In this document: piece by piece, positions 1 to 64,000 of the stretch
How the letters are laid out: the number at the start of each line of letters is the position of its first letter
How positions within the stretch are numbered: the first letter of the stretch is position 1
Source of the DNA: Flavobacterium nitrogenifigens
Lineage (GTDB): Bacteria > Bacteroidota > Bacteroidia > Flavobacteriales > Flavobacteriaceae
Length of the DNA: 64,000 bases
Direction of reading: 5' to 3'
NCBI RefSeq assembly: GCF_003254565.1
Contig: NZ_QJRI01000169.1
Coordinates: 62,001 to 126,000, forward strand
Translations under genes and position numbers: made by a program
The notes under the pieces: model-generated
Told to the model about the DNA's origin: nothing
Databases searched by the model: none
The model's input: the letters and a program-made list of their open reading frames with translations, nothing else

Positions 1-417
1 AAAAGTTTTAGATTAAAAACAGTTTTAGTAGTATTATTTTTATCAATTGGATTTGTTTCATGCAGTAACGACGATGATAAAGATCAAACACCAGCTCCAA
101 CTCCAACTACAAAGGCAGCTCTAGTTACAGAAATTAAAGGACCAGCGACAGGAAAAGTAAATGATGAACTAAGCTACGATGTGACTTATACAGTTGATAA
201 TGCTTGTGCAGAATTTGATAAAATTTCAGAAGTAACAATTGGATCTGTAAAAGGTTTGCAAGTAATTGCAAAATATCCGTCAGAAGTTTGTACGTTGCAA
301 GTGCCTGAACCAAAGAAAACAGTTTATAAATTTAAAGCAACTGCAAAAGGAACTTTCGAAATTAAATTCAAAAAATCAGAAACTGAATTCTTAACTCAGA
401 AAGTTGTAATCGAATAA
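1..417 (+). CDS. Surface lipoprotein, 5' end missing
   Basis: The reading frame is open from the first base, so the start codon lies just outside the window. The first 20 codons encode a basic stretch followed by a hydrophobic helix ending in FVSC, a lipoprotein signal with the lipidated Cys at about codon 21. It is followed by an Asp-rich, then Pro/Thr-rich linker typical of Bacteroidota surface lipoproteins. The remaining ~100 residues are beta-rich with two Cys (in DNACAEF and SEVCTL) that could pair. No catalytic motif is visible. The size and fold suggest a small Ig-like or carbohydrate-binding-like domain, but I do not recognise the family. An internal ATG-like start at 181 would discard the signal and is not the real start. 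Confidence 0.75.
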   Translation, partial: KSFRLKTVLVVLFLSIGFVSCSNDDDKDQTPAPTPTTKAALVTEIKGPATGKVNDELSYDVTYTVDNACAEFDKISEVTIGSVKGLQVIAKYPSEVCTLQVPEPKKTVYKFKATAKGTFEIKFKKSETEFLTQKVVIE

Positions 418-584
418 CAACTATTTTTAGTTGATATTTTTTTAGGTTGAAAAACCATTTTGCAAAGGTTTAATTTTAAGCTAATGTAAAGTGGTTTTTT
501 AAATTTTGATTAAATTGTAAGAATTTTTAATTCTGAAAAACAATGCTAATTAAATTGATTTGAAATAGATGTGGTTTTTTTTCT

Positions 585-592
585 TACATTTG
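585..592 (+). promoter_or_regulatory. Promoter -7 box of the two-gene cassette
   Basis: TACATTTG matches the Bacteroidota -7 consensus TAnnTTTG and lies 21 nt upstream of the ATG at 614. A TTTG at 559-562 could be the -33 element, but its 22-bp spacing is longer than ideal. Confidence 0.55.
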
Positions 593-613
593 TATTTGAA
601 ATCAAAAACAATC

Positions 614-730
614 ATGGAAAAAACAATAATCATAAAGCCAGATGCTAAGACAATTTCTGTTCTTAAAAAAATGGTTGATTTAAAAGAAGAACATCGAAAA
701 GAAGTTATAGCAAGATTAAAGAAAAAATAG
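614..730 (+). CDS. 38-residue basic helical protein
   Basis: The ATG at 614 opens a 38-codon frame directly behind a good promoter box. The product begins MEKTIIIKPDAKTISV and continues as one charged amphipathic helix ending in three Lys. The KPD segment followed by a charged helix is reminiscent of small antitoxin-like or DNA-binding proteins, but it is too short to assign. The stop at 730 is only 10 bp before the next start at 741, so the two are almost certainly co-transcribed. The size order (very small gene first, ~150-residue gene second) resembles toxin-antitoxin cassettes; this is inference only. Confidence 0.6.
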   Translation: MEKTIIIKPDAKTISVLKKMVDLKEEHRKEVIARLKKK

Positions 731-740
731 TATTTCTTTT

Positions 741-1214
741 ATGTATCAATATATTCAAGAAGAGGGTTTATACCCTCTTTTTTATTTTACAACAAAACAT
801 GGATTAGAATATTTTGTCAGTTTTCATAAAATGGATTTTGATAGTATTTTTTTTGAAAAATTATATTCAGTGGATTTTTATGAAGCTAATAATCAAAAGT
901 TCTTTAATGATCCTTTAATAGAAATTACGATAACTAATATCATCAATAATTATTTTAAAGATAACCCAGATATAATATTGAATTATGTTTGTGACAGTGT
1001 TGACTTTAAGCAAGATTTCAGACAAAAATTATTTGATAAATGGTATAAAAACACTTCGAATAATGAATTTTCTAAAGTTAATTTTCAGTATAAGCTTGAA
1101 CATGAAAAGATGATTTATCATTTGAGTTTTATTTTTAAAACAGAATTTTATAATCTACAAGAGATTGTTGAAGAAGTTAACTCACTATTAAAAGAGTTTT
1201 CGAATTTTAAATAA
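741..1214 (+). CDS. Uncharacterised 157-residue protein, possibly DUF6169-like
   Basis: The product is rich in Phe, Tyr, Asn and Lys with no signal peptide or membrane span, so it is probably cytoplasmic. The N-terminal third (GLYPLFYFTTKHGLEYFVSF) reads as a beta-hairpin sheet; the C-terminal third contains a long helix (EIVEEVNSLLKEFSNF). It resembles, from memory, short Bacteroidota proteins grouped as DUF6169; I could not check this. It directly follows the 38-residue gene and has no promoter of its own. Its base composition is even more AT-rich than the flanking metabolic genes, compatible with accessory or transferred DNA. No toxin active-site motif is evident. Confidence 0.65.
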   Translation: MYQYIQEEGLYPLFYFTTKHGLEYFVSFHKMDFDSIFFEKLYSVDFYEANNQKFFNDPLIEITITNIINNYFKDNPDIILNYVCDSVDFKQDFRQKLFDKWYKNTSNNEFSKVNFQYKLEHEKMIYHLSFIFKTEFYNLQEIVEEVNSLLKEFSNFK

Positions 1215-1246
1215 ATGTTGTTGATTTGAAGAAGGTTTTTCTTCGT

Positions 1247-1277
1247 TTTGCCATTCCTTTAAAAAGTATTATTTTTG
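1247..1277 (+). promoter_or_regulatory. aguB promoter (TTTG-N19-TATTTTTG)
   Basis: TTTG at 1247-1250 and TATTTTTG at 1270-1277 are separated by exactly 19 bp, the preferred Bacteroidota promoter geometry. The start codon follows 19 nt after the -7 box. Confidence 0.8.
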
Positions 1278-1296
1278 CACTCTTAAATTTTATGTC

Positions 1297-2187
1297 ATGG
1301 CGAAAAGAAAGTATAAAATATCGGTTATTCAGTTAAATCTGAATGATGTTGCCGAAAATAATCTTAAAAAATGTATCAGCTGGGTAAGAGATGCTGCAAG
1401 TCAAGGAGCAGAAGTTATCTTATTGCCTGAATTATATAGCAGTCATTATTTTTGTCAAAGTGAAGATGTAGAGAATTTTGCATTAGCAGAACCACTTTAC
1501 AGTACTTCATTTATTGCATTCAGCGAATTGGCAAAAGAATTAGGAGTTGTAATTATTGTTCCTTTCTTTGAGAAAAGAATGGCAGGGATTTATCATAACA
1601 GTGCTTATATCATTGACACTGATGGAACTGAAGCAGGTTTATACCGTAAAATGCATATTCCAGACGATCCTCATTTCTATGAAAAATTCTATTTCACACC
1701 AGGTGATTTAGGTTTCCAGGCAATCGAAACAAAAAAAGGAACTGTTGGAACATTAATCTGCTGGGATCAATGGTATCCAGAAGCGGCTCGTATTACAGCG
1801 CTTAAAGGAGCAGAGGTTTTATTTTATCCAACAGCAATTGGATGGCATCCTAAAGAAAAAGAGCAATATGGAGAAAATCAATACGGAGCTTGGATGAACG
1901 TAATGAAAGGCCATGCGGTTGCAAATGGAGTTTTCGTTGCAGCAGCGAACAGAATCGGTTTAGAAAAATACCTTGAAGGAACAGAAGGAATTCAATTCTG
2001 GGGAGCTTCTTTCATCGCTGGACCACAAGGAGAAATTTTAGCTCAGGCTTCACACGATAAAGAAGAAATCTTAATTGCTGAGGTTGATTTAGATTTACAA
2101 GAAAATGTTCGCCAAAACTGGCCATTCTTCAGAGATAGAAGAATTGATGCTTTTGGAGATATTACAAAAAGAGCGATTGATAAATAA
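1297..2187 (+). CDS. aguB: N-carbamoylputrescine amidohydrolase
   Basis: This nitrilase-superfamily enzyme hydrolyses N-carbamoylputrescine to putrescine, ammonia and CO2, the last step of the agmatine route of polyamine synthesis. The catalytic triad is visible: Glu45 in LLPE, Lys118 in YRKMH and Cys155 in ICWDQWYPE. The length of 296 residues is usual for the family. No signal peptide, so it acts in the cytoplasm. The preceding pathway enzyme, agmatine deiminase, is encoded at 5691-6731, separated by two minus-strand envelope genes, so each gene has its own promoter. The ATG at 1297 sits 19 nt after a consensus promoter and the N-terminus is family-typical. Confidence 0.95.
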   Translation: MAKRKYKISVIQLNLNDVAENNLKKCISWVRDAASQGAEVILLPELYSSHYFCQSEDVENFALAEPLYSTSFIAFSELAKELGVVIIVPFFEKRMAGIYHNSAYIIDTDGTEAGLYRKMHIPDDPHFYEKFYFTPGDLGFQAIETKKGTVGTLICWDQWYPEAARITALKGAEVLFYPTAIGWHPKEKEQYGENQYGAWMNVMKGHAVANGVFVAAANRIGLEKYLEGTEGIQFWGASFIAGPQGEILAQASHDKEEILIAEVDLDLQENVRQNWPFFRDRRIDAFGDITKRAIDK

Positions 2188-2207
2188 TTTGATTAAAATT
2201 ATATTAG

Positions 2208-2240
2208 AAAGAGCTATCTGAAAAGATAGCTCTTTTTTTT
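2208..2240 (+). terminator. Terminator after aguB
   Basis: A 12-bp stem (2208-2219 with 2224-2235) closes a GAAA tetraloop and runs into eight T (to 2240). This is a classic intrinsic terminator. Confidence 0.9.
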
Positions 2241-2242
2241 AT

Positions 2243-2402
2243 AAGCTTCGGAGAAGCGAAATATCTATAGAAAAGAACAGACGTATACAAAATAAAGCTC
2301 CGGAGGAGCGACATATTCAGTCGGAAAAATATGTCGCTCCTCCGGAGCTTCTTTTATTTGTCTTATAGAAAATTCTATAAATATTTCGCTTCTCCGAAGC
2401 TT
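2243..2402. repeat. Nested REP-like inverted-repeat doublet
   Basis: The 338-bp spacer between aguB and the ompA-like gene is filled by a repeat. The outer arms (2243-2264 and 2381-2402) and the inner arms (2295-2316 and 2329-2350) are each 22-bp perfect inverted repeats. Outer and inner arms are variants of one motif: a small palindrome (CTTCGGAG or CTCCGGAG) followed by AGCGAAATAT or AGCGACATAT. The arrangement resembles REPIN elements, which are mobilised by RAYT transposases elsewhere; no transposase is present here. A related element lies at 59174-59337. Confidence 0.85.
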
Positions 2403-2470
2403 TATTCAAATTGTAAATTAATTTGAAATCATTTCATTTAAAAATTTGTCAATAATTCTATTTTATAACA

Positions 2471-2501
2471 AAAAAGAGCTGTTCATTGAACAGCTCTTTT
2501 T
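2471..2501 (-). terminator. Bidirectional terminator at the end of the ompA-like gene
   Basis: The stem GAGCTGTT/AACAGCTC with a five-base loop is flanked by A5 on one side and T5 on the other, so it can stop transcription from both strands. Confidence 0.85.
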
Positions 2502-2525
2502 CTCATTTTTAGCTTTATATATAGA

Positions 2526-3785
2526 TTACTTCACTTGGAAAGTAACTCGTCTCACGATCTGGCGTGCCTCTTTAGAACTTTTGTTAACAGAAGTATCTTC
2601 TCCATTAGCAATAACATTCAATCTTGAAGCATCTATTCCAGCATTAACTGCTACTTTTTTCACAGCTTCAGCTCGTTTTCTTGATAATTCAGTGTTGTAG
2701 TTTGAATTTCCAATTTCATCAGCATAACCAATAATATCGGCCGATTTTCCTGGGTTGTTTTTTAAGTATTTCACTAAGAAATCTACACCAGATAAAGAAG
2801 CGTTTGTTGGTTTAGACGAATTGAAATCGAAGTAAACATTTACATAACCGCCATTGATTAATTCTTCAACAGTATTGTTTGTAGCAGTTCCGGCACCTTT
2901 CTTTTCGTAAGTTTTGTCTAGATAGCTTTCTAACTCATCTGGAACACCATTTTGATTCGTATCAATAGATTGCCCTTTTGTGTTAACGGCAACTCCTGCG
3001 ATAGAATTTGGTTCTAAATCGTATAAATCAGCAACCCCATCTTTGTCTGAATCGATAAGACCGGTTTCGATTAAGTCCACTCTTTTTTCCAATTCACCAA
3101 TTCTATCTTCTTCACCAACCCAGTCAGCATGTTTCTGATTTTTACCAAGATAGAAAGTTAAACCTACTGAAGCATTTAATAAAATACCATCAAAAGAACC
3201 TGTGGTTGTATTGCCCATTCCGTCAAAATTCCAGTTTTGTCTTCCGTTAACAATTCCGGTAAGGTCACCTGTCAACGCTACTCTGTCGCTTAATCTAATC
3301 TGTCCAGTTAAACCAGCAATTCCATGCGCCATGTAATCCTGACCTCCAAATCCGGTTTCGGTGCTAATTTGAGAAACCCCGAAACCCCCATGAGCTAAAA
3401 GTCCAATTGTGTTTGTCCAAGTTTCAAAATTTAAGGCACGTCCAACATTGATAACCCCTTGTAAACTTGCTCTAACATAACGGCTTTCAAAATCTGGAGT
3501 GTCTTTTTTCTCTTTAAATTGATCGTACCCAACATCTAATTTTACCCCAAACTTTGGACTAAACATATATCTTACTCCCAGATCTCCGTGAAAAAAGTTT
3601 AATGATTCTGTAGTATAACCTGGAGTCATAGTTCTGGTTGGTTTGTTAACCCCGCCATTCAGTTCAATCGACCATTTGTTGAATTCTTGATCTACGCTAG
3701 GTTTGGTAGAAGTGGTAGCCATATTTTGAGCGCCTGCAGCAAATGATAGTAATAATAAGGATACTGATACTAATTTCTTTTTCAT
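2526..3785 (-). CDS. OmpA-family outer membrane protein
   Basis: It anchors the outer membrane to peptidoglycan. Residues 1-19 are a signal peptide ending in AAGA. Residues ~30-215 form a beta-barrel-like region with alternating hydrophobic strands. A short coiled segment (~225-243, GELEKRVDLIE) is followed by calcium-binding thrombospondin-type repeats (DSDKDGVADLYDLEP and DTNQNGVPDELE). The C-terminal OmpA domain spans 316-419 and keeps the peptidoglycan-contact pattern (FDFNSS, YADEIGNSNYNTELSRKRAEAV). The final residues VTFQVK give the usual aromatic barrel-like ending. Length 419 is normal for Flavobacterium OmpA proteins. It is monocistronic, with a -7 box at 3826-3833. Confidence 0.93.
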   Translation of the reverse strand: MKKKLVSVSLLLLSFAAGAQNMATTSTKPSVDQEFNKWSIELNGGVNKPTRTMTPGYTTESLNFFHGDLGVRYMFSPKFGVKLDVGYDQFKEKKDTPDFESRYVRASLQGVINVGRALNFETWTNTIGLLAHGGFGVSQISTETGFGGQDYMAHGIAGLTGQIRLSDRVALTGDLTGIVNGRQNWNFDGMGNTTTGSFDGILLNASVGLTFYLGKNQKHADWVGEEDRIGELEKRVDLIETGLIDSDKDGVADLYDLEPNSIAGVAVNTKGQSIDTNQNGVPDELESYLDKTYEKKGAGTATNNTVEELINGGYVNVYFDFNSSKPTNASLSGVDFLVKYLKNNPGKSADIIGYADEIGNSNYNTELSRKRAEAVKKVAVNAGIDASRLNVIANGEDTSVNKSSKEARQIVRRVTFQVK

Positions 3786-3825
3786 GATATCAAAAATTAA
3801 GTTGTTTTTATTTTAAACTCTTGAA

Positions 3826-3833
3826 CAAAATTA
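3826..3833 (-). promoter_or_regulatory. Promoter -7 box of the ompA-like gene
   Basis: Read on the minus strand this is TAATTTTG, matching TAnnTTTG, with a leader of 40 nt. No TTTG stands 19 bp upstream. Confidence 0.5.
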
Positions 3834-3934
3834 GAGGTCGAATCTTAGAATGTGTTGTATATACTCTTACATAATTCCCATCTTTTGGCTTTTAATTATG
3901 TAAATCCGTTAAAATTAGTCTAATAGAAAGCAAA

Positions 3935-3966
3935 AAAAAGGACAAAATTCACATTTTGTCCTTTTT
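3935..3966. terminator. Bidirectional terminator
   Basis: A 14-bp A/T-flanked stem with the core GGACAAAAT/ATTTTGTCC and a four-base loop lies 20 bp beyond the stop codon of the minus-strand gene ending at 3987. Confidence 0.85.
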
Positions 3967-3986
3967 GCTATCCTAAAAAAGAGTTA

Positions 3987-5507
3987 TTATTTTAAATCAG
4001 GCTGATAAATTTTAACAGATCCATCTCCTTCGCTACTTACTACCAATAAGCTTCTTTTTGTTGGGCTTTTTGAAGCCGGAATAAAAAGAATGCCTTCTGG
4101 AGCATCTCCTGTTTTTACAGTTTGCAAATATTGCGGTGAAGTCGGGTTTGTAGCATCGTAAACCATAAAAGCATCTGATCTTTCTAAACCAACAAACAAA
4201 ATATTTTGGCTTCCCATTTTAGCTGCAACTACAGCTTCTGGCTCAGAACCTTTATCGTCACTTCTTTTATCGTCGTATGTGCCTAACTCGTTTGTTTTTT
4301 TATCAACATCATTTTTGCTGTCAAAAACGATTTTTCCTGTATTTCCGTTCCAGATAGAAAAAGATCTTCCTCCAAAACTTACCATTTGGTCTAAATCTCC
4401 ATCTCCGTCAGTGTCTCCCAAGTCTGCAACAAGATTCAATCTTCCTAAGTTCGTGTCTAATTTTAAAGTAGCTGCATCTGGAAAAGCTGTTGCATCAAGC
4501 GTCATGTTTTTCATACGCTTCACATCAGTATAAGCAGTGTATTCTCTTGCGTCACCTTCATTAGCAGTAACAAAATAAGGTGTATTATTTAGGGTAAAAT
4601 GGCTAATTGCATCTGGCATGTAAAGACCTTTTACTTTCCAAGGGTTAAAAGCGATTTTGCTGTCGCTATCGCTTACATCAATTGCGTTTTCAGTAGTGTT
4701 GTAATCTTTTAGTCCTAAAGGATAAATAGCAGTGATAGTTTTTGAAGTTAAGTCAACTTTTGCAACACCATTATTTTCTTGTAATGTAACCCAAGCTGTT
4801 TTAGAATCGTCAGAAATTGTAATGTATTCAGGTTCGATATCTTGAGCAAAACTAGTTTTAGCAAATTTTGAAATTCTGAAACCATCTTTTACTAATGCCG
4901 CAGCCTGACCAGCAAATGAAGTAAAATCTAAAGTTGTTACATTATAAGAGCTTGTTTCAATAATAGAAATAGTTCCGTTTGGATCTTGTGTATAATCTGC
5001 ATTTGGCTCGCCTTCATTAGCAGTCATAATAAATTTCCCGTCTGGAGAAAAAGTAATCATATCTGGTAACGCACCAACAGTTACTTGTTTGATTAAGCTG
5101 TAATCTGAAGTATTAAAAATAACAACTTTTCCGTTTCCTTGTTTGTTTACAGTAGATTCTAAAGCAACAGCCAATTTTCCGTCAAAAACAGAAACGCTAT
5201 TTGCGGCACCTTCGTAAGAAACTAAATCAATTTTTCCGATTTTTAGCGGTTTTGTCGGGTCACTAATATCAATAACATCAATCTGATTAACGCCACTATT
5301 GTTTACAGTAAAAAGTCTTTTTGTTTTTTCGCAGTAAGCAGAAATCTCAGCAGCAGCTTCTCCACCAATTGTAATAGAACCTATTTCTTTAAAAGTTCCT
5401 GGATTTTCATTTACAACAACTTCTGGTTCAGTGTTTGAATTTTCATCATTGTTACAGCTCGCCAATATAGATAGAGCAGCTAATAATGAGAGAGATAAAT
5501 TTTTCAT
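3987..5507 (-). CDS. Choice-of-anchor I type beta-propeller lipoprotein
   Basis: The N-terminus is a lipoprotein signal (LSILASC, lipidated Cys18) followed by an Asn/Glu-rich linker, so the protein sits on the cell surface or periplasmic face. The rest is a seven-bladed propeller of YVTN/gluconolactonase type with repeated blade motifs such as DMITFSPDGKFIMTANEGEPN, YFVTANEGDAREY and DGDGDLDQ. Two copies of TANEGE/TANEGDA are the hallmark of choice-of-anchor I proteins, which in other bacteria are often fused to phosphatases; no phosphatase domain is present here. Its substrate is unknown. Length 506 is normal for the stand-alone form. The promoter box lies at 5528-5535. Confidence 0.85.
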   Translation of the reverse strand: MKNLSLSLLAALSILASCNNDENSNTEPEVVVNENPGTFKEIGSITIGGEAAAEISAYCEKTKRLFTVNNSGVNQIDVIDISDPTKPLKIGKIDLVSYEGAANSVSVFDGKLAVALESTVNKQGNGKVVIFNTSDYSLIKQVTVGALPDMITFSPDGKFIMTANEGEPNADYTQDPNGTISIIETSSYNVTTLDFTSFAGQAAALVKDGFRISKFAKTSFAQDIEPEYITISDDSKTAWVTLQENNGVAKVDLTSKTITAIYPLGLKDYNTTENAIDVSDSDSKIAFNPWKVKGLYMPDAISHFTLNNTPYFVTANEGDAREYTAYTDVKRMKNMTLDATAFPDAATLKLDTNLGRLNLVADLGDTDGDGDLDQMVSFGGRSFSIWNGNTGKIVFDSKNDVDKKTNELGTYDDKRSDDKGSEPEAVVAAKMGSQNILFVGLERSDAFMVYDATNPTSPQYLQTVKTGDAPEGILFIPASKSPTKRSLLVVSSEGDGSVKIYQPDLK

Positions 5508-5527
5508 GTGTTAGTTTTTAGTTTTGG

Positions 5528-5535
5528 CAAAAGTA
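5528..5535 (-). promoter_or_regulatory. Promoter -7 box of the propeller lipoprotein
   Basis: The minus strand reads TACTTTTG (TAnnTTTG), 20 nt upstream of the start codon. Confidence 0.55.
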
Positions 5536-5658
5536 ATTCTGAGCTCTTTGTTAAATATTAAGGCTGTATTATTTAATCTTTAACTTAAATTTTGCAGGAT
5601 AATTTTTGTGAAATTATCAGGAATTTTAATCAAATGTTTTATAATCCTAACGAATGCT

Positions 5659-5666
5659 TATCTTTG
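5659..5666 (+). promoter_or_regulatory. Promoter -7 box of aguA
   Basis: TATCTTTG matches the consensus and lies 24 nt upstream of the ATG at 5691. A clear -33 TTTG is not seen. Confidence 0.6.
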
Positions 5667-5690
5667 CACTTTCTAAATTAGAACCTATTT

Positions 5691-6731
5691 ATGTCAACAA
5701 ATAATAGAAGATTTCCAGCAGAATGGGAAAAACAGCAAGGAATTGTATTGTGTTTTCCGCACAATGGTAACGACTGGCCAGGAAAATACGAAGCTGTTCA
5801 ATGGGCTTTTGTAGAGTTTATAAAAAAAGTAGCCACTTTTGAAACTGTTTTTTTAGTTGTCGCCGACGAAAAACTGAAAGAAAAAGTTGCTGATATGCTT
5901 GAAAGAGCTCGTGTTAATCTTAAAAACGTTTCTTACATCATTCATAAAACCAATAGAAGCTGGATGCGTGACTCTGGACCAATTATTGTGAAAAATGGTT
6001 CGAAAAGAGAAGCTTTGAATTTCAATTTCAACGGTTGGGCAAAATATAAAAACTATCAATTAGACAAATTCGTTCCAGGTAAAGTAGCTGATTTTATTGA
6101 TGTTCCGTTAACTCAGGTAATGTACAAAGGAAAACCAGTAATTGTTGAAGGTGGAGCAATTGATGTAAACGGAAAAGGTACTTTATTGACTTCTGAAGAA
6201 TGCTTGATGCACCCAACAATTCAGGTTCGTAACGCTGGTTTTACAAAAGAAGATTACGAAGCAGTTTTTAAAGAATATCTCGGAGTTACAAACGTAATCT
6301 GGCTTGGAGACGGAATTGAAGGAGACGACACTCACGGACATATTGATGATTTATGCCGATTTGTAAATGAAGATACGATTGTAACGATTGTAGAAACAGA
6401 TAAAAACGATTCAAACTACAAACCTTTACAGGATAATTTGAAACGTCTTCAAAACGCAAAATTAGAAAACGGAAAATCTCCTGTGATTGTAGCATTGCCA
6501 ATGCCAAAACGCGTAGATTTCGAAGACTTAAGATTGCCGGCAAGTTATGCTAATTTCTTGATTTTGAATAATTGCGTTTTAGTGCCGACTTTTAATGATA
6601 GTAATGATCGTGTTGCTTTAAATATCTTGGCAGAATGTTTTCCAGACAGAGAAGTAATTGGTATTAGCTGTATCGATTTTATCTGGGGATTCGGAACTTT
6701 GCATTGTTTAAGTCAGCAGATTCCTGCATAA
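5691..6731 (+). CDS. aguA: Agmatine deiminase
   Basis: This peptidylarginine-deiminase-fold enzyme converts agmatine to N-carbamoylputrescine plus ammonia, supplying the substrate of aguB at 1297-2187. Visible motifs are WMRDSGP (Asp94), VEGGAIDVNGKGT (from Val152), GDDTHGHIDD with His215/His217, and the nucleophile Cys339 in FGTLHCLSQQ, all in family order. Length 346 is typical. There is no signal peptide, so it is cytoplasmic. It is monocistronic and followed by an intrinsic terminator. No arginine decarboxylase gene is seen in the window, so agmatine must come from a gene elsewhere or from outside. Confidence 0.95.
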   Translation: MSTNNRRFPAEWEKQQGIVLCFPHNGNDWPGKYEAVQWAFVEFIKKVATFETVFLVVADEKLKEKVADMLERARVNLKNVSYIIHKTNRSWMRDSGPIIVKNGSKREALNFNFNGWAKYKNYQLDKFVPGKVADFIDVPLTQVMYKGKPVIVEGGAIDVNGKGTLLTSEECLMHPTIQVRNAGFTKEDYEAVFKEYLGVTNVIWLGDGIEGDDTHGHIDDLCRFVNEDTIVTIVETDKNDSNYKPLQDNLKRLQNAKLENGKSPVIVALPMPKRVDFEDLRLPASYANFLILNNCVLVPTFNDSNDRVALNILAECFPDREVIGISCIDFIWGFGTLHCLSQQIPA

Positions 6732-6823
6732 AAATAGTAGTTACAGATTATAAAATAATCGTTTTGATTTTTTAAATCTGTGATAAAATGATCAGATATA
6801 CAGAGACTTTCTTATATTATTTG

Positions 6824-6853
6824 AGCTGTCACCAAAAGTGGCAGCTTTTTTTT
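6824..6853 (+). terminator. Terminator after aguA
   Basis: The stem AGCTGTCAC/GTGGCAGCT (one G-T wobble) with loop CAAAA is followed by eight T. Confidence 0.85.
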
Positions 6854-6874
6854 GTTGTATATTTAACAGATAGA

Positions 6875-6908
6875 TTTGCCGTGTGTCCCAACATCCTTCT
6901 TATATTCG
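6875..6908 (+). promoter_or_regulatory. Possible promoter of the nuclease/phosphatase-like gene
   Basis: TTTG at 6875-6878 and TATATTCG at 6901-6908 are 22 bp apart. The -7 box has one mismatch (C for T), and the leader would be 37 nt. Confidence 0.4.
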
Positions 6909-6945
6909 TATGTTCAATAATGCAGAAATGCAGATTTAATTTTAT

Positions 6946-8127
6946 ATGAAGAAAATATTTTTTATCCTTTCCGTGCTTTCTTCCGGAGCTCTTTTTTCGC
7001 AGTCTAATTCACAAAAAAATGAACTTACATTTGCGACCTACAATGTAAGTATGGAATCTGATAACTATTCGCCAAAAGGGGCAATGGGAAAATCGGAGCA
7101 AATATTGATTTATCAGCTTAATTCAGGGCATAATACTCAAATTAGAAATATTGCGCAGATTATTCAGACCGTTAGGCCAGACGTTATTCTTTTGAACGAA
7201 TTTGATTATATTAAAGACCCTGAACTTGGTATAAAGGCGTTTATAAAAAATTATTTGAATGTGAGCCAAGGCGGAGCTACGGCGATCGATTATCCTTACT
7301 TTTATTATTCAACAGTGAATACTGGCCAGCCAAGCCCTTATGATTTGAACAATGATGGAAAGTTGGATAATTTTGGAAATGACGCATGGGCGTTTGGTTT
7401 GTATCCTGGACAATATGGGATGATGCTTTTGTCTAAATATCCTATTGATGTTAATGCGGTTCGCACTTTTCAACATTTTAAATGGAAAGATATGCCAGGA
7501 GCATTGCTTACGAAAAAAGCAGATGGAACGGATTGGTATAGCAAGAAAGCATGGAAGGAATTTCCATTATCTTCAAAATCTCACTGGGATGTTCCTGTGC
7601 AGATTGGTAATGAAACAGTTCATGTTTTAGTCAGCCATCCAACTCCTCCTACTTTTGATGGTGCTGAAGATCGTAACGGTAAGAGAAATCATGATGAAAT
7701 CCGATTCTGGAAAGACTATATTTCAGACAATTCGGCTTCGTATATTTATGATGATAAAGGCGTTAAAGGTGGTTTGTCTCCAAATTCTCGCTTTGTCATC
7801 ATGGGTGATCAAAACGCTTCGCCAGTTGAAGGAGATGCTATGAGGGAAGGTATAAAATCCTTAATAGAAAGTCCTAAAATTAATAGCGATTTTACGCCTG
7901 CTAGTAAAGGCGGCGCTGAATTTAGTCCTAAAAATCCTTTTGGAATTAATCATACTGCCTTTTGGAGAATGCGCGCTGATTATGTATTGCCGTCTAGACT
8001 TGGGTTTAAGTTTGTCAACAGCGGTGTGTTTTGGCCTGCAAAAGGTGAGCCTATGTCAGGATTAGTTGAAAAACGCGAATCAAGTTCTGATCATCGTTTG
8101 GTTTGGGTAAAGGTAATTTTGGAATAA
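6946..8127 (+). CDS. Exported endonuclease/exonuclease/phosphatase-family protein
   Basis: A Sec signal peptide (residues 1-18, ending LFSQS) exports the protein. The mature part has the order of catalytic motifs of the EEP fold: FATYNVSME, the Glu in ILLNEFDY, the His in VSHPTPPT, GDQNASP and the final SSDHRLVWV. An EF-hand-like DLNNDGKLDNFG loop (around residues 132-143) suggests bound calcium. Members of this secreted subgroup are annotated as phosphodiesterases or nucleases; the substrate cannot be read from sequence. The gene stands alone and shares a bidirectional terminator with fahA downstream. Confidence 0.85.
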   Translation: MKKIFFILSVLSSGALFSQSNSQKNELTFATYNVSMESDNYSPKGAMGKSEQILIYQLNSGHNTQIRNIAQIIQTVRPDVILLNEFDYIKDPELGIKAFIKNYLNVSQGGATAIDYPYFYYSTVNTGQPSPYDLNNDGKLDNFGNDAWAFGLYPGQYGMMLLSKYPIDVNAVRTFQHFKWKDMPGALLTKKADGTDWYSKKAWKEFPLSSKSHWDVPVQIGNETVHVLVSHPTPPTFDGAEDRNGKRNHDEIRFWKDYISDNSASYIYDDKGVKGGLSPNSRFVIMGDQNASPVEGDAMREGIKSLIESPKINSDFTPASKGGAEFSPKNPFGINHTAFWRMRADYVLPSRLGFKFVNSGVFWPAKGEPMSGLVEKRESSSDHRLVWVKVILE

Positions 8128-8170
8128 ATAACTTTTTCTTTCAATTTTTAGAGAAAAATATAGAATATAA

Positions 8171-8198
8171 AAAAACCTTGGCAATAACCAAGGTTTTT
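8171..8198. terminator. Bidirectional terminator between convergent genes
   Basis: AAAAACCTTGG and CCAAGGTTTTT form an 11-bp stem around a six-base loop, serving both the plus-strand gene ending at 8127 and fahA on the minus strand. Confidence 0.88.
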
Positions 8199-8230
8199 AT
8201 TTTCTATATCTCTTCAGACTGATCTGCTCT

Positions 8231-9514
8231 TCATTGTCTAGTAAAAGGAGGTAATAACTGGCTTGAAACTTCTCCAAAACCAATTCTTACTTCGTTATTT
8301 TCACAGAAACCGCGAATAATTACAGTGTCATTATCTTCAATAAATTTACGTTCGCTTCCATCATTTAGCTTAAGCGGATTTTTTCCTCCCCAAGTTAATT
8401 CTAGCATAGAGCCAAAACTATCAGGAGTTGGACCAGAAATAGTTCCAGAACCCATCATGTCGCCAGAATTTACACGGCATCCGTTTGAGGTATGGTGTGT
8501 CAATTGCTGAGCCATTGACCAGTACATATACTTAAAGTTAGATCTTGAAATCACAGTTTCTTCTTGATCTTCAGGTTGTAAAGAAACTTCTAAATGAATA
8601 TCAAAAGCTTTTTTACCTTTTGTCTGTAAATATGGAAGAGGTGATGGATCTTGTTTAGGGCCTTTAGTTCTAAAAGGTTCCAAAGCATCCATAGTGACAA
8701 TCCAAGGCGAAATTGAAGTAGCGAAGTTTTTAGCTAAAAATGGCCCAAGAGGTACATATTCCCATTTCTGCATATCGCGCGCACTCCAGTCATTTAGTAA
8801 AACCATTCCGAAAATATAGTCTTCAGCTTCATAAGTTGAAATATTTTCGCCCATTACATTCACATCTGTCGTGATAAAAGCAGTTTCTAATTCGAAATCT
8901 ACTAAACGCGAAGCTCCAAAAACAGGCGTGTCATGACCAGCAGGCAAAGTTTGTCCCATTGGTCGGTGAACCGGAATTCCAGATGGCACAATTGTAGAAC
9001 TTCTTCCGTGATATCCAACTGGAATATGAAGCCAGTTTGGCAATAAAGCATTTTCTGGATCGCGGAACATTTTTCCTACGTTAGTAGCATGCTCTCTACT
9101 TGAATAAAAATCAGTATAATCACCAATTAAAACTGGCAATTGCATTTCTACGTCTTCGATCTTAAATATAACAATATCGCGATGTTTTGTTGAATCTCTT
9201 AACTGCGGATTGGTCTCGTCGAAAATCTCAGCGATGCGATTTCGAACCAAACGCCATGTTTTTTTTCCGTCAGAAATAAAATCATTTAGCGTATCCTGCA
9301 TAAACATATCATCGGTTAATTCTATTCCTTCAAAATAGTTTAATTGCTGCAAAGCCCCTAAATCTATGGCATAATCGCCAATTCTTGTTCCTACAGTAAC
9401 GACATTTTCTTTGGTAAGAAATACACCGAAAGGAATATTCTGAATAGGGAAGTCGCTATTTTGTGGCACTTCTAACCATGATTTTCTACTGGTATCGTTG
9501 GCGGTTATTGGCAT
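8231..9514 (-). CDS. fahA: Fumarylacetoacetase
   Basis: It splits fumarylacetoacetate into fumarate and acetoacetate, the last step of tyrosine/homogentisate breakdown. The N-terminal SH3-like FAH domain (to ~residue 120) is followed by the catalytic domain. The motif GDYTDFYSSREHATNVG supplies metal-binding Asp135 and catalytic His142; GYHGRSSTIVPSG, ELETAF and NDWSARDMQ are the further active-site motifs. Length 427 matches the two-domain enzyme. No other tyrosine-degradation gene is adjacent. Its promoter (9550-9580) abuts the divergent glyA promoter. Confidence 0.95.
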   Translation of the reverse strand: MPITANDTSRKSWLEVPQNSDFPIQNIPFGVFLTKENVVTVGTRIGDYAIDLGALQQLNYFEGIELTDDMFMQDTLNDFISDGKKTWRLVRNRIAEIFDETNPQLRDSTKHRDIVIFKIEDVEMQLPVLIGDYTDFYSSREHATNVGKMFRDPENALLPNWLHIPVGYHGRSSTIVPSGIPVHRPMGQTLPAGHDTPVFGASRLVDFELETAFITTDVNVMGENISTYEAEDYIFGMVLLNDWSARDMQKWEYVPLGPFLAKNFATSISPWIVTMDALEPFRTKGPKQDPSPLPYLQTKGKKAFDIHLEVSLQPEDQEETVISRSNFKYMYWSMAQQLTHHTSNGCRVNSGDMMGSGTISGPTPDSFGSMLELTWGGKNPLKLNDGSERKFIEDNDTVIIRGFCENNEVRIGFGEVSSQLLPPFTRQ

Positions 9515-9549
9515 GTCTAATGTTAATTGTTTGTTGAAAAATTACATGT

Positions 9550-9580
9550 CAAATATATCATAATCTAGCTGTTTGGCAAA
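9550..9580 (-). promoter_or_regulatory. fahA promoter with perfect spacing
   Basis: On the minus strand TTTG (9580-9577), 19 bp, then TATATTTG (9557-9550) give the exact Bacteroidota promoter geometry. The leader to the start codon is 35 nt. The -33 box lies in the small palindrome GTTTGGCAAAC shared with the divergent glyA promoter. Confidence 0.8.
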
Positions 9581-9590
9581 CGTTTTTTTG

Positions 9591-9598
9591 TATTTTTG
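9591..9598 (+). promoter_or_regulatory. glyA promoter -7 box
   Basis: TATTTTTG lies 25 nt before the chosen glyA ATG at 9624. The only upstream TTTG (9572-9575) is 15 bp away, so the -33 contact is imperfect. The box rules out the longer start at 9573, which would lie upstream of the promoter. Confidence 0.65.
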
Positions 9599-9623
9599 CG
9601 TGAAATTAACGAAAAACAAAAAA

Positions 9624-10898
9624 ATGCAACGCGACGAACAAATTTTTGATCTTATCCAAGAGGAGAAAGAAAGACAAATTCACGGATTAGAGCTTATTGC
9701 TTCAGAGAATTTTGTAAGTGATGAAGTAATGGCAGCAGCAGGGTCTGTTTTAACTAATAAATATGCAGAGGGGTACCCTGGCAAAAGATACTACGGAGGT
9801 TGCGAAGTAGTTGATGTTATTGAGCAGATTGCTATTGACAGAGCTAAAGAATTATTTGGAGCTGAATATGCAAACGTACAGCCTCACTCAGGTTCTCAGG
9901 CAAATACATCTGTTTACCATGCTTGTTTAAATCCTGGTGATACTATTTTAGGTTTCGATTTATCTCACGGAGGTCACTTAACTCACGGTTCTCCAGTAAA
10001 CTTCTCAGGACGTTTGTATCGTCCAGTATTCTACGGTGTAGATGCTGAAACTGGTCGTTTAGATTATGATAAAATTCAAGAAATTGCAACTAAAGAACAG
10101 CCAAAATTAATCATCGCTGGAGCTTCTGCTTATTCTCGTGACATGGATTTTGCTCGTTTCAGACAAATTGCTGACAGCGTAGGAGCAATCTTATTTGCTG
10201 ATATTTCTCACCCAGCTGGTCTTATTGCAAAAGGATTAATGAACGATCCAATTCCACATTGCCATATTGTTTCTACAACAACTCATAAAACATTAAGAGG
10301 ACCACGTGGAGGTCTTATTTTAATGGGGAAAGATTTCCCAAATCCACAAGGATTAACTACTCCAAAAGGAGAAATCAGAATGATGTCTTCATTATTAGAC
10401 TTAGCTGTTTTCCCAGGAAACCAAGGAGGGCCTTTAATGCACATTATCGCTGCTAAAGCGGTTGCTTTTGGAGAAGCATTAAAAGATGATTTCTTTACTT
10501 ATGCAATGCAATTAAAGAAAAATGCAAATGCAATGGCTGATGCTTTCGTAAAAAGAGGTTACAACATTATCTCTGGCGGAACTGATAACCACATGATGCT
10601 TATTGATTTAAGAAATAAAGGTATTTCTGGTAAAGAAGCTGAAAATGCATTAGTAAAAGCTGAAATTACAGTAAACAAAAACATGGTTCCTTTTGACGAT
10701 AAATCTCCATTTATCACTTCTGGAATCCGTGTTGGAACAGCTGCAATCACAACTCGTGGTTTAGTTGAAAAAGATATGGAAACTATTGTAGCGCTTATCG
10801 ATAAAGTTTTATCTAACCATACAGATGAAGCTGTTATAGAAGAAGTTGCTGAACAAGTAAACGATATGATGAGCGAAAGACCGATTTTTGCGTATTAA
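9624..10898 (+). CDS. glyA: Serine hydroxymethyltransferase
   Basis: This PLP enzyme interconverts serine plus tetrahydrofolate and glycine plus methylene-tetrahydrofolate, feeding one-carbon metabolism. The Schiff-base Lys222 lies in [14 protein letters not shown]; other family motifs are [26 protein letters not shown] and QPHSGSQAN. Length 424 from the ATG at 9624 is standard. A longer frame starting at 9573 adds 17 residues with no homology pattern and overlaps the promoter, so it is rejected. The gene is followed by a repeat-bearing spacer and miaE. Confidence 0.96.
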
Positions 10899-10903
10899 TT
10901 AGT

Positions 10904-11025
10904 TTAAAGTTTAAGGTTTCAAGTTTAAAGTTTTGTAATGCGTGAATAAGCGCATTATGAAACTTTAAACTTTTTTCGTTTAGAAATAAACTTGAAACCT
11001 GAAACAAAATAAACCTGAAACAAAT
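10904..11025. repeat. Degenerate inverted repeat of AAACTTTAAACTT words
   Basis: The glyA-miaE spacer is built from near-repeats of GTTTAAAGTTT, TTTCAAGTTTAAAG and their complements (AAACTTTAAACTT, AACTTGAAACC), which pair to form a long imperfect hairpin. It may act as a terminator or mRNA-end structure. Confidence 0.6.
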
Positions 11026-11033
11026 TAAAAGAC

Positions 11034-11627
11034 ATGGGCGTATTAAGATTACAATTGCCAACCGACCCAAGATGGGTAAATATTGTTGAGAAAAACATCG
11101 AAGAAATCTTAACAGATCACGCTTGGTGCGAGCAGAAAGCAGCAACAAATGCGATTACAATTATTACAAACAATCCAGAACATCAGGATTTAGTTCAAGA
11201 TTTATTGGCTTTAGTAAAAGAAGAAGTAGATCATTTTGAGCAAGTGCATAATATCATCATCAAAAGAGGACTAAAATTAGGACGCGAGCGCAAAGATGAA
11301 TATGTAAACGAACTATATCAATACATGAAAAGAAGCGGAGATGGAAGCCGTGTTTCTGGTCTTGTAGAAAGACTTCTTTTCTCGGCAATGATTGAAGCTA
11401 GAAGCTGCGAACGTTTTAAAGTGCTTTCAGAAAATATTCAAGACGAAGAATTGGCGGTTTTTTATAGAGAATTAATGGAAAGCGAAGCAGGACATTACAC
11501 CACTTTCATTACTTATGCTCGTAAATACGGAGTTGGAATTGATGTTGAAAAACGTTGGAGAGAATGGTTAGAATTTGAAGAATCTATCATTACCAATTAC
11601 GGAAAAAACGAAACTATTCACGGGTAG
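11034..11627 (+). CDS. miaE: tRNA-(ms2io6A)-hydroxylase
   Basis: This non-haem di-iron monooxygenase hydroxylates the isopentenyl group of ms2i6A37 in tRNAs that read U-starting codons. The ferritin-like four-helix bundle carries the iron ligands Glu33, the pair Glu64/His67 in EEVDHFEQ, Glu121 in IEARSCERF, and Glu151/His154 in ESEAGHY. Length 197 is typical. It depends on earlier modification by MiaA and MiaB, encoded elsewhere. It starts 135 bp after glyA and may be read from that promoter if the intervening hairpin is leaky. Confidence 0.93.
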   Translation: MGVLRLQLPTDPRWVNIVEKNIEEILTDHAWCEQKAATNAITIITNNPEHQDLVQDLLALVKEEVDHFEQVHNIIIKRGLKLGRERKDEYVNELYQYMKRSGDGSRVSGLVERLLFSAMIEARSCERFKVLSENIQDEELAVFYRELMESEAGHYTTFITYARKYGVGIDVEKRWREWLEFEESIITNYGKNETIHG

Positions 11628-11816
11628 CTTTTTTAGTGTTCAGTTGCGACCGCAGTTTTTGATTTTTTTCTTTGTAAAACTTTGTGAATCTTTGTGAAAT
11701 TCTAAAAAAAATCCGTTTTAATCAGCGTTTTCGCGATAGCGAATCAGTTTAATCCGCGTTACAATTTATGCGTTTAGATTTAATCTAAAATCTACAATCT
11801 AAATTCTAAAATTCCT

Positions 11817-11824
11817 TACATTTG
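11817..11824 (+). promoter_or_regulatory. guaC promoter -7 box
   Basis: TACATTTG matches TAnnTTTG and lies 22 nt before the ATG at 11847. No -33 TTTG is seen at the expected spacing. Confidence 0.6.
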
Positions 11825-11846
11825 AGAGTAACCAAAATCTCGAACT

Positions 11847-12887
11847 ATGAGAATAGAAATGGACCTAAAATTAGGCTTTAAAGACGTAATGTTTAGACCT
11901 AAAAGATCAACGCTCAAAAGCAGATCTGAAGTTTCCTTAGAACAAAATTTCAAGTTTTTACACAGTACTGCAAATTGGACAGGAATCCCGATTATGGCCG
12001 CTAATATGGATACTGTGGGAACTTTTGAAACAGCAAAGGTTTTGGCAAAAGAAAAGCTTTTTACAGCTATTCATAAACATTACACTTTAGAAGAGTGGAA
12101 TAATTTCTTAAAAAATGTAGCTCCAGATTTCTATGATTATATTGCCGTAAGTACAGGAACTGGAAAGGAAGATTTTGACAAAATTGAAAAAGTAATAACT
12201 GCAAACCCGTCATTGAAATTTATCTGTATTGATGTTGCCAACGGTTACTCTGAGCATTTTGTGCAGTTTTTAAAGAAAACCCGAAAACAATATCCTGATA
12301 AAATCATTATTGCAGGAAACGTGGTTACAGGAGAAATGACTGAAGAACTTTTGTTAGCAGGAGCTGATATTGTAAAAGTCGGAATTGGACCTGGTTCTGT
12401 ATGTACAACTCGAGTAAAAACTGGCGTAGGTTATCCGCAATTATCGGCTATTATCGAATGTGCGGATGCAGCTCACGGTTTAGGCGGGCATATTATAAGC
12501 GATGGCGGTTGTACAACTCCAGGTGATGTAGCAAAAGCTTTTGGCGCTGGAGCCGATTTTGTAATGTTGGGAGGAATGCTCGCAGGACATACAGAAAGCG
12601 GCGGTGAATTAATCGAAGTAAAAGGCGAAAAATTCAAACAATTTTACGGGATGAGTTCAAAAACTGCAATGGACAAACATTCTGGAGGCGTTGCAGAATA
12701 CAGAGCAAGTGAAGGAAAAACAGTTCAAGTCCCGTTTAAAGGAGATGTGATTCACACTGTTTTAGATATTTTAGGCGGAATTAGAAGCACTTGCACTTAT
12801 GTTGGCGCTTCAAGATTAAAAGAATTGACTAAACGAACAACTTTCATCCGCGTAAGCGAGCAGGAAAATCAAATTTTTACAAAATAA
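11847..12887 (+). CDS. guaC: GMP reductase
   Basis: It reduces GMP to IMP with NADPH, returning guanine nucleotides to the adenine branch. The (beta/alpha)8 barrel carries the catalytic Cys186 in [11 protein letters not shown], the IMP-binding [11 protein letters not shown] and [16 protein letters not shown], and the mobile-flap [12 protein letters not shown]. There is no CBS insertion, which separates it from IMP dehydrogenase (GuaB). Length 346 is normal. A second in-frame ATG at 11859 is also possible. An acetyltransferase gene follows after 20 bp, probably in the same transcript. Confidence 0.94.
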
Positions 12888-12907
12888 AATACACTTCAAA
12901 ATACATC

Positions 12908-13405
12908 ATGATTAGCATTTCAGAAGCAGGGTTAGGTGATATCACTACAATTCAGAAAATTACAAACATCACTTGGCCGATTACCTACGGTGAAATTTTA
13001 TCTCAATCGCAGTTAGACTATATGTTAGGCTTGTTTTATTCTAATGAGGCTCTGGCAAAGCAAATTGAGAATAAAGAGCAATTATTCTATCTTATTCTAG
13101 ATTCAGAATCTACAATCGGCTTTATCGGAATTGAGCATCATTATAAAAATGAAGCCATTACGAAAATTCATAAAATCTACTTGTTGCCAGAAACACAAGG
13201 AAAGGGATATGGAAAAAAAGTGTTTGATTTTATAGAAAGACTGGCTTTAGAAAACAATTCAAAACAATTATCATTGAACGTAAATCGATTTAATTCAGCA
13301 TTAGATTTTTATAAAAAAATAGGTTTTGAAATTAAAGAAACCGTTGATATAGAAATTGGAAATGGGTATTTGATGGAGGATTATGTGATGGGGAAGGAAA
13401 TCTAA
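12908..13405 (+). CDS. GNAT-family N-acetyltransferase
   Basis: The protein transfers an acetyl group from acetyl-CoA to an unknown amine. The acetyl-CoA pyrophosphate loop is in ETQGKGYGKKVFDFIE, preceded by the strand IHKIYLLP. A late SLNVNRFNSALDFYKKIGFE motif is typical of the C-terminal half of the GNAT fold. Length 165 equals one complete domain. It follows guaC by 20 bp and is probably co-transcribed; no metabolic link to GMP is evident. Confidence 0.88.
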   Translation: MISISEAGLGDITTIQKITNITWPITYGEILSQSQLDYMLGLFYSNEALAKQIENKEQLFYLILDSESTIGFIGIEHHYKNEAITKIHKIYLLPETQGKGYGKKVFDFIERLALENNSKQLSLNVNRFNSALDFYKKIGFEIKETVDIEIGNGYLMEDYVMGKEI

Positions 13406-13414
13406 AACAGCATT

Positions 13415-13517
13415 TTTGTCATCCTGAGGAACGAAGGATCACACTCGGGATTCGACAAAGATTGGCGATATACTTTACGAAATATTAGTGTGATCCTTCG
13501 TTCCTCAGGATGACAAA
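13415..13517. repeat. Perfect 31-bp inverted repeat at convergent gene ends
   Basis: Arms 13415-13445 and 13487-13517 are exact reverse complements over 31 bp (core ATCCTGAGGAACGAAGGATC) around a 41-bp spacer. It fills the junction between the acetyltransferase gene and the pentapeptide gene. It looks like a dispersed MITE-like or palindromic element and could also end transcription from both sides. Confidence 0.85.
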
Positions 13518-13536
13518 CTGTGAGTTTTTTGTTTGA

Positions 13537-14115
13537 TTAACTCACAACAATATCATGCATAAACAATAAGCCTTTCACTTCCTTCAAAGAAAAAACAGCT
13601 TTCTTCAGTTTAGTTTTAGAAGGATCGATTGTATAATTATAACTCGTTTTAAAATCGGCTTTATTAGCAATAGCTTTATTGAATTCTGAACGATATAAGT
13701 CGCAATTATCGAAAATTACGCTTGTTAAATCTGCGGCCATAAAATCTACTGCAATCAAACTGCAATTGGTAAACGGAGTTCCTTTTAGTTTTAAAGTATA
13801 AAACTTAGAAAAATCAAGGATGCAATCATTAAAATGAACTTCAAAAATTAGTTTATCGCACATAGCAAAATTTACTTCTTTAATTTCGCATCGATTAAAA
13901 GTAACGGTTCTCAATGCCACATAATTGATTTTTGCTTCGCTGAAAATACAGTCATTAAAAACACAATCAATAAAAGTAACGGCTAGAAAAGTGCAGGCAG
14001 AAAAATTACAATTGTTAAAAACGCAAGATTCAAAGTCCTTAAAATTCAGATCATCTTTAGCGTAAACAATTGTATTGTACTCTTTATCAAGAAAATATTC
14101 GCTTTCTTTTTTCAA
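13537..14115 (-). CDS. Pentapeptide-repeat protein
   Basis: Almost the whole 192-residue chain follows the five-residue A(D/N)LXX-type periodicity with Phe or Leu at the centre (for example CVFNNCNFSACTF, VIFDNCDLYRSEF). It should fold into a right-handed quadrilateral beta-helix. Members of this class include DNA mimics that protect gyrase (Qnr, MfpA), but the repeats alone do not show that role. Cys is unusually frequent at repeat corner positions. There is no signal peptide. It is divergent from aspA. Confidence 0.9.
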   Translation of the reverse strand: MKKESEYFLDKEYNTIVYAKDDLNFKDFESCVFNNCNFSACTFLAVTFIDCVFNDCIFSEAKINYVALRTVTFNRCEIKEVNFAMCDKLIFEVHFNDCILDFSKFYTLKLKGTPFTNCSLIAVDFMAADLTSVIFDNCDLYRSEFNKAIANKADFKTSYNYTIDPSKTKLKKAVFSLKEVKGLLFMHDIVVS

Positions 14116-14272
14116 CCTTTTTTTATAATTATTTGAAGGTGAAAAGGTAATAATTTACGATAAAATAATGGGAACAAATTATAAATGATTTTGATTTCAT
14201 TCACATTTTTAATGCATAAAATGCTGTAGCTTTACACTTATTTTTTAAGTCAAAACATATTAATTTTATTAT

Positions 14273-15682
14273 ATGGAACCAACAAGAAAAGAACATGATT
14301 TTCTGGGAGAATTAGAAATTCCTAATCATTTATACTACGGAATCCAGACTTTTAGAGCGGTAGAAAACTTTAATATCACAGGAATTCCGATTTCAAAAGA
14401 ACCTTTATTTATCAAAGCTTTAGGATATGTAAAAAAGGCGGCGGCTTTAGCTAATAAAGACTGCGGCGCAATTGATTCTAAAATCGCCGAAGCAATCTGT
14501 TACGGAAGTGATCAGGTTATTGCTGGTAAATTTGATCAGGAGTTTGTGAGCGATTTAATTCAAGGTGGAGCGGGAACTTCTGTAAACATGAATGCAAACG
14601 AAGTTATTGCTAATATTGGTTTGGAATATTTAGGTCATAAAAAAGGCGAATACAATTTTCTTCATCCAAACAATCACGTAAACTGTTCTCAGTCAACAAA
14701 CGATGCTTATCCATCGGCTTTTAGAATTGCTTTGTATTTGAAAATGGAAAGCTTTATTAAAACTTTTGCTGGTTTAGAAGTCGCTTTTGCTAAAAAAGGA
14801 GAGGAGTTCAAAGAAGTCCTGAAAATGGGAAGAACGCAATTGCAAGACGCGGTTCCAATGACTTTGGGACAGGAATTTAAAGCTTATGCCACAACAATTG
14901 GAGAAGATATTCAACGTTTAAAAAATGCTCAGGAATTGCTGTTAGAAATCAATATGGGAGCAACAGCCATTGGAACAAAAGTAAATGCTCCAGAAGGATA
15001 TCCGGAAATTTGTGTAAAATATCTAGCAGATGAGGTTGGAATTCCGCTAACGCTTTCACCAGATTTAATCGAGGCAACGGTTGATACAGGAGCTTATGTC
15101 CAGATTATGGGAACTTTAAAACGTTCTGCGGTTAAGATTTCTAAAATCTGTAATGATTTACGTTTATTAAGTTCTGGACCAAGAACAGGTTTTAATGAAA
15201 TCAATCTTCCGGCGCGTCAGCCTGGTTCATCTATTATGCCAGGGAAAGTAAATCCGGTAATTCCGGAAGTGGTAAATCAGACCTGCTTTTATGTGATTGG
15301 TCAGGATTTAACGGTTACAATGGCTGCAGAAGCTGGACAATTGCAATTGAATGTAATGGAACCTGTTATTGCTTTTGCTATGTTTACTTCATTGGATTAT
15401 CTTTCAAATGCTATTCAGACTTTAATCGATAAATGTATTAACGGAATCACGGCAAATGTGGATCACTGTTATAATATGGTCATGAACAGCATCGGAATTG
15501 TAACGCAATTGAATCCAATTTTAGGATATGAAGAAAGTGCGAGTATAGCAGGCGAGGCTTTAAAAACAGGTAAAAGCGTCCATCAGATTGCAGTTTTAGA
15601 AAGAAAATTAATTACTCAGGAAAAGTGGGACGAAATTTATTCTTTAGAAAACTTAATTCACCCAAAGTTTATAACGAAGTAA
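14273..15682 (+). CDS. aspA: Aspartate ammonia-lyase
   Basis: It deaminates aspartate to fumarate and ammonia. The fumarase/aspartase signature GSSIMPGKVN occupies residues 318-327 with the catalytic Ser in the mobile loop; the other conserved regions are GGAGTSVNMNANEVIAN and SQSTNDAYPSAFR. The GTSVNMNANE sequence favours aspartase over fumarase (which usually reads GSGTQSNMN). Length 469 is typical of the homotetrameric enzyme. It is monocistronic, with a strong terminator at 15701-15732. Confidence 0.94.
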   Translation: MEPTRKEHDFLGELEIPNHLYYGIQTFRAVENFNITGIPISKEPLFIKALGYVKKAAALANKDCGAIDSKIAEAICYGSDQVIAGKFDQEFVSDLIQGGAGTSVNMNANEVIANIGLEYLGHKKGEYNFLHPNNHVNCSQSTNDAYPSAFRIALYLKMESFIKTFAGLEVAFAKKGEEFKEVLKMGRTQLQDAVPMTLGQEFKAYATTIGEDIQRLKNAQELLLEINMGATAIGTKVNAPEGYPEICVKYLADEVGIPLTLSPDLIEATVDTGAYVQIMGTLKRSAVKISKICNDLRLLSSGPRTGFNEINLPARQPGSSIMPGKVNPVIPEVVNQTCFYVIGQDLTVTMAAEAGQLQLNVMEPVIAFAMFTSLDYLSNAIQTLIDKCINGITANVDHCYNMVMNSIGIVTQLNPILGYEESASIAGEALKTGKSVHQIAVLERKLITQEKWDEIYSLENLIHPKFITK

Positions 15683-15700
15683 CATTTGGATAATATATCA

Positions 15701-15732
15701 AAGCCGTCAAATATTTTTTGACGGCTTTTTTT
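15701..15732 (+). terminator. Terminator after aspA
   Basis: The stem AAGCCGTCAA/TTGACGGCTT with a seven-base AT loop leads into a T run. Confidence 0.9.
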
Positions 15733-15837
15733 GTTAAAATATTTTAAACTTATTCGGTTTTAATGTTTAACATGTTGAAAATAAGACTTATATTTACAAT
15801 GAGATTGTAATCTTATTTCTAAAACCAAACGTTGTAA

Positions 15838-17124
15838 ATGGTGATTTTTTTTGAAAATAAAGCCGTTCAGTACAAGTATAAAATCTTAGGATTATTACTC
15901 TTTATTTCCTTTAATTTATTTGCTCAAGAAGAGAATCAAAATCCCGAAAATCAAAATCCAAAAATTTGCCCTCCTAAAACAATATTAGAAATCTTCAAAA
16001 AAAAGGATTCTGTTTATGTTGTTAAACCCATAAAAAATAGCTTTTTCTTGATTATTCCCGCGATAGGTTCCCAGCCAGCAACAGGTTTCTTTTATGGTGC
16101 TGTGGCGCAATATACTTTTAAAGGAAAAGAAGCAGCCGATAAATATTCAATAGCAAATGTTGGAATAACGTATACCACAAAAAAACAATGGCTGGTAAAT
16201 GTCAAGAATAATATTTTGCTCAAAAACAACAAGATATTCTTGAGTGGAGATTACCGCTTGTATATTTTTTCGCAACCCAATTATGGTTTAGGAACAAATA
16301 TTATTCCGCCTCGTCGTGAACAAGATGCAGGTTTCAGCATTGATTCTATTGCTGAACCAATGGATTACAATTACTTTAAATTTCATCAGTCGGTTTCCTT
16401 TCAAGTTCGCCCAAATTTTTATGTTGGAGGAGGTCTAAATATCGATTGGTATTCGAGTATTGTCGATAAAGAACTTGATGTTGCAAATGGAAAACTTACT
16501 TATCATTATAATTATAATCAAAAATATGGATTCGATGAATCAGAATATTTTTTAAACGGTGTGAGTCTTAATTTGGTTTATGATTCTAGAGATAATCAAG
16601 TAAATGCAACACATGGATGGTTTGCAAATATAAATTACCGTTTTAACCCAGAAATATTTGACAATCAGGAAGTAAGTAATGTTTTGTATGCCGAATACCG
16701 AAATTTTATTCCAGTTTCGCAAAAAGATAAACGATACATTTTAGCACTTTGGACTTACGGACAGTTTGTGACCAAAGGAAAAGTTCCGTATTTGAATTTA
16801 CCTGCAATTGGCTGGGATCAGCGCAGTCGAAGCGGAGAAGGATATACGCAGGGATTATTTAGAGGTACAAATTTGGTTTATTTGGCAAGCGAATTTAGAT
16901 TTCCAATAACCTGCAATCAGATGCTGAGTGGTACCGTTTTTACAAATTTTGTAACCACAAGCAATCCAGATACTAATACCAAGCTTTTTGAATATGTACA
17001 GCCAGCCTTTGGTTTCGGCCTTCGTGTTTTAATCGATAAAGCAACAAGAACCAATCTTATTGCAGATTATGCTTGGGGTAATAATTCTAAAGGATTTTAT
17101 TTGAATGCTGGAGAGACTTTTTAA
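15838..17124 (+). CDS. BamA/Omp85-type outer membrane beta-barrel protein
   Basis: A signal peptide with hydrophobic core ILGLLLFISFNLFAQ follows a short basic leader. The 428-residue protein lacks obvious POTRA domains and is mostly barrel. Omp85-barrel features are visible: VSLNLVYDSRDNQVNATHGWF (the NP-x-G-like surface-antigen D15 motif) and the late DQRSRSGEGYTQGLFRGTNLVY segment, like the VRGY/F region. It probably belongs to the POTRA-less 'BamA/TamA family' group common in Bacteroidota. Function is unknown, possibly lipid or patatin-type export. The start may be a few codons further in. Confidence 0.8.
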   Translation: MVIFFENKAVQYKYKILGLLLFISFNLFAQEENQNPENQNPKICPPKTILEIFKKKDSVYVVKPIKNSFFLIIPAIGSQPATGFFYGAVAQYTFKGKEAADKYSIANVGITYTTKKQWLVNVKNNILLKNNKIFLSGDYRLYIFSQPNYGLGTNIIPPRREQDAGFSIDSIAEPMDYNYFKFHQSVSFQVRPNFYVGGGLNIDWYSSIVDKELDVANGKLTYHYNYNQKYGFDESEYFLNGVSLNLVYDSRDNQVNATHGWFANINYRFNPEIFDNQEVSNVLYAEYRNFIPVSQKDKRYILALWTYGQFVTKGKVPYLNLPAIGWDQRSRSGEGYTQGLFRGTNLVYLASEFRFPITCNQMLSGTVFTNFVTTSNPDTNTKLFEYVQPAFGFGLRVLIDKATRTNLIADYAWGNNSKGFYLNAGETF

Positions 17125-17251
17125 TTTGTAAGTTTTTGTTTTTTAAATAGTTGGTTTTCTGTTTTTAAGTTTTTTCTTTCTAAAGTAGTCCGTTTATAAA
17201 AAGGAAAAGAGTAAATTTGATAATCCATTTAACAATCAAAAACCAAAGTTT

Positions 17252-17869
17252 ATGAAAAAGTACAGTTTATTATTAGTAGTATTTCTGTCGGTGATAGGAA
17301 TGCGGGCTCAGGACGCGAGGTCATTTTCGCTAAATTTATATGGAGGTTATAATTTTTCTGATAATCTTGATTATGATGGCTACACTGCAACAGTTGAAGA
17401 TAGCTTTCAGTGCGGAGCAGGATTCGAGTATTTCTTCACAACAAACAACTCGGTAGAACTAAAGTATTTAAGAGCAGATACGAAAATGCCATTTTATGGT
17501 CCGCTTGGAAATCAACTTAATGCTGGTGATGACAAGGGAGCATTAAATTACATTCTTTTAGGTTACACTTATTATTTTGATACAGGATCTAATCTTTTGC
17601 CTTATTTAGGTGCCGGAGCTGGGGTAGGAATTATTGAGACGCCACAGAGTGGTAATGGAACTTATTTTGCATGGGACATAAAGGGAGGTGTAAAAATCAA
17701 AACAGCTTCTACGGTTTCGGTAAATATTAACGCTTATCTTGAGTCAATGTCTGCTGCTGTTGGGAATAGTTATTATTGGACATATTGGGGTCCTGTAGGA
17801 GTTGAAGACTACGTTTCTACATTTCAGTTTGGTCTAGGTGCAACATTGAGTTTTAATTTCAAAAATTAA
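17252..17869 (+). CDS. Small outer-membrane beta-barrel protein (OmpW/PorT-like)
   Basis: Residues 1-19 form a signal peptide (cleavage after MRAQ). The mature part alternates hydrophobic residues in eight or so strands (NLYGGYNFSDNLDYDG, LPYLGAGAGVGIIE, FQFGLGATLSFNFKN) and ends in an aromatic residue near the C-terminus, as outer-membrane barrels do. Length 205 fits an 8-stranded outer-membrane beta-barrel protein. No specific substrate can be read. It is followed by a terminator, then the two-component system, which might respond to envelope changes. Confidence 0.85.
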   Translation: MKKYSLLLVVFLSVIGMRAQDARSFSLNLYGGYNFSDNLDYDGYTATVEDSFQCGAGFEYFFTTNNSVELKYLRADTKMPFYGPLGNQLNAGDDKGALNYILLGYTYYFDTGSNLLPYLGAGAGVGIIETPQSGNGTYFAWDIKGGVKIKTASTVSVNINAYLESMSAAVGNSYYWTYWGPVGVEDYVSTFQFGLGATLSFNFKN

Positions 17870-17900
17870 AAAATAAAAGTTTAACTCTAAAATAATATTA

Positions 17901-17927
17901 AAAGCAGACGATACGGTCTGCTTTTTT
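17901..17927 (+). terminator. Terminator after the barrel gene
   Basis: The stem AAAGCAGAC/GTCTGCTTT with a six-base loop is followed by a T-rich stretch. Confidence 0.85.
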
Positions 17928-17987
17928 TATGTTCACAATAAAATCATAATTTGTAAAGTTGTTTAAAATTATTTTAAATAGTATTCT

Positions 17988-17995
17988 TATTTTTG
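17988..17995 (+). promoter_or_regulatory. Promoter -7 box of the OmpR-type system
   Basis: TATTTTTG lies 22 nt upstream of the ATG at 18018; the spacer lacks a TTTG at 19 bp. Confidence 0.55.
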
Positions 17996-18017
17996 TTGTA
18001 TATACAAACTTCTTAAT

Positions 18018-18692
18018 ATGAAATTACTGATAGTCGAAGACGAGCCAAATCTATTATCGATATTACGAAAAGGTTTTGCAGAAAATAATAATGAAGTAAG
18101 CGTAGCTATGGATGGTAAGACGGCCATGGAAATGATTCATAATTATACCTTCGATGTGGTAATTTTAGACGTAATGCTTCCTGATGTCAACGGAATTGAA
18201 ATCTGCAGAAGACTTCGTGCGGCAAAAAACTTCGTGCCAATTTTACTTTTAACGGCTCTTGGAACTTCAGAAAACATTGTAACCGGACTTAATTCTGGTG
18301 CCGATGATTATTTGGTTAAACCTTTTAAATTTGGCGAATTAGATGCCAGAGTAAATGCTTTATACAGAAGATCACAGCAGGAAACAGAGAAAATAGACAC
18401 TATCACAATTGCTGATTTAGAAATAAACGGACGTGCCAAAACCGTTAAAAGAGATGGAGAAAACATTGTTTTAACTGCCAAAGAATTTAAGCTTTTATAT
18501 TATTTGGCTAAAAATACGGGACGTATCGTTTCGCGCGATCAGATTTTAGACAATGTTTGGGATATCAATTTTGATATGAATACCAATGTGGTCGATGTAT
18601 ATATTACCTATTTAAGAAGAAAGATAGACAAGCCTTTTTCAACCAAACTGATTCACACCATGAAAGGTTTGGGTTATGTAATAAAACCATAA
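18018..18692 (+). CDS. OmpR/PhoB-family response regulator
   Basis: The receiver domain (1-~115) has the acidic pocket EDEP, the phosphoacceptor Asp51 in VVILDVMLPD, Thr in LLLTALG and Lys in LVKPFKFGELDAR. The C-terminal winged helix (~130-224) carries LTAKEFKLLYYLA and the recognition region TNVVDVYITYLRRKID. Length 224 is standard. The partner kinase begins 1 nt after its stop codon, so the pair is translationally linked. The sequence resembles CusR/ArlR-like regulators, but the signal cannot be assigned. Confidence 0.95.
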   Translation: MKLLIVEDEPNLLSILRKGFAENNNEVSVAMDGKTAMEMIHNYTFDVVILDVMLPDVNGIEICRRLRAAKNFVPILLLTALGTSENIVTGLNSGADDYLVKPFKFGELDARVNALYRRSQQETEKIDTITIADLEINGRAKTVKRDGENIVLTAKEFKLLYYLAKNTGRIVSRDQILDNVWDINFDMNTNVVDVYITYLRRKIDKPFSTKLIHTMKGLGYVIKP

Positions 18693-18693
18693 T

Positions 18694-20076
18694 ATGGATA
18701 TTAGGAAAAAAATCACTTTCAATTATGTTGCTCTTTCTACCTTTAGTACATTGCTATTGTGTATCATCGTGTTTTTCTTGTTCAGAGAAAACAATCGTTA
18801 CCACTTTTTAAAGCGTTTAGATGACAGGGCAAAAATTGTAGCTTCAATACATTTTCAAAAAGATCCAGAGAAAATTAAATATTATAAAAATCTTCAAAAA
18901 AATGGTCTTGAAGAATTGATTGAAGAAGAAGAGTATGTGCTCAAAATAAATAGTCACAATAGTTTTGATTACAATACGAACCTAAACCTGCCGAATACTT
19001 TTTATACTAATATTTTAAGTACAGGAAAAGACTCTTACGAAAAAGATAATAAGTATTATTTAGGACAGATTTTTCAAGAAAACAATCAAAAATATATTGT
19101 AATTGTTGGTGCAAGAGACCGCAAAGGAAAAGACACAACGGTTTATATTGTCAAAATCATGCTTTTTGGCGGAATCGGATTTGTGATTCTAGCTTTTCTT
19201 TTAGGTCGATATTTAGCAAAACGTGTTATTAATCCCGTAGCAAGAATTACAAAAGAAGTAAAAAGAATCAGTGCTTCTAATTTGCACAATCGCCTTCCCG
19301 AAGTTAAAAACTCTGATGAAATATCAGATTTAACCAATACGTTCAATAATATGTTGGATCGATTGGAAACTTCTTTTGAGATTCAGGCAAACTTTATTAA
19401 CAATGCTTCTCACGAGCTAAAAACGCCAATTACAACCATTATTGCCGAATCTGAGATTATGTTATTAAAAGAAAGAGAAAAGCATGAGTATGTAGAATCT
19501 CTGCAAAATATATACAGTCAAGCTTCAAGATTAGGAAACTTGACAGAAAGTCTTCTTAAATTGACGCAGACAGGATATGACGGACAAAAACAAGTCTCGG
19601 ATATTGCACGCATGGACGAATTGTTATTGGATGTAAAATCAGATTTAGATAAAATTTATCCTGATAACCGCGTAAGCATTAAACTGAATTTTGCTCCAGA
19701 AGATTCTAATCTATTATTGTTGCCATGTAACAAACCGCTTTTAGAATTGGCAATCAATAATATTATAACAAACGGAGTAAAGTATTCGGATAACAACGAA
19801 GTCTTTGTAAATCTTACGGCCAATAAAGAAATGATCAAAATTGCGATCAATGATATTGGAATCGGAATTCCGCCAGAAGATATCCCGCATTTATACGAAC
19901 CTTTCTTTAGAGGTAAAATCGCTGCTAAATACATTGGATATGGTTTAGGATTGCCTTTGGCTTCTAAAATCATTAGAATGCATGATGGGGAACTTCAAGT
20001 GCAATCGGAACAAAACAAAGGAACAATCGTTACGATCATCTTCAAAAAAGGCAACATTAAAAAATCTAATGTTTAA
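18694..20076 (+). CDS. Sensor histidine kinase, partner of the upstream regulator
   Basis: The 460-residue inner-membrane protein has TM1 (~11-30), a periplasmic sensor of ~120 residues, TM2 (~152-172), HAMP (~173-225), HisKA with phosphorylated His240 in NNASHELKTPITTI, and a HATPase_c domain with N-box (LAINNIITNGVKYS), G1 (DIGIGIPPEDIP) and G2 (GYGLGLPLA). The architecture matches the OmpR-family kinase class. It is separated by 1 nt from the regulator. Downstream genes (stress-like protein and channel) are on the same strand after short spacers and could be targets. Confidence 0.94.
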   Translation: MDIRKKITFNYVALSTFSTLLLCIIVFFLFRENNRYHFLKRLDDRAKIVASIHFQKDPEKIKYYKNLQKNGLEELIEEEEYVLKINSHNSFDYNTNLNLPNTFYTNILSTGKDSYEKDNKYYLGQIFQENNQKYIVIVGARDRKGKDTTVYIVKIMLFGGIGFVILAFLLGRYLAKRVINPVARITKEVKRISASNLHNRLPEVKNSDEISDLTNTFNNMLDRLETSFEIQANFINNASHELKTPITTIIAESEIMLLKEREKHEYVESLQNIYSQASRLGNLTESLLKLTQTGYDGQKQVSDIARMDELLLDVKSDLDKIYPDNRVSIKLNFAPEDSNLLLLPCNKPLLELAINNIITNGVKYSDNNEVFVNLTANKEMIKIAINDIGIGIPPEDIPHLYEPFFRGKIAAKYIGYGLGLPLASKIIRMHDGELQVQSEQNKGTIVTIIFKKGNIKKSNV

Positions 20077-20159
20077 TTTTAGAAAATTCTAATTTTAGAT
20101 TAATAACGGTCTAATTTGCCGAGAGTTATTTTGTAGGTATAAACTAAAAGAATATACTT

Positions 20160-20882
20160 ATGAAAAATTTTCTTATACCTACAACTTTAAAGGATGATAC
20201 TATTTCGGCTGTTAAATCTGCGGTAAATCAGTCTAAGAATACTGAATCGGAAATTATTTTAGTATTAGTTTCAGAAGCTCCTGATACGTTTTCTTCATCT
20301 GGTTTTTTAAGAGAAATGAAGTCTGGACTTACCAAAAGTCAGGAAGAAGTTCTGGAAACTTGCCGTTATATTATAGAACACACTTCAAATATTAAACTAA
20401 AAGTCCATAACCAATACGGACTTTCAGCACCAATTTTCAAACGTCTTATAGAAGCGTTTTCTGTAAAGCTTATTATTCTCACACATTCTTATAAGCAGGA
20501 AACCAAAAGAATTCATCAATATTTGGTGCAATTGGCAGGAAATCAAAAATGTCCAATTCTGCATTTAAGTACAGAGATTAATAAAGAGGTTTTCCATAAA
20601 GCATTGTATGTCGAAAATTCTAGTATGAACATTCATGTAAAAGATGTTCAAGATTTCTTGAGCGCCAATTTCTCTTTTGAGATTGTAAGTCAGACTGCCA
20701 GTTTTGATGATAACTACGAAAAAGTTGCTCCATTCTTATCAGAAGCCATTTCAAAACATAATATTGATATGCTGGTAGAAACTAGAAAAGGCGAAAAAAT
20801 CAAATTTAAAAAAGCTAAAAAAGAAAATGTCAACGAAAAGCTAGGACTTCCAGTTCTTTCATTGTACGAAGAGATGGTTTGA
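20160..20882 (+). CDS. Universal stress protein-like protein
   Basis: The product starts with a typical USP strand and loop (MKNFLIPTTLKDDTISAV) and has VKLIILTHSYKQETKR where USP domains place their nucleotide-site region. It is 240 residues, longer than a single USP domain (~140) and shorter than a tandem, and the second half is diverged. The canonical G-2x-G-9x-GS ATP-binding motif is not evident, so ATP binding is doubtful. It follows the kinase by 83 bp and probably belongs to that transcript. Confidence 0.7.
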   Translation: MKNFLIPTTLKDDTISAVKSAVNQSKNTESEIILVLVSEAPDTFSSSGFLREMKSGLTKSQEEVLETCRYIIEHTSNIKLKVHNQYGLSAPIFKRLIEAFSVKLIILTHSYKQETKRIHQYLVQLAGNQKCPILHLSTEINKEVFHKALYVENSSMNIHVKDVQDFLSANFSFEIVSQTASFDDNYEKVAPFLSEAISKHNIDMLVETRKGEKIKFKKAKKENVNEKLGLPVLSLYEEMV

Positions 20883-20885
20883 GAC

Positions 20886-20971
20886 TAAGGTTCTGAGATT
20901 CTGAGGTTCTAAGGTACTAAGTTTTTTAATTTTTAGCCTTAGGATCTCAGAACCTTAGCCCCTTAGCCCCT
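20886..20971. repeat. Inverted repeat built of GGTTCT and CCTTAG words
   Basis: The left arm repeats AGGTTCTGAG-like words and the right arm repeats AACCTTAGCCCC-like words. The arms pair imperfectly around an AT-rich centre (about 20920-20935). It belongs to the same structural class as the 45.4, 46.5 and 51.1 kb elements. Confidence 0.65.
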
Positions 20972-20998
20972 TAAAAATATTAATTTAAAACCGAAAAT

Positions 20999-21946
20999 AT
21001 GTTATTAAAGAAAAGAATACCAATGAAGTACGTTCTCGGGAAAATTAAAGTAGAAATTGTATTGGTATTAGCTTATACCATACTATTTGAAATTTTTCAT
21101 CATTATTTCATCAATCTTCCTGTAGATATTCCAATTGCGATTCCAACTATGATTGGAACGATTATTTCCTTACTATTAGCTTTTAAGTCTAATCAGGCTT
21201 ACGATAGATGGTGGGAAGCCAGAATAGTTTGGGGAGCTGTTGTAAACGATTCGAGAACCTTGATTCGTCAAGTTTTAACCTTTTACAATGATCCTGATTA
21301 TTCGGTTGAAGCCAGTGAATTCAAAGAGAATTTTGCTAAAAGACAGATTGCTTGGTGTTATAGTTTAGGAGAATCGCTTAGAAAAAGAGATGCCATAAAA
21401 CCGCTTGAAGGTTTAATTAGCGAAGAAGAAATCAAATACATCAAAAATCATCAAAACGTTCCGAATGCCATTTTGATGCTTCATGCTAGAGATTTGAGAG
21501 CTGCTAAAAACGAAAAGAAAATCAATATGTATCAGCAGGTCGAAATAGATAATACTTTGTCAAGATTATGTGATGAAATGGGAAAATGTGAAAGAATTAA
21601 AAACACGATTTTTCCAACAACATACAGTATGTACATCAGATTAACGTTGTGTTTGTTCATTTTTGTATTGCCTTTCGGATTAACAAGCGTTTTGAGCTGG
21701 TTTGCAATTCCGTTGATTACGGCAATTGGTGCTGCTTTCTTTTTAATCGAAAGAATGGCGATTCATTTGCAAGATCCGTTTGAAAACCGGCCAACAGATA
21801 CTCCGGTTACGGCAATTGCAAATACAATTGAAAAAAATATCAAGCAAATGCTGAACGAATATCAAAGTGAATTTGATATCCTGAAAGAATTTGAATTAAA
21901 TGACGAACCTAAGAAAGTCGAGAAAGACGCTTATTTTGTCTTATAA
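20999..21946 (+). CDS. Bestrophin-type anion channel
   Basis: The family signature is clear: LLAFKSNQAYDRWWEARIVWGAVVNDSRTL, with the basic and aromatic residues that line bestrophin pores. Four hydrophobic helices are visible (~17-35, ~44-62, ~215-230 and ~235-250), followed by a cytoplasmic tail with QDPFENRPTDTP. Length 315 is normal for bacterial UPF0187 proteins. The likely role is pentameric ion conduction across the inner membrane. It follows the stress-like gene after a repeat-bearing spacer. A terminator lies at 21979-22013. Confidence 0.9.
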   Translation: MLLKKRIPMKYVLGKIKVEIVLVLAYTILFEIFHHYFINLPVDIPIAIPTMIGTIISLLLAFKSNQAYDRWWEARIVWGAVVNDSRTLIRQVLTFYNDPDYSVEASEFKENFAKRQIAWCYSLGESLRKRDAIKPLEGLISEEEIKYIKNHQNVPNAILMLHARDLRAAKNEKKINMYQQVEIDNTLSRLCDEMGKCERIKNTIFPTTYSMYIRLTLCLFIFVLPFGLTSVLSWFAIPLITAIGAAFFLIERMAIHLQDPFENRPTDTPVTAIANTIEKNIKQMLNEYQSEFDILKEFELNDEPKKVEKDAYFVL

Positions 21947-21978
21947 CTATTTAATTTTGGTCTTCTTTTAATTGTTGG

Positions 21979-22013
21979 CTGGACAGTGTGTAGTTGCGCT
22001 GTCCAGTTTTTTG
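21979..22013 (+). terminator. Terminator after the bestrophin gene
   Basis: CTGGACAG and CTGTCCAG form the stem, followed by TTTTTTG. Confidence 0.8.
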
Positions 22014-22047
22014 TTTTAAATGAGAATTGCTCGAAAAGATATTAAAT

Positions 22048-22127
22048 ATAGCCAGCGGTTTCAACCGCTGGAACGCAAAGAATATCAAATCTTGCTGTGT
22101 GTCCCCGTGGTTGAAACCACGGGCTAT
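22048..22127. repeat. REPIN-like pair of hairpins
   Basis: Two short hairpins in opposite orientation, 22052-22071 (CCAGCGGTT/AACCGCTGG) and 22104-22123 (CCCGTGGTT/AACCACGGG), are bracketed by ATAGCC and GGCTAT, so the whole unit is itself palindromic. It sits between the convergent bestrophin and MocR genes. Confidence 0.8.
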
Positions 22128-22152
22128 GTTAATTTGATGAAGGGTAGAATAT

Positions 22153-23574
22153 TTATAATTGCTTCGCCAGCCTTCCCAACGTCTGAATAGCAGTCCTCAA
22201 TTCATTAGACCAAGGCAATCCAAAACTCAATCGCATGCAATTTGAAAATTGGTTTTGAAACGAGAAAATTCTTCCAGGAGCAATACTAATATTATGTTTT
22301 AGCGCTAAATGATAAAAGGCAGCCGTATCAATTTTTTTATCCAATTCTACCCAAAGAAAAAATCCGCCTTGGGGTTGACTCACTTTGGTTCCCGCTGGGA
22401 AAGATTCTAAAACGGTATTGATGTAATTGGTGCAGTTTCGGTTCAGAATCTGACGAATTTTTCTCAGATGGTTTTCATAACGGCCGTTTTTTAGAAAATC
22501 TCCAACGACTTCGTGTGTAATAGTTGAATTAGAGATCGTATGGTACAATTTGGTTCTCAGAACTTCTTTTTTAAACTTCCCAGGAGAAACCCAACCCACG
22601 CGATAGCCTGGCGCTAGACTTTTAGAAACCGAACTGCAGCATAAAACAATACCGCTTTCATCATACGTTTTGCAGTTTGTTGGACGGCTTGCGCCAAAAT
22701 ACAAATCGCCGTGAATATCATCTTCAATTAAAGGAACATTATAGAAATCCATTAAACGGACGATTTCCTTTTTATGTTCGTTTGGTAGCATACTTCCTGA
22801 CGGATTACTGAAATTACTCATCAAAACACAAGCTTTTACTTTATTCGTAGAAAGTGTTTTTTTGACCGCTTCCAATTCGATTCCTGTCGTCATATTGGTA
22901 GGAAGTTCCATTACGTACAAACCCAATGATCTCGCCAATTGCAGAATTCCAAAGTAAACAGGACTTTCTGTAATAATGGTGTCTCCCGGCTTAGTCAGCG
23001 TTAATAAACAATCTGAAATGGCCGAAATACAGCCAGGAGTGGTGATAATATCATCTTCAGTAAGAGAACCGCCCCAAGTAAACGACCAGCGCGCAATTTC
23101 TTTTCTTAAATTACTATTTCCTTCAATTTCCTCGTAACTCGTTCCGCTGTTTGGTAATTGGCGCATGGCTTGAACCATTCCTTTATTCAGTTTCGCAATC
23201 GGAAGCAATTCATTGGACGGAAAACCGAGCGAAAGCATCGTAATGTCTTTTTTGCGCATATCGCCATAAACCAAATCCACTAAATCTTCTCGTTCAATAT
23301 TTTCAAGAGTTAAAAGCGGTGTGCTTGCCGATGGTTCCGGAATTGTTCTGGCCGAAATATTACTTACATAATAGCCTGATTGTGGTCTAGATTCGATCAA
23401 AGAACGGCTTTCGACTTCATAATATGCTTTACTGACCGTACTCATGCTGTAACCCGTTTCAGCACAAACTTCTCGTATAGAGGGTAGTTTGTCGCCTACA
23501 TTTAAAAGCCCAGATTTGATCTGTTTTTCGATGAGGTCAGCAAATTGAAGATATAAATAATTCGAATTTTTCAT
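22153..23574 (-). CDS. MocR-type regulator (GntR helix-turn-helix fused to aminotransferase)
   Basis: The N-terminal winged helix (1-~70, KLPSIREVCAETGYSMSTVSKAY) is joined to a fold-type-I aminotransferase domain with PLP-binding Lys318 in SSVSKSLAPGYRVGW, plus SNFSNPSG and IEDDIHGDLYFG. Length is 473 from the ATG at 23574. A longer frame from 23658 adds 28 residues and would cross the putative operator, so it is rejected. MocR proteins usually use PLP as effector and control a divergent gene; here that is an EamA transporter. Two direct AAAAACTGT repeats lie between the genes. Confidence 0.92.
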   Translation of the reverse strand: MKNSNYLYLQFADLIEKQIKSGLLNVGDKLPSIREVCAETGYSMSTVSKAYYEVESRSLIESRPQSGYYVSNISARTIPEPSASTPLLTLENIEREDLVDLVYGDMRKKDITMLSLGFPSNELLPIAKLNKGMVQAMRQLPNSGTSYEEIEGNSNLRKEIARWSFTWGGSLTEDDIITTPGCISAISDCLLTLTKPGDTIITESPVYFGILQLARSLGLYVMELPTNMTTGIELEAVKKTLSTNKVKACVLMSNFSNPSGSMLPNEHKKEIVRLMDFYNVPLIEDDIHGDLYFGASRPTNCKTYDESGIVLCCSSVSKSLAPGYRVGWVSPGKFKKEVLRTKLYHTISNSTITHEVVGDFLKNGRYENHLRKIRQILNRNCTNYINTVLESFPAGTKVSQPQGGFFLWVELDKKIDTAAFYHLALKHNISIAPGRIFSFQNQFSNCMRLSFGLPWSNELRTAIQTLGRLAKQL

Positions 23575-23583
23575 TGTAAAAAT

Positions 23584-23616
23584 AAAAACTGTTATGCTGC
23601 AATTTACAAAAACTGT
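23584..23616. promoter_or_regulatory. Candidate MocR operator: two direct AAAAACTGT repeats
   Basis: AAAAACTGT occurs at 23584-23592 and 23608-23616, 24 bp apart, and is followed by further CTGT words (TATCTGTATTGCTGT). MocR regulators often bind direct repeats between themselves and a divergent target. The site lies only 10 bp upstream of the MocR start codon. Confidence 0.55.
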
Positions 23617-23685
23617 ATCTGTATTGCTGTTTAATTTTTTAGAAATTTGCTTCATCAAAAGAAAATAAATCCAAAAGCGAATTTT

Positions 23686-24600
23686 GTGAAAACAACAAAG
23701 TATTACGTAGCAGCAATTTCAGCCTTTATTACATGGGGGCTTTTTAGCTTAGTTTTAAAACCGATACATGATTATCCGTCATTAGATATTCTGTTTTTTC
23801 GTGTTTTTAGCTGTGGTATTTTAATGCTTTTGATTGCTTTTTTATTTAAAAGAAAACAAATAAGAGAAACCATTGATATTTTTAAAGCTTTGCCAAAATC
23901 AGAAAAAAGAAAATCAATTCTTTTGAATATTGGCGGAAGCGCATTTTTGATGGCCAATTGGTTTACATTCATTTATGTAGTAAATCATATCAGCGTAAAA
24001 GCCGCTTCTTTGGCTTATCTTGTTTGCCCAATCCTGACTACATTATTAGCTTATTTTATACTAAACGAAAAACTGCTAAAAACGCAATGGCTTTCTGTAG
24101 GATTAAGCATTTCGGGATGTTTATTGCTTTCATATAGCGATATCATGGATATGTTTTTCAGTATTATTATAGGTCTGACTTATGCTGCTTATTTAGTAAG
24201 CCAGCGCGCCAATAGAGGTTTTGACAAGTTTATTGTTTTGACTTTTCATATCACATTGGCAGCATTGTTTTTATTACCGTTTTATCCGGTTTTTGGGGGA
24301 CCGGTACCAACGGAATTTAAGTTTTATTTCTGCATTGAAACCATTGCAATTGTATTTACTATAATTCCGTTATTTCTCAATTTATATGCACTTTCAGGAA
24401 TCAACTCTTCAACAGTTGGAATGTTATTAAACATTAATCCGATGATTGCATTTGGTTTGGCAGCCTTCTTTTTCAAAGAAAATATCACGCCTTTGCAGAT
24501 TACAGCATACGGTATCATTTTTACCGCAGTGTTAGTTTTTAATTCGCATCATATTTTTGCCATAAAGCAAAAAATGACCTCAATATCCAAGGGTTCTTAA
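23686..24600 (+). CDS. EamA/RarD-type drug/metabolite transporter
   Basis: About ten hydrophobic segments are seen in 304 residues, arranged as two EamA halves (first half ends near LAYFILNEKL, second has GMLLNINPMIAFGLAAFFFKENIT). The LNEK and FKEN motifs after transmembrane segments 4 and 9 are typical of the DMT superfamily. I prefer the GTG at 23686, which places MKTTKYYVAAISAF at the N-terminus as in homologues; the alternative TTG at 23647 adds 13 polar residues. The substrate may be a metabolite sensed by the divergent MocR protein; this is inference. Confidence 0.87.
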   Translation: MKTTKYYVAAISAFITWGLFSLVLKPIHDYPSLDILFFRVFSCGILMLLIAFLFKRKQIRETIDIFKALPKSEKRKSILLNIGGSAFLMANWFTFIYVVNHISVKAASLAYLVCPILTTLLAYFILNEKLLKTQWLSVGLSISGCLLLSYSDIMDMFFSIIIGLTYAAYLVSQRANRGFDKFIVLTFHITLAALFLLPFYPVFGGPVPTEFKFYFCIETIAIVFTIIPLFLNLYALSGINSSTVGMLLNINPMIAFGLAAFFFKENITPLQITAYGIIFTAVLVFNSHHIFAIKQKMTSISKGS

Positions 24601-24665
24601 TTCTTAGTTTTCATATTTTTTATTGGTTTAAAATCGAAAATTGTCAGAATCTTAACAGGATGTTT

Positions 24666-24700
24666 AAACAGGAATGAGTATATTTCATTCCTGTTTTTTT
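24666..24700 (+). terminator. Terminator after the EamA gene
   Basis: The 12-bp stem AAACAGGAATGA/TCATTCCTGTTT with a seven-base loop runs into a T stretch. Confidence 0.85.
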
Positions 24701-24721
24701 ATGCGATAAAGCGTAAAAAGG

Positions 24722-24786
24722 ATAGCCACGAATTCACGAATTATTTAATCTAATTTTTTTAAAATAATTCGTGAATTCGTGGCTAT
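24722..24786. repeat. Perfect 25-bp inverted repeat
   Basis: Arms 24722-24746 and 24762-24786 are exact reverse complements with a 15-bp AT centre. The arms contain CACGAATTCACGAATT, itself a near-direct repeat (CACGAATT twice). The element ends 31 bp before the Crp/Fnr gene, so it could lie in that gene's leader or promoter. Confidence 0.85.
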
Positions 24787-24817
24787 AAAAAACTAATACA
24801 AACCAAACCTTTTTGTA

Positions 24818-25393
24818 ATGAAAAAGAACAGACTTCTAGATTTAGTCCGTGAAATTACCACTATTGATGATTCAGATTTTCAAATCATAGAAAACCTTTT
24901 TGAATCTGTTCACTGCGAAAAAGGAGAGCTGTTAGAAGTTGAAAACAAATCGATTAAATATCTCTATTTCATCAATTCTGGTTTTATTAGAATTTTTTAT
25001 AACGAAGATGGAAATCAGATTACCACTCATATTAATTGCCCGTCTGGTTTTATTACTTCTTTCAATAGCTTTATAAACGGAACAATTTCAACGGATAACA
25101 TAGAATGTATTACTTCTTGTGAAGTGCTGAGAATTACCAAAAACAATCTGGATGTTTTATGTCAGAAAAGCCAAAAATGGGCTGATTTTGCAAGAATTAC
25201 TTATGAACAGTCTGTAATTTATAACGAACAGCGAACAAAAGATATTATCAATTTATCTGCTGAGGAACGTTATCTGAAATTACTTAAATATAATCCTGAC
25301 CTTATTAAAAATGTTCCGCTTCAATATATTGCTTCTTTTATTGGAATAAAACCTGAAAGTTTAAGCCGAATCAGGAAAAAACTTATTTCCTAA
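24818..25393 (+). CDS. Crp/Fnr-family transcriptional regulator
   Basis: An N-terminal cyclic-nucleotide-binding-like beta-barrel (~20-125) is followed by a C-terminal helix-turn-helix (~155-190, LQYIASFIGIKPESLSRIRKKL). The cAMP-contact motif of true Crp is not conserved and no FeS-type Cys cluster of Fnr is present, so the ligand is unknown. Length 191 matches the compact Bacteroidota branch, many of which control oxidative or metabolic genes. The short-chain dehydrogenase gene starts 61 bp downstream and is a likely target. Confidence 0.9.
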   Translation: MKKNRLLDLVREITTIDDSDFQIIENLFESVHCEKGELLEVENKSIKYLYFINSGFIRIFYNEDGNQITTHINCPSGFITSFNSFINGTISTDNIECITSCEVLRITKNNLDVLCQKSQKWADFARITYEQSVIYNEQRTKDIINLSAEERYLKLLKYNPDLIKNVPLQYIASFIGIKPESLSRIRKKLIS

Positions 25394-25454
25394 CATAGGT
25401 CAAGTAGATTGGTTTAGTTATTAATGAATTTTGCCTATCATTAATACTAAAGAA

Positions 25455-26243
25455 ATGAAAACAATAAAAAACAAAACAGCACTGGTTACAGGTGCTTCAT
25501 CTGGAATTGGAGAAGCTTTTGCTTGTGAATTGGCTAAACAAGGCGTAAATCTTATTTTAACTGCAAGATCAAAAGATAAATTAGATCTCTTAGCTGAAAA
25601 AATCACTGCAGCATATCAAGTTAAAGTAAACGTTTTTGAGGGCGACCTTATTAAAAAAGAAACGCCTCAAGAATTATATGATAACATAAAACAAGCAGGT
25701 TTATCTGTTGATTTACTAGTGAATAATGCTGGTTTTGGAAAATGGACCAATTTTCTTGATGAAACAATGCAAGATTACGAAGATATGGTAGAAATCAACA
25801 TTAATGCTCTCGTTAAACTATCTTATTTGGTGCTCCCAGATATGTTAAAGAAAAAAGATTGTGGTATTATTAACGTAGCTTCAACAGGAGCATTACAGCC
25901 ATGTCCATACGTTGCGACATATTGTGCCAGTAAATCTTTTGTTCTTAATTTTTCGGAAGCCTTATATGGAGAATACAATCATAAAGGCGTTACCATTACC
26001 GCACTTTGTCCAGGCAATACCACAACAGGTTTTCAGGCAGTTGCAAAGGCCAATACAAAAGGAATGGCAGCCGATACTCCAGAAACAGTTGCGAAACAGG
26101 GAATACAGGCTTTACTTAAAAATAAAAGTTTTAAAATCGTTGGAAGAACGAACTATGCACAATCTTTTTTGCCAAGATTCCTCCCTAGAAAAACTATGAT
26201 AAAAGTAGTGAGCGGTATGATGAATAGTAAAGTAAATGGCTGA
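25455..26243 (+). CDS. Short-chain dehydrogenase/reductase
   Basis: A classical SDR of 262 residues: the cofactor motif TGASSGIGEAFA (TGxxxGxG) near the N-terminus, NNAGFG, catalytic Ser in INVASTGAL and the YxxxK active site YCASKSFV. A small residue pattern after the second strand (TARSKDKL) favours NADP(H). The ATG at 25455 is preferred; a TTG at 25431 would add eight residues. The substrate cannot be told. It follows the Crp/Fnr gene and probably answers to it. Confidence 0.9.
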   Translation: MKTIKNKTALVTGASSGIGEAFACELAKQGVNLILTARSKDKLDLLAEKITAAYQVKVNVFEGDLIKKETPQELYDNIKQAGLSVDLLVNNAGFGKWTNFLDETMQDYEDMVEININALVKLSYLVLPDMLKKKDCGIINVASTGALQPCPYVATYCASKSFVLNFSEALYGEYNHKGVTITALCPGNTTTGFQAVAKANTKGMAADTPETVAKQGIQALLKNKSFKIVGRTNYAQSFLPRFLPRKTMIKVVSGMMNSKVNG

Positions 26244-26338
26244 TTTTTTTAGCTTTGGTTAGATTTATTAAGAGAACCTTAACTTACTTTAAGCCATAAA
26301 TTTCTTTAATTTAACAAAAGTTAATTTTAAGATTCGTT

Positions 26339-28597
26339 ATGCAAAATACCAAACTTCAAGCCTTTACTCCGTTATTTTATTTAGTGTGGTCAGATGATTT
26401 ACTGACACAGAAAGAGTTTACAACTTTAAAAGAGTTTATAAATTCCTTAACTGTTTTATCTCAAGAAGAAAAAGAATATTTACTTTCGAAGGTAGATATT
26501 TCAAATCCGCCTTCGCGAAATGAACTCACACAATGGAAATTAGATATTGAAAAAAGTATTCAGGATAAATCTTCTATAAAATCGATTTTTGATATTGCTA
26601 AAGCGCTTTCAGGCAGTGATTTGGATTTGACGCTAATCGAATCAGATTTCAAAAAACTAGAAAATGATTTGGGAATTTTAGGTGAAGAAGCGCTTCAAAA
26701 CTTTAAAACCAAATCAGGTTCTTTTACTGCAGATTCTCATACGAATGCTAGTTTTGATATTCAGAAAATTACTCAACTTTTAGACGGAAAAGAAGCCGCG
26801 ATAATCAAAAGAGTAAAATCGGTTATCTCTAGACCCGAATTTGCTTATGAAACTTCTACCGATATTAATGTTTTTAGACAAACCGTTTACAAATGGTGCA
26901 AAATTTTAGCCGATGAAAATTTAGGAAGCATGGCTTATCCCAAAGAATACGGGGGAGGAGGGAATGTAGAAGACTATTTTGCGATTATGGAAACGCTGAG
27001 TTACCACGATTTAAGTTTGGTAATTAAATTTGGAGTACAATTTGGATTGTGGGGAATGAGCGTTCAATCTTTAGGAACTGAAAAACATTATGCTAAATAT
27101 TTAAAAGATATTGGTTCGATGAAACTTCCTGGCTGTTTTGCCATGACCGAAACACATCACGGATCGAACGTAAAAGGTCTAGAAACAACAGCAACTTACA
27201 ATCATAACGATCAGACTTTTACTATTCATACGCCAAATAAAAATGCTCAAAAAGAATATATTGGCAACGCAGCTGTTCATGGACAAATGGCGACGGTTTT
27301 TGCTAAATTAATTATTGACGATCATGATTATGGCGTAAATGCTTTTGTGGTTCCGTTACGCGATCCAAACGGAAATGTATTAAACGGAGTAACAATTGGC
27401 GATTGCGGTCATAAAATGGGATTAAATGGCGTAGATAACGGAACAATAAGTTTTGATAATGTGGTGATTCCGAAAGACAATATGCTGGATCGCTTTGCTT
27501 CAGTAAATGATAAAGGCGAATTTGAAAGCCCGATTCCGAGTGATAATAGACGATTTTTTACGATGTTAGGAACTTTGGTTGGAGGAAGAATCGGAATTCC
27601 GCGTTCGGCTTTAGCGGCGGCAAAATCTGGATTGACAATTGCCATTCGCTATAGCGATCAAAGAAGACAATTTGGGCCAGAAGGTGGATCTGAAGTTCCG
27701 ATCTTAAATTACAGAATGCATCAGCGTAGATTGTTACCGCATTTAGCAAAAACTTATGCTGTCCATTTTGCACTTCAATATTTGACGAATAGATTTTTGA
27801 ACAGAACCGAAGCTGAAATGCAAGAAATTGAGGCGTTAGCGGCAGGAATGAAATCATATTCTACTTGGAGCACCAGAGATATTTTGCAGGAATGCCGTGA
27901 AGCGTGTGGAGGTAAAGGATATTTGTCTGAAAACCGAATCGATGCGCTTAAAAATGATACTGAAATCTATACTACTTTTGAGGGCGATAATACGGTTTTG
28001 ATGCAATTGGTAGCTAAAAACCGTTTAGCAGAATTCAGAAAATCGTTTGGAGAAATGGGTTCGTTGGGAATCATTAATTATGTATATGAAAATGCTAAAA
28101 CGGCCATTGCAGAAAAAAATCCAATCGCAACTAGAAGAACTGATGATGAGCATTTATTGGATGGAGAATTTCATCTTCAGGCATTTGTTCACAGAGAAAA
28201 AACAATTTTGGCTTCAGCAGCGAGACGCATCAAGAAATTAATTGACGGCGGACTAGAGCCTTATGATGCATTTAATGTCGTTCAGCACCAAATGATTGAT
28301 GTTGCACAGGCATATTTAGAAAGAATAGTTCTAGAACAATTTCAGCTTGCAATAAAAGCAGTTGAAGATGAACCATCAAAAGCAATTTTGACAAAACTGA
28401 ATCAGTTGTACGCACTTTCAACGATTGAAAAAAATAAAGCTTGGTATTTGGAAGACGGTTATATGGAAGCGGTTAAAACCAAAGCAGTCCGTAAAATTGT
28501 AAATCAGCTTTGCTGGGATATTCGTCCCGATGCTGTGGCTTTAGTAAATGCTTTTGATATTCCAGAAAGCTGTTTAGCAGCGCCAATTGCTGTTTGA
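26339..28597 (+). CDS. Large acyl-CoA dehydrogenase (acyl-CoA-oxidase-like)
   Basis: The 752-residue protein is much longer than the ~380-residue classic enzyme. Residues 1-~140 are a helical N-terminal extension. The FAD-binding core follows with MAYPKEYGGGGNVEDYF, CFAMTETHHGSNVKGLETTA and ITIAIRYSDQRRQFG-like motifs (SGLTIAIRYSDQRRQFG). EACGGKGYLSENRI and TFEGDNTVLMQLV match acyl-CoA oxidase-type C-terminal halves. It probably oxidises an acyl-CoA in fatty-acid degradation. It stands alone, with a terminator shared with the convergent isomerase gene. Confidence 0.9.
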   Translation: MQNTKLQAFTPLFYLVWSDDLLTQKEFTTLKEFINSLTVLSQEEKEYLLSKVDISNPPSRNELTQWKLDIEKSIQDKSSIKSIFDIAKALSGSDLDLTLIESDFKKLENDLGILGEEALQNFKTKSGSFTADSHTNASFDIQKITQLLDGKEAAIIKRVKSVISRPEFAYETSTDINVFRQTVYKWCKILADENLGSMAYPKEYGGGGNVEDYFAIMETLSYHDLSLVIKFGVQFGLWGMSVQSLGTEKHYAKYLKDIGSMKLPGCFAMTETHHGSNVKGLETTATYNHNDQTFTIHTPNKNAQKEYIGNAAVHGQMATVFAKLIIDDHDYGVNAFVVPLRDPNGNVLNGVTIGDCGHKMGLNGVDNGTISFDNVVIPKDNMLDRFASVNDKGEFESPIPSDNRRFFTMLGTLVGGRIGIPRSALAAAKSGLTIAIRYSDQRRQFGPEGGSEVPILNYRMHQRRLLPHLAKTYAVHFALQYLTNRFLNRTEAEMQEIEALAAGMKSYSTWSTRDILQECREACGGKGYLSENRIDALKNDTEIYTTFEGDNTVLMQLVAKNRLAEFRKSFGEMGSLGIINYVYENAKTAIAEKNPIATRRTDDEHLLDGEFHLQAFVHREKTILASAARRIKKLIDGGLEPYDAFNVVQHQMIDVAQAYLERIVLEQFQLAIKAVEDEPSKAILTKLNQLYALSTIEKNKAWYLEDGYMEAVKTKAVRKIVNQLCWDIRPDAVALVNAFDIPESCLAAPIAV

Positions 28598-28627
28598 TTT
28601 TAAACCATTTAAGTAATATAAGTTTAA

Positions 28628-28670
28628 AAAAAAGCTTTGTCAAAGTTTAAAATTTTGACAAAGCTTTTTT
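28628..28670. terminator. Bidirectional terminator
   Basis: A long stem with core AAAGCTTTGTCAAA/TTTGACAAAGCTTT is flanked by A and T runs between two convergent genes. Confidence 0.88.
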
Positions 28671-28718
28671 TATGCCATCAATACTTAAGGTATAAAATTG
28701 ATGATAACATAAAAGCTT

Positions 28719-29063
28719 TTATATCATTGTTTTATTAAAATAGTTTGACTTTTCAAATTCCTGAATATTAATAGAAATCACAGAAACTTCTGGAAGCAGA
28801 GCATTCAATTTTGTAACAATTACTTTTGATAGATTGCTCTTTTGGTCGTCATTTCTACCTTCCATAATGTAGCCGAAAACATGAATAAAATCATTTAGGG
28901 TATTTCCGTTGTTATAATACGTAAAAGGATTAATGCGCACTTTGATTTCAGAACCTGGAAAAAGATTAGTAGATAAAGCGGCATCAAAAACTCCTTGCAT
29001 AATTTCGTCTGCAGCTAGTCGGCGGAGTACATTTTCTGAGCAATCAATTATAAAGTGTGGCAT
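28719..29063 (-). CDS. 5-carboxymethyl-2-hydroxymuconate isomerase-like protein
   Basis: This tautomerase-fold protein of 114 residues begins MPHFIIDCSENV; after Met removal Pro2 would be the catalytic base. The FHVFGYIMEGRNDDQKSNLSK-type segment (VFGYIMEGRNDDQKSNL) matches the HpaF/CHMI family, which isomerises a ring-cleavage product in homoprotocatechuate breakdown. No other gene of that pathway is nearby, so the physiological substrate may differ. Promoter box at 29094-29101. Confidence 0.88.
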   Translation of the reverse strand: MPHFIIDCSENVLRRLAADEIMQGVFDAALSTNLFPGSEIKVRINPFTYYNNGNTLNDFIHVFGYIMEGRNDDQKSNLSKVIVTKLNALLPEVSVISINIQEFEKSNYFNKTMI

Positions 29064-29093
29064 AATTTTTAAGTTTTATCGGGTTTGTTGTAA

Positions 29094-29101
29094 CAAAAAT
29101 A
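29094..29101 (-). promoter_or_regulatory. Promoter -7 box of the isomerase gene
   Basis: The minus strand reads TATTTTTG, 30 nt before the start codon. Confidence 0.5.
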
Positions 29102-29142
29102 TAAAAAAGCTTACTTGTAATATTTTAGAATACACACTTTAT

Positions 29143-29150
29143 TATATTTG
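29143..29150 (+). promoter_or_regulatory. Promoter -7 box of the DUF6377-like gene
   Basis: TATATTTG matches TAnnTTTG. It overlaps the alternative start at 29148 and therefore supports the TTG start at 29175. Confidence 0.6.
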
Positions 29151-29174
29151 TATATCTTATTTTATTTTGTCAGT

Positions 29175-30818
29175 TTGAAAAATCTATTCCTTTCCGTTTT
29201 TATAGTTCTTATCAGCTTTCCTCTTTTTGCATCGGAGAGCACAGATGTTATTTTAAAAGAACTAAACGAAGCAATCAAAAACAAACAGCATTACGTAAAG
29301 ATTAAAGAAGAACGAATTGCGAATTTCAAGAAAATTAAATCTGATAATCTTACCAAAGAGCAGGAGTATAATTACAATAAAACACTGTATTTAGAATATC
29401 AGAAACTAAATTCCGATTCGGCAATTCAATACGTAAAAAAGAATATCAAAATTGCAGAAGAACTTCAGAATAAAGAACTTTTTAATTTAGCCCAACTGCA
29501 ACTCGTAACGCTTTATTCCTCTTCGGGAAAATACCGTGAATCGGAAGCGATTTTGAAAAGCATTAATAAAAAAAATCTAGCGGCTTCGCTACTTCCAAAT
29601 TATTATTTTTCCTATCGTGAGTTTTTTGAACATTACGCCGCAAATAGTTACAGTCCAGAATATAGAAGTCAGATAGGCAAATATCGAGATTCGTTATTGG
29701 GGGTTCTAAATCCGAATACTTTAGATTACCAGATTAACAGGATTCAGCAAGACATTTTCAATAAAAAGTTTGATGGACCAAGAAAACAGTTGTTGACTTT
29801 ACTGGGAAAGACAAAAGAAGATAATCCTCAATATGCAATGATTACTTATCTGCTGGGGAAAATTGCAGAAGCAACACACGATTTAGAATCAAGAAAGAAA
29901 TACTACGCGCTTTCGGCGACTTCGGACATTAAAAATGCCAATAAAGACAATGCTTCATTACAGGAACTGGCTCTGGTTTTTTACGAAATAGGAGATGTCG
30001 ATATGGCTTATAAACTCACACAGTCAGCTATTGAAGACGCTTTGTATTGCAATGTCCAGTTTCGTACGCTTTTGATGTCAGAAGTATATTCGATTATCAA
30101 TACCGTGTATTTAGAGCGTGAAGCGCAAAGAAAAAGCGAATTACAGATTTATTTGCTTTGCATCAGTCTACTTTCTCTGTTTTTGATCGTCGCGGTTATT
30201 TATGTGTATATACAGATGAAAAAGGTTTCGAGAATTCGATCAGAACTTTATGAAACCAGTCAGAAATTAGCGGAATTAAACAAAGATATTACCGAAACGA
30301 ACAGCCAACTGCAGGAAAGTAACCTGCAATTGTCTGAATCTAATTTGGTTAAAGAAGAATATATTGCGCATTTCTTCAATCTTTGTTCGACTTATATCAA
30401 TAAGCTAGAGAATTATCGTATTATTTTAAACAAGAAAGCAACAGCAAAACAATTTGATGAAATTTATAAAATTCTAAAGTCAACTACTTTGGTTGATAAT
30501 GAGTTAGAAGAATTATACAAGAACTTCGATATTATCTTTTTGAACTTATATCCAACATTTGTCAAAGATTTCAATGCCTTATTAATTCCAGAAGAACAGA
30601 TTGTTCTCAAGCAAAATGAATTGCTTAATACTGAGCTTCGAATTTTTGCTTTAATCAGACTCGGAATTACAGACAGTGTTAAAATAGCGGCATTTTTACG
30701 TTATTCTTTAAGCACAATTTACAACTATCGCACAAGAGCTCGAAATAAGGCTGCAGTTTCGCGAAATGATTTCGAAGAAATGGTCATGAAAATCGGTTCG
30801 AAGGCTTTGAAAGTATAA
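29175..30818 (+). CDS. Membrane-anchored TPR/helix-turn-helix regulator, DUF6377-like
   Basis: The 547-residue chain (TTG start at 29175) has a signal or first membrane segment (FLSVFIVLISFPLFA), a helical periplasmic TPR-like region, a transmembrane helix (~320-345, LQIYLLCISLLSLFLIVAVI), a coiled coil with repeated ESNLQLSESNL words, and a C-terminal helix-turn-helix-like region (FALIRLGITDSVKIAAFLRYSL). This plan matches Bacteroidota DUF6377 proteins, which sit near polysaccharide loci as one-component membrane regulators. The GH3 gene follows after 203 bp and is the obvious candidate target. DNA binding is inferred, not shown. Confidence 0.8.
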   Translation: MKNLFLSVFIVLISFPLFASESTDVILKELNEAIKNKQHYVKIKEERIANFKKIKSDNLTKEQEYNYNKTLYLEYQKLNSDSAIQYVKKNIKIAEELQNKELFNLAQLQLVTLYSSSGKYRESEAILKSINKKNLAASLLPNYYFSYREFFEHYAANSYSPEYRSQIGKYRDSLLGVLNPNTLDYQINRIQQDIFNKKFDGPRKQLLTLLGKTKEDNPQYAMITYLLGKIAEATHDLESRKKYYALSATSDIKNANKDNASLQELALVFYEIGDVDMAYKLTQSAIEDALYCNVQFRTLLMSEVYSIINTVYLEREAQRKSELQIYLLCISLLSLFLIVAVIYVYIQMKKVSRIRSELYETSQKLAELNKDITETNSQLQESNLQLSESNLVKEEYIAHFFNLCSTYINKLENYRIILNKKATAKQFDEIYKILKSTTLVDNELEELYKNFDIIFLNLYPTFVKDFNALLIPEEQIVLKQNELLNTELRIFALIRLGITDSVKIAAFLRYSLSTIYNYRTRARNKAAVSRNDFEEMVMKIGSKALKV

Positions 30819-31021
30819 ATATTCGTTTTAAATCTACTACTTTTTTTAGTGTTTTTTAAAATTTAAAAACCTGTAAACCAATATTTTAATTTTTTAATTC
30901 ACTACTTTTTTCTATCTAAAAATGTAACTTGTACGATAACGTTTTAGTTTTACAATATGATAAAAAAGTTTTCTCAAAAAGACTTTCCATATTATAAACT
31001 AATGCTTTAATAATTACTGTT

Positions 31022-33238
31022 ATGTTAAAAAACGTTAAAACAATTGTTGTTTTACTTTTACTAAGTTCTGTAGGAATGAATGCCCAGAACAAAGTTCCAG
31101 TTTATCTAGACGATAAAAAACCGATTGAAGAGCGTGTGGAAGATGCGCTTAAACGAATGACTACCGAAGAGAAAATTGCCATGATTCATGCGCAGTCTAA
31201 ATTTAGTTCTCCAGGTGTTAAACGTCTTGGAATTCCAGAAAACTGGATGACCGATGGACCACACGGAATTCGTGCAGAGGTAAAATGGGACGAATGGGAT
31301 CAGGCTGGATGGACAAATGATTCTTGTATTGCTTTCCCAGCGCTTACTGCACTTTCATCGACATGGAACAAAGAATTGGCTTCTTTATATGGTAAATCTA
31401 TTGGAGAAGAAGCACGTTACCGTAATAAAAACGTATTATTAGGGCCAGGTGTAAACATTTACAGAAGTCCATTAAACGGTCGTAACTTTGAATATATGGG
31501 AGAAGATCCGTTTTTAGCTTCAAAAATGGTTGTTCCTTATATTAAAGGAGTTCAGTCAAATGGAGTTGCTGCCTGCGTTAAGCACTTTGCTTTAAACAAT
31601 CAGGAAACTAAACGTAATTCTGTTGACGTAATTGTTGACGATCGTGCATTGTACGAAATTTATCTTCCTGCTTTTAAAGCGGCAGTTCAAGAAGGTGATG
31701 TTTGGTCAATTATGGGAGCATACAATAAATACAAAGGTCAGCAATGCTGCCATAACGAATACTTGTTAAACGATATTCTTCGCGGAGAATGGGGCTTCAA
31801 AGGAGTTGTAGTTTCTGATTGGGGTGGTGTAAACGATACTAAACAAGCTATACATAATGGATTGGATATGGAATTTGGTTCTTGGACAAATGGTTTGTCT
31901 TGGGGAACAAGCAATGCTTATGACAACTATTATTTAGCAAAACCATACTCTGAAATGATCAGAAAAGGAGAAGTTGGAACTAAAGAATTAGACGAAAAAG
32001 TACGTCGTATTCTACGTTTATCTTTCTTGACAACAATGGATAGAAATCGTCCTTTTGGATCTTTTGGAACAGAAGAACATGCTATTGCAGGACGCAAAAT
32101 TGCTGAAGAAGGAATTGTTTTATTGCAAAACAACAACAATATTCTGCCAATCAATCTTTCTAAAACTAAAAAGATTGCTGTAATTGGAGAAAATGCTATC
32201 AAAATGATGACTGTTGGTGGAGGAAGTTCTTCACTTAAAGCTAGATATGAAATCACTCCATTAGAAGGTTTGAAGAAAAGAATCGGAAATCAAGCTGAAA
32301 TTGTATACGCAAGAGGTTATGTTGGAGATCCGACAAGTAACTATAATGGAGTTATAGCCAAAGTAAGCTTAGAAGATAAACGCTCTCCAGCTGAGTTAAC
32401 TGCAGAAGCTTTAAAAGTGGCTAAAGATGCAGATATTGTTCTGTTCATTGGTGGATTGAACAAAAGCCCAAATCAAGATGATGAAGGACATGATCGTAAT
32501 GAATTGAATTTATCTTATGGTCAGGATAAATTAATCAGTGATTTAGCGAAAGTAAACAAAAACATTGTTTTCGTAAATATTTCTGGAAATGCAATTGCAA
32601 TGCCTTGGATTAAAGAAGTTCCTGGAATTGTTCAGGGATGGTTTTTAGGAACTGAAGCAGGAAATGCTTTAGCAAATGTGTTGGTTGGAGATGTGAATCC
32701 GTCAGGAAAATTATCTTTCACTTTCCCAGTAAAATTATCTGATAACGGAGCTCATGCTTTAGGCGAATTCCCAGGTGGTGATTCAGTAAAATACAATGAG
32801 GGAATTTTTGTAGGTTACCGTTGGGCTGATAAAAACAAAATCAAACCTTTGTTCTCTTTCGGACACGGTTTAAGCTACACGACTTTTGCTTACGGAAAAG
32901 TAACAGCAGATAAAAAACAAATAAACGCTGGAGATAAAATCACATTCTCAGTAAACGTAAAAAACACAGGAAACAGAGAAGGTTCTGAAGTAGTGCAATT
33001 GTACATTGCAGATTTAAAATCTTCATTGCCACGTCCAGTAAAAGAATTAAAAGGTTTTGAGAAAGTAGTTCTTAAAGCTGGAGAAGAAAAAACAGTTACG
33101 TTTACAGTTGATAAATCGGCTTTAAGTTTCTTCGATGATAAAAAACACGACTGGGTTGCTGAACCTGGCGATTTTGAAGCGATAATTGGTGCTTCTTCAA
33201 CCGATATAAAATCTAAAGTGAATTTTTCACTTAAATAA
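31022..33238 (+). CDS. Exported GH3 beta-glucosidase-type glycosidase
   Basis: A signal peptide (1-21, GMNAQ) exports it. The GH3 N-domain contains the substrate-binding KHFALNNQE (Lys187, His188) and the nucleophile Asp266 in GVVVSDWGGV. The GH3 C-domain (~365-600) and a fibronectin-III-like domain (~640-735, ENSGxREGxEVVQLY-type NTGNREGSEVVQLYI) complete the usual three-part plan. Length 738 is typical of BglX-like enzymes, which release glucose or xylose from beta-linked oligosaccharides in the periplasm. Specificity cannot be read. A DUF1349 protein and an acyltransferase follow. Confidence 0.93.
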   Translation: MLKNVKTIVVLLLLSSVGMNAQNKVPVYLDDKKPIEERVEDALKRMTTEEKIAMIHAQSKFSSPGVKRLGIPENWMTDGPHGIRAEVKWDEWDQAGWTNDSCIAFPALTALSSTWNKELASLYGKSIGEEARYRNKNVLLGPGVNIYRSPLNGRNFEYMGEDPFLASKMVVPYIKGVQSNGVAACVKHFALNNQETKRNSVDVIVDDRALYEIYLPAFKAAVQEGDVWSIMGAYNKYKGQQCCHNEYLLNDILRGEWGFKGVVVSDWGGVNDTKQAIHNGLDMEFGSWTNGLSWGTSNAYDNYYLAKPYSEMIRKGEVGTKELDEKVRRILRLSFLTTMDRNRPFGSFGTEEHAIAGRKIAEEGIVLLQNNNNILPINLSKTKKIAVIGENAIKMMTVGGGSSSLKARYEITPLEGLKKRIGNQAEIVYARGYVGDPTSNYNGVIAKVSLEDKRSPAELTAEALKVAKDADIVLFIGGLNKSPNQDDEGHDRNELNLSYGQDKLISDLAKVNKNIVFVNISGNAIAMPWIKEVPGIVQGWFLGTEAGNALANVLVGDVNPSGKLSFTFPVKLSDNGAHALGEFPGGDSVKYNEGIFVGYRWADKNKIKPLFSFGHGLSYTTFAYGKVTADKKQINAGDKITFSVNVKNTGNREGSEVVQLYIADLKSSLPRPVKELKGFEKVVLKAGEEKTVTFTVDKSALSFFDDKKHDWVAEPGDFEAIIGASSTDIKSKVNFSLK

Positions 33239-33269
33239 GTTTTTTATTTCTAAAAATTGGTTGGTTTGT

Positions 33270-33299
33270 AAAGCTGCAAGTGTAAAAATTTGCAGCTTT
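33270..33299 (+). terminator. Terminator after the GH3 gene
   Basis: AAAGCTGCAA and TTGCAGCTTT form a 10-bp stem around an AT loop; the following tail is only moderately T-rich. Confidence 0.7.
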
Positions 33300-33317
33300 G
33301 CTTTTGGTTAAAAATTC

Positions 33318-33375
33318 ACCATTAAGACATTAAGAAACATAAAGAGAAACTTAATTTTCTTAATATCTTAATGGT
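33318..33375. repeat. 20-bp inverted repeat with one mismatch
   Basis: The left arm 33318-33337 and right arm 33356-33375 are built of ATTAAGA words and pair except at one base. The right arm ends 9 bp before the DUF1349 start codon. Confidence 0.7.
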
Positions 33376-33384
33376 TTAAAAAAA

Positions 33385-34038
33385 ATGGATATGAAAAAAA
33401 TGACACTTGCAATATTGACTTTATTTTTTGCGAAGAATATTTCAGCACAAAGTCTAAATAAAATGCAATGGTTTAATGAACCTGAAAAATGGGAAATTAA
33501 AAACAATGCTTTAATTATGAATGTTACTGCCAATAGTGATTATTGGAGAATTTCGCATTATGGTTTTACAGTCGATGATGCGCCTTTTTACTACGCAACT
33601 TACGGTGGCGAATTTGAAGCAAAAGTAAAATTGACTGGAAATTATATCGCTCGTTTTGACCAGATGGGATTAATGATTCGTATCGACGAAAAGAATTATA
33701 TTAAAACAGGAGTAGAATTCGTTGACGGAAAGTTTAATATCAGTACTGTCGTAACACACGATAAAAGTGATTGGAGTGTGACAACTCTAGAAAAAGTGCC
33801 TCCTTTTATCTGGATAAAAGCCATACGACGATTAGATGCTGTTGAAATATTTTATTCTTTTGATGATAAAAATTATATCATGACCAGAAATGCGCCTTTG
33901 CAAGATAACACGCCAGTTATGGTTGGTTTAATGGCTGCTTCTCCAGACGGAAAAGGTTTTGAAGCTAAATTTGAAAACTTCACCGTAAAACACTTGCCAG
34001 ATCAAAGAAGATTAGAATGGCTTAAAAATCACCAATAG
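33385..34038 (+). CDS. Exported DUF1349 concanavalin-like domain protein
   Basis: A signal peptide (MKKMTLAILTLFFAKNISAQS) is followed by one jelly-roll domain of ~195 residues with the family motifs RFDQMGLMIRIDEKNYIKTGVE-like core (QMGLMIRID, KTGVEFVDG) and VGLMAASPDGKGF. DUF1349 domains resemble laminin-G/concanavalin lectins and are thought to bind carbohydrates; no enzymatic residue is known. A second ATG two codons later (33391) is equally plausible. The position after GH3 suggests a helper role in glycan handling. Confidence 0.87.
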   Translation: MDMKKMTLAILTLFFAKNISAQSLNKMQWFNEPEKWEIKNNALIMNVTANSDYWRISHYGFTVDDAPFYYATYGGEFEAKVKLTGNYIARFDQMGLMIRIDEKNYIKTGVEFVDGKFNISTVVTHDKSDWSVTTLEKVPPFIWIKAIRRLDAVEIFYSFDDKNYIMTRNAPLQDNTPVMVGLMAASPDGKGFEAKFENFTVKHLPDQRRLEWLKNHQ

Positions 34039-34115
34039 ATTAAATTTCAATTTTTAAATTCCAAATTCCAAAAACTTAAACTTTAAATCATAACTTAACC
34101 TTAAACCAAACACAA

Positions 34116-35249
34116 ATGAGTTCAATTTCATCTGATATTAAACCAAAAAAACATTACGAAATACTTGATGGTCTGCGCGGCGTTGCCGCCATTTTAGTAG
34201 TTGCGTTTCATATTTTTGAAGCTTTTGCTGGTGGAAATCGTTTTAAACAAATTATAAATCACGGATATCTTGCCGTAGATTTCTTTTTCCTTTTGTCTGG
34301 ATTTGTTGTGGCTTACGCGTACGACGATCGTTGGGGAAAAATGGGACAATGGGAGTTTTACAAACGCCGATTAATCCGTTTACAGCCTATGGTAATCATG
34401 GGGATGATTATTGGTGCTATCTTTTACTATTTCCAAGCCTCAGATATATTGTTTCCAATGATTGGGGGTATGGAAGTTTGGAAAGTTATTCTAACAATGG
34501 TCATCGGATTTACATTGTTGCCAATTCCTCCTTCATTAGAAATTAGAGGTTGGGGAGAAATGCATCCTTTAAACGGCCCGGCATGGTCGCTTTTTTTCGA
34601 ATATATTGCAAACATCTTGTACGCCGTTATCTTCCGTAAATTTTCGAATAAAGTAATGTCAGTTTTTGTGCTGCTATTTGCCGGACTGTTATTTCATTAT
34701 ACTGTTTTTGGGCCAAAAGGTGACGTTATCGGCGGATGGTCATTCAATGTAGAGCAGATGTATGTTGGTTTTACCCGTTTATTATACCCATTTTTTGCTG
34801 GAGTTTTATTATGCCGTTTAGGAAAATTAATCCATGTAAAAAATGCTTTCTGGATTTGCAGTATTTTAATCACTATTGTTTTGGCATTGCCGAGATTTGG
34901 AGATGAAAACAGTCTTTGGATCAATGGTCTGTACGAATCAATCTGTATTATTTTTATTTTCCCAATAATTGTGGCAATTGGAGCAGGAGGAGAGATTAAA
35001 AATGAATTTTCATTAAAAATCTGTAAGCTATTAGGAGATATCTCTTATCCAATTTATATCACACATTATCCTCTAATTTATTGGTTTACAGCGTGGGTTG
35101 TAGACAACAAAGTGACAATGGCAAACGGCTATCTGGAAGGAATCGGAGTTTTAATCGTAAGTATAGTTCTAGCTTTTGTATGTTTAAAATTATACGATGA
35201 GCCAGTTAGAAAATGGCTGATGAAGAAATTTCAAAAAAGGTCTAAATAA
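34116..35249 (+). CDS. Acyltransferase-3 family membrane protein
   Basis: The 377-residue inner-membrane protein has about ten hydrophobic segments and the family signature YEILDGLRGVAAILVVAFHIF with catalytic His32, followed by AVDFFFLLSGFVVAY and RRLIRLQPM. OafA/NodX-type enzymes move O-acetyl or similar groups onto exported sugars. The NGPAWSLFFEYIANILY segment is conserved in bacterial members. It follows the DUF1349 gene by 77 bp and could be co-transcribed. The acceptor is unknown. Confidence 0.92.
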   Translation: MSSISSDIKPKKHYEILDGLRGVAAILVVAFHIFEAFAGGNRFKQIINHGYLAVDFFFLLSGFVVAYAYDDRWGKMGQWEFYKRRLIRLQPMVIMGMIIGAIFYYFQASDILFPMIGGMEVWKVILTMVIGFTLLPIPPSLEIRGWGEMHPLNGPAWSLFFEYIANILYAVIFRKFSNKVMSVFVLLFAGLLFHYTVFGPKGDVIGGWSFNVEQMYVGFTRLLYPFFAGVLLCRLGKLIHVKNAFWICSILITIVLALPRFGDENSLWINGLYESICIIFIFPIIVAIGAGGEIKNEFSLKICKLLGDISYPIYITHYPLIYWFTAWVVDNKVTMANGYLEGIGVLIVSIVLAFVCLKLYDEPVRKWLMKKFQKRSK

Positions 35250-35313
35250 GGAGCAAAGTAACAAAGTGACAAAGGTGCAAAGTTTTTATGCTTTGTCCCT
35301 TTATGCCTCTGCA

Positions 35314-35374
35314 ACTCTGAACCTAAAAAAATGAATTTCTAAATTTTGTTAGTTATAGATATTCAAAAAGGGAT
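35314..35374. repeat. Upstream copy of a ~61-bp direct duplication
   Basis: The stretch beginning ACTCTGAACCTAAAA and ending CAAAAAGGGAT recurs at 36148-36213 with only the length of the A run changed. The two copies flank the palindromic array at 35444-36045. Confidence 0.85.
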
Positions 35375-35396
35375 AAACTTGATAGTTTATCCCTTT
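35367..35396 (+). terminator. Terminator after the acyltransferase gene
   Basis: AAAGGGATAAACT/AGTTTATCCCTTT forms a 13-bp stem with a TGAT loop, followed by a T-rich run to 35405. Confidence 0.85.
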
Positions 35397-35443
35397 CCTT
35401 TTTTTAGATTGTTTTCACTGAAAACTTAATTTCAAACTGCTAT

Positions 35444-36045
35444 CATTCCGTAGGAATGTTTCATCGGTAGAAAAAGAATAATGATTAAAAATTTTACGTT
35501 CCGTAGGAACGTTTGAATTAGACATTGTTTTTAACGGTTTGAAATATCAAACGTTCCTATGGAACGTAAAAACGGCATAAAAATATTATTTTTCTACCGA
35601 TGAAATGTTCCTACGGAACAAGCAATTTATGTCGAAAGAATAATTTTTCATTAGGTAATCATTCCGTAGGAATGTTTGGTCGGTAGAACAATGCCCATAT
35701 ATGATTACGTTCCGTAGGAACGTTTGAATTAGACATTGTATTTGACGGTATGAAATGTCAAACGTTCCTACGGAGCGTAAAAACGGCATAAAAATATTAT
35801 TTTTCTACCGATGAAATGTTCCTACGGAACAAGCAATTTATGTCGAAAAAATAATTTTTCATTAGGTAATCATTCCGTAGGAATGTTTGGTCGGTGGAAC
35901 AATGCCCGTATATGATTACGTTCCGTAGGAACGTTTGAATTAGGCATTGTATTTGACGGTATGAAATGTCAAACGTTCCTACGGAACGTAAAAAATGGGA
36001 TGGAATTATTATTTTCCACCGACGAAATGTTCCTACGGAACAAAA
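35444..36045. repeat. Three tandem ~213-bp units full of GTTCCGTAGGAAC palindromes
   Basis: This fills most of the 1.07-kb gene-free gap between the acyltransferase and ene-reductase genes. Units start at 35444, 35660 and 35871 (offsets 216 and 211). Each contains the palindromes ATTCCGTAGGAAT and GTTCCGTAGGAAC, their inverted copies GTTCCTACGGAAC, and a CGGTAGAA/TTCTACCG inverted pair, so a unit folds into nested hairpins. Units 2 and 3 are nearly identical; unit 1 is more diverged, suggesting recent amplification. No protein-coding frame of substance is present. Confidence 0.88.
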
Positions 36046-36060
36046 ATATAAAGAAAATGC

Positions 36061-36093
36061 GGCTGTCTCGAAATCGAAACAGCCACTTTTTTT
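36061..36093. terminator. Terminator-like hairpin after the array
   Basis: GGCTGTCTCG and CGAAACAGCC pair around AAAT and are followed by a T7 run. Confidence 0.75.
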
Positions 36094-36147
36094 CGGATAG
36101 AAATAAAGACAATCAAAGGAAAAACTCTGTCCCTTTGTAGCTCTGGA

Positions 36148-36213
36148 ACTCTGAACCTAAAAAAAAAAAATGAATTTCTAAATTTTGTTAGTTATAGATA
36201 TTCAAAAAGGGAT
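36148..36213. repeat. Downstream copy of the ~61-bp duplication
   Basis: It matches 35314-35374 apart from five extra A residues. As in the first copy, it leads into a hairpin (36206-36220 with 36222-36236) that carries GGGATGAAG in place of GGGATAAAC, so the duplicated segment included a terminator. Confidence 0.85.
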
Positions 36214-36323
36214 GAAGTTTTAAACTTCATCCCTTTCGTATTTAAGTACAGTTCGATTTTCAGTAAGAAGCAGTGAAAAAAACTCAGCATCTTAGAATCT
36301 CAGAACCTTAGCATCTTTAAAAC

Positions 36324-37430
36324 TTATTCTAAAACCAATTGTCCTAAAGCTTCTTTACTGAAACCTTTCAACTCATCCGTTTTTCCAGCTTTGATTTTAG
36401 CCACCCAATTCGGATCTGATAAAAGAGGTCTTCCAACTGCAACCAAATCAAAATCGCCTCTGTCGAAACGTCTGTTTAATTCTTCCAAAGAAGTTGGTTG
36501 AGAGCTTTCACCTGCAAATGCGCCAAAGAAATCACCAGAAAGTCCAACAGAACCTACGGTAATAGTAGGAGCGCCAGTTACTTTTTTAGCCCATCCAGCA
36601 AAGTTCAAATCAGAACCTTCAAATTCTGGTTCCCAGAAACGACGTTGCGAAGCGTGAATAATATCAACACCAGCATCAACAAGAGGAGTAAGCCAAGCTT
36701 CTAATTCCTGTGGATTTTTTGCCAATTTATAGTTGTAATCAGAAGGTTTGAATTGAGAAAAACGCATAATTACAGTAAAGTCATTTCCAACTTGCTTTCT
36801 CACTTCTTTTATCACTTCAATAGCAAAACGATTACGTTCAGGAAGTGTTTTTCCTCCATAGATATCTTCACGTAAATTTGTTTCAGCTCTAAAGAATTGG
36901 TCAATTAAATAACCGTGTGCACCGTGAATTTCAACAGTGTCAAATCCTAATCTTTTAGCATCTGCGGCAGCTTTTCCAAAAGCAAGAATAGTATCTTCAA
37001 TATCTTTTTCAGTCATGGCAACGCCATTTCTAAAATCAGGACGGTTTAATCCAGATGGACCTTCAAACGGAACAGGAGGAACCCATCCAGAATGATGATT
37101 GTCCATAATTCCCATATGCCAGATTTGCGGCCCCATTTTTCCGCCAGCAACATGAACTTCATCAATCACTTTTTTCCATCCATTTAGAGCTAAATCGCCA
37201 TAAAAATGAGGAACATTAGCATCATTAGAAGATGATTTTCTGTCAATAACAGTTCCTTCAGACAGAATTAATCCAACTTCGCCTTCAGCTCTTTTTTGGT
37301 AGTAAGCTGCGACTTCATCAGTCGGGACTCCGTTAGGAGAAAAAGAGCGCGTCATTGGCGCCATTACGATTCGGTTTTTCAGATTTAACGATTTTAGGTT
37401 AAATTCAGAAAATAGGTTGTTTGTACTCAT
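36324..37430 (-). CDS. Old-yellow-enzyme family ene-reductase
   Basis: The FMN-dependent barrel reduces activated C=C bonds (NemA/xenobiotic-reductase type). Visible motifs are IVMAPMTRS (FMN binding), HGAHGYLIDQFF with substrate-anion His169/His172 and proton-donor Tyr174, and the C-terminal FDLVAVGRPLLSDP. Length 368 is typical. It starts 7 bp after the ArsR gene and is clearly in the same transcript, so it should be controlled by that repressor, probably in response to electrophilic compounds (inference). Confidence 0.93.
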   Translation of the reverse strand: MSTNNLFSEFNLKSLNLKNRIVMAPMTRSFSPNGVPTDEVAAYYQKRAEGEVGLILSEGTVIDRKSSSNDANVPHFYGDLALNGWKKVIDEVHVAGGKMGPQIWHMGIMDNHHSGWVPPVPFEGPSGLNRPDFRNGVAMTEKDIEDTILAFGKAAADAKRLGFDTVEIHGAHGYLIDQFFRAETNLREDIYGGKTLPERNRFAIEVIKEVRKQVGNDFTVIMRFSQFKPSDYNYKLAKNPQELEAWLTPLVDAGVDIIHASQRRFWEPEFEGSDLNFAGWAKKVTGAPTITVGSVGLSGDFFGAFAGESSQPTSLEELNRRFDRGDFDLVAVGRPLLSDPNWVAKIKAGKTDELKGFSKEALGQLVLE

Positions 37431-37437
37431 AGTAATT

Positions 37438-37740
37438 TTACAAATTAGATTGAATTAATTTACTAAGTGCTTCAAAGGCACCTTCGTTACGTTTATAATA
37501 AGTCCATTGTCCAACACGTTTGGCTTCAATAAAACCAGCGCGCTGCAAAATAGACAGGTATTCAGATACTGTAGATTGTGTCAAACCAGCTTTGGCTTGA
37601 ATCTGTCCAACGCAGACACCATGCTCAAATCCGGCATGTTCAAGCTGTCCCGGAAAGTTAATTTCGGGTTCTTTTAGCCATTCCAGCATTTGTAATCTGG
37701 ATTTATTGGATAATGCTTTAAAAATTTCTATCGTTTCCAT
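37438..37740 (-). CDS. ArsR-family repressor
   Basis: The 100-residue winged-helix protein has the order SNKSRLQMLEWL, then the recognition helix AGLTQSTVSEYLSILQRAGF and the wing AKRVGQWTYYKRN. The metal-binding CxC motif of ArsR/SmtB helix 3 is absent. Two Cys-poor segments and a lone Cys in HGVCVGQI could instead sense electrophiles or redox state. It heads an operon with the ene-reductase. Its -7 box ends 4 nt before the ATG, so the mRNA may be leaderless, and an inverted repeat overlaps the box. Confidence 0.9.
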   Translation of the reverse strand: METIEIFKALSNKSRLQMLEWLKEPEINFPGQLEHAGFEHGVCVGQIQAKAGLTQSTVSEYLSILQRAGFIEAKRVGQWTYYKRNEGAFEALSKLIQSNL

Positions 37741-37744
37741 ACTG

Positions 37745-37771
37745 CAAATATATCGACTTTTCCCGATATAT
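37745..37771 (-). promoter_or_regulatory. ArsR promoter and candidate operator
   Basis: The minus strand reads TATATTTG at 37752-37745. The inverted repeat ATATATCG-N8-CGATATAT (37748-37771) overlaps it. Repressor bound there would cover the -7 element, fitting autoregulation. Confidence 0.7.
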
Positions 37772-37875
37772 GGATTTAAAGAAAAATATTTAGGATAATT
37801 TTGTGATATAGGAGGGAATGAAGAAGCAAAAAATGATAGAAGATTTAAGAAAGAAATTTATATTTGCTAATGTAT

Positions 37876-38090
37876 TAATCTCGCAAAGTCGCGGAGTCGC
37901 AAAGTTATTTTTGAAAGACCTTCAGCTTTAACTGGAGGTATTCAGAAGGTTATAAAAAAGGCTTTAGCAAAATCTACAGATTTTTGGCTAAAGCCTTCGT
38001 GAACTTATATTTTGTATATCTACAGCTAAAGCTGGAGGTAATTCAATTGCAAAATTAAAAACTTTGCGACTCCGCGGCTTCGCGAGATTA
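37876..38090. repeat. Composite inverted repeat of CGCAAAGT words with inner hairpin
   Basis: Outer arms 37876-37905 and 38061-38090 pair over 30 bp with two mismatches and are made of eight-base words (CGCAAAGT, CGCGGAGT). Inside lies a hairpin GGCTTTAGC/GCTAAAGCC (37958-37997) and two near-direct copies of AGCTTTAACTGGAGGTA / AGCTAAAGCTGGAGGTA. It fills the 383-bp gap between the divergent ArsR and thioredoxin-like genes. Confidence 0.8.
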
Positions 38091-38123
38091 AAACAGCCCT
38101 GTATTTATCAAATAAACTTAACT

Positions 38124-38618
38124 ATGAAAAAAACTGTACTCATTCTAGCATTTTTATGCTGTGTAATCACCAATTCTAAAGCTCAAGTTGTAGGCGTAGA
38201 TGTTGGAGATATTGCTCCCGAAATTGATCTTCCGGATACTAAAGGAGAGAAAGTTGCACTTTCTTCTTTAAGAGGAACTTTAGTTTTGGTAGACTTTTGG
38301 GCTTCTTGGTGTGGGCCTTGTATTAAAGAACAACCGTTGCTAGTCAAAATGCACAATGCTTATCCAGACAAATTATCGATTTACGGAGTTTCTATGGATA
38401 CTAAAAAGCCATTATGGACAGGAGCAATCGCAAAAGCAAAATTGCCTTGGACAAATGTTAGTGACTTAAAATACTGGCAGTCTCCAGTTATTGGAGATTA
38501 TATGCTGCAATCTATTCCGTTGAACTTTTTAATTGACAAAAACGGAATTATTTTAGCAAAAAACATTCACGGGCAAGCTTTAGAAGCTAAAATTAAAGAG
38601 CTTTTAGAGGTGCAATAG
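38124..38618 (+). CDS. Exported TlpA-like thioredoxin-fold protein
   Basis: A signal peptide (1-20, ending SKAQ) exports a single thioredoxin-like domain of AhpC/TSA or redoxin type. The active site is Cys63-Gly-Pro-Cys66 in FWASWCGPCIKEQP, and a cis-Pro is in SIPLNFLID. It probably reduces disulfides in the periplasm. The ATG at 38124 is chosen because the longer frame from 38064 begins inside the repeat arm and precedes a perfect signal peptide. Length 164 is standard. Confidence 0.92.
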   Translation: MKKTVLILAFLCCVITNSKAQVVGVDVGDIAPEIDLPDTKGEKVALSSLRGTLVLVDFWASWCGPCIKEQPLLVKMHNAYPDKLSIYGVSMDTKKPLWTGAIAKAKLPWTNVSDLKYWQSPVIGDYMLQSIPLNFLIDKNGIILAKNIHGQALEAKIKELLEVQ

Positions 38619-38626
38619 ATTTTCCT

Positions 38627-38815
38627 TAACCGCAAAGAGCGCAAAGGTTTACGCAATCCCGATGACTATCGGGAGCAAAGTTTTTTACTTGAAAAATAAA
38701 ACTCTCGCAAAGTCGCAGAGTCGCAAAGTTTATTATTCTTAGCGACTCTGCGACTTTGCGAGATTCTTTAAAAATGTAGCATGCTTAGCGTAAACCTTTG
38801 CGCTCTTTGCGGTTA
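38627..38815. repeat. Nested perfect inverted repeats of CGCAAAG words
   Basis: Outer arms 38627-38654 and 38788-38815 are a perfect 28-bp inverted repeat. Inner arms 38704-38724 and 38742-38762 are a perfect 21-bp inverted repeat built of CGCAAAGT/CGCAGAGT units. A near-palindrome TCCCGATGACTATCGGGA (38657-38674) sits just inside the left outer arm. The element lies between convergent genes. Confidence 0.85.
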
Positions 38816-38881
38816 AAAAAACAAAAGTCCAGCCAATAAGGCCAGACTTTTAATTTTTAATTCCAGATTTTAATTCTTTTC

Positions 38882-39262
38882 TTAAGACTCTTTGATCACT
38901 TTCTTTACACCCCCAAAACTAGTTTTCAGCATTTCTCTGATCTGAAACTGTGTTTTGTTCTGCGATGCGCTTTTCCAATCTTTGAGATCAAAAATATGAA
39001 TTTGATCTGCGTAAGGATTAGTTAAGAATGAAATTCGTGAAATGGTATATTTATAATATTTCAGTTCGTGAGAAACATGTCGATTTGGAACAACAATTAG
39101 TATATTTTCCCAATTCAAAAAGTCTTTCGGAACATCTTTTCTTTCTAACAATCCTAAAGATTCAAAAAAAGCGACAATCTTTTGATCATTAAGTTTACTA
39201 ATCTTATGATCGAGGTTCTTAAAAGTTGTCTGGAGTCTATTTTCGTTAATAATAGTACTCAT
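38882..39262 (-). CDS. Uncharacterised 126-residue protein
   Basis: I do not recognise the family. The protein has no signal peptide or membrane span. It begins with an amphipathic helix region (TTFKNLDHKISKLNDQKIVAFFESLGLLE), has a central beta-like stretch (ENILIVVPNRHVSHELKYYKY) and a basic C-terminal end (FGGVKKVIKES). Composition and codon use match neighbouring native genes. It is convergent with the thioredoxin-like gene and divergent from the GH2 gene. Confidence 0.65.
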   Translation of the reverse strand: MSTIINENRLQTTFKNLDHKISKLNDQKIVAFFESLGLLERKDVPKDFLNWENILIVVPNRHVSHELKYYKYTISRISFLTNPYADQIHIFDLKDWKSASQNKTQFQIREMLKTSFGGVKKVIKES

Positions 39263-39476
39263 GATGGTAATTGCTTTTTTGTGATTTTAATATAAAATTA
39301 CATCAAAAGAAAATCATTTTCGAATCTGAAGCCATTAGATTCATTCTAAATTTTGAAAGTCCATTTTTGAAGCATTTGTTATGAATGAGTTATCAGATTT
39401 TGATAAAATACTATTAATGTTTCTTCTCTAAATGCTTTATTTTTATCGCTATTTGATTTTACTAACTACCAAACCT

Positions 39477-42296
39477 ATGAAAACCAATTTCCTCCTACGA
39501 ACAATTTTTTGTCTTTTATTTCTATGTTCAATTCCTGCTTTTGCACAAAACAAATCAGGAAGAGAACTTATTTTAATTGATAAAGACTGGCGATTTTCAT
39601 TTGGACATTTATACGATACCAAAAAAGATTTTGGCCATGCAGAAGGTTATTTCTCCTATCTGACTAAAACGGGATTTGCTGATGGGCCAGCGGCTTCTGG
39701 ATTTGATGATCGTGCTTGGAGAAAATTAGATTTACCGCATGATTGGGCAGTTGAACAGCCTTTTAGCGAAAGCGCAAGTTTCAGCCACGGGTTTAAAGCA
39801 GCAGGAAAAAACTATCCTGAAAAGAGCATTGGTTGGTATAGAAAGAGAATAACCCTTCCGAATGAAGATTTAGGGAAAATTATTTCTTTAAAATTTGATG
39901 GAGTTTTTAGAAATTCAAAAGTCTTTTTTAACGGATTTTACCTAGGAACAGAAGAAAGCGGTTATAATGGTTTTGAATATGATGTAACGGCTTACGTTAA
40001 TTATGGAGGCGAAAATACAATCGTAGTCCGCGTTGATGCTTCGATGGAAGAAGGCTGGTTTTATGAAGGAGCAGGAATTTATAGACATGTCTATTTGCAG
40101 AAAACCAATCCGCTTCATGTGGCACAGAACGGAACTTATGTAACTTCTGAAATTGCTAATGATAATGCTGTAATTACAGCAGAAGTAAAATTGGAAAGCA
40201 AAGGGCATTATAAAGGAAATGTTGAAATAAACCAGACTATTTTGGATGCTTCAGGAAAACAGATTACAACTGTTTATGAAAATGTTACAGCTCCAGATTT
40301 CTATAAAACAAATAGTTATACTTCAGAATTAAATGTCAAAAATCCGCTTTTGTGGGATATTGAAAATCCTAATTTGTATCAGTTAATTACTGAAATCAAA
40401 AGCGAAGGAAAAGTTATTGATCAGTATAAAACTTCATTTGGAATTAGAACCATAAAATTTGATCCAGAAAATGGTTTTTTCCTTAACGGAAAACATGTAA
40501 AACTAAAAGGAACAAACAATCATCAGGATCATGCAGGAATTGGGACGGCGCTTCCAGATGAAATCCAGTATTATAGAATCGCAAAACTGAAAGCAATGGG
40601 CTCAAATGCCTATCGTTGTTCGCATCATCCGCCAACTCCCGAATTATTGGATGCTTGCGACAAATTAGGAATGTTGGTTATTGATGAAACTCGTTTAATG
40701 GGAATCAACGATTATCATTTGAATGATTTACAGCGAATGATGGAACGTGACCGAAATCATCCTAGTATTTTTTGTTGGTCGGTTGGAAATGAAGAATGGC
40801 AGATTGAGGGCGGAATTACTGGCGAAAGAATTACCAATATCATGCAGGATTTCAGTAAAAGCATCGATCCGACGAGACCTGTTACAGTAGGAATCAGCAG
40901 CGGATTTAAAAGCGGAATTTCTTCGGTTGTAGAAGTTATGGGTTATAATTATCTCGGAAATGGAGATATCGATGCGCATAGAAATCAGTTTAAAAATCAG
41001 CCCGGAATGGGAACTGAAGAAGGTTCAACTTTTGCCACACGCGGTATTTATTTTACCGATGATGCCAAACATTACCAAAGCGCTTACGATAAAAAACCTC
41101 GTCCGACTTTTTATAGTATTGAAGAAGGTTGGAAATTCTACGCGGAAAGACCTTATTTAGCAGGAATGTTTATCTGGACAGGTTTTGATTATCGAGGTGA
41201 ACCAACGCCTTATGGCTGGCCGTCTGTAACGTCTTATTTCGGGATGATGGATGTCTGCGGTTTCCCAAAAGACAATGTTTTCTACTTAAAATCATGGTGG
41301 GGAAAAGAACCTGTTTTGCACCTGTTGCCACATTGGAATTGGCGCGGAATGGAAGGCAAAGAAATCGATGTTTGGGCGTATTCTAATTGTGATGAAGTGG
41401 AACTTTTTCTCAACAAAAAGAGTTTAGGAAAAAAGAAAATGGAGCAAGACGGTCATTTAGAATGGAAAGTAAATTATGCTGCTGGAACTCTAGAAGCTGT
41501 TGGGTATAAAAACGGAAAAAAAGTACTTTCAGATATTCAAAAAACAACTGGAAAGCCTGAAAGCATTAAATTGTCATTGGATAAAGAGAATGTTTTAAAA
41601 GGTAATGTTTCGGTTGTAACGGTTGAAGTTACAGATAAAAATAGTTTGCATGTTCCTACAGCAAATGAAGAAATTACCTTTTCAATACAAGGAGGAAAAA
41701 TTTTAGGAGTAGGAAATGGCGATCCAACTTCATTAGAAAGCGATCAGTTTATTGATGGTATTGCTTTAGTTGCTATAAGTAATTTTATGGAACAGAAAGC
41801 AGAAACTGAGACTCTGCCTCAGAATTTGCCAAATTATTCAGAAAACGAATGGACAGCAGCTTTTAAAGATCGTAATTATAAAAAACAAGCTCCATCTTAT
41901 ATTTATAAAGGAGAATTTGATTTAAAGAACAACTTAGCTTCAAATGTGGTGAGTTTCTTTTATAAAAAAATAGGAGTAGAAACAGTAGTTTTTGTCAACG
42001 GAAATAAAGTAGAATCAAGCAAAGAAGATTTGCAAAAATATATTTTGAATGCAGCTATTTTGAAAGAAGGAAAAAATACGATTCACATTGTGGCTACACC
42101 TTTGCAAAAAATAAAAGATTGGGATGTTATGAATACCGATCCAGGAATCATTCAAGTTATCACGCCTGCAGAGCCTTGGAAAAGAAAGCTTTTTAATGGT
42201 TATGCACAAATCATTATTCAGAAAGATGAAAATGCAGGAGAAGTGGTTTTATCTGCTTCTGCGAAAGGATTACGTGCTGCCATTTTAAAAAATTAA
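39477..42296 (+). CDS. Exported GH2 beta-galactosidase-type glycosidase
   Basis: A signal peptide (1-23, AFAQ) is followed by the sugar-binding jelly-roll (~60-210), Ig-like (~215-330) and TIM-barrel (~335-620) GH2 domains, then DUF4982-like and further Ig-like modules to residue 939. The acid/base Glu439 lies in SVGNEEWQ; the nucleophile is expected in FYSIEEGW, before WTGFDYRGEPTPYGWP, which is typical of the beta-galactosidase/DUF4982 branch. The ATG at 39477 places the signal peptide correctly; the frame from 39432 adds 15 residues. It is not part of a SusC/D locus here. Confidence 0.92.
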   Translation: MKTNFLLRTIFCLLFLCSIPAFAQNKSGRELILIDKDWRFSFGHLYDTKKDFGHAEGYFSYLTKTGFADGPAASGFDDRAWRKLDLPHDWAVEQPFSESASFSHGFKAAGKNYPEKSIGWYRKRITLPNEDLGKIISLKFDGVFRNSKVFFNGFYLGTEESGYNGFEYDVTAYVNYGGENTIVVRVDASMEEGWFYEGAGIYRHVYLQKTNPLHVAQNGTYVTSEIANDNAVITAEVKLESKGHYKGNVEINQTILDASGKQITTVYENVTAPDFYKTNSYTSELNVKNPLLWDIENPNLYQLITEIKSEGKVIDQYKTSFGIRTIKFDPENGFFLNGKHVKLKGTNNHQDHAGIGTALPDEIQYYRIAKLKAMGSNAYRCSHHPPTPELLDACDKLGMLVIDETRLMGINDYHLNDLQRMMERDRNHPSIFCWSVGNEEWQIEGGITGERITNIMQDFSKSIDPTRPVTVGISSGFKSGISSVVEVMGYNYLGNGDIDAHRNQFKNQPGMGTEEGSTFATRGIYFTDDAKHYQSAYDKKPRPTFYSIEEGWKFYAERPYLAGMFIWTGFDYRGEPTPYGWPSVTSYFGMMDVCGFPKDNVFYLKSWWGKEPVLHLLPHWNWRGMEGKEIDVWAYSNCDEVELFLNKKSLGKKKMEQDGHLEWKVNYAAGTLEAVGYKNGKKVLSDIQKTTGKPESIKLSLDKENVLKGNVSVVTVEVTDKNSLHVPTANEEITFSIQGGKILGVGNGDPTSLESDQFIDGIALVAISNFMEQKAETETLPQNLPNYSENEWTAAFKDRNYKKQAPSYIYKGEFDLKNNLASNVVSFFYKKIGVETVVFVNGNKVESSKEDLQKYILNAAILKEGKNTIHIVATPLQKIKDWDVMNTDPGIIQVITPAEPWKRKLFNGYAQIIIQKDENAGEVVLSASAKGLRAAILKN

Positions 42297-42298
42297 AT

Positions 42299-42453
42299 TA
42301 ACCGCAAAGTTCGCAAAGATTTACGCAAAGCACGCAAAGAGAAATAAAACTTTGCGTTTCTGCGTCTTTGCGAGATTCTTTCATAAAGCTAAAAAAAACA
42401 TAGCTCCCGATAGCTATCGGGATTGCGTAGATCTTTGCGTTCATTGCGGTTAA
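42299..42453. repeat. CGCAAAG-word inverted repeat carrying an 18-bp palindrome
   Basis: Left arm TAACCGCAAAG... (42299-42327) pairs with the right arm at 42424-42452 with a few mismatches. Within the loop are a second pair (AAACTTTGCG/CGCAAAG) and the exact palindrome TCCCGATAGCTATCGGGA at 42405-42422. The same outer word set occurs at 38627-38815. Confidence 0.8.
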
Positions 42454-42505
42454 ACCTAAAACCTGAAACTTTAAACCTGAAACAAAAAATATTGTTTGAT
42501 TTTCA

Positions 42506-42513
42506 TAACTTTG
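42506..42513 (+). promoter_or_regulatory. Promoter -7 box of the AraC gene, possible leaderless start
   Basis: TAACTTTG matches TAnnTTTG and ends only 4 nt before the ATG at 42518, so transcription would start at or next to the start codon. Confidence 0.55.
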
Positions 42514-42517
42514 CAAA

Positions 42518-43387
42518 ATGAATAATCAGACAGAAACTCAGAATTGCGATTTTACTTCAGATTTGAAAATGAAGGGATTTAAAGTGTATCCTATAAATGG
42601 AGACTATAGTAAAGTTCCCGTTTATAGCCGAAGAGACTTTTATAAAATCTGCATCAACACCAGTAAAAGCATTATACAATATGCTGACCGCGGAATAGAA
42701 ACCGACGGAACGATTCTGTTTTTTGGGAATCCGATTATTCCGTATTCTTGGGAAACTATTTCTGAGAAATTTGAAGGCTATGCTTGTGTTTTTACCGAAG
42801 AGTTTTTTAAAACAAAAGACCGATCAGAAACCCTTCAGGAATCGCCTTTGTTTAAAATAGGAGGAACGCCAATCTTTACTCTAACGCCTGAACAAAAGGT
42901 GTTTATTGATTCGTTATTCCAAAAAATGATTCAAGAGTACGAAACTGATTATGCTTTCAAAGACGATTTGATGCGCAGCTACGTCAACTTGATTATTCAT
43001 GAATCAATGAAAATGCAGCCTTCAGAGAGTTTCTTTAAACATAAAAATGCTTCTTCGAGAATTACGTCTTTATTTTTAGAATTACTGGAAAGACAATTTC
43101 CAATAGAGACCAAAGATCAGCCGTTGGCTCTAAAAACACCTCAAGATTATGCACAAAGCCTTTCTGTGCACGTGAATCACTTAAATCGTTCTGTAAAAGA
43201 AGTTACCGGAAAACCAACCACGGCACATATTACAGAAAGAGTGGTTAACGAAGCAAAAGCTTTACTACAGCACACAGATTGGAGTATTTCTGATATTGGT
43301 TATTCGCTTGGGTTTGAATACCCGAGTTATTTCAATAATTATTTTAAAAGACTTACTGGAACGGTTCCGAAATCACTTCGGATGTAA
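42518..43387 (+). CDS. AraC-family transcriptional regulator
   Basis: The 289-residue protein has a cupin-like N-terminal sensor (~20-170) and a C-terminal double helix-turn-helix (~190-289) with YAQSLSVHVNHLNRSVKEVTGKPTT-type first helix pair and the signature WSISDIGYSLGFEYPSYFNNYFKRLTG. Both helices are intact. It lies just upstream of cupin, alcohol dehydrogenase and aldo/keto reductase genes on the same strand, which are likely targets. This class of AraC regulators frequently controls such reductases in Bacteroidota. Confidence 0.92.
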   Translation: MNNQTETQNCDFTSDLKMKGFKVYPINGDYSKVPVYSRRDFYKICINTSKSIIQYADRGIETDGTILFFGNPIIPYSWETISEKFEGYACVFTEEFFKTKDRSETLQESPLFKIGGTPIFTLTPEQKVFIDSLFQKMIQEYETDYAFKDDLMRSYVNLIIHESMKMQPSESFFKHKNASSRITSLFLELLERQFPIETKDQPLALKTPQDYAQSLSVHVNHLNRSVKEVTGKPTTAHITERVVNEAKALLQHTDWSISDIGYSLGFEYPSYFNNYFKRLTGTVPKSLRM

Positions 43388-43697
43388 ATTGTTTCAATTT
43401 CTTAATTTTTTGTTTGAATATTGTTATTTCGGCATTGCACTATTGCACTACATTTGCCCTGAAATAAACAACGAATCTTTGTATCAGTTTTTTTAATGAC
43501 TAAATAATACTTCACAAAAGCATGCTCCGCTTTGCATTTAGTTTTAAATTTTGATAATAGAAAAAATTATAAAATTTTTAAAATATTAATTAAAATCAAC
43601 AATCTCCTTCTATAAGAGATTCGATGTGCTGATTATTTCATTCAAATAAGCTTATAAGAATTTTTAAAATTAATTATTAACCTAAAAAATCGAAATT
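43388..43697. other. Gene-free spacer with a possible AraC target site
   Basis: No credible gene is present. The one structured feature is a tandem duplication ATTGCACT-ATTGCACT (43434-43449) that abuts a promoter-like TACATTTG (43449-43456). Direct repeats of this kind are typical AraC-family operators, and the AraC gene ends 47 bp upstream. The implied leader to the cupin gene would be ~240 nt. The rest is AT-rich with no strong hairpin. Confidence 0.45.
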
Positions 43698-44096
43698 ATG
43701 TCGACACAATTCACTGCCGTAACCGAAGAAGGTAAAATTCCAAATACTTATATGACAGGCGAAGTGTCATATAAGAAACAGACAAGCGAAATTCACCCAG
43801 AAAATACTGTTATAAAAGATGTTTCTTTTGAGCCTGGAGCAAGAAGCAATTGGCGTATTAATGCAAGTCTGCAATTGATTATTGTAACGAATGGAGTTGG
43901 GTATTACCAAGAAAGAGGCGGACAAATTAATCTTATCGAAAAAGGAAAAGTAATCACGGTTTTACCTGGAATAGAGCATTGGTACGGAGCAACACCAAAA
44001 ACGAAATATTCTCATATTACCATTTTTACTGAGGTAGATAAAGGTCATGGAACTTGGCTGAATAGCGTTACCGATGAAGAATATCATTCTTTTTAA
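43698..44096 (+). CDS. Cupin-domain protein
   Basis: The 132-residue single-domain protein has cupin motif 1-like residues (VSFEPGARSNWRINA, in which the usual His are replaced) and motif 2 (LPGIEHWYGATP, with His). It resembles the carboxymuconolactone/quercetinase-like small cupins that often travel with dehydrogenases. Loss of the usual GxHxH pair makes metal binding uncertain. It is the first gene after the AraC regulator and probably co-regulated with the alcohol dehydrogenase and aldo/keto reductase downstream. Confidence 0.85.
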   Translation: MSTQFTAVTEEGKIPNTYMTGEVSYKKQTSEIHPENTVIKDVSFEPGARSNWRINASLQLIIVTNGVGYYQERGGQINLIEKGKVITVLPGIEHWYGATPKTKYSHITIFTEVDKGHGTWLNSVTDEEYHSF

Positions 44097-44119
44097 GCTT
44101 CTAAGGTACTAAGTTGCTA

Positions 44120-44137
44120 TCCCGATAGCTATCGGGA
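44120..44137. repeat. 18-bp palindrome TCCCGATAGCTATCGGGA
   Basis: Exact self-complementary 18-mer in the cupin-to-dehydrogenase spacer. Further exact copies are at 44283-44300 and 42405-42422, with a variant at 38657-38674. Confidence 0.9.
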
Positions 44138-44282
44138 CTAAGTTTTTTTACGCCGATTTTACTGATTTATAACAGATTATATTTTTTGATTAGCTAAAAA
44201 TAATCGAAATTTATATAACTGTTTGTAAATCAGTATAAATCAGCTAGACTTCTATTGCAATTTCAGAACGGTTTTAAACCTG

Positions 44283-44300
44283 TCCCGATAGCTATCGGGA
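44283..44300. repeat. Second copy of the 18-bp palindrome
   Basis: Identical to 44120-44137, 32 nt upstream of the alcohol dehydrogenase start codon. Together the two copies bracket most of the 235-bp spacer. Confidence 0.9.
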
Positions 44301-44331
44301 TGAAACAAAAACAAAAAACAACAATAAAATT

Positions 44332-45383
44332 ATGGAAACAAAAAGTATTAAAGCCTTTGGTACAGAAGCTGCCGAAGCACCATTAAAAACTTTAGATATT
44401 AAAAGAAGAGCTGTACAAGCGCATGATGTAGAAATCGAAATTTTGTATTGCGGAATCTGCCATTCTGATTTGCATTCAGCTAGAAATGAGTGGCATGGAA
44501 CAATGTATCCAATTGTTCCTGGACACGAAATTGTGGGTAGAGTGGTAAAAGTTGGTGATCACGTAAAAAACTTTAAAGTTGGTCAATTAGCAGGAGTAGG
44601 CTGTATGGTTGATTCTTGTAGAGAATGTGATCATTGCAAAAATGATTTAGAGCAATATTGTGATGAAGGAAGTATTCTAACATTCAATTCACCAGACAAA
44701 CATTTAGGGGGACATACTTTTGGAGGATATTCTCAAAGTATTGTTGTTGATGAAAATTATGTATTGCACATTTCAGATAAATTGGATCTTGCTGGAGTTG
44801 CGCCTTTATTATGTGCAGGAATTACAACTTATTCTCCGTTAAAACACTGGAAAGTTGGACCTGGACAAAAAGTAGGTATTGTCGGGATTGGTGGTTTAGG
44901 ACATATGGGAATCAAATTAGCAAAAGCTATGGGCGCTCATGTGGTTGTTTTTACGACATCTCCTTCAAAATTTGACGCTGCAAAACAACTTGGAGCTGAC
45001 GAAGTAGTTTTGTCTACAGATCCTGAACAAATGGCAAAACATGCTAAAAGCTTAAACTTTATTTTAGATTGCGTTTCAGCTGAGCACAATATTGATTCCT
45101 ATCTAAATTTATTGAAAGTAGACGGAACTTTAACGCTAGTTGGCGCGCCAATGGATCCGCTTCCTGTAACTTCTTTCAGCCTTATTTTAGGAAGAAGAAG
45201 TTTTGCAGGTTCAGCAATCGGCGGAATTGCAGAAACTCAGGAAATGCTTGATTTCTGTGCAGAACATAACATTACGGCAGATATCGAAATCATTGGTGTA
45301 AATGATGTAAACAATGCCTACGAAAGATTATTAAAAGGCGATATCAAATATCGTTTTGTGATTGATATGGCTTCTTTGAAATA

Positions 45384-45384
<1 letters not shown>
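44332..45384 (+). CDS. Zinc-dependent NAD(P) alcohol dehydrogenase (cinnamyl-alcohol type)
   Basis: Medium-chain dehydrogenase of 350 residues. Catalytic zinc ligands are Cys40 (CGICHSD) and His65-Glu66 (PGHEIVG); the structural zinc is held by Cys96, Cys99, Cys102 and Cys110. The nucleotide-binding loop is VGIGGLGHMGI. The sequence matches the YjgB/AdhA aldehyde-reductase group, which reduces aldehydes with NADPH. It lies in the AraC-linked cluster and is followed by an aldo/keto reductase. Confidence 0.93.
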
Positions 45385-46487
<1,103 letters not shown>

Positions 46488-46489
<2 letters not shown>

Positions 46490-46611
46490 GGTTCAAAGTT
46501 GCAAAGGAACAGAGGTTCAAAGGGACACAGAAAAAACCTTTGTACCTCTGTCTCTCTGAACCCTTGTACCTAAAAAGAAATAACCCTCAAGCAATTCAAC
46601 TCTTGAGGGTT
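46488..46611. repeat. Word-repeat hairpin followed by a terminator
   Basis: From 46488 to ~46572 GGTTCAAAG/AACAGAGG words pair with CCTTTGTACCTCTG words. A normal terminator follows (AACCCTCAAG at 46582-46591 with CTTGAGGGTT at 46602-46611). Confidence 0.75.
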
Positions 46612-46698
46612 TTGTAAAATATGCAAAGACTTAAAATGTAAAGACTCTTTCGATTAAAAGAAACCTTTGAACCTTTGCAACTTTGAGCCTTTGCAACT

Positions 46699-46716
46699 AA
46701 AAAAAAAAAAAAAAAA
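46699..46716. repeat. A18 homopolymer at the stop codon of the DUF4142 gene
   Basis: Eighteen A (plus strand) directly adjoin the stop codon of the minus-strand gene, giving U18 in its mRNA tail. It may serve as a terminator tail; length variation between clones is likely. Confidence 0.8.
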
Positions 46717-47304
46717 TTACTTTTTGTCTAGGTTTTGTTTCAGCAATTTAGCGTGTTCCAAATGCGCTGTTAAACCTGCAATATTGGTAGAAGCCCAAGT
46801 TCTTACTTCTTGATCGTTAGCATCTTTTGCGGCTTTATTTAGCTTTTTGATCGCTTTTTCGTGACCTTCAATCATCATGTCTGCGAATTTTTTATCAAAA
46901 TCAGCACCCGATTTTTCGTTTAATTTATTGTATTCTTCTTGTCCTTCCTCAGTTAAAGAAGTTGGAAGAGTAAAGTTTTTTGCTTTTGCTAAAGCACTGA
47001 CTTCAGAAGCCGATTTAGTGTGCTCATCAACAAGCATTTTACCAAATTTTTTCACTTCAGGATTTGTGCTTTTTGTTTGTGCCAGTTTACCAATTTCGAT
47101 TTCAGCTAAGTTAATTTCGGCTTGATCTACCAAAAATTCAGAATCATCTTCTTTACTGTCAATAGAATCGAATTTTGCTTCGTTTGCATCTTCTGCAACT
47201 TCTTTTGGATCTTCTTGTTTGGTTTCGTTTTTACAAGATTGAAGGAATATAATGATAAGTCCTGCTCCTAAAATGGCTTTTCCGGCTAATAATAACTTTT
47301 TCAT
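46717..47304 (-). CDS. DUF4142 lipoprotein
   Basis: The signal ends in FLQSC (Cys24), so it is a lipoprotein. An acidic linker (to ~residue 55) precedes a four-helix ferritin-like DUF4142 domain with the usual helix starts FLVDQAEINLAEIEIGKLAQ and KFGKMLVDEHTKSASE, and MIEGHEKAIKKLNKA. Metal-binding function in this family is unproven. DUF4142 proteins are commonly induced under envelope or osmotic stress in Bacteroidota, which fits the small stress-type genes downstream. Length 195 is normal. Confidence 0.9.
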   Translation of the reverse strand: MKKLLLAGKAILGAGLIIIFLQSCKNETKQEDPKEVAEDANEAKFDSIDSKEDDSEFLVDQAEINLAEIEIGKLAQTKSTNPEVKKFGKMLVDEHTKSASEVSALAKAKNFTLPTSLTEEGQEEYNKLNEKSGADFDKKFADMMIEGHEKAIKKLNKAAKDANDQEVRTWASTNIAGLTAHLEHAKLLKQNLDKK

Positions 47305-47458
47305 GATTTTAATAGTTTAAATGTTATAATGTAAAATTATGGAGTAGTTACAGGAATGTCTTACAGGATTTTTAGAGATTGTTATAGGATTAAGATGTAA
47401 AATGTTTTTTTAATTCTATATATTTGTTTCAAGAAAAATATTACAAAAATAAAGATTG

Positions 47459-47899
47459 ATGAACATCCAATCAGAGTTTAGAAATGCATTATTTATAAGA
47501 ATACTAATAGGGATTCTTCTTTTTATGGCAGCATTATTTTATGCGGTATATAATCTGCTTATAACTTTCAATCCAAATCCATTATTAATTGTTGCATGTT
47601 TGGTGGTATTATTTGTAATTTATTGTATTCCTGATATATTTGAAATTTTTGTACTCACTATTAAAGATGGTGGAATTGAAATAAAAAAGATCATTACTGG
47701 GAATATAAAGTTTATTCCTTATGAGGATATTACAAATATTAAGAGAGGAAAAGTTAGATTTCGAACTAAAACGGGAGCTATATCAAATGGATATTATTAT
47801 AGTACGTTGATATTTAAAAATAGTAAGAGTATCATAATTTCTCCGGACCATTTTAAAAATTATCAAACTTTAATGAGTTGCATTTATGAGAAATTTTAA
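47459..47899 (+). CDS. Membrane protein with PH-like domain
   Basis: Two adjoining hydrophobic helices (~12-36 and ~42-64) form a membrane hairpin near the N-terminus. The C-terminal ~75 residues are beta-rich (LTIKDGGIEIKKIITGNIKFIPYEDITNI, then FRTKTGAISN) and resemble the bacterial PH-like domain of short membrane proteins. I do not recognise a named family. The ATG at 47459 is taken because the frame also allows a TTG one codon earlier. It stands alone before a terminator at 47970. Confidence 0.7.
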   Translation: MNIQSEFRNALFIRILIGILLFMAALFYAVYNLLITFNPNPLLIVACLVVLFVIYCIPDIFEIFVLTIKDGGIEIKKIITGNIKFIPYEDITNIKRGKVRFRTKTGAISNGYYYSTLIFKNSKSIIISPDHFKNYQTLMSCIYEKF

Positions 47900-47969
47900 G
47901 TTTGTGAAATAAACTATTAAGTTCAAAGAATACTGTCATTCTAAGAAAAGAAATGATAGAATTTAGCTT

Positions 47970-48002
47970 AATCCCAACTCCAAAAAAGTTGGGATTTTTT
48001 TT
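47970..48002 (+). terminator. Terminator after the PH-like membrane gene
   Basis: AATCCCAACT/AGTTGGGATT form the stem around CCAAAAA, followed by T8. Confidence 0.9.
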
Positions 48003-48173
48003 GCACCTAACATTTTACATTTCACAAAAAAGAAAATTTACATTTCACTTTCACAATTCCCACGCTACAATGATGAAATTTCGAACCAAAATTCTATAAC
48101 AGATACGCCTTACTTTTTAAAGAACTTTGACTTATGAGAATTTTTAGAATTTAACTCTTTAAAATTTAAAGTC

Positions 48174-48413
48174 ATGCCAGATCCAAGAATTAAGAATGAA
48201 GCGCAATATAAAGCATTGGTAAAAAAAGGATACAGCAAAGAAAAATCGGCTCGTATTGCCAACACGCCAGATGCAGGAAAAAAAGGCGGAGAAGCGAAGC
48301 CTTATGATGAATGGACAAAAGAAGAACTTCTGAAACAAGCTAGTAGAGTAGGCATAAAAGGAAGATCTTATATGAATAAAAAAGATTTAATTTATTCTTT
48401 AAGAAATAACTAA
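48174..48413 (+). CDS. Small Rho-N-terminal-like (SAP/HeH-type) protein
   Basis: The 79-residue basic protein begins with a conserved peptide (MPDPRIKNEAQYKALVKKGYSKEKSARIANT is recognisable as the KGYSKEKSARIAN motif) and ends with a Rho-N-like helix-extended-loop-helix (EWTKEELLKQASRVGI...YMNKKDLIYSLR) that binds nucleic acid in related proteins. Such proteins are abundant in stress or stationary phase in many bacteria. There is no signal peptide. It sits at the head of a run of small stress-type genes. Confidence 0.85.
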   Translation: MPDPRIKNEAQYKALVKKGYSKEKSARIANTPDAGKKGGEAKPYDEWTKEELLKQASRVGIKGRSYMNKKDLIYSLRNN

Positions 48414-48441
48414 AGATTTAGTCAAAAACATCATGTGATAA

Positions 48442-48594
48442 AAATTTAAATATCATGACTACGGCTCTATTAAGAAATATTTTGATATAGCTAAGAAAAG
48501 TCGAAGCACCCGAAAATATTTTACAAAATCAGAAATAGCATTTTCTGAATTGATTCAGAATTACGAAATCACTTTAGAAACGCCTTATTCATAA
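48442..48594 (+). pseudogene. Possible gene remnant without a start codon
   Basis: Fifty sense codons stay open here and the translation looks protein-like (KFKYHDYGSIKKYFDIAKKS, then FTKSEIAFSELIQNYEI), but two stop codons lie directly upstream in frame (48436 and 48439) and there is no ATG, GTG or TTG start. It is either the 3' remnant of a decayed gene or chance. The mix of charged and aromatic residues is like native coding DNA. Confidence 0.35.
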
Positions 48595-48670
48595 AAGAGT
48601 TAGAGCATCTCTAAAAGCTTAAAAAGTTTGAAATGTAAGCAAAATCATTATTAACTAAAAAACTATTATT

Positions 48671-48832
48671 ATGTTACGTTGGACAGTCACTTTTATTATT
48701 CTAGCCATAGTGGCGGGAATATTTGGTTTCGGTGGAATTGCTGCTGGAGCCGCTAGTATAGCTAAAATTTTATTCTTTATATTTTTAGTCCTTTTCGTTA
48801 TTTCTTTAATAACCGGAAGATCGAGAGTATAA
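48671..48832 (+). CDS. DUF1328 small membrane protein
   Basis: This 53-residue frame encodes [19 protein letters not shown] and [18 protein letters not shown], two transmembrane helices with a Gly-rich turn, followed by a short ITGRSRV tail. The MLRW start and [10 protein letters not shown] turn are hallmarks of DUF1328 (YtjA-like) proteins, which are linked to osmotic or general stress. The ATG at 48671 has a short AT-rich leader. A minus-strand frame over the same region is a shadow. Confidence 0.9.
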
Positions 48833-48856
48833 GAAGAGTAGATATAGAACAAATTA

Positions 48857-48887
48857 AAACGGCACATTCATTTGGAATGTGTCGTTT
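48857..48887 (+). terminator. Terminator after the DUF1328 gene
   Basis: AAACGGCACATTC and GAATGTGTCGTTT pair with one wobble around ATTTG. Confidence 0.75.
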
Positions 48888-48960
48888 CTGGTTTTAATAA
48901 TTCAAAATAGGGATTTCTGTTAAGAATTATTATGGATTAAATAGTTGAATTTTAAACTCA

Positions 48961-48996
48961 AAAAAACCGTCTCGTTATTTAACGGAACGGTTTTTT
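48961..48996 (-). terminator. Terminator of the acidic-protein gene
   Basis: AAAAAACCGT and ACGGTTTTTT form a symmetrical stem with A and T tails, 18 bp beyond the minus-strand stop codon. Confidence 0.8.
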
Positions 48997-49014
48997 ATTT
49001 TTTGAATTAAAAAA

Positions 49015-49512
49015 TTAGAATCGGCGAGGATCATTTTCGGGATCTTCATCGTCGTCGTCGTCTTCCTGAACATCATCTTCGATGTAATCGGTATCATCGT
49101 CGTCAAAATCTTCTTCTATATACTCATCTTCATCTTCAAGATCTTCCAAAACATCTTCAGTTTCATTGAAATCAAATTCATCTTCTTTTAAATCTGACGG
49201 ATTGTCGAATTCGTCATTTTCATCTTCCAATTCGACTTCATAAATATCGTCGTTATTATCTTCTAAATCTCTGTCCTTATGAAAGTCGTCATTTAAATCG
49301 TCCAAATCATCATCAGCAAAATCTTCTTGATCTGGATTAGGTCGGTTCGGATTATAGCCATTTCTTACTGTATACCCACGTTCAGCAATTTCACGATTAT
49401 CGATATCCGCTTTTTTGATATCATTTTTTAGATCTTCTGCTAGATTTCGGTCATCTGAGAAATGTTCTCTAAAATCCTTATTTGTGCTGTTGTTTTTATC
49501 TATAGTATTCAT
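49015..49512 (-). CDS. Highly acidic Asp/Glu-rich protein
   Basis: The 165-residue product is normal for ~65 residues (HFSDDRNLAEDLKNDIKKAD, then GYTVRNGYNPNRPNP) and then becomes an almost uninterrupted run of Asp and Glu with scattered hydrophobic residues (such as DDDLDDLNDDF) to residue ~160. No signal peptide or membrane segment is seen. It is probably disordered; it could bind cations or basic proteins, or act as a DNA mimic, but none is shown. A -7 box (TAGCTTTG, 49547-49540) lies 27 nt upstream. Confidence 0.8.
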   Translation of the reverse strand: MNTIDKNNSTNKDFREHFSDDRNLAEDLKNDIKKADIDNREIAERGYTVRNGYNPNRPNPDQEDFADDDLDDLNDDFHKDRDLEDNNDDIYEVELEDENDEFDNPSDLKEDEFDFNETEDVLEDLEDEDEYIEEDFDDDDTDYIEDDVQEDDDDDEDPENDPRRF

Positions 49513-49939
49513 GATAGCTGTTTTTTATAGTTATTTATACAAAGCTAGCGCGAAGTTGATAGAATATATTATAATATTTTAATGTGTAATTTTATAATTA
49601 ACAGGTGTTTAGATTGGAGTTTTCTGTATTCGTTATATGTACAGAACATACACGTTTTAATTAGTGCAGACAGATCTTTTATTTTGTCTACTGCAATTTA
49701 TCTGTAAAGTCTTTATGATCGCCCATAACGTTATATTTTAAGTTCGTTTATGTTTTAATTATTTGATAAACAAATAGTAAAAGTAAGGCTGGTGCTTTTT
49801 ACCCTTTTATAGATTATATAATTAAACTTATAAATTGTGATATTTCAATTTAGTTTGTAAGAAATTGATTCTGACTTTCTATTTGTTACATAAAATTGCA
49901 TTATATTTGGGAATATTAAAATTCTAAGCCAAAAATACA
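49513..49939. other. Gene-free divergent spacer with two promoter boxes
   Basis: No gene is visible in 427 bp. The minus-strand TAGCTTTG (49547-49540) serves the acidic protein and the plus-strand TATATTTG (49902-49909) serves the response regulator at 49940; a TTTG at 49882 is 16 bp upstream of the latter. The centre is AT-rich without notable repeats. Confidence 0.6.
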
Positions 49940-50371
49940 ATGACAGATTTCACCATATTCTATACCGATGACGACGAAGACGATTTATGTATTTTTGCTG
50001 ATGCCGTAGAATCTATACCACACAATATCAAACTTCAAACGTATTCTGGGAGTCAGAATTTTTTAAATGCCATTTCTGATTCATCTGTTATTCCATCCGT
50101 GATTTTTTTGGATTTGAATATGCCGGGAAAAAATGGATTTGATGTTTTAGAAGAACTTAAAAATTCTGATGATAAAAAAGATATTCCAGTAGTCATTTAT
50201 TCCACCTCGAGCGAACCAGGCAATATCGAGAAATGTCTTAAACTGGGAGCTAATTGCTTTATTACCAAACCTGTTTTGATGAGTGATATTATAAAAGCAA
50301 TAGAACATGCAATGAAGATTGATTGGGATAAATTTATTCCGACCCAATCCAATTTTGTGTTTAAATATTGA
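49940..50371 (+). CDS. Receiver-only response regulator
   Basis: The 143-residue CheY-like protein has the acidic pocket DDDEDD, phosphoacceptor Asp58 in FLDLNMPGKNG, Thr/Ser in IYSTSS and Lys in ITKPVLMSD. No output domain follows, so it must act by protein contact or phosphotransfer. This rcp1-type receiver is frequent next to kinases in Bacteroidota; the kinase operon starts 2.2 kb downstream. It has its own promoter box 30 nt upstream. Confidence 0.93.
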   Translation: MTDFTIFYTDDDEDDLCIFADAVESIPHNIKLQTYSGSQNFLNAISDSSVIPSVIFLDLNMPGKNGFDVLEELKNSDDKKDIPVVIYSTSSEPGNIEKCLKLGANCFITKPVLMSDIIKAIEHAMKIDWDKFIPTQSNFVFKY

Positions 50372-50667
50372 TTTCTGATAAACCCTCAATCTTTTCCTTT
50401 GTATTTGCGTTCGGTGTTTAGACGCTGAAAATTTTCAAATATTTATTTGTACACAAACTCCGTGGCCATAATTCTATTGGCTCAATGGCTGTTTTGCTCT
50501 AATCTTTAGCACGGTTAAGTTGTTCCCATTTCTTCTCCATTTGCCAGAAAAGAATAGTTTTTACTCACTTAAAAACCGATTTTTGAATGAGGCAACATTA
50601 AAATCTATTGAGTTAATTTTATCTCGTTTCTATGCAGAAATTTGATAAACAGATAAACTGAAAAGAT

Positions 50668-51009
50668 ATGAAACGAGAAGATTCAAAACATGAAACCGAT
50701 AATATTAAAAGGTATCAAGAAGAGGGATATACTGCAAACTATATATTCGAAAATGATCGTCTAGTAGATTCAGAAACCAAAGAAATCTATAATCCTGAAG
50801 ATATATTTATTGTAGCACATCATCGATACGAAGGAATGAGTGATCCTGATGATATGTCGATTTTGTATGTTATCGAAACAAAAGATAAAAGAAAAGGAAC
50901 ACATTTATTAGGATATGGTCCAATGGCCGATTTGGAAGAAGCCGAATTTTTTAAAGATATTCCGAAAGCCAATTATTCTAAAAATGCAGACATAAACGAA
51001 TTGACTTAA
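50668..51009 (+). CDS. Uncharacterised 113-residue protein of a widespread Bacteroidota family
   Basis: The core HRYEGMSDPDDMSILYVIE followed by KGTHLLGYGP recalls short proteins often labelled phosphoribosylpyrophosphate synthetase in databases, although they are far too short to be that enzyme. The N-terminus (RYQEEGYTANYIFENDRLVD) forms a compact alpha/beta start. There is no export signal. It lies in the stress-type region and probably shares that expression pattern. The ~300-bp spacer upstream shows no clear promoter or repeat. Confidence 0.75.
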   Translation: MKREDSKHETDNIKRYQEEGYTANYIFENDRLVDSETKEIYNPEDIFIVAHHRYEGMSDPDDMSILYVIETKDKRKGTHLLGYGPMADLEEAEFFKDIPKANYSKNADINELT

Positions 51010-51047
51010 AAGAATAAAAATAGATTAGTATTTTTATTTTGCTGATG

Positions 51048-51088
51048 AGCAGTTGTTTCAAATTTATTTGAGGCAGCTGCTTTTTTTT
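51048..51088 (+). terminator. Terminator after the 113-residue gene
   Basis: AGCAGTTGTTTCAAA pairs, using G-U pairs, with TTTGAGGCAGCTGCT and is followed by T8. Confidence 0.8.
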
Positions 51089-51213
51089 GAGGGACAAAGG
51101 TGCAGAGGGACAAAGGTTCAGAGGTTTTTCTTTGAAGTTTGTTTTTGTCTAAAAGGTTCAGAGACAAAGCTTATAAACCTTTGAACCTTTGTCCCTCTGC
51201 ACCTTTGTCCCTC
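51089..51213. repeat. Perfect 32-bp inverted repeat of GGGACAAAGG words
   Basis: Arms 51089-51120 and 51182-51213 are exact reverse complements and each holds two copies of a GGGACAAAGGT/GTTC word 16 bp apart. The 61-bp centre has further partial words. Nothing else is visible in the rest of the 355-bp spacer before the gene at 51365. Confidence 0.85.
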
Positions 51214-51364
51214 GAAATATAAATTATGAAATATCTCCGTAAAATTCTATAAAGATTTGACTTACAATATAAACGAAATTTGGATTATAGAAATGATGTA
51301 AAAACCAAGGTTAGTTTTTTTAAGTAAAATAATTACTAGCCACTTTATTAAAACCAAACCGTAT

Positions 51365-52189
51365 ATGAAAAAACTTTACTTAAATACTGGAAGCTTTGAT
51401 GCTGTTTTTAATAATCTAAAAGAGAATTTTGGCGGGCACTTATTGAGCAACGCTAACGAATATAGATTAACAATTAAGTCAAAATGGGCAACGGGAAGCA
51501 TTTCTGGAGTACGTTTTGAAAAAGAAATGTCATATCTCAATTTCGATTTGACTTTCAATCAGGATGTTAATTTAAGTGTCGAATCTAATCCATTAGCGCC
51601 TGTTTTTTTTGCTTACTGCGAAAAAGGAAACCTATTGCACGGTTTTGGCGCAAATGGTGCTGTTAAAAGCTTAAAAGAGCATCAATCGGGTATTATGAGT
51701 AATTCATCTGCAATTAATAGCGTTTTGTATTTTGAAAGCCATAAACAGATTCAGTTTTCATTGATCGGAATACCAACAAATCTGAACGCTGTAGAAAATG
51801 CTGATTTTGCTTTTCAGGTTAAAAAAAGATTTACCAACGAATCTAGAAATTATTTATACATCGGAACCGAGAATCTAAAAATAGGAGAGAAGTTTCAAGA
51901 ACTTAAAGCATTGCCAAAACAAGGAACAGTTCGTTATTTGATGATGAAAAACATTTTGCGAGAAATTTTAGAGATGGAGATAGCGCAACATAGTTATAAT
52001 TATCTAACTACGTTTGAGCCTATTCTGAATTTTGCTGCTAAGCAAATGACTGAAGTTAAAAAGCTGTCAGAGATTGGTTTCGGACATATTGTAGCGCCAG
52101 TGCTGTCTTTTAAAAGAAACTTGCAATCGAGAGTTCTAAAGGGAAAATATTTAGAATTAGAACCTTACAACCAAAAATTAGCTAGCTAG
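51365..52189 (+). CDS. AraC-like sensor domain without DNA-binding domain
   Basis: The 274-residue protein resembles the N-terminal two-thirds of Bacteroidota AraC regulators: a beta-rich sensor (~20-150, with SNPLAPVFFAYCEKG, IQFSLIGIP) and the connecting helical segment GTVRYLMMKNILREILEMEIAQHS that normally leads into the double helix-turn-helix. That DNA-binding part is absent; the last ~75 residues (TFEPILNFAAKQMTEVKKLSE...) end in a basic tail without helix-turn-helix motifs. It may sequester a ligand or dimerise with a regulator. It lies just upstream of the kinase-CheR-CheB operon. I am unsure of its role. Confidence 0.65.
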   Translation: MKKLYLNTGSFDAVFNNLKENFGGHLLSNANEYRLTIKSKWATGSISGVRFEKEMSYLNFDLTFNQDVNLSVESNPLAPVFFAYCEKGNLLHGFGANGAVKSLKEHQSGIMSNSSAINSVLYFESHKQIQFSLIGIPTNLNAVENADFAFQVKKRFTNESRNYLYIGTENLKIGEKFQELKALPKQGTVRYLMMKNILREILEMEIAQHSYNYLTTFEPILNFAAKQMTEVKKLSEIGFGHIVAPVLSFKRNLQSRVLKGKYLELEPYNQKLAS

Positions 52190-52587
52190 TAAGCATTATT
52201 ATATCCTTCACTTTTCAAAAAAAACAGCTTCGATCGAGCTGTTTTTTTTCTTTTTTCAAAATGCCGCAAACTGCCCACACGACAATTTCAAAAGTAAGAT
52301 GATAAATCTGTATGAAAACACTTGTATTTTGTAAATGTGTCAAAATAATAAGAAATTTCTAATAAGTTAGCAATCATGCCTTACGTACAAAACGACTGTA
52401 AAAGATGGGAATTTTGTAACTATTTCCGATTTAAATAAAAAGCCTTACCGTTAAATTTTTTATACATTTGAGATTTTCCGCATCATTTTTTAACAGCTCA
52501 TTTGCTATTTATTTAAAAAATAAGAAAATTTTTATATTTCATTTTAAAAATAAGTGTTTTGATTTACAACCGATTTAGCTTTCCGAC
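52190..52587. other. Spacer with terminator and kinase-operon promoter box
   Basis: A terminator (AAAACAGCT/AGCTGTTTT with T8, 52217-52249) ends the upstream gene. A TACATTTG at 52463-52470 is the best promoter box for the operon starting at 52588, giving a ~110-nt leader. No gene is seen between. Confidence 0.55.
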
Positions 52588-53802
52588 ATGGTATTAATTG
52601 TAGACGATATAAGAGCGAATATTATCGCGCTGCAAAAAACATTAGAGTTGCATAATATCGATGTTGATAGTGCCGAATCTGGTGAAGAAGCTCTCAAAAA
52701 AATCCTAAAAACAGATTACTGCCTGATTATTATGGATGTTCAGATGCCTGGACTTGACGGCTTTGAAGTGGTTAAAATCCTTTCAGGAAATCAACGCACA
52801 AAAGATATTCCAGTTATTTTTCTTTCAGCTATCAATACAGAAAAAAAATACATCTTTAAAGGATATGAAACTGGAGCTGTTGAATACATTACAAAACCCG
52901 TAGATAGTGATTTGCTGATTCTAAAAGTAAAAACCTTTATTAAAATTTACGAACAGCAAAACGAGCTTAAAGCGATAAAAGATCTGCTTTCTAAAGAAAT
53001 CAAAATTAGAAAAGAAGCGCAGGATAATCTGGAAATCAAAATTGCAGAACGGACAAAAGAACTGGTTCAGAAAAATGAAGAATTGGAACTTCGAAATCAT
53101 GAATTGCAGCAGTTTTCTTGGGTGGTTTCGCACGATTTGAATGAGCCAATTAGAAAAATTCAAATCTTTATCAAAATTATAAAAGACCTTTACTTAAAAG
53201 CAGATGACAAGGCTTTAGATTATGTTGATCGAACCATAAAATCGGCAGAAAGAATGCAGACTTTAATCACCGATCTTTTGGCTTATTCTAGGCTTTCGGC
53301 ACAGGTTAAACCTGAAAAAACAGATTTAAATGTGGTTTTGCAGGAAGTGCTAGGCGATTTTGATTATCTAATAGAACGTAAAAATGCAATTATAAAAACC
53401 AACGAACTTCCAACAGTTGATAGCATTCCCAGTCAGATGCGACAGGTTTTTCAAAATCTGATAGGGAATGCTTTAAAATTTTCTGGAAATGAAGAAAAAC
53501 CGGTAATCGAAATTACTTCAGAAACCATTTTAGAAAAATCAATTGATAGTCCGACTTCTCCCGAAGGAAAATTTTGCAGAATTACAGTAAAAGACAACGG
53601 AATTGGTTTTGATGAAATTTATCTCGATCGAATTTTTATTATTTTCCAAAGCTTAAATGACCGCCAAACCTACGAAGGAACCGGAATTGGTTTAGCAATT
53701 GCTAAAAAAATAATAGAAAAACACAACGGATTGATCACAGCAAAAAGCAAATTTGGAGAAGGCGCAAGTTTTATCATTGTACTTCCTTTAAAATACGAAT
53801 AA
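52588..53802 (+). CDS. Response-regulator/histidine-kinase fusion
   Basis: The 404-residue cytoplasmic protein begins with a receiver (1-~118; Asp50 in IIMDVQMPG, Lys in YITKPVDSD), then a coiled coil (~125-170, IAERTKELVQKNEELELRNHELQ), HisKA with His182 in SWVVSHDLNEPIRKI and a HATPase_c domain (NLIGNALKFS, VKDNGIGFDE, GTGIGLAIAK). The VSHDLNEPI form of the His box is that of the phytochrome-like HisKA subgroup. No membrane segment is present. It is the first gene of a five-gene operon; the next gene starts 17 bp later. Confidence 0.94.
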   Translation: MVLIVDDIRANIIALQKTLELHNIDVDSAESGEEALKKILKTDYCLIIMDVQMPGLDGFEVVKILSGNQRTKDIPVIFLSAINTEKKYIFKGYETGAVEYITKPVDSDLLILKVKTFIKIYEQQNELKAIKDLLSKEIKIRKEAQDNLEIKIAERTKELVQKNEELELRNHELQQFSWVVSHDLNEPIRKIQIFIKIIKDLYLKADDKALDYVDRTIKSAERMQTLITDLLAYSRLSAQVKPEKTDLNVVLQEVLGDFDYLIERKNAIIKTNELPTVDSIPSQMRQVFQNLIGNALKFSGNEEKPVIEITSETILEKSIDSPTSPEGKFCRITVKDNGIGFDEIYLDRIFIIFQSLNDRQTYEGTGIGLAIAKKIIEKHNGLITAKSKFGEGASFIIVLPLKYE

Positions 53803-53819
53803 AAATAATTTAGAAATAT

Positions 53820-56800
53820 ATGAATGGTAATTTTAAAAGAAACTTATTAATCAGTTCGCTAGTTTCCCTTCTTGTACTTACGGTTAGTTCTGTTGCTTCT
53901 TTCATTAGCATCAAAAGCTTGTTAGAAAGTAACTTTTGGGTCAATCATACTCAGGACGTGATTTACAATCTAAATGAAGGTTCGGCAATTATTACAGAAG
54001 CGCAGACGAGCATGAGAGGATATCTGCTTACAGGAGACGAACAGTTTGTGGACCGATTTAATGAAGCTGAAGCCAAGTCAAACAGTTATTTTGAAAAATT
54101 GGATGAGCTTACAGTTGACAATCCTGCGCAGAGAAAGTTACTGGAAGAATTACGCGATAAACGTTCAGGTTTCTTTAAATATTTAAACAATCAGATTGTA
54201 AAAAAGCGTTTAAGCAAAGAAACGCTGATTTTTGATTTGAATGAAGGCAGAAAGATGATGAATGACATGAGAGCAATCATCAGGAAAGTAGAAAATACAG
54301 AACAGAAACTTTTAGACGAACGCAATTCAAATTCAGAACGCTACGGAAATTACAGTTTGATTTTAATCGTTATTGCCTTTTTTATTGCTTTTCTTATTTC
54401 GATCGTTTTTATGATCCGAATTCTAAAAGATTATAACGAAAGATCGTTGTTGCAGCGCGAGCTGGAGAAAAAAGATAAAGAAACTGCTGAAAGGCTGAAA
54501 GTAATAAGCGGTATTGCCACACAAATTTCTAAAGGAAATTATGATGTTCAGATAGATGATAGAAAAGCCGACACTTTAGGAGCTTTAGGAACATCAATCC
54601 ATAATATGAAAGATTCATTAAAGGATTCTTTCGAATTACTATCTCAAAAAGAATGGCTTCAGTCGGGTGTTGCAACTTTGAATGATAAAATGCTTGGCGA
54701 AAAAACAATTCAGAAATTATCTAAAGATGTAATCGAATTTTTATGCCAATATACCAACAGCAGCGCTGGAGTTTTGTATGTTGTAGATGGAGAAGAATTG
54801 ACTGTTACGGGAGGTTACAGCTATATACCGAGTAAAAACAGAGAACGAATTAAGAAAGGCGAGGGGTTGATTGGACAATCTATTGTTTCTGGAAAAATGT
54901 TGGAGCTAAAAACACTTTCTCCTGAAGATATTCAGATCAATTATGCATTAGGAGAAATAAAACCAACTCATATCGTGGCATTACCTTTAATGGATTTCAA
55001 GATTGAGGGAGCGGTAGAGCTGGCTAGCATATACGGATTTTCGATGTTGCAGCTTGAGTTTTTGAATATTGTAGCCAATAATATCGGAATTGCCTTAAAA
55101 GCAACTCAGAACCGTAAAAGGGTAATGGAACTTCTGGAAGAAACGAAATCGCAAGCAGAAGAACTTCAGATTCAGCATAGCGAATTGGAAGCGATAAATG
55201 CAGAATTAGAAGCGCAGACCGAAAAACTGCAGGCTTCAGAAGAAGAACTTCGCGTACAGCAAGAAGAATTGGAGCAAACCAATGAAGAATTGTCTGAAAG
55301 AAGTGTTTTATTGGAAGAAAAAAATACCGAAATCCAGAAAAAATCAGAAGCTTTAGAATTGACAACCCGTTACAAATCTGAGTTTTTGGCCAATATGTCG
55401 CACGAGTTGAGAACGCCATTGAACTCGATTTTGCTGTTGAGCCGTCTGCTGTCTGAAAATAACAATCAGACAATGAACAATGAAGAAATCGAATTTGCAA
55501 AAGTGATTCAGAGTTCGGGTAACAGTTTGCTAGGACTAATTGATGAAATTCTGGATTTATCTAAGATTGAAGCGGGTAAAATGGAACTGGAATTCTTGGA
55601 TGTTTCAACTAAAGAAATCACAGATAACCTTCATAATCTGTTTTATATGGTGGCAAAGGAGAAGGGAATTGATTTTGAAATTATTGCCAAAGAAGCGCCA
55701 ATTGTGATTAAAACAGATAAAATGCGCTTGGAGCAGATTCTAAAAAACCTGATTTCAAATGCCATTAAATTTACTGAAAAAGGAACCGTTTCTCTTGAAA
55801 TTAAAGTCGATACAGACGATGATAAAATAATCTGCTTTATTGTAAAAGATACAGGAATCGGAATTCCGGTAGAGAAACAGCCTTTAATTTTTGAAGCTTT
55901 CCAGCAAGCAGACGGTTCTACCAAACGTAAATATGGCGGAACAGGTTTAGGATTGTCAATTAGCCGTGAATTGGCTAAATTATTGCGAGGAGAAATCATT
56001 CTGCACAGTAAAGTAAACGAAGGAAGTACATTTACTTTATGCCTGCCAGTTTTAGGATTTGCAATCAATAAAGTATCAATAAATAAAATTCCAGAAGCTG
56101 AAGAGATTGAAGTTCAATCTGAAAATGAAGAAGAAAAACCAAGATATATCAGCGATATTGTTCCAGAAGAAATTGAAGACGACAGACATTCAATTACGGA
56201 AGGTAATAAGGTAATCCTGATTGTAGAAGATGACATTAGCTTTGCTAAATCATTATTGGCTTTTACTCAGAAAAAAGGCTATAAAGGCGTCGTTGCAGTA
56301 AGAGGAGATTATGCTTTGAATTTTGCTTTAATCTACAAACCAATCGGAATTTTATTGGATATCGAACTTCCAATTAAGAGTGGCTGGGAGGTTTTAGAAG
56401 AATTAAAAAATCATTCTCAAACCAAACATATTTCGGTACACATAATGTCTTCGCACAAGTTGAAACAGGAAAGTCTGTTAAAAGGGGCTGTAGATTTCTT
56501 AGATAAACCAGTTGCTTTTGACAAGATTCCAGAGGTTTTTATGCGTATTGAGCACATTATAAACAAAGAATCTCAGAAAGTTTTAATTATTGAAGATAAC
56601 CCGAAACATGCTAAAGCATTGGCTTATTTCTTAGAAACGTATAATATCAATTCTGAAATTAAAAGCGAAGTTTCAGCAGGTTTATCGGCCTTAACCAAAA
56701 AAGACATCGATTGTGTAATTTTAGATATGGGAATTCCAGACAAACAGGCTTATGAAATTCTAGATGGCGTAAAGAAAAGTCCAGGATTAGAAAATCTGCC

Positions 56801-57386
56801 AGTAATTGTCTTTACAGGAAAAAGCTTGTCTATAAAAGAAGAATTGAAAATTAGAAAATATGCCGATTCGATTATTGTAAAAACAGCACATTCTTACCAG
56901 AGAATGCTCGATGAGGTTTCGCTTTTCCTTCATTTGGTAGAAGAAAAAAAGAATGGAGACCATAAAAAAGAAAGTCACAAGAAACTCAATTCGCTCAATA
57001 ATATTCTATTTGAGAAAAAAGTATTAATCGTAGATGATGATGTACGAAATATATATTCGCTATCAAAAGCTTTAGAAGCATTTAAAATGAATGTAATTAC
57101 GGCTTTTGACGGAAAAGAGGCGATTAAAATTTTGGATGAAAACCCAGATACAGATGTAGTATTGCTAGACATGATGATGCCAAACATGGACGGCTACGAA
57201 ACTGCCGAAAAGATAAGAAGTAATCCTAAATTCCTTAACTTAGCTGTAATCGCGGTAACAGCCAAAGCTATGACTGGCGACAGGGAGAAATGTATTAAGG
57301 CAGGAGCTTCAGATTATATTACAAAACCTGTAGATGTAGACCAGCTGTTATCGTTGCTGAGAGTTTGGCTGTACGATAAAATCTAA
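53820..57386 (+). CDS. Hybrid histidine kinase CHASE3-HAMP-GAF-HisKA-HATPase with three receivers
   Basis: The 1188-residue membrane kinase has TM1 (~9-33), a CHASE3-type periplasmic sensor (~34-175, TSMRGYLLTGDEQF), TM2 (~178-199), HAMP, GAF (~285-430), a Glu/Gln-rich coiled coil (~435-525), HisKA with His528 (NMSHELRTP), HATPase_c (DTGIGIPVE, GGTGLGLSIS) and three receivers with Asp847, Asp969 and Asp1117. The coil repeats ELEAINAELEAQ and EELEQTNEELSE words like those that link CheR to PAS domains in CheB-CheR fusion sensors. Genes for a single receiver, CheR and CheB follow in the same operon. Confidence 0.94.
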   Translation: MNGNFKRNLLISSLVSLLVLTVSSVASFISIKSLLESNFWVNHTQDVIYNLNEGSAIITEAQTSMRGYLLTGDEQFVDRFNEAEAKSNSYFEKLDELTVDNPAQRKLLEELRDKRSGFFKYLNNQIVKKRLSKETLIFDLNEGRKMMNDMRAIIRKVENTEQKLLDERNSNSERYGNYSLILIVIAFFIAFLISIVFMIRILKDYNERSLLQRELEKKDKETAERLKVISGIATQISKGNYDVQIDDRKADTLGALGTSIHNMKDSLKDSFELLSQKEWLQSGVATLNDKMLGEKTIQKLSKDVIEFLCQYTNSSAGVLYVVDGEELTVTGGYSYIPSKNRERIKKGEGLIGQSIVSGKMLELKTLSPEDIQINYALGEIKPTHIVALPLMDFKIEGAVELASIYGFSMLQLEFLNIVANNIGIALKATQNRKRVMELLEETKSQAEELQIQHSELEAINAELEAQTEKLQASEEELRVQQEELEQTNEELSERSVLLEEKNTEIQKKSEALELTTRYKSEFLANMSHELRTPLNSILLLSRLLSENNNQTMNNEEIEFAKVIQSSGNSLLGLIDEILDLSKIEAGKMELEFLDVSTKEITDNLHNLFYMVAKEKGIDFEIIAKEAPIVIKTDKMRLEQILKNLISNAIKFTEKGTVSLEIKVDTDDDKIICFIVKDTGIGIPVEKQPLIFEAFQQADGSTKRKYGGTGLGLSISRELAKLLRGEIILHSKVNEGSTFTLCLPVLGFAINKVSINKIPEAEEIEVQSENEEEKPRYISDIVPEEIEDDRHSITEGNKVILIVEDDISFAKSLLAFTQKKGYKGVVAVRGDYALNFALIYKPIGILLDIELPIKSGWEVLEELKNHSQTKHISVHIMSSHKLKQESLLKGAVDFLDKPVAFDKIPEVFMRIEHIINKESQKVLIIEDNPKHAKALAYFLETYNINSEIKSEVSAGLSALTKKDIDCVILDMGIPDKQAYEILDGVKKSPGLENLPVIVFTGKSLSIKEELKIRKYADSIIVKTAHSYQRMLDEVSLFLHLVEEKKNGDHKKESHKKLNSLNNILFEKKVLIVDDDVRNIYSLSKALEAFKMNVITAFDGKEAIKILDENPDTDVVLLDMMMPNMDGYETAEKIRSNPKFLNLAVIAVTAKAMTGDREKCIKAGASDYITKPVDVDQLLSLLRVWLYDKI

Positions 57387-57403
57387 TCTTTAAAATGCTG
57401 TAA

Positions 57404-57769
57404 ATGGGAAAAAAACGAGTGTTGATTGTAGATGATGATTCTAGAAATATTTTTGCTATGGTAAATACCTTAAAAGCAAAATCGTATGACTGTATATCTT
57501 GTCTAAGTGCCGAAGAAGCCTTAAAAATATTGCGTCAAGACGCATCTATTGATGCAGTTTTACTAGATATGATGATGCCAGAAATGGATGGCTACGAAGC
57601 AATTCCGCTTATAAAGGCAATTCCGTCTCAGGAATCTACATTAATCGTTGCTGTAACGGCACAGGCAATGGCAGGAGATAAAGAAAAATGTTTGCAAGCT
57701 GGAGCAGATGCTTACATTTCAAAACCTGTAGATGTTGACAAATTACTTCAGATTTTGAGAGGAAATTAA
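57404..57769 (+). CDS. Receiver-only response regulator of the CheR/CheB operon
   Basis: The 121-residue CheY-like protein is close to the last receiver of the preceding kinase (shared IVDDD.RNI, LLDMMMP.MDGYE and GDKEKCLQAGAD-type stretches), indicating duplication. Phosphoacceptor Asp55 lies in VLLDMMMPEMDG; Lys in ISKPVDVD. It may supply the receiver missing from the short CheB. It sits 17 bp after the kinase and 8 bp before cheR. Confidence 0.94.
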   Translation: MGKKRVLIVDDDSRNIFAMVNTLKAKSYDCISCLSAEEALKILRQDASIDAVLLDMMMPEMDGYEAIPLIKAIPSQESTLIVAVTAQAMAGDKEKCLQAGADAYISKPVDVDKLLQILRGN

Positions 57770-57777
57770 AGTGAATT

Positions 57778-58590
57778 ATGATTGAAGATATTGAACTAGA
57801 AACCCTTATAAATGATGTTTACGAATATTATGGTTTTGATTTTGGAAGTTATTCAAGAGCCTCACTTAAAAGACGAGTAAGCAGAGTATTTGCTTTGGAA
57901 GGATTTAAACATTTTCATGATTTTTTGTCTAAAGTCCGCACAGATCCCGAGTATTATAAAAGAATGATTGACGAAATTACGGTTAATGTAACCGAGATGT
58001 TTCGCGATCCCTCATTTTATCTTACACTTAGAAAAGAAGTTCTTCCGTTGTTAGGAACAAAACCTTTTATTCGTATTTGGCACGCAGGATGCTCTACAGG
58101 AGAAGAAGTTTATTCCATGGCCATTATGCTCAAAGAAGAAGGTTTATTGCACAAATCAATATTGTATGCAACAGACATAAACGCTTCGGTACTAGAAACG
58201 GCCAAAAGCGGTATTTTTCCGTTGCGAATGATAAAAGACTATGCTGATAATTATCGCGATGCTGGCGGACAGCAGGATTTTTCAGATTATTACATTGCCA
58301 ATTACGGTTTTGCAAAGTTCAACGAAAATCTTTCTGAAAAAATGGTTTTCTCACAGCATAATTTAGTTTCAGACACTTCATTTAATGAGTTTGATCTCAT
58401 ATTGTGTCGCAATGTTTTAATTTATTTTGATAATAATCTGCAGAAAAGAGTCGTAAACTTATTTGACGACAGTTTGGCTGTGCTAGGTTTCTTAGCACTC
58501 GGAACAAAAGAAACGATAAAATATTCTATATCTCAAACCAAATACAAACAATTTGCTAAAGAGAAAATATGGAGGAAAATAAAAGAATAA
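57778..58590 (+). CDS. cheR: CheR-type protein-glutamate methyltransferase
   Basis: The 270-residue enzyme methylates Glu side chains with S-adenosylmethionine. The N-terminal helical domain (1-~75) precedes the SAM-binding core: ITVNVTEMFRDPSFY, the motif-I WHAGCSTGEEVYSMAI, ATDINASVLETA and LILCRNVLIYFDNN. All CheR landmarks are present, but no chemoreceptor, CheA or CheW gene is in the window, and the organism type usually glides rather than swims. Its 3' end overlaps cheB by 22 bp, implying coupled translation. A sensor kinase, rather than a receptor, is the likely substrate (inference). Confidence 0.93.
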   Translation: MIEDIELETLINDVYEYYGFDFGSYSRASLKRRVSRVFALEGFKHFHDFLSKVRTDPEYYKRMIDEITVNVTEMFRDPSFYLTLRKEVLPLLGTKPFIRIWHAGCSTGEEVYSMAIMLKEEGLLHKSILYATDINASVLETAKSGIFPLRMIKDYADNYRDAGGQQDFSDYYIANYGFAKFNENLSEKMVFSQHNLVSDTSFNEFDLILCRNVLIYFDNNLQKRVVNLFDDSLAVLGFLALGTKETIKYSISQTKYKQFAKEKIWRKIKE

Positions 58591-59156
58591 CAAATTGTAG
58601 AGTAGTTATAATTGGCGGTTCGGCAGGAAGTTTACAGGCATTATTGCAGATTTTGCCTTTTATAGAAAATCCGATTTCTTTTGCTATTGTCATCGTTGTT
58701 CATAGAAAAAACTCAGACGAACAAACTCTAGAAGACTTAATTGCTTTAAAATCAAAAATAAAAGTAAAAGAAGTAGAAGATAAAGTAAAACTCGTATCGG
58801 GATTTATTTATATCGCTCCTTCCAATTATCATTTATTATTTGAGAAAAACGAAACGCTTTCATTAGATACTTCAGAAAAAATAAACTACAGTAGACCAAG
58901 CATAGATGTCTCTTTTGAGTCTGCTGCGGAAATATATAGAGAACATTTGATCGGAATATTGCTTTCGGGTTCCAATTCGGATGGAACAGTTGGATTGAGG
59001 GCAATACAGGCAGCAGGCGGTATAAGTGTAGTCCAGAATCCGCTTTCTGCAGATATGCCTTTTATGCCAAACAACGCGATTCTGCACACAACGCCAGATT
59101 TTATTTTAAATACCGAAGAAATTCTGGAGTTTATAAAAGGAATAAATCGGGAATAG
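58569..59156 (+). CDS. cheB: CheB-type methylesterase domain protein
   Basis: At 195 residues it is only the catalytic domain; the receiver domain of classical CheB is missing. The triad is visible as Ser18 (VIIGGSAGSLQAL), His45 (IVVHRKN) and Asp138 (LLSGSNSDGTVGL). It would remove the methyl esters added by CheR. Without its own receiver, control may come from the stand-alone receiver at 57404. It overlaps cheR by 22 bp and closes the operon. Confidence 0.93.
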   Translation: MEENKRITNCRVVIIGGSAGSLQALLQILPFIENPISFAIVIVVHRKNSDEQTLEDLIALKSKIKVKEVEDKVKLVSGFIYIAPSNYHLLFEKNETLSLDTSEKINYSRPSIDVSFESAAEIYREHLIGILLSGSNSDGTVGLRAIQAAGGISVVQNPLSADMPFMPNNAILHTTPDFILNTEEILEFIKGINRE

Positions 59157-59173
59157 GAAGTTGATTGAAATGA

Positions 59174-59337
59174 AGTATCGCCCCTCTGGGGCTTTTTGGA
59201 TACTTATAAAATTATTGCTATAAATATTTCGCTTCTCAGAAGCTTTTGTCAAGTAAATAGTCCCAGAGGGACGAAATATTTATAGCAAATAATAATAGAC
59301 ACAGACTGATAAAGAGCTCCAGCGGAGCGAAATATGC
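59174..59337. repeat. REP-like cluster related to the 2.3-kb element
   Basis: Four short palindromic modules (CCCCTCTGGGGC, CGCTTCTCAGAAGC, GTCCCAGAGGGAC, GAGCTCCAGCGGAGC) are joined by ATATTTCG/CGAAATAT arms; 59215-59231 and 59272-59288 are a perfect 17-bp inverted repeat. It shares the AGCGAAATAT tail with 2243-2402 and lies between the convergent cheB and porin genes. Confidence 0.8.
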
Positions 59338-59355
59338 TTTTTGAATTATAAAAGA

Positions 59356-60120
59356 CTATTTTTTCTCGTCTTCTGGAAGCACAACTTTATTCAATTCTGC
59401 TTCTTTTTCAGCTCTTCTTTGCGCTGCTTTTCCTTTCCCGATTGGAATTCCTGCCGTCACATACAAAGATCTATTATATTGATTATTTGGACCGTCGCCT
59501 TTCATTACAGTAACAAGTCCATAGTAGTATTGAACTGTAATATTTAAACCATTTCCAACATTCATATGATAGCCGGCACCAAAAGCAAGTCCCGCATCTA
59601 TAACATGTATTTGGTCTCTAATATTTTTCTTGTAAACTACATCGTCATCGTTGATTTCGTTTTTAAACTCATCAAAAGCTTTAGCCAATAAACCAAATTG
59701 TGGGCCTGTTTTAAGATAGATATTATTTTTGAATTGATATTTAATTAATATAGGAACATTAAAATAACGGATTTCACGATTTACATGTCCACCTGTAAAA
59801 GTATTGTCCAGATTTTCATCATTCAAAGAATACACGGGAATATCTTTGGCTCCCATAGGCGATTTTACAATTACTCCAGTATTAATCATCCAAGCTGGAT
59901 TTTTCTTAGACCTGAAGTCAAAGTAAAAACCAAGATTGAAACCTGGATTTAAAGCAGAAGACCCCATGTTTGAAATGGTAGAAAAATTTGCGCCGCCTTC
60001 AAGACCAAATTCTAAAAACTCAGAATTGAGTTTGTCTCCAAATATTAAGGAAATTAGGACTTGGGATTGGGCAGAACTAATACAAAAGAAAGTAAAAACG
60101 ATTAATAAAATCTTTTTCAT
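59356..60120 (-). CDS. Outer-membrane beta-barrel (PorT-like) protein
   Basis: A signal peptide (to ~ residue 19, ISSAQS) is followed by barrel-type alternating strands (EFGLEGGANFSTISN, NPGFNLGFYFDFRSK, VTAGIPIGKGKAAQ) and a charged C-terminal tail (RRAEKEAELNKVVLPEDEKK). The size (254 residues) and the GGANFS motif fit the PorT/outer-membrane beta-barrel group of Bacteroidota. It is second in a two-gene minus-strand operon, 12 bp after the 373-residue gene. Confidence 0.87.
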   Translation of the reverse strand: MKKILLIVFTFFCISSAQSQVLISLIFGDKLNSEFLEFGLEGGANFSTISNMGSSALNPGFNLGFYFDFRSKKNPAWMINTGVIVKSPMGAKDIPVYSLNDENLDNTFTGGHVNREIRYFNVPILIKYQFKNNIYLKTGPQFGLLAKAFDEFKNEINDDDVVYKKNIRDQIHVIDAGLAFGAGYHMNVGNGLNITVQYYYGLVTVMKGDGPNNQYNRSLYVTAGIPIGKGKAAQRRAEKEAELNKVVLPEDEKK

Positions 60121-60132
60121 ATAAATGGATAA

Positions 60133-61254
60133 TTACAGTCCAAAACGGTATTGTAAACTTCCTAATACTTGGGTACGACTTCCTAAGAAACCGCACTCTG
60201 CACGAAACATAACATGTCTGCTGAATTGATATTGAGATCCAATAATAAAGTTCCACATATCTTTTGGTCTTTTTTGAAGCGAATATTGCACAGATGAATC
60301 TGAGGCTGTGCTCAATGCTCCGTCCAGAGTTGCTAAAAATGTCCCTGCTCTATCTAAAGCTCTGTCAGCAGTATTATGCTTGGCAATATTAACTGGATTT
60401 TTTTGTTCAGCTGGACTCAAACTATCCCACCAGTTATCTACTTTTGTCTGATTTTCAGATACTTTTTGAAGTCCACTATCCACTTTAGCCTGAGCACTGC
60501 TTAGATCAATAAAATCAGATAAAGGTAAATCTCCATTAGTATCTCCAGAAATATGAACTCTAAAAGCTCCAACCCAAACCGCTATATTGGTGTCTGGTTT
60601 TTTGAATTTAAATGTTTTTCCTAATCTTGGACCAAAAATATAAGAGAATGCAGGTTTATCCAGTGAACTAATGTCGGTCCAAGCCATGTTCATATCTAGT
60701 GCAAACCAGCCTCCGCCAATACCAATTGTTGGTGTCATACCTATACCAAAAGTAGTAGCGTCAAAATTTGCTTTGGTACTGAAATTTGCAATTTCAGACC
60801 AATTGTTATCAGCGTCCGGGACCCAAATGCCAGCATTAATTTTAGTTGCTGTTTTGGCTTTTCCAAAAATTCCATAAATATTTAAAAAGGGAAGTAACCA
60901 AACATCTGGTCTAATAGTAAGTGCACCAGCTTCAACTGTTGATTTATTAAATCGCACAATTTCATCTAAGTTATATTGGGGGCCATGATTAAAGCCAATA
61001 TTTAAATCATTAATAACAATTTCAGATTCCTGCCAAAAATAATTAACAGATACTCCTGCAGAATAAGGAAGTTTATAGCCTTTTTGAGCTACTTTTTCTC
61101 CCCAGATTGGTAGAGCGTACGGGTATTTTTCGACTTTAAGACTGTCTTTTAATTCTTCATTTTTCTTTCCTACAATTTTGTCGGTATAAACCTGTCCGAA
61201 AATTTGCAAGCTAAATAGTAATAAAAAGGCTGATATTAGTGTATTACATTTCAT
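60133..61254 (-). CDS. Outer-membrane beta-barrel protein
   Basis: A signal peptide (1-20, LQIFGQ) precedes a 350-residue chain with barrel-type strands (AGVSVNYFWQESEIVI, TTFGIGMTPTIGIGGGWFA, FNIIGSQYQFSRHVMFRAE-like QYQFSRHVMFRAE) and a typical aromatic/leucine ending (LQYRFGL). A ~70-residue Ser/Asp-rich helical insert (residues ~240-310, with DSGLQKVSENQTKVDNWWDS) breaks the barrel pattern and probably forms a surface loop. I do not know the ligand. It heads the operon with the PorT-like gene. Confidence 0.82.
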   Translation of the reverse strand: MKCNTLISAFLLLFSLQIFGQVYTDKIVGKKNEELKDSLKVEKYPYALPIWGEKVAQKGYKLPYSAGVSVNYFWQESEIVINDLNIGFNHGPQYNLDEIVRFNKSTVEAGALTIRPDVWLLPFLNIYGIFGKAKTATKINAGIWVPDADNNWSEIANFSTKANFDATTFGIGMTPTIGIGGGWFALDMNMAWTDISSLDKPAFSYIFGPRLGKTFKFKKPDTNIAVWVGAFRVHISGDTNGDLPLSDFIDLSSAQAKVDSGLQKVSENQTKVDNWWDSLSPAEQKNPVNIAKHNTADRALDRAGTFLATLDGALSTASDSSVQYSLQKRPKDMWNFIIGSQYQFSRHVMFRAECGFLGSRTQVLGSLQYRFGL

Positions 61255-61543
61255 TGATTAGAGTGTTTTAATGTTAATTAATTAAACTGCGAAAAATAAA
61301 TATGTACTAATGCTGTTATGGGAATCTTTTTATCTTGTATGCTAAATAGGTTTTATTATAAATTAAAGCTTAATAATGTGTTAATTAGTGTTAAAGTTAA
61401 CGAAATTTTCTTACCTCCGACAAAAATTAAATGAGAAAATGAGAAAAGCTTTAAAAATAATTTTAGGATAATTTTAAGTTTTTTTTCTTTTAGGAATTAT
61501 TGCCATCAATTACAATTAAAAAAATAATTGTACTTTTACAACT

Positions 61544-61867
61544 GTGAAATGGATAACAATCATATTATCAATTTACCTGTTGGCATTGTCTAATATGCCA
61601 TGTGCAGATATGGAAGTAAACAGTGCTATGCATAAAACGGCTCAGTTTGCTTCAGAAGATAATCATTCTCATGATAAAACAAATGATTTATGTTCTCCGT
61701 TTTGTGCCTGTAATTGCTGTGGCGCACAGGTTTTAAGTTACCATTCTGCTGTAAGTTTTGAGTTTCCTAAAACTTACAATCAAATTTCAATTGCTTTACC
61801 AAGTTACAATTCTGTTTTTATTTCCAATTTCTACGGAAGTATTTGGCAGCCCCCTCAGATAGCATAA
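61544..61867 (+). CDS. DUF6660-like Cys/His-rich exported protein
   Basis: The 107-residue protein has an N-terminal hydrophobic signal (MKWITIILSIYLLALSNMPCAD) and a central metal-like segment: the His pair in EDNHSHDK and the Cys cluster LCSPFCACNCCGAQV. Such proteins usually open CusA/CzcA efflux operons in Bacteroidota, as here, and may bind the transported metal in the periplasm. The C-terminal beta-rich end (FISNFYGSIWQPPQ) is also typical. The function is inferred from context. Confidence 0.85.
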   Translation: MKWITIILSIYLLALSNMPCADMEVNSAMHKTAQFASEDNHSHDKTNDLCSPFCACNCCGAQVLSYHSAVSFEFPKTYNQISIALPSYNSVFISNFYGSIWQPPQIA

Positions 61868-61876
61868 TGATTGTGC

Positions 61877-61948
61877 CTGTTCGATAAAGATCGAAAACGG
61901 GCGAGAGAGTTGTGGACTTTCCACACATTTACAGACAATTTAATTGTC
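61877..61948. promoter_or_regulatory. Structured spacer upstream of the efflux pump gene
   Basis: Three short inverted repeats stand in a row: GTTCGAT/ATCGAA (about 61877-61902), TGTGGA-CTT-TCCACA (61911-61925) and GACAATT-T-AATTGTC (61934-61948). The last is the best operator-like palindrome, 27 nt before the start codon. They may be an operator or leader hairpins. Confidence 0.4.
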
Positions 61949-61975
61949 TAATTTCTCACGTCATTATATATTCAA

Positions 61976-64000
61976 ATGTTAGATAAAATTATCAAGTTTA
62001 GTATACGAAACAAATTCGTCATATTATTATTTACCCTTGCGCTCATTGCTTGGGGAAGCTATTCGCTTAAAAAATTACCGCTCGATGCCCTGCCAGATGT
62101 AACCAACAATCAGGTTCAGATTATTACAACTGCACCAACATTGGCAAGTCAGGAAATCGAACAATTAATCACGTATCCCTTAGAAAGAGCTGTTAAAACA
62201 GTTCCAAATGTGATAGAACTCCGCAGTATTTCTCGTTTCGGATTATCGGTTGTAACCGTTGTTTTTGAAGATGATGTAGATATTTATTGGGCGCGTGAAC
62301 AGATATTCCAGCGCTTAAAACAAGCGGAAGAAAATATACCAGATTATGTAGATTCTCCAGAGTTAGCACCAATTTCTACAGGTTTAGGAGAAATTTACCA
62401 GTACGATGTTTATGCCAAAAAAGGCTATGAAAACAAATATAGTGCAATTGAACTGAGAACAATTCAGGATTGGATTATTATTCCGCAATTGCAAGGAATT
62501 AAAGGAGTTGCTGAAGTAAGTTCTTGGGGAGGAAAACTCAAGCAGTTTGAAATTGCCGTAAATCCAAACATGCTCAATAGTTTGGGCGTTACAATTACCG
62601 AAATTTTTGAGGCTTTAGAAAAAAACAATCAGAATACGGGTGGAGCATACATCGAAAAAGACCAATACACGTATTTTATCCGCGGTGTCGGAATGGCAAA
62701 AGGCATTAAAGACCTTGAAAATGTAGTTGTGAAAAACCGTAATGGTTCGCCCGTTCTGGTTCGCAATGTTGCACAGGTTCGTGAAGGTATAGCACTACGT
62801 TATGGAGCTTCGACCAAAGACGGAAAAGGTGAAATTGTTTCGGGACTAGTTTTGATGTTAAAGGGAGAAAACTCAAGCGCAGTTGTTAATCGTGTGCACG
62901 AAAAAATGGCTCAGATTAACAAAAGCCTTCCAGAAGGAGTTGTTGCCGAAGCTTTTATTGATAGAGGAAAACTCGTTGACAATTCCATTAAAACAATTAC
63001 AAAGAATTTATTAGAAGGAGCATTAATCGTAATTTTTGTTTTGATATTATTCTTAGGAAATCTTCGTGCAGGGTTAATTGTCGCCTCAGTGATTCCGTTG
63101 GCAATGCTGTTTGCTGTTATTTTAATGAATGCCTTTGGCGTAAGCGGAAACTTAATGAGTCTCGGAGCCATAGATTTTGGAATCATTGTCGATGGTGCCG
63201 TAATCATTGTCGAAGCCACGATGCATCATCTCCAGAAATTCAAAAACAAAAAAGAATTGACTCAGGAAGAAATGGACGATGAGGTTTATAATTCGGCTTC
63301 AAAAATCAGGAATAGTGCAGCTTTTGGTGAGATTATCATTTTGATCGTATATCTGCCAATTCTAGCTTTAATTGGAACAGAAGGAAAAATGTTCAAGCCA
63401 ATGGCTATGACAGTTGGTTTTGCCATTATAGGAGCATTTATTCTTTCGCTGACTTATATTCCGATGATGAGTGCTTTGTTTCTTTCGAAGAAAACGGAAC
63501 ACAAAGAAAATTTCAGTGACCGTATGATTGCGTGGCTAGAAAACCGTTACACGCCTTTATTGAATAAAGCTTTAGCGTTTAAAAAAGTAGTGCTTTCTGT
63601 TGCTGTAGGATTATTTGCCTTTGCTTTTATTGTTTTCCAAAATATGGGCGGTGAATTTATCCCAACAATCGAAGAAGGCGATTTAGCAATCAATGCCACC
63701 ATTATGACGGGAAGTTCGCTTACTCAAATGGTTGAAACTACTACAAAGTACGAACAGATTCTGAAAGCCAAATTCCCTGAAATTAAAACCATTGTAACAA
63801 AAATAGGAAGTGGTGAAATTCCGACCGATCCTATGCCAATAGAAAGTGGGGATTTAATTATTGTTTTAAAAGACAAAAAAGAATGGAGAAGCAAATATAG
63901 TAATTGGGAAGAATTGGCTAATGCCATGAAAGAAGAAATGGAGATTATTCCAGGAGCGAATATCGAAATTTCGCAGCCAATCCAAATGCGTTTTAACGAA
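61976..64000 (+). CDS. CusA/CzcA-type heavy-metal RND efflux pump, 3' end missing
   Basis: The ATG at 61976 opens a frame that runs without a stop to the window end (675 codons seen of ~1,040 expected; many homologues are fused to a C-terminal TolC-like part). The N-terminus (IIKFSIRNKFVILLFTLALIAWG) is TM1; the porter region contains DALPDVTNNQVQI and LERAVKTVPNVIELRSISRFG. TM4 holds GAIDFGIIVDGAVIIVEA with proton-relay Asp406. It exports a monovalent or divalent metal (Cu/Ag, Zn/Cd/Co). A DUF6660-like protein precedes it by 108 bp; CusB and TolC genes should follow. Confidence 0.95.
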   Translation, partial: MLDKIIKFSIRNKFVILLFTLALIAWGSYSLKKLPLDALPDVTNNQVQIITTAPTLASQEIEQLITYPLERAVKTVPNVIELRSISRFGLSVVTVVFEDDVDIYWAREQIFQRLKQAEENIPDYVDSPELAPISTGLGEIYQYDVYAKKGYENKYSAIELRTIQDWIIIPQLQGIKGVAEVSSWGGKLKQFEIAVNPNMLNSLGVTITEIFEALEKNNQNTGGAYIEKDQYTYFIRGVGMAKGIKDLENVVVKNRNGSPVLVRNVAQVREGIALRYGASTKDGKGEIVSGLVLMLKGENSSAVVNRVHEKMAQINKSLPEGVVAEAFIDRGKLVDNSIKTITKNLLEGALIVIFVLILFLGNLRAGLIVASVIPLAMLFAVILMNAFGVSGNLMSLGAIDFGIIVDGAVIIVEATMHHLQKFKNKKELTQEEMDDEVYNSASKIRNSAAFGEIIILIVYLPILALIGTEGKMFKPMAMTVGFAIIGAFILSLTYIPMMSALFLSKKTEHKENFSDRMIAWLENRYTPLLNKALAFKKVVLSVAVGLFAFAFIVFQNMGGEFIPTIEEGDLAINATIMTGSSLTQMVETTTKYEQILKAKFPEIKTIVTKIGSGEIPTDPMPIESGDLIIVLKDKKEWRSKYSNWEELANAMKEEMEIIPGANIEISQPIQMRFNE

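Follow-up and report, generated by a model that had tools for sequence, protein, structure and literature searches.

Why does one 18-bp perfect palindrome recur in neighbouring spacers of Flavobacterium nitrogenifigens, in part inside other repeats? A search of the window, the 64-kb stretch of DNA analysed here, returned the three exact copies and the GACT-centred variant that a first-pass annotation had picked out, and its judgement that chance repetition is negligible is borne out by an expectation of 0.00 copies from 100 shuffles (Table 1). The two host repeats that hold the variant and the copy at 42405 are of the same type, and no Rfam family reaches its gathering score in the window.

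Table 1 Palindrome copies and host repeats in the window
Feature	Position	Strand	Joint or setting
Variant palindrome TCCCGATGACTATCGGGA	38657..38674	.	joint ...ACGCAA/GCAAAG...
Exact palindrome	42405..42422	.	other-strand joint ...ACGCAA/GCTATG...
Exact palindrome	44120..44137	.	joint ...GTTGCTA/CTAAG..., within CTAAG-type repeat array
Exact palindrome	44283..44300	.	joint ...AAACCTG/TGAAAC..., within CCTGAAA heptamer array
Host repeat with inverted ends TAACCGCAAAGAGCGCAAAG ... CTTTGCGCTCTTTGCGGTTA	38627..38815	.	holds the variant copy; ends by eye
Second host repeat, AACCGCAAAG...TTGCGGTT type	42299..42452	.	surrounds the copy at 42405; ends by eye

Abundance and spread of the palindrome

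The excess extends beyond this region, so the outcome that the first-pass annotation had set as its refutation did not occur. The 5.4-Mb genome of F. nitrogenifigens (G000; 5.44 Mb) contains 68 exact copies, about 12 per Mb, against 0 for a reversed-pattern control and an arithmetic expectation of ~8e-5 for any one 18-mer at this genome size. The count rises to 76 when the four-base centre is left free and to 93 when up to 3 mismatches are allowed, so that 68 of 93 (73%) are perfect. The palindrome is near-exclusively intergenic in this genome, with 1 of 54 copies inside an ORF, and it carries no orientation; 11 of the 50 listed exact copies (of 68) lie within 500 bp of another.

The palindrome is spread across the phylum Bacteroidota. 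Within the genus, 99 of 249 genomes have it, G000 included and with the maximum of 68 copies, and 150 have no exact copy; in the family it occurs in 79 of 299 genomes (again own included), representing 70 of 236 genera. A scan of 84,980 species returned at least 118 stretches with the palindrome, and among the matches listed 117 were titled Bacteroidota; IMG/VR contributed 37 stretches, against 0 and 0 for two invented control palindromes. Among open-licence papers, no title or opening of an abstract describes the palindrome, and its string was found in none.

Gain and loss as a block at a preferred joint

Comparison of orthologous spacers reveals that the palindrome is gained or lost as a block, with filled and empty versions found at six sites. 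The variant at 38657 is present in identical form at the corresponding site of G406, and at that site G513 carries a closely similar host repeat without the palindrome; the copy at 42405 has an orthologous copy in G385. Among the ten closest genomes read, the site at 44120 is filled in G304 and G351 and not in seven others, and that at 44283 is filled in four and empty in six (G304, G351 and G360 filled; G503, G347, G406, G385, G374 and G513 empty). In a tree of three concatenated genes, G000 and G351 fall in one group and G304 and G360 in another, so the shared joints represent either parallel insertions or old insertions that were repeatedly lost, with recombination as a further possibility. 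The reverse situation is seen at L289:2278 of G406, which is filled there and empty in G000 (flank identity 94/90.5%) and which reads as a clean 3-bp duplication.

At two further sites, other palindromes are found at such joints. At L049, 27 of 29 relatives are empty, G503 has a copy with one mismatch, and G355 has a different palindrome, CCCCGAAGCCTCGGGA, at the identical TCTAA/CTAAAA joint. At L053, G393 is filled and six of the eight relatives lack the palindrome, while G388 carries TCCCGAGGCTTCGGGA twice in the same spacer, each time at a TCTA/CTA joint. The annotation had taken copies inside other repeats to imply independent insertion or spread, and the six filled and empty sites, together with a different palindrome at one same joint, uphold that part of its interpretation.

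The joints themselves follow a pattern. For flank analyses, copies sharing identical flanks were counted once, and those too close to a contig end were dropped, leaving 53 of 54 copies of G000, 122 or 123 of 125 in the phylum set, and 35 or 36 of 40 from IMG/VR. The preferred joint has an A before the palindrome and a C or G after it, in 42/53 copies of G000, 79/122 of the phylum set, 17/35 from IMG/VR and 28/42 from other genera. A sister palindrome, the 16-mer TCCCGAAGCTTCGGGA, has the same signature (26/43), and close variants of it occur at joints identical to those used by the 18-mer; six matches to the 16-mer in IMG/VR were judged by their flanks, by eye, to be chance occurrences in coding DNA of other organisms and were not counted. 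The foot TCCCGA/TCGGGA is conserved and the centre is variable (TAGCTA, AGCT, AGCC). Complementary flanking bases are depleted (17/123 against 40.8 expected).

Copies are found in arrays of 7-9-bp repeats, and short tandem arrays are enriched as insertion sites: a direct repeat of at least 7 nt is common to both flanks in 34/123 copies under the phylum-set filter (4.8 expected), in 12/53 copies of G000 (6.4 expected) and in 2/42 from other genera (1.2 expected). Shorter direct repeats flank some copies as well, of exactly 3 bp in 8/53 and of 4 bp in 8/53 copies of G000; repeats of 3-4 bp are enriched in that genome, and the phylum set shows an enrichment of 4-bp repeats. There is no such excess in other genera (1/42 against 1.33), and none that is clear in IMG/VR (k=4, 1/36 against 0.09; 181 of 2000 shuffles). 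The apparent duplications span 2 to 5 bp with no fixed length, and the empty sites at L053 and 38657 look as if 4 and 5 bp, respectively, had been replaced. The flanking repeats of the G000 copies are equally well compatible with target duplication; in an array of period 7-9 the duplication of k bases and the replacement of period minus k lie one array unit apart. A fixed target duplication as a general rule was at first favoured from these repeats and later abandoned, because other genera have none, tRNA-like targets lose 3 bp, and L053 and 38657 read as replacements.

Copies in hairpin loops and RNA genes

Outside G000, the palindrome is enriched in the loops of hairpins. A stem score of at least 8 was found for 21 of 165 copies, against 4.6 with re-paired flanks (0 of 200 shuffles), and the preference is present in both the phylum and other-genera sets. 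No such enrichment was detected in G000 (3/53 against 3.54) or for the sister 16-mer (3/43 against 1.6), and the IMG/VR count (8/36 against 2.9) is not beyond the shuffles, of which the largest reached 10.

Loops of RNA genes also hold copies. The palindrome lies inside RNase P RNA genes in three lineages, and five of 201 copies lie in tRNA-like D-loops (re-paired mean 0.27, largest 3 in 500). Four of the five can be aligned by eye to an intact tRNA, each being 3 bp short, and for the fifth, at L424, ARAGORN calls a tRNA-Val only once the palindrome is removed. At L148 and L184 the program calls no tRNA with or without the palindrome, at L026 and L102 it finds none, and at L174 it reports just the intact neighbour; L192 gives a weak Rfam tRNA match (32.1 bits) with the palindrome in place. 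As RNA, the palindrome forms a hairpin of -9.4 kcal/mol, adjoining A included. STRR heptamers occur inside cyanobacterial RNase P RNA genes and are likewise short repeats that have entered the variable regions of rnpB; here, however, the insert is a palindrome instead of a heptamer array and the host phylum is Bacteroidota.

A proposed miniature mobile hairpin and its rivals

In behaviour the palindrome resembles a mobile DNA element, one of the very smallest. We put at roughly 60% the probability that it is a miniature element, an 18-bp perfect palindrome block-pasted, most likely as a single-stranded hairpin, into single-stranded or loop-forming DNA. Block insertion is seen directly in the filled and empty spacers; the agent and the chemistry are inferred. 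The unit would be 18 bp, or 19 nt counting the adjoining A, and its hairpin intermediate may be DNA, or RNA copied into DNA. The foot would be recognised by the machinery, and capture of a hairpin would follow breakage or stalling at a target loop or repeat, perhaps at a cost of 3-5 target bases. The agent could be an enzyme widespread in Bacteroidota, either one of the host or one acting in trans.

The best reading by analogy is a resemblance to the small dispersed repeats (SDR) of cyanobacteria, though with a smaller unit that is phylum-wide. SDR elements, reportedly 21-27 nt in the account of Elhai et al. from 2008, are said to be very short, hairpin-forming, dispersed in spacers and apparently mobile, and to lie within other repeats and within tandem arrays of the heptamer type, as our palindrome does, including one nested case (L165); presence and absence at orthologous sites are likewise found for the palindrome. 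It differs in being shorter (18 bp, 19 with the A), a perfect palindrome, a single sequence across a phylum, and inserted at the A/S joint, and in belonging to a different phylum. SDR5 has been described inside HIP1, an octamer perfect palindrome that numerous genomes of a single phylum, the cyanobacteria, contain in excess (PMC4390886). Over-representation across one phylum is shared with HIP1, but an 18-bp block pasted at preferred joints is unlike an octamer, and block insertion argues against an iterated palindrome of that type. The annotation's suggestion of a highly iterated palindrome is thus not supported in the HIP1 sense, as ~12 copies per Mb in blocks at a preferred joint are not an over-used word.

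Movement as a REP element by a RAYT (TnpA-REP, a Y1/HUH transposase) is unlikely, although the palindrome, like the REP/REPIN elements (PMC3116915, PMC3733652 and PMC6006769), is short, extragenic and dispersed. Of 249 genomes in the genus, 184 have a Y1_Tnp match, with three in G000, and so do 33 of the 35 genomes with at least 10 copies, so that a RAYT could have acted earlier or in trans. Nevertheless, the REP tags GTAG, GTGG and CGTC occur 0-2 nt from the foot in 5, 2 and 3 of 205 copies, about as often as by chance, and, compared with REP/REPIN elements, the copies are shorter and mostly single. In G000 the palindrome is missing from all three Y1_Tnp loci (~1.5 kb either side of the match), of which one has other perfect palindromes in the gene and one a different hairpin ~45 bp from the ORF end. 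Moreover, Y1_Tnp (PF01797) has no match in G351 (37 copies), G328 (11) or G302 (9). Examined by tag, neighbourhood and gene content, a RAYT origin is not needed at present.

A retroelement-like hairpin, spread in cis or trans by a reverse transcriptase of a retron, group II intron or DGR, is no more probable. The targets do include RNA genes and terminator-like hairpins, and the SDR literature reportedly suggested RNA intermediates, which we counted in favour. However, RVT_1 has no match in the single-contig genomes G406 (66 copies) and G393 (48), nor in G476, G514, G351, G429 and G503, the last a genome 70% complete, in a search that reverse transcriptases far from PF00078 would escape. High-copy G351 thus has neither a Y1_Tnp nor an RVT_1 match, and RVT_1 matches in 13/20 high-copy against 11/20 zero-copy genomes indicate no clear association with copy number.

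Somewhat less probable again is a MITE-like remnant, two joined terminal repeats of 6-9 bp moved by a DDE transposase. The conserved foot with its variable centre would suit such a remnant, as would the enrichment of short flanking repeats in G000 and the phylum set. Against it stand the variable duplication length, the lack of duplications in other genera and the 3-bp loss in tRNA-like targets; no longer parent element was noticed in passing, without a dedicated search.

The least probable is a selected, immobile site that serves a nucleoid, terminator or uptake protein: the limited variation, the same sequence across the phylum and the stable RNA hairpin are in keeping with function, but the joint signature, different palindromes at one joint and block presence or absence require an insertion process, which a protein-binding site, the annotation's other suggestion and still a possible one, would not explain on its own, and an exact copy is missing from most of the genus. 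Convergent spacers hold 9/50 placed copies of G000 against 22% of spacer bases, with no excess, and gene orientation around these copies mirrors spacer composition, so a terminator role was set aside; in the genome-contigs set, a mild excess is seen, as convergent spacers there hold 20 of the 86 copies that lie between two genes but 15% of spacer bases.

Returning to the mobile hairpin, we tentatively propose, as a bolder claim that may well prove wrong, that a machinery common to the Bacteroidota integrates an 18-19 nt nucleic-acid hairpin into structured nucleic acid, at the loops of terminators, tRNAs (D-loops), RNase P RNA and palindromes, as well as between short-repeat units, replacing 3-5 bases, without a Y1 transposase or reverse transcriptase. 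If so, no mobile element smaller than the palindrome would be known, and it would reside within working RNA genes. Should a unit of 18-19 nt be able to spread across a phylum, the minimum size of mobile DNA would fall, and part of the repeat content of Bacteroidota spacers would be explained. The joint signature and foot, together with the filled and empty pairs, make SDR-type movement directly testable in a genetically tractable genus, and the copies in RNase P RNA genes and in a tRNA-like gene offer a test of the tolerance of essential RNAs for a foreign hairpin.

A dispersed 18-bp palindrome in the Bacteroidota

The first-pass annotation had recognized three exact copies and one variant of an 18-bp perfect palindrome (foot TCCCGA/TCGGGA) in the window, all of which are present at the coordinates it gave (see table). 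The genome-wide count that it proposed gave 68 exact matches to the palindrome, and 0 to its reversed sequence, in the Flavobacterium nitrogenifigens genome (G000; 5,436,059 bases in 182 contigs); the number of copies rises to 76 with any four-base centre and to 93 at up to three mismatches. Counts by exact match cover perfect copies only. On that basis, 99 of the 249 genomes of the genus, G000 counted, carry at least one copy and 35 at least 10, and in the family the palindrome occurs in 79/299 genomes and 70/236 genera. A scan of 84,980 species found at least 118 stretches with it, several records sharing one assembly; the arithmetic chance expectation for the entire collection is ~4 copies. 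By record title, 117 among the 118 matches listed are Bacteroidota, and the remaining one is an 'uncultured bacterium'. The groups among these matches are Flavobacteriales, Sphingobacteriales, Chitinophagales, Saprospiraceae, Cytophagales and Bacteroidales, with the placement of some genera presumed. The virus database IMG/VR holds 37 such stretches, and two made-up control palindromes gave 0 matches there.

A crude ORF caller places 1 of 54 G000 copies within an ORF, vs 81% ORF in those loci; the corresponding values are 20/125 (85%) for copies from the species scan (phylum copies) and 8/40 (84%) for IMG/VR. Gene identities in the window were assigned by eye. Among the 50 exact G000 copies listed (68 in total), 11 have another copy within 500 bp.

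Coordinates of the palindrome and associated features
Location	Feature
42405-42422	exact copy, window
44120-44137	exact copy, window
44283-44300	exact copy, window
38657-38674	variant with GACT centre, window
38627-38815	host repeat in window, inverted ends TAACCGCAAAG...CTTTGCGGTTA; inner part apparently inverted in G360 (by eye)
L066:2166 and 2450	pair of copies at a spacing of 284 bp, flanks nearly identical; resembles a filled site duplicated locally in tandem
L423:264-608	RNase P RNA gene carrying the palindrome twice, once in the 3' joining segment and once elsewhere
L424:243-332	tRNA-Val(gac)-like gene, otherwise complete, palindrome in D-loop
L070:1045-1785 (G000 contig C80)	Y1_Tnp/RAYT-like gene in which a different perfect palindrome, AGACGCACTGCAGTGCGTCT, occurs three times, read in frame (ETHCSAS)
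L069:1362-1381 (G000 contig C153)	second Y1_Tnp gene, different hairpin CCCACGGTTGAAACCGTGGG ~45 bp from ORF end

Filled and empty sites

Orthologous spacers with and without the palindrome, the other comparison suggested at first pass, reveal its presence or absence as a block at several sites (G-handles are genomes of the genus, L-handles individual loci). In spacer 44097-44330, G304 and G351 carry both copies and G360 the second only, while both are absent from G503, G347, G406, G385, G374 and G513, in which the upstream gene is 88-94% identical to that of G000; the joints common to G000, G304 and G351 may reflect parallel or old insertions. The variant at 38657 is also present in G406, and in G513 a very similar host repeat carries GGTTC in place of the palindrome. 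At L289:2278, G406 is filled (CATCTTAG / TAGAATCTC) vs an empty site in G000 (CATCTTAGAATCTC), with flanks 94 and 90.5% identical. The L049 site is empty in 27 of 29 relatives; G503 has a one-mismatch copy, and in G355 the identical joint is occupied by another palindrome, CCCCGAAGCCTCGGGA. Among eight relatives at L053, G393 is filled and six lack a copy, three of which retain AAAT at its place; in this spacer G388 has TCCCGAGGCTTCGGGA twice, at TCTA/CTA joints. At these sites the palindrome is gained (or lost) as one block, and the same joint is used by related palindromes with the same foot.

When the palindrome is oriented with A on the left, it is bounded by A and then C or G in 42/53 G000 copies, 79/122 phylum copies, 17/35 IMG/VR copies and 28/42 copies from the family's other genera, as is a shorter sister 16-mer with the same foot in 26/43. 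Fewer copies than expected have neighbouring bases able to lengthen the palindrome (17/123 vs 40.8), and the adjoining A may therefore be part of the moving unit, which would then be 19 nt.

Targets and the fate of target bases

A direct repeat of at least 7 nt common to both 25-nt flanks, our test for tandem arrays, surrounds 34/123 phylum copies (4.8 expected), 13/43 sister copies (2.6), 12/53 G000 copies (6.4, largest shuffle 11) and 2/42 copies from other genera (1.2). Spacers of the genus, 44097-44330 and its orthologues among them, contain many 7-9 bp arrays, of types CTAAGATT, CCTGAAA, AAATCTA and CGCAAAG, whose length differs between species. Loops of other hairpins hold 21/165 phylum and other-genera copies (4.6 expected; 0/200 shuffles reach this). 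This excess is absent in G000 (3/53 vs 3.5) and for the sister (3/43 vs 1.6), and in IMG/VR it does not go beyond the shuffles (8/36 vs 2.9, largest 10). At L165 the palindrome lies at the exact midpoint of TCCCGATAATTATCGGGA.

RNase P RNA genes of three lineages (L095, L166, L423) carry the palindrome, each with a copy in the same 3' joining segment. Outside G000, 5/201 copies occupy a tRNA D-loop location (re-paired mean 0.27, largest 3). The hosts of four of these, at L026, L102, L148 and L174, the last being the weakest case, are truncated tRNA-like copies with an intact tRNA downstream that has, by eye, three extra bases (GTT, AGT, GTC, ATT) at the palindrome's place. These truncated 5' copies (acceptor strand and D-arm) lie ~20 to 490 bp upstream of the intact tRNA, and the arrangement recurs in different Bacteroidota. 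The fifth host, the L424 gene, is called by ARAGORN only after removal of the palindrome and has no Rfam listing at the gathering score; in its predicted fold the palindrome would form a separate hairpin on the D-arm. At L184 the palindrome interrupts the variable loop of a degenerate tRNA copy; this copy and its neighbour also show differences apart from the insert. At L192/L209 ARAGORN calls a tRNA-Met only with the palindrome taken out, the Rfam score of L192 with it in place being weak.

Direct flank repeats, compared with re-paired flanks, number 8/53 vs 1.45 (k=3) and 8/53 vs 1.84 (k=4) in G000, 8/123 vs 0.74 (k=4) and 7 vs 3.1 (k=3) in the phylum, and 7/43 vs 1.4 for the sister; other genera show no excess (1/42 vs 1.33). 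In an array of period p, duplication of k looks the same as replacement of p-k bases unless array units are counted. Sequence comparison at the tRNA-like cases, L053 and 38657 favours replacement of 3-5 bases, and at the G406 site (L289:2278) duplication of 3. We lean tentatively toward target bases being replaced rather than duplicated.

Related palindromes and the putative moving agent

The sister, TCCCGAAGCTTCGGGA, occurs in 90 of the 249 genomes; 18-mer and sister counts are 66/0 in G406, 0/48 in G375 and 49/51 in G418 (Spearman 0.27 for copy number, uncorrected for genome size). In the Flavobacterium loci read, a set biased by choice of loci, TCCCGA-to-TCGGGA hairpins have the centres TAGCTA (59), AGCT (43), AGCC (6) and a few others.

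The palindrome appears to work similarly to the SDR (small dispersed repeats) of cyanobacteria, which is a likeness and not membership. The defining features of REP elements were tested and do not hold for it. REP insertions within genes of RAYT subclass 2.4 are described in PMC6006769 (compare L070).

A Y1_Tnp match is present in 33 of the 35 genomes with at least 10 copies. Y1_Tnp has no match in G351 (37 copies), G328 (11) and G302 (9), nor RVT_1 in G406, G393, G476, G514, G351, G429 and G503, so that G351 is without both. With carriers lacking one or the other, neither enzyme seems needed at present, and the agent that moves the palindrome may be a lost, divergent or unrelated enzyme.
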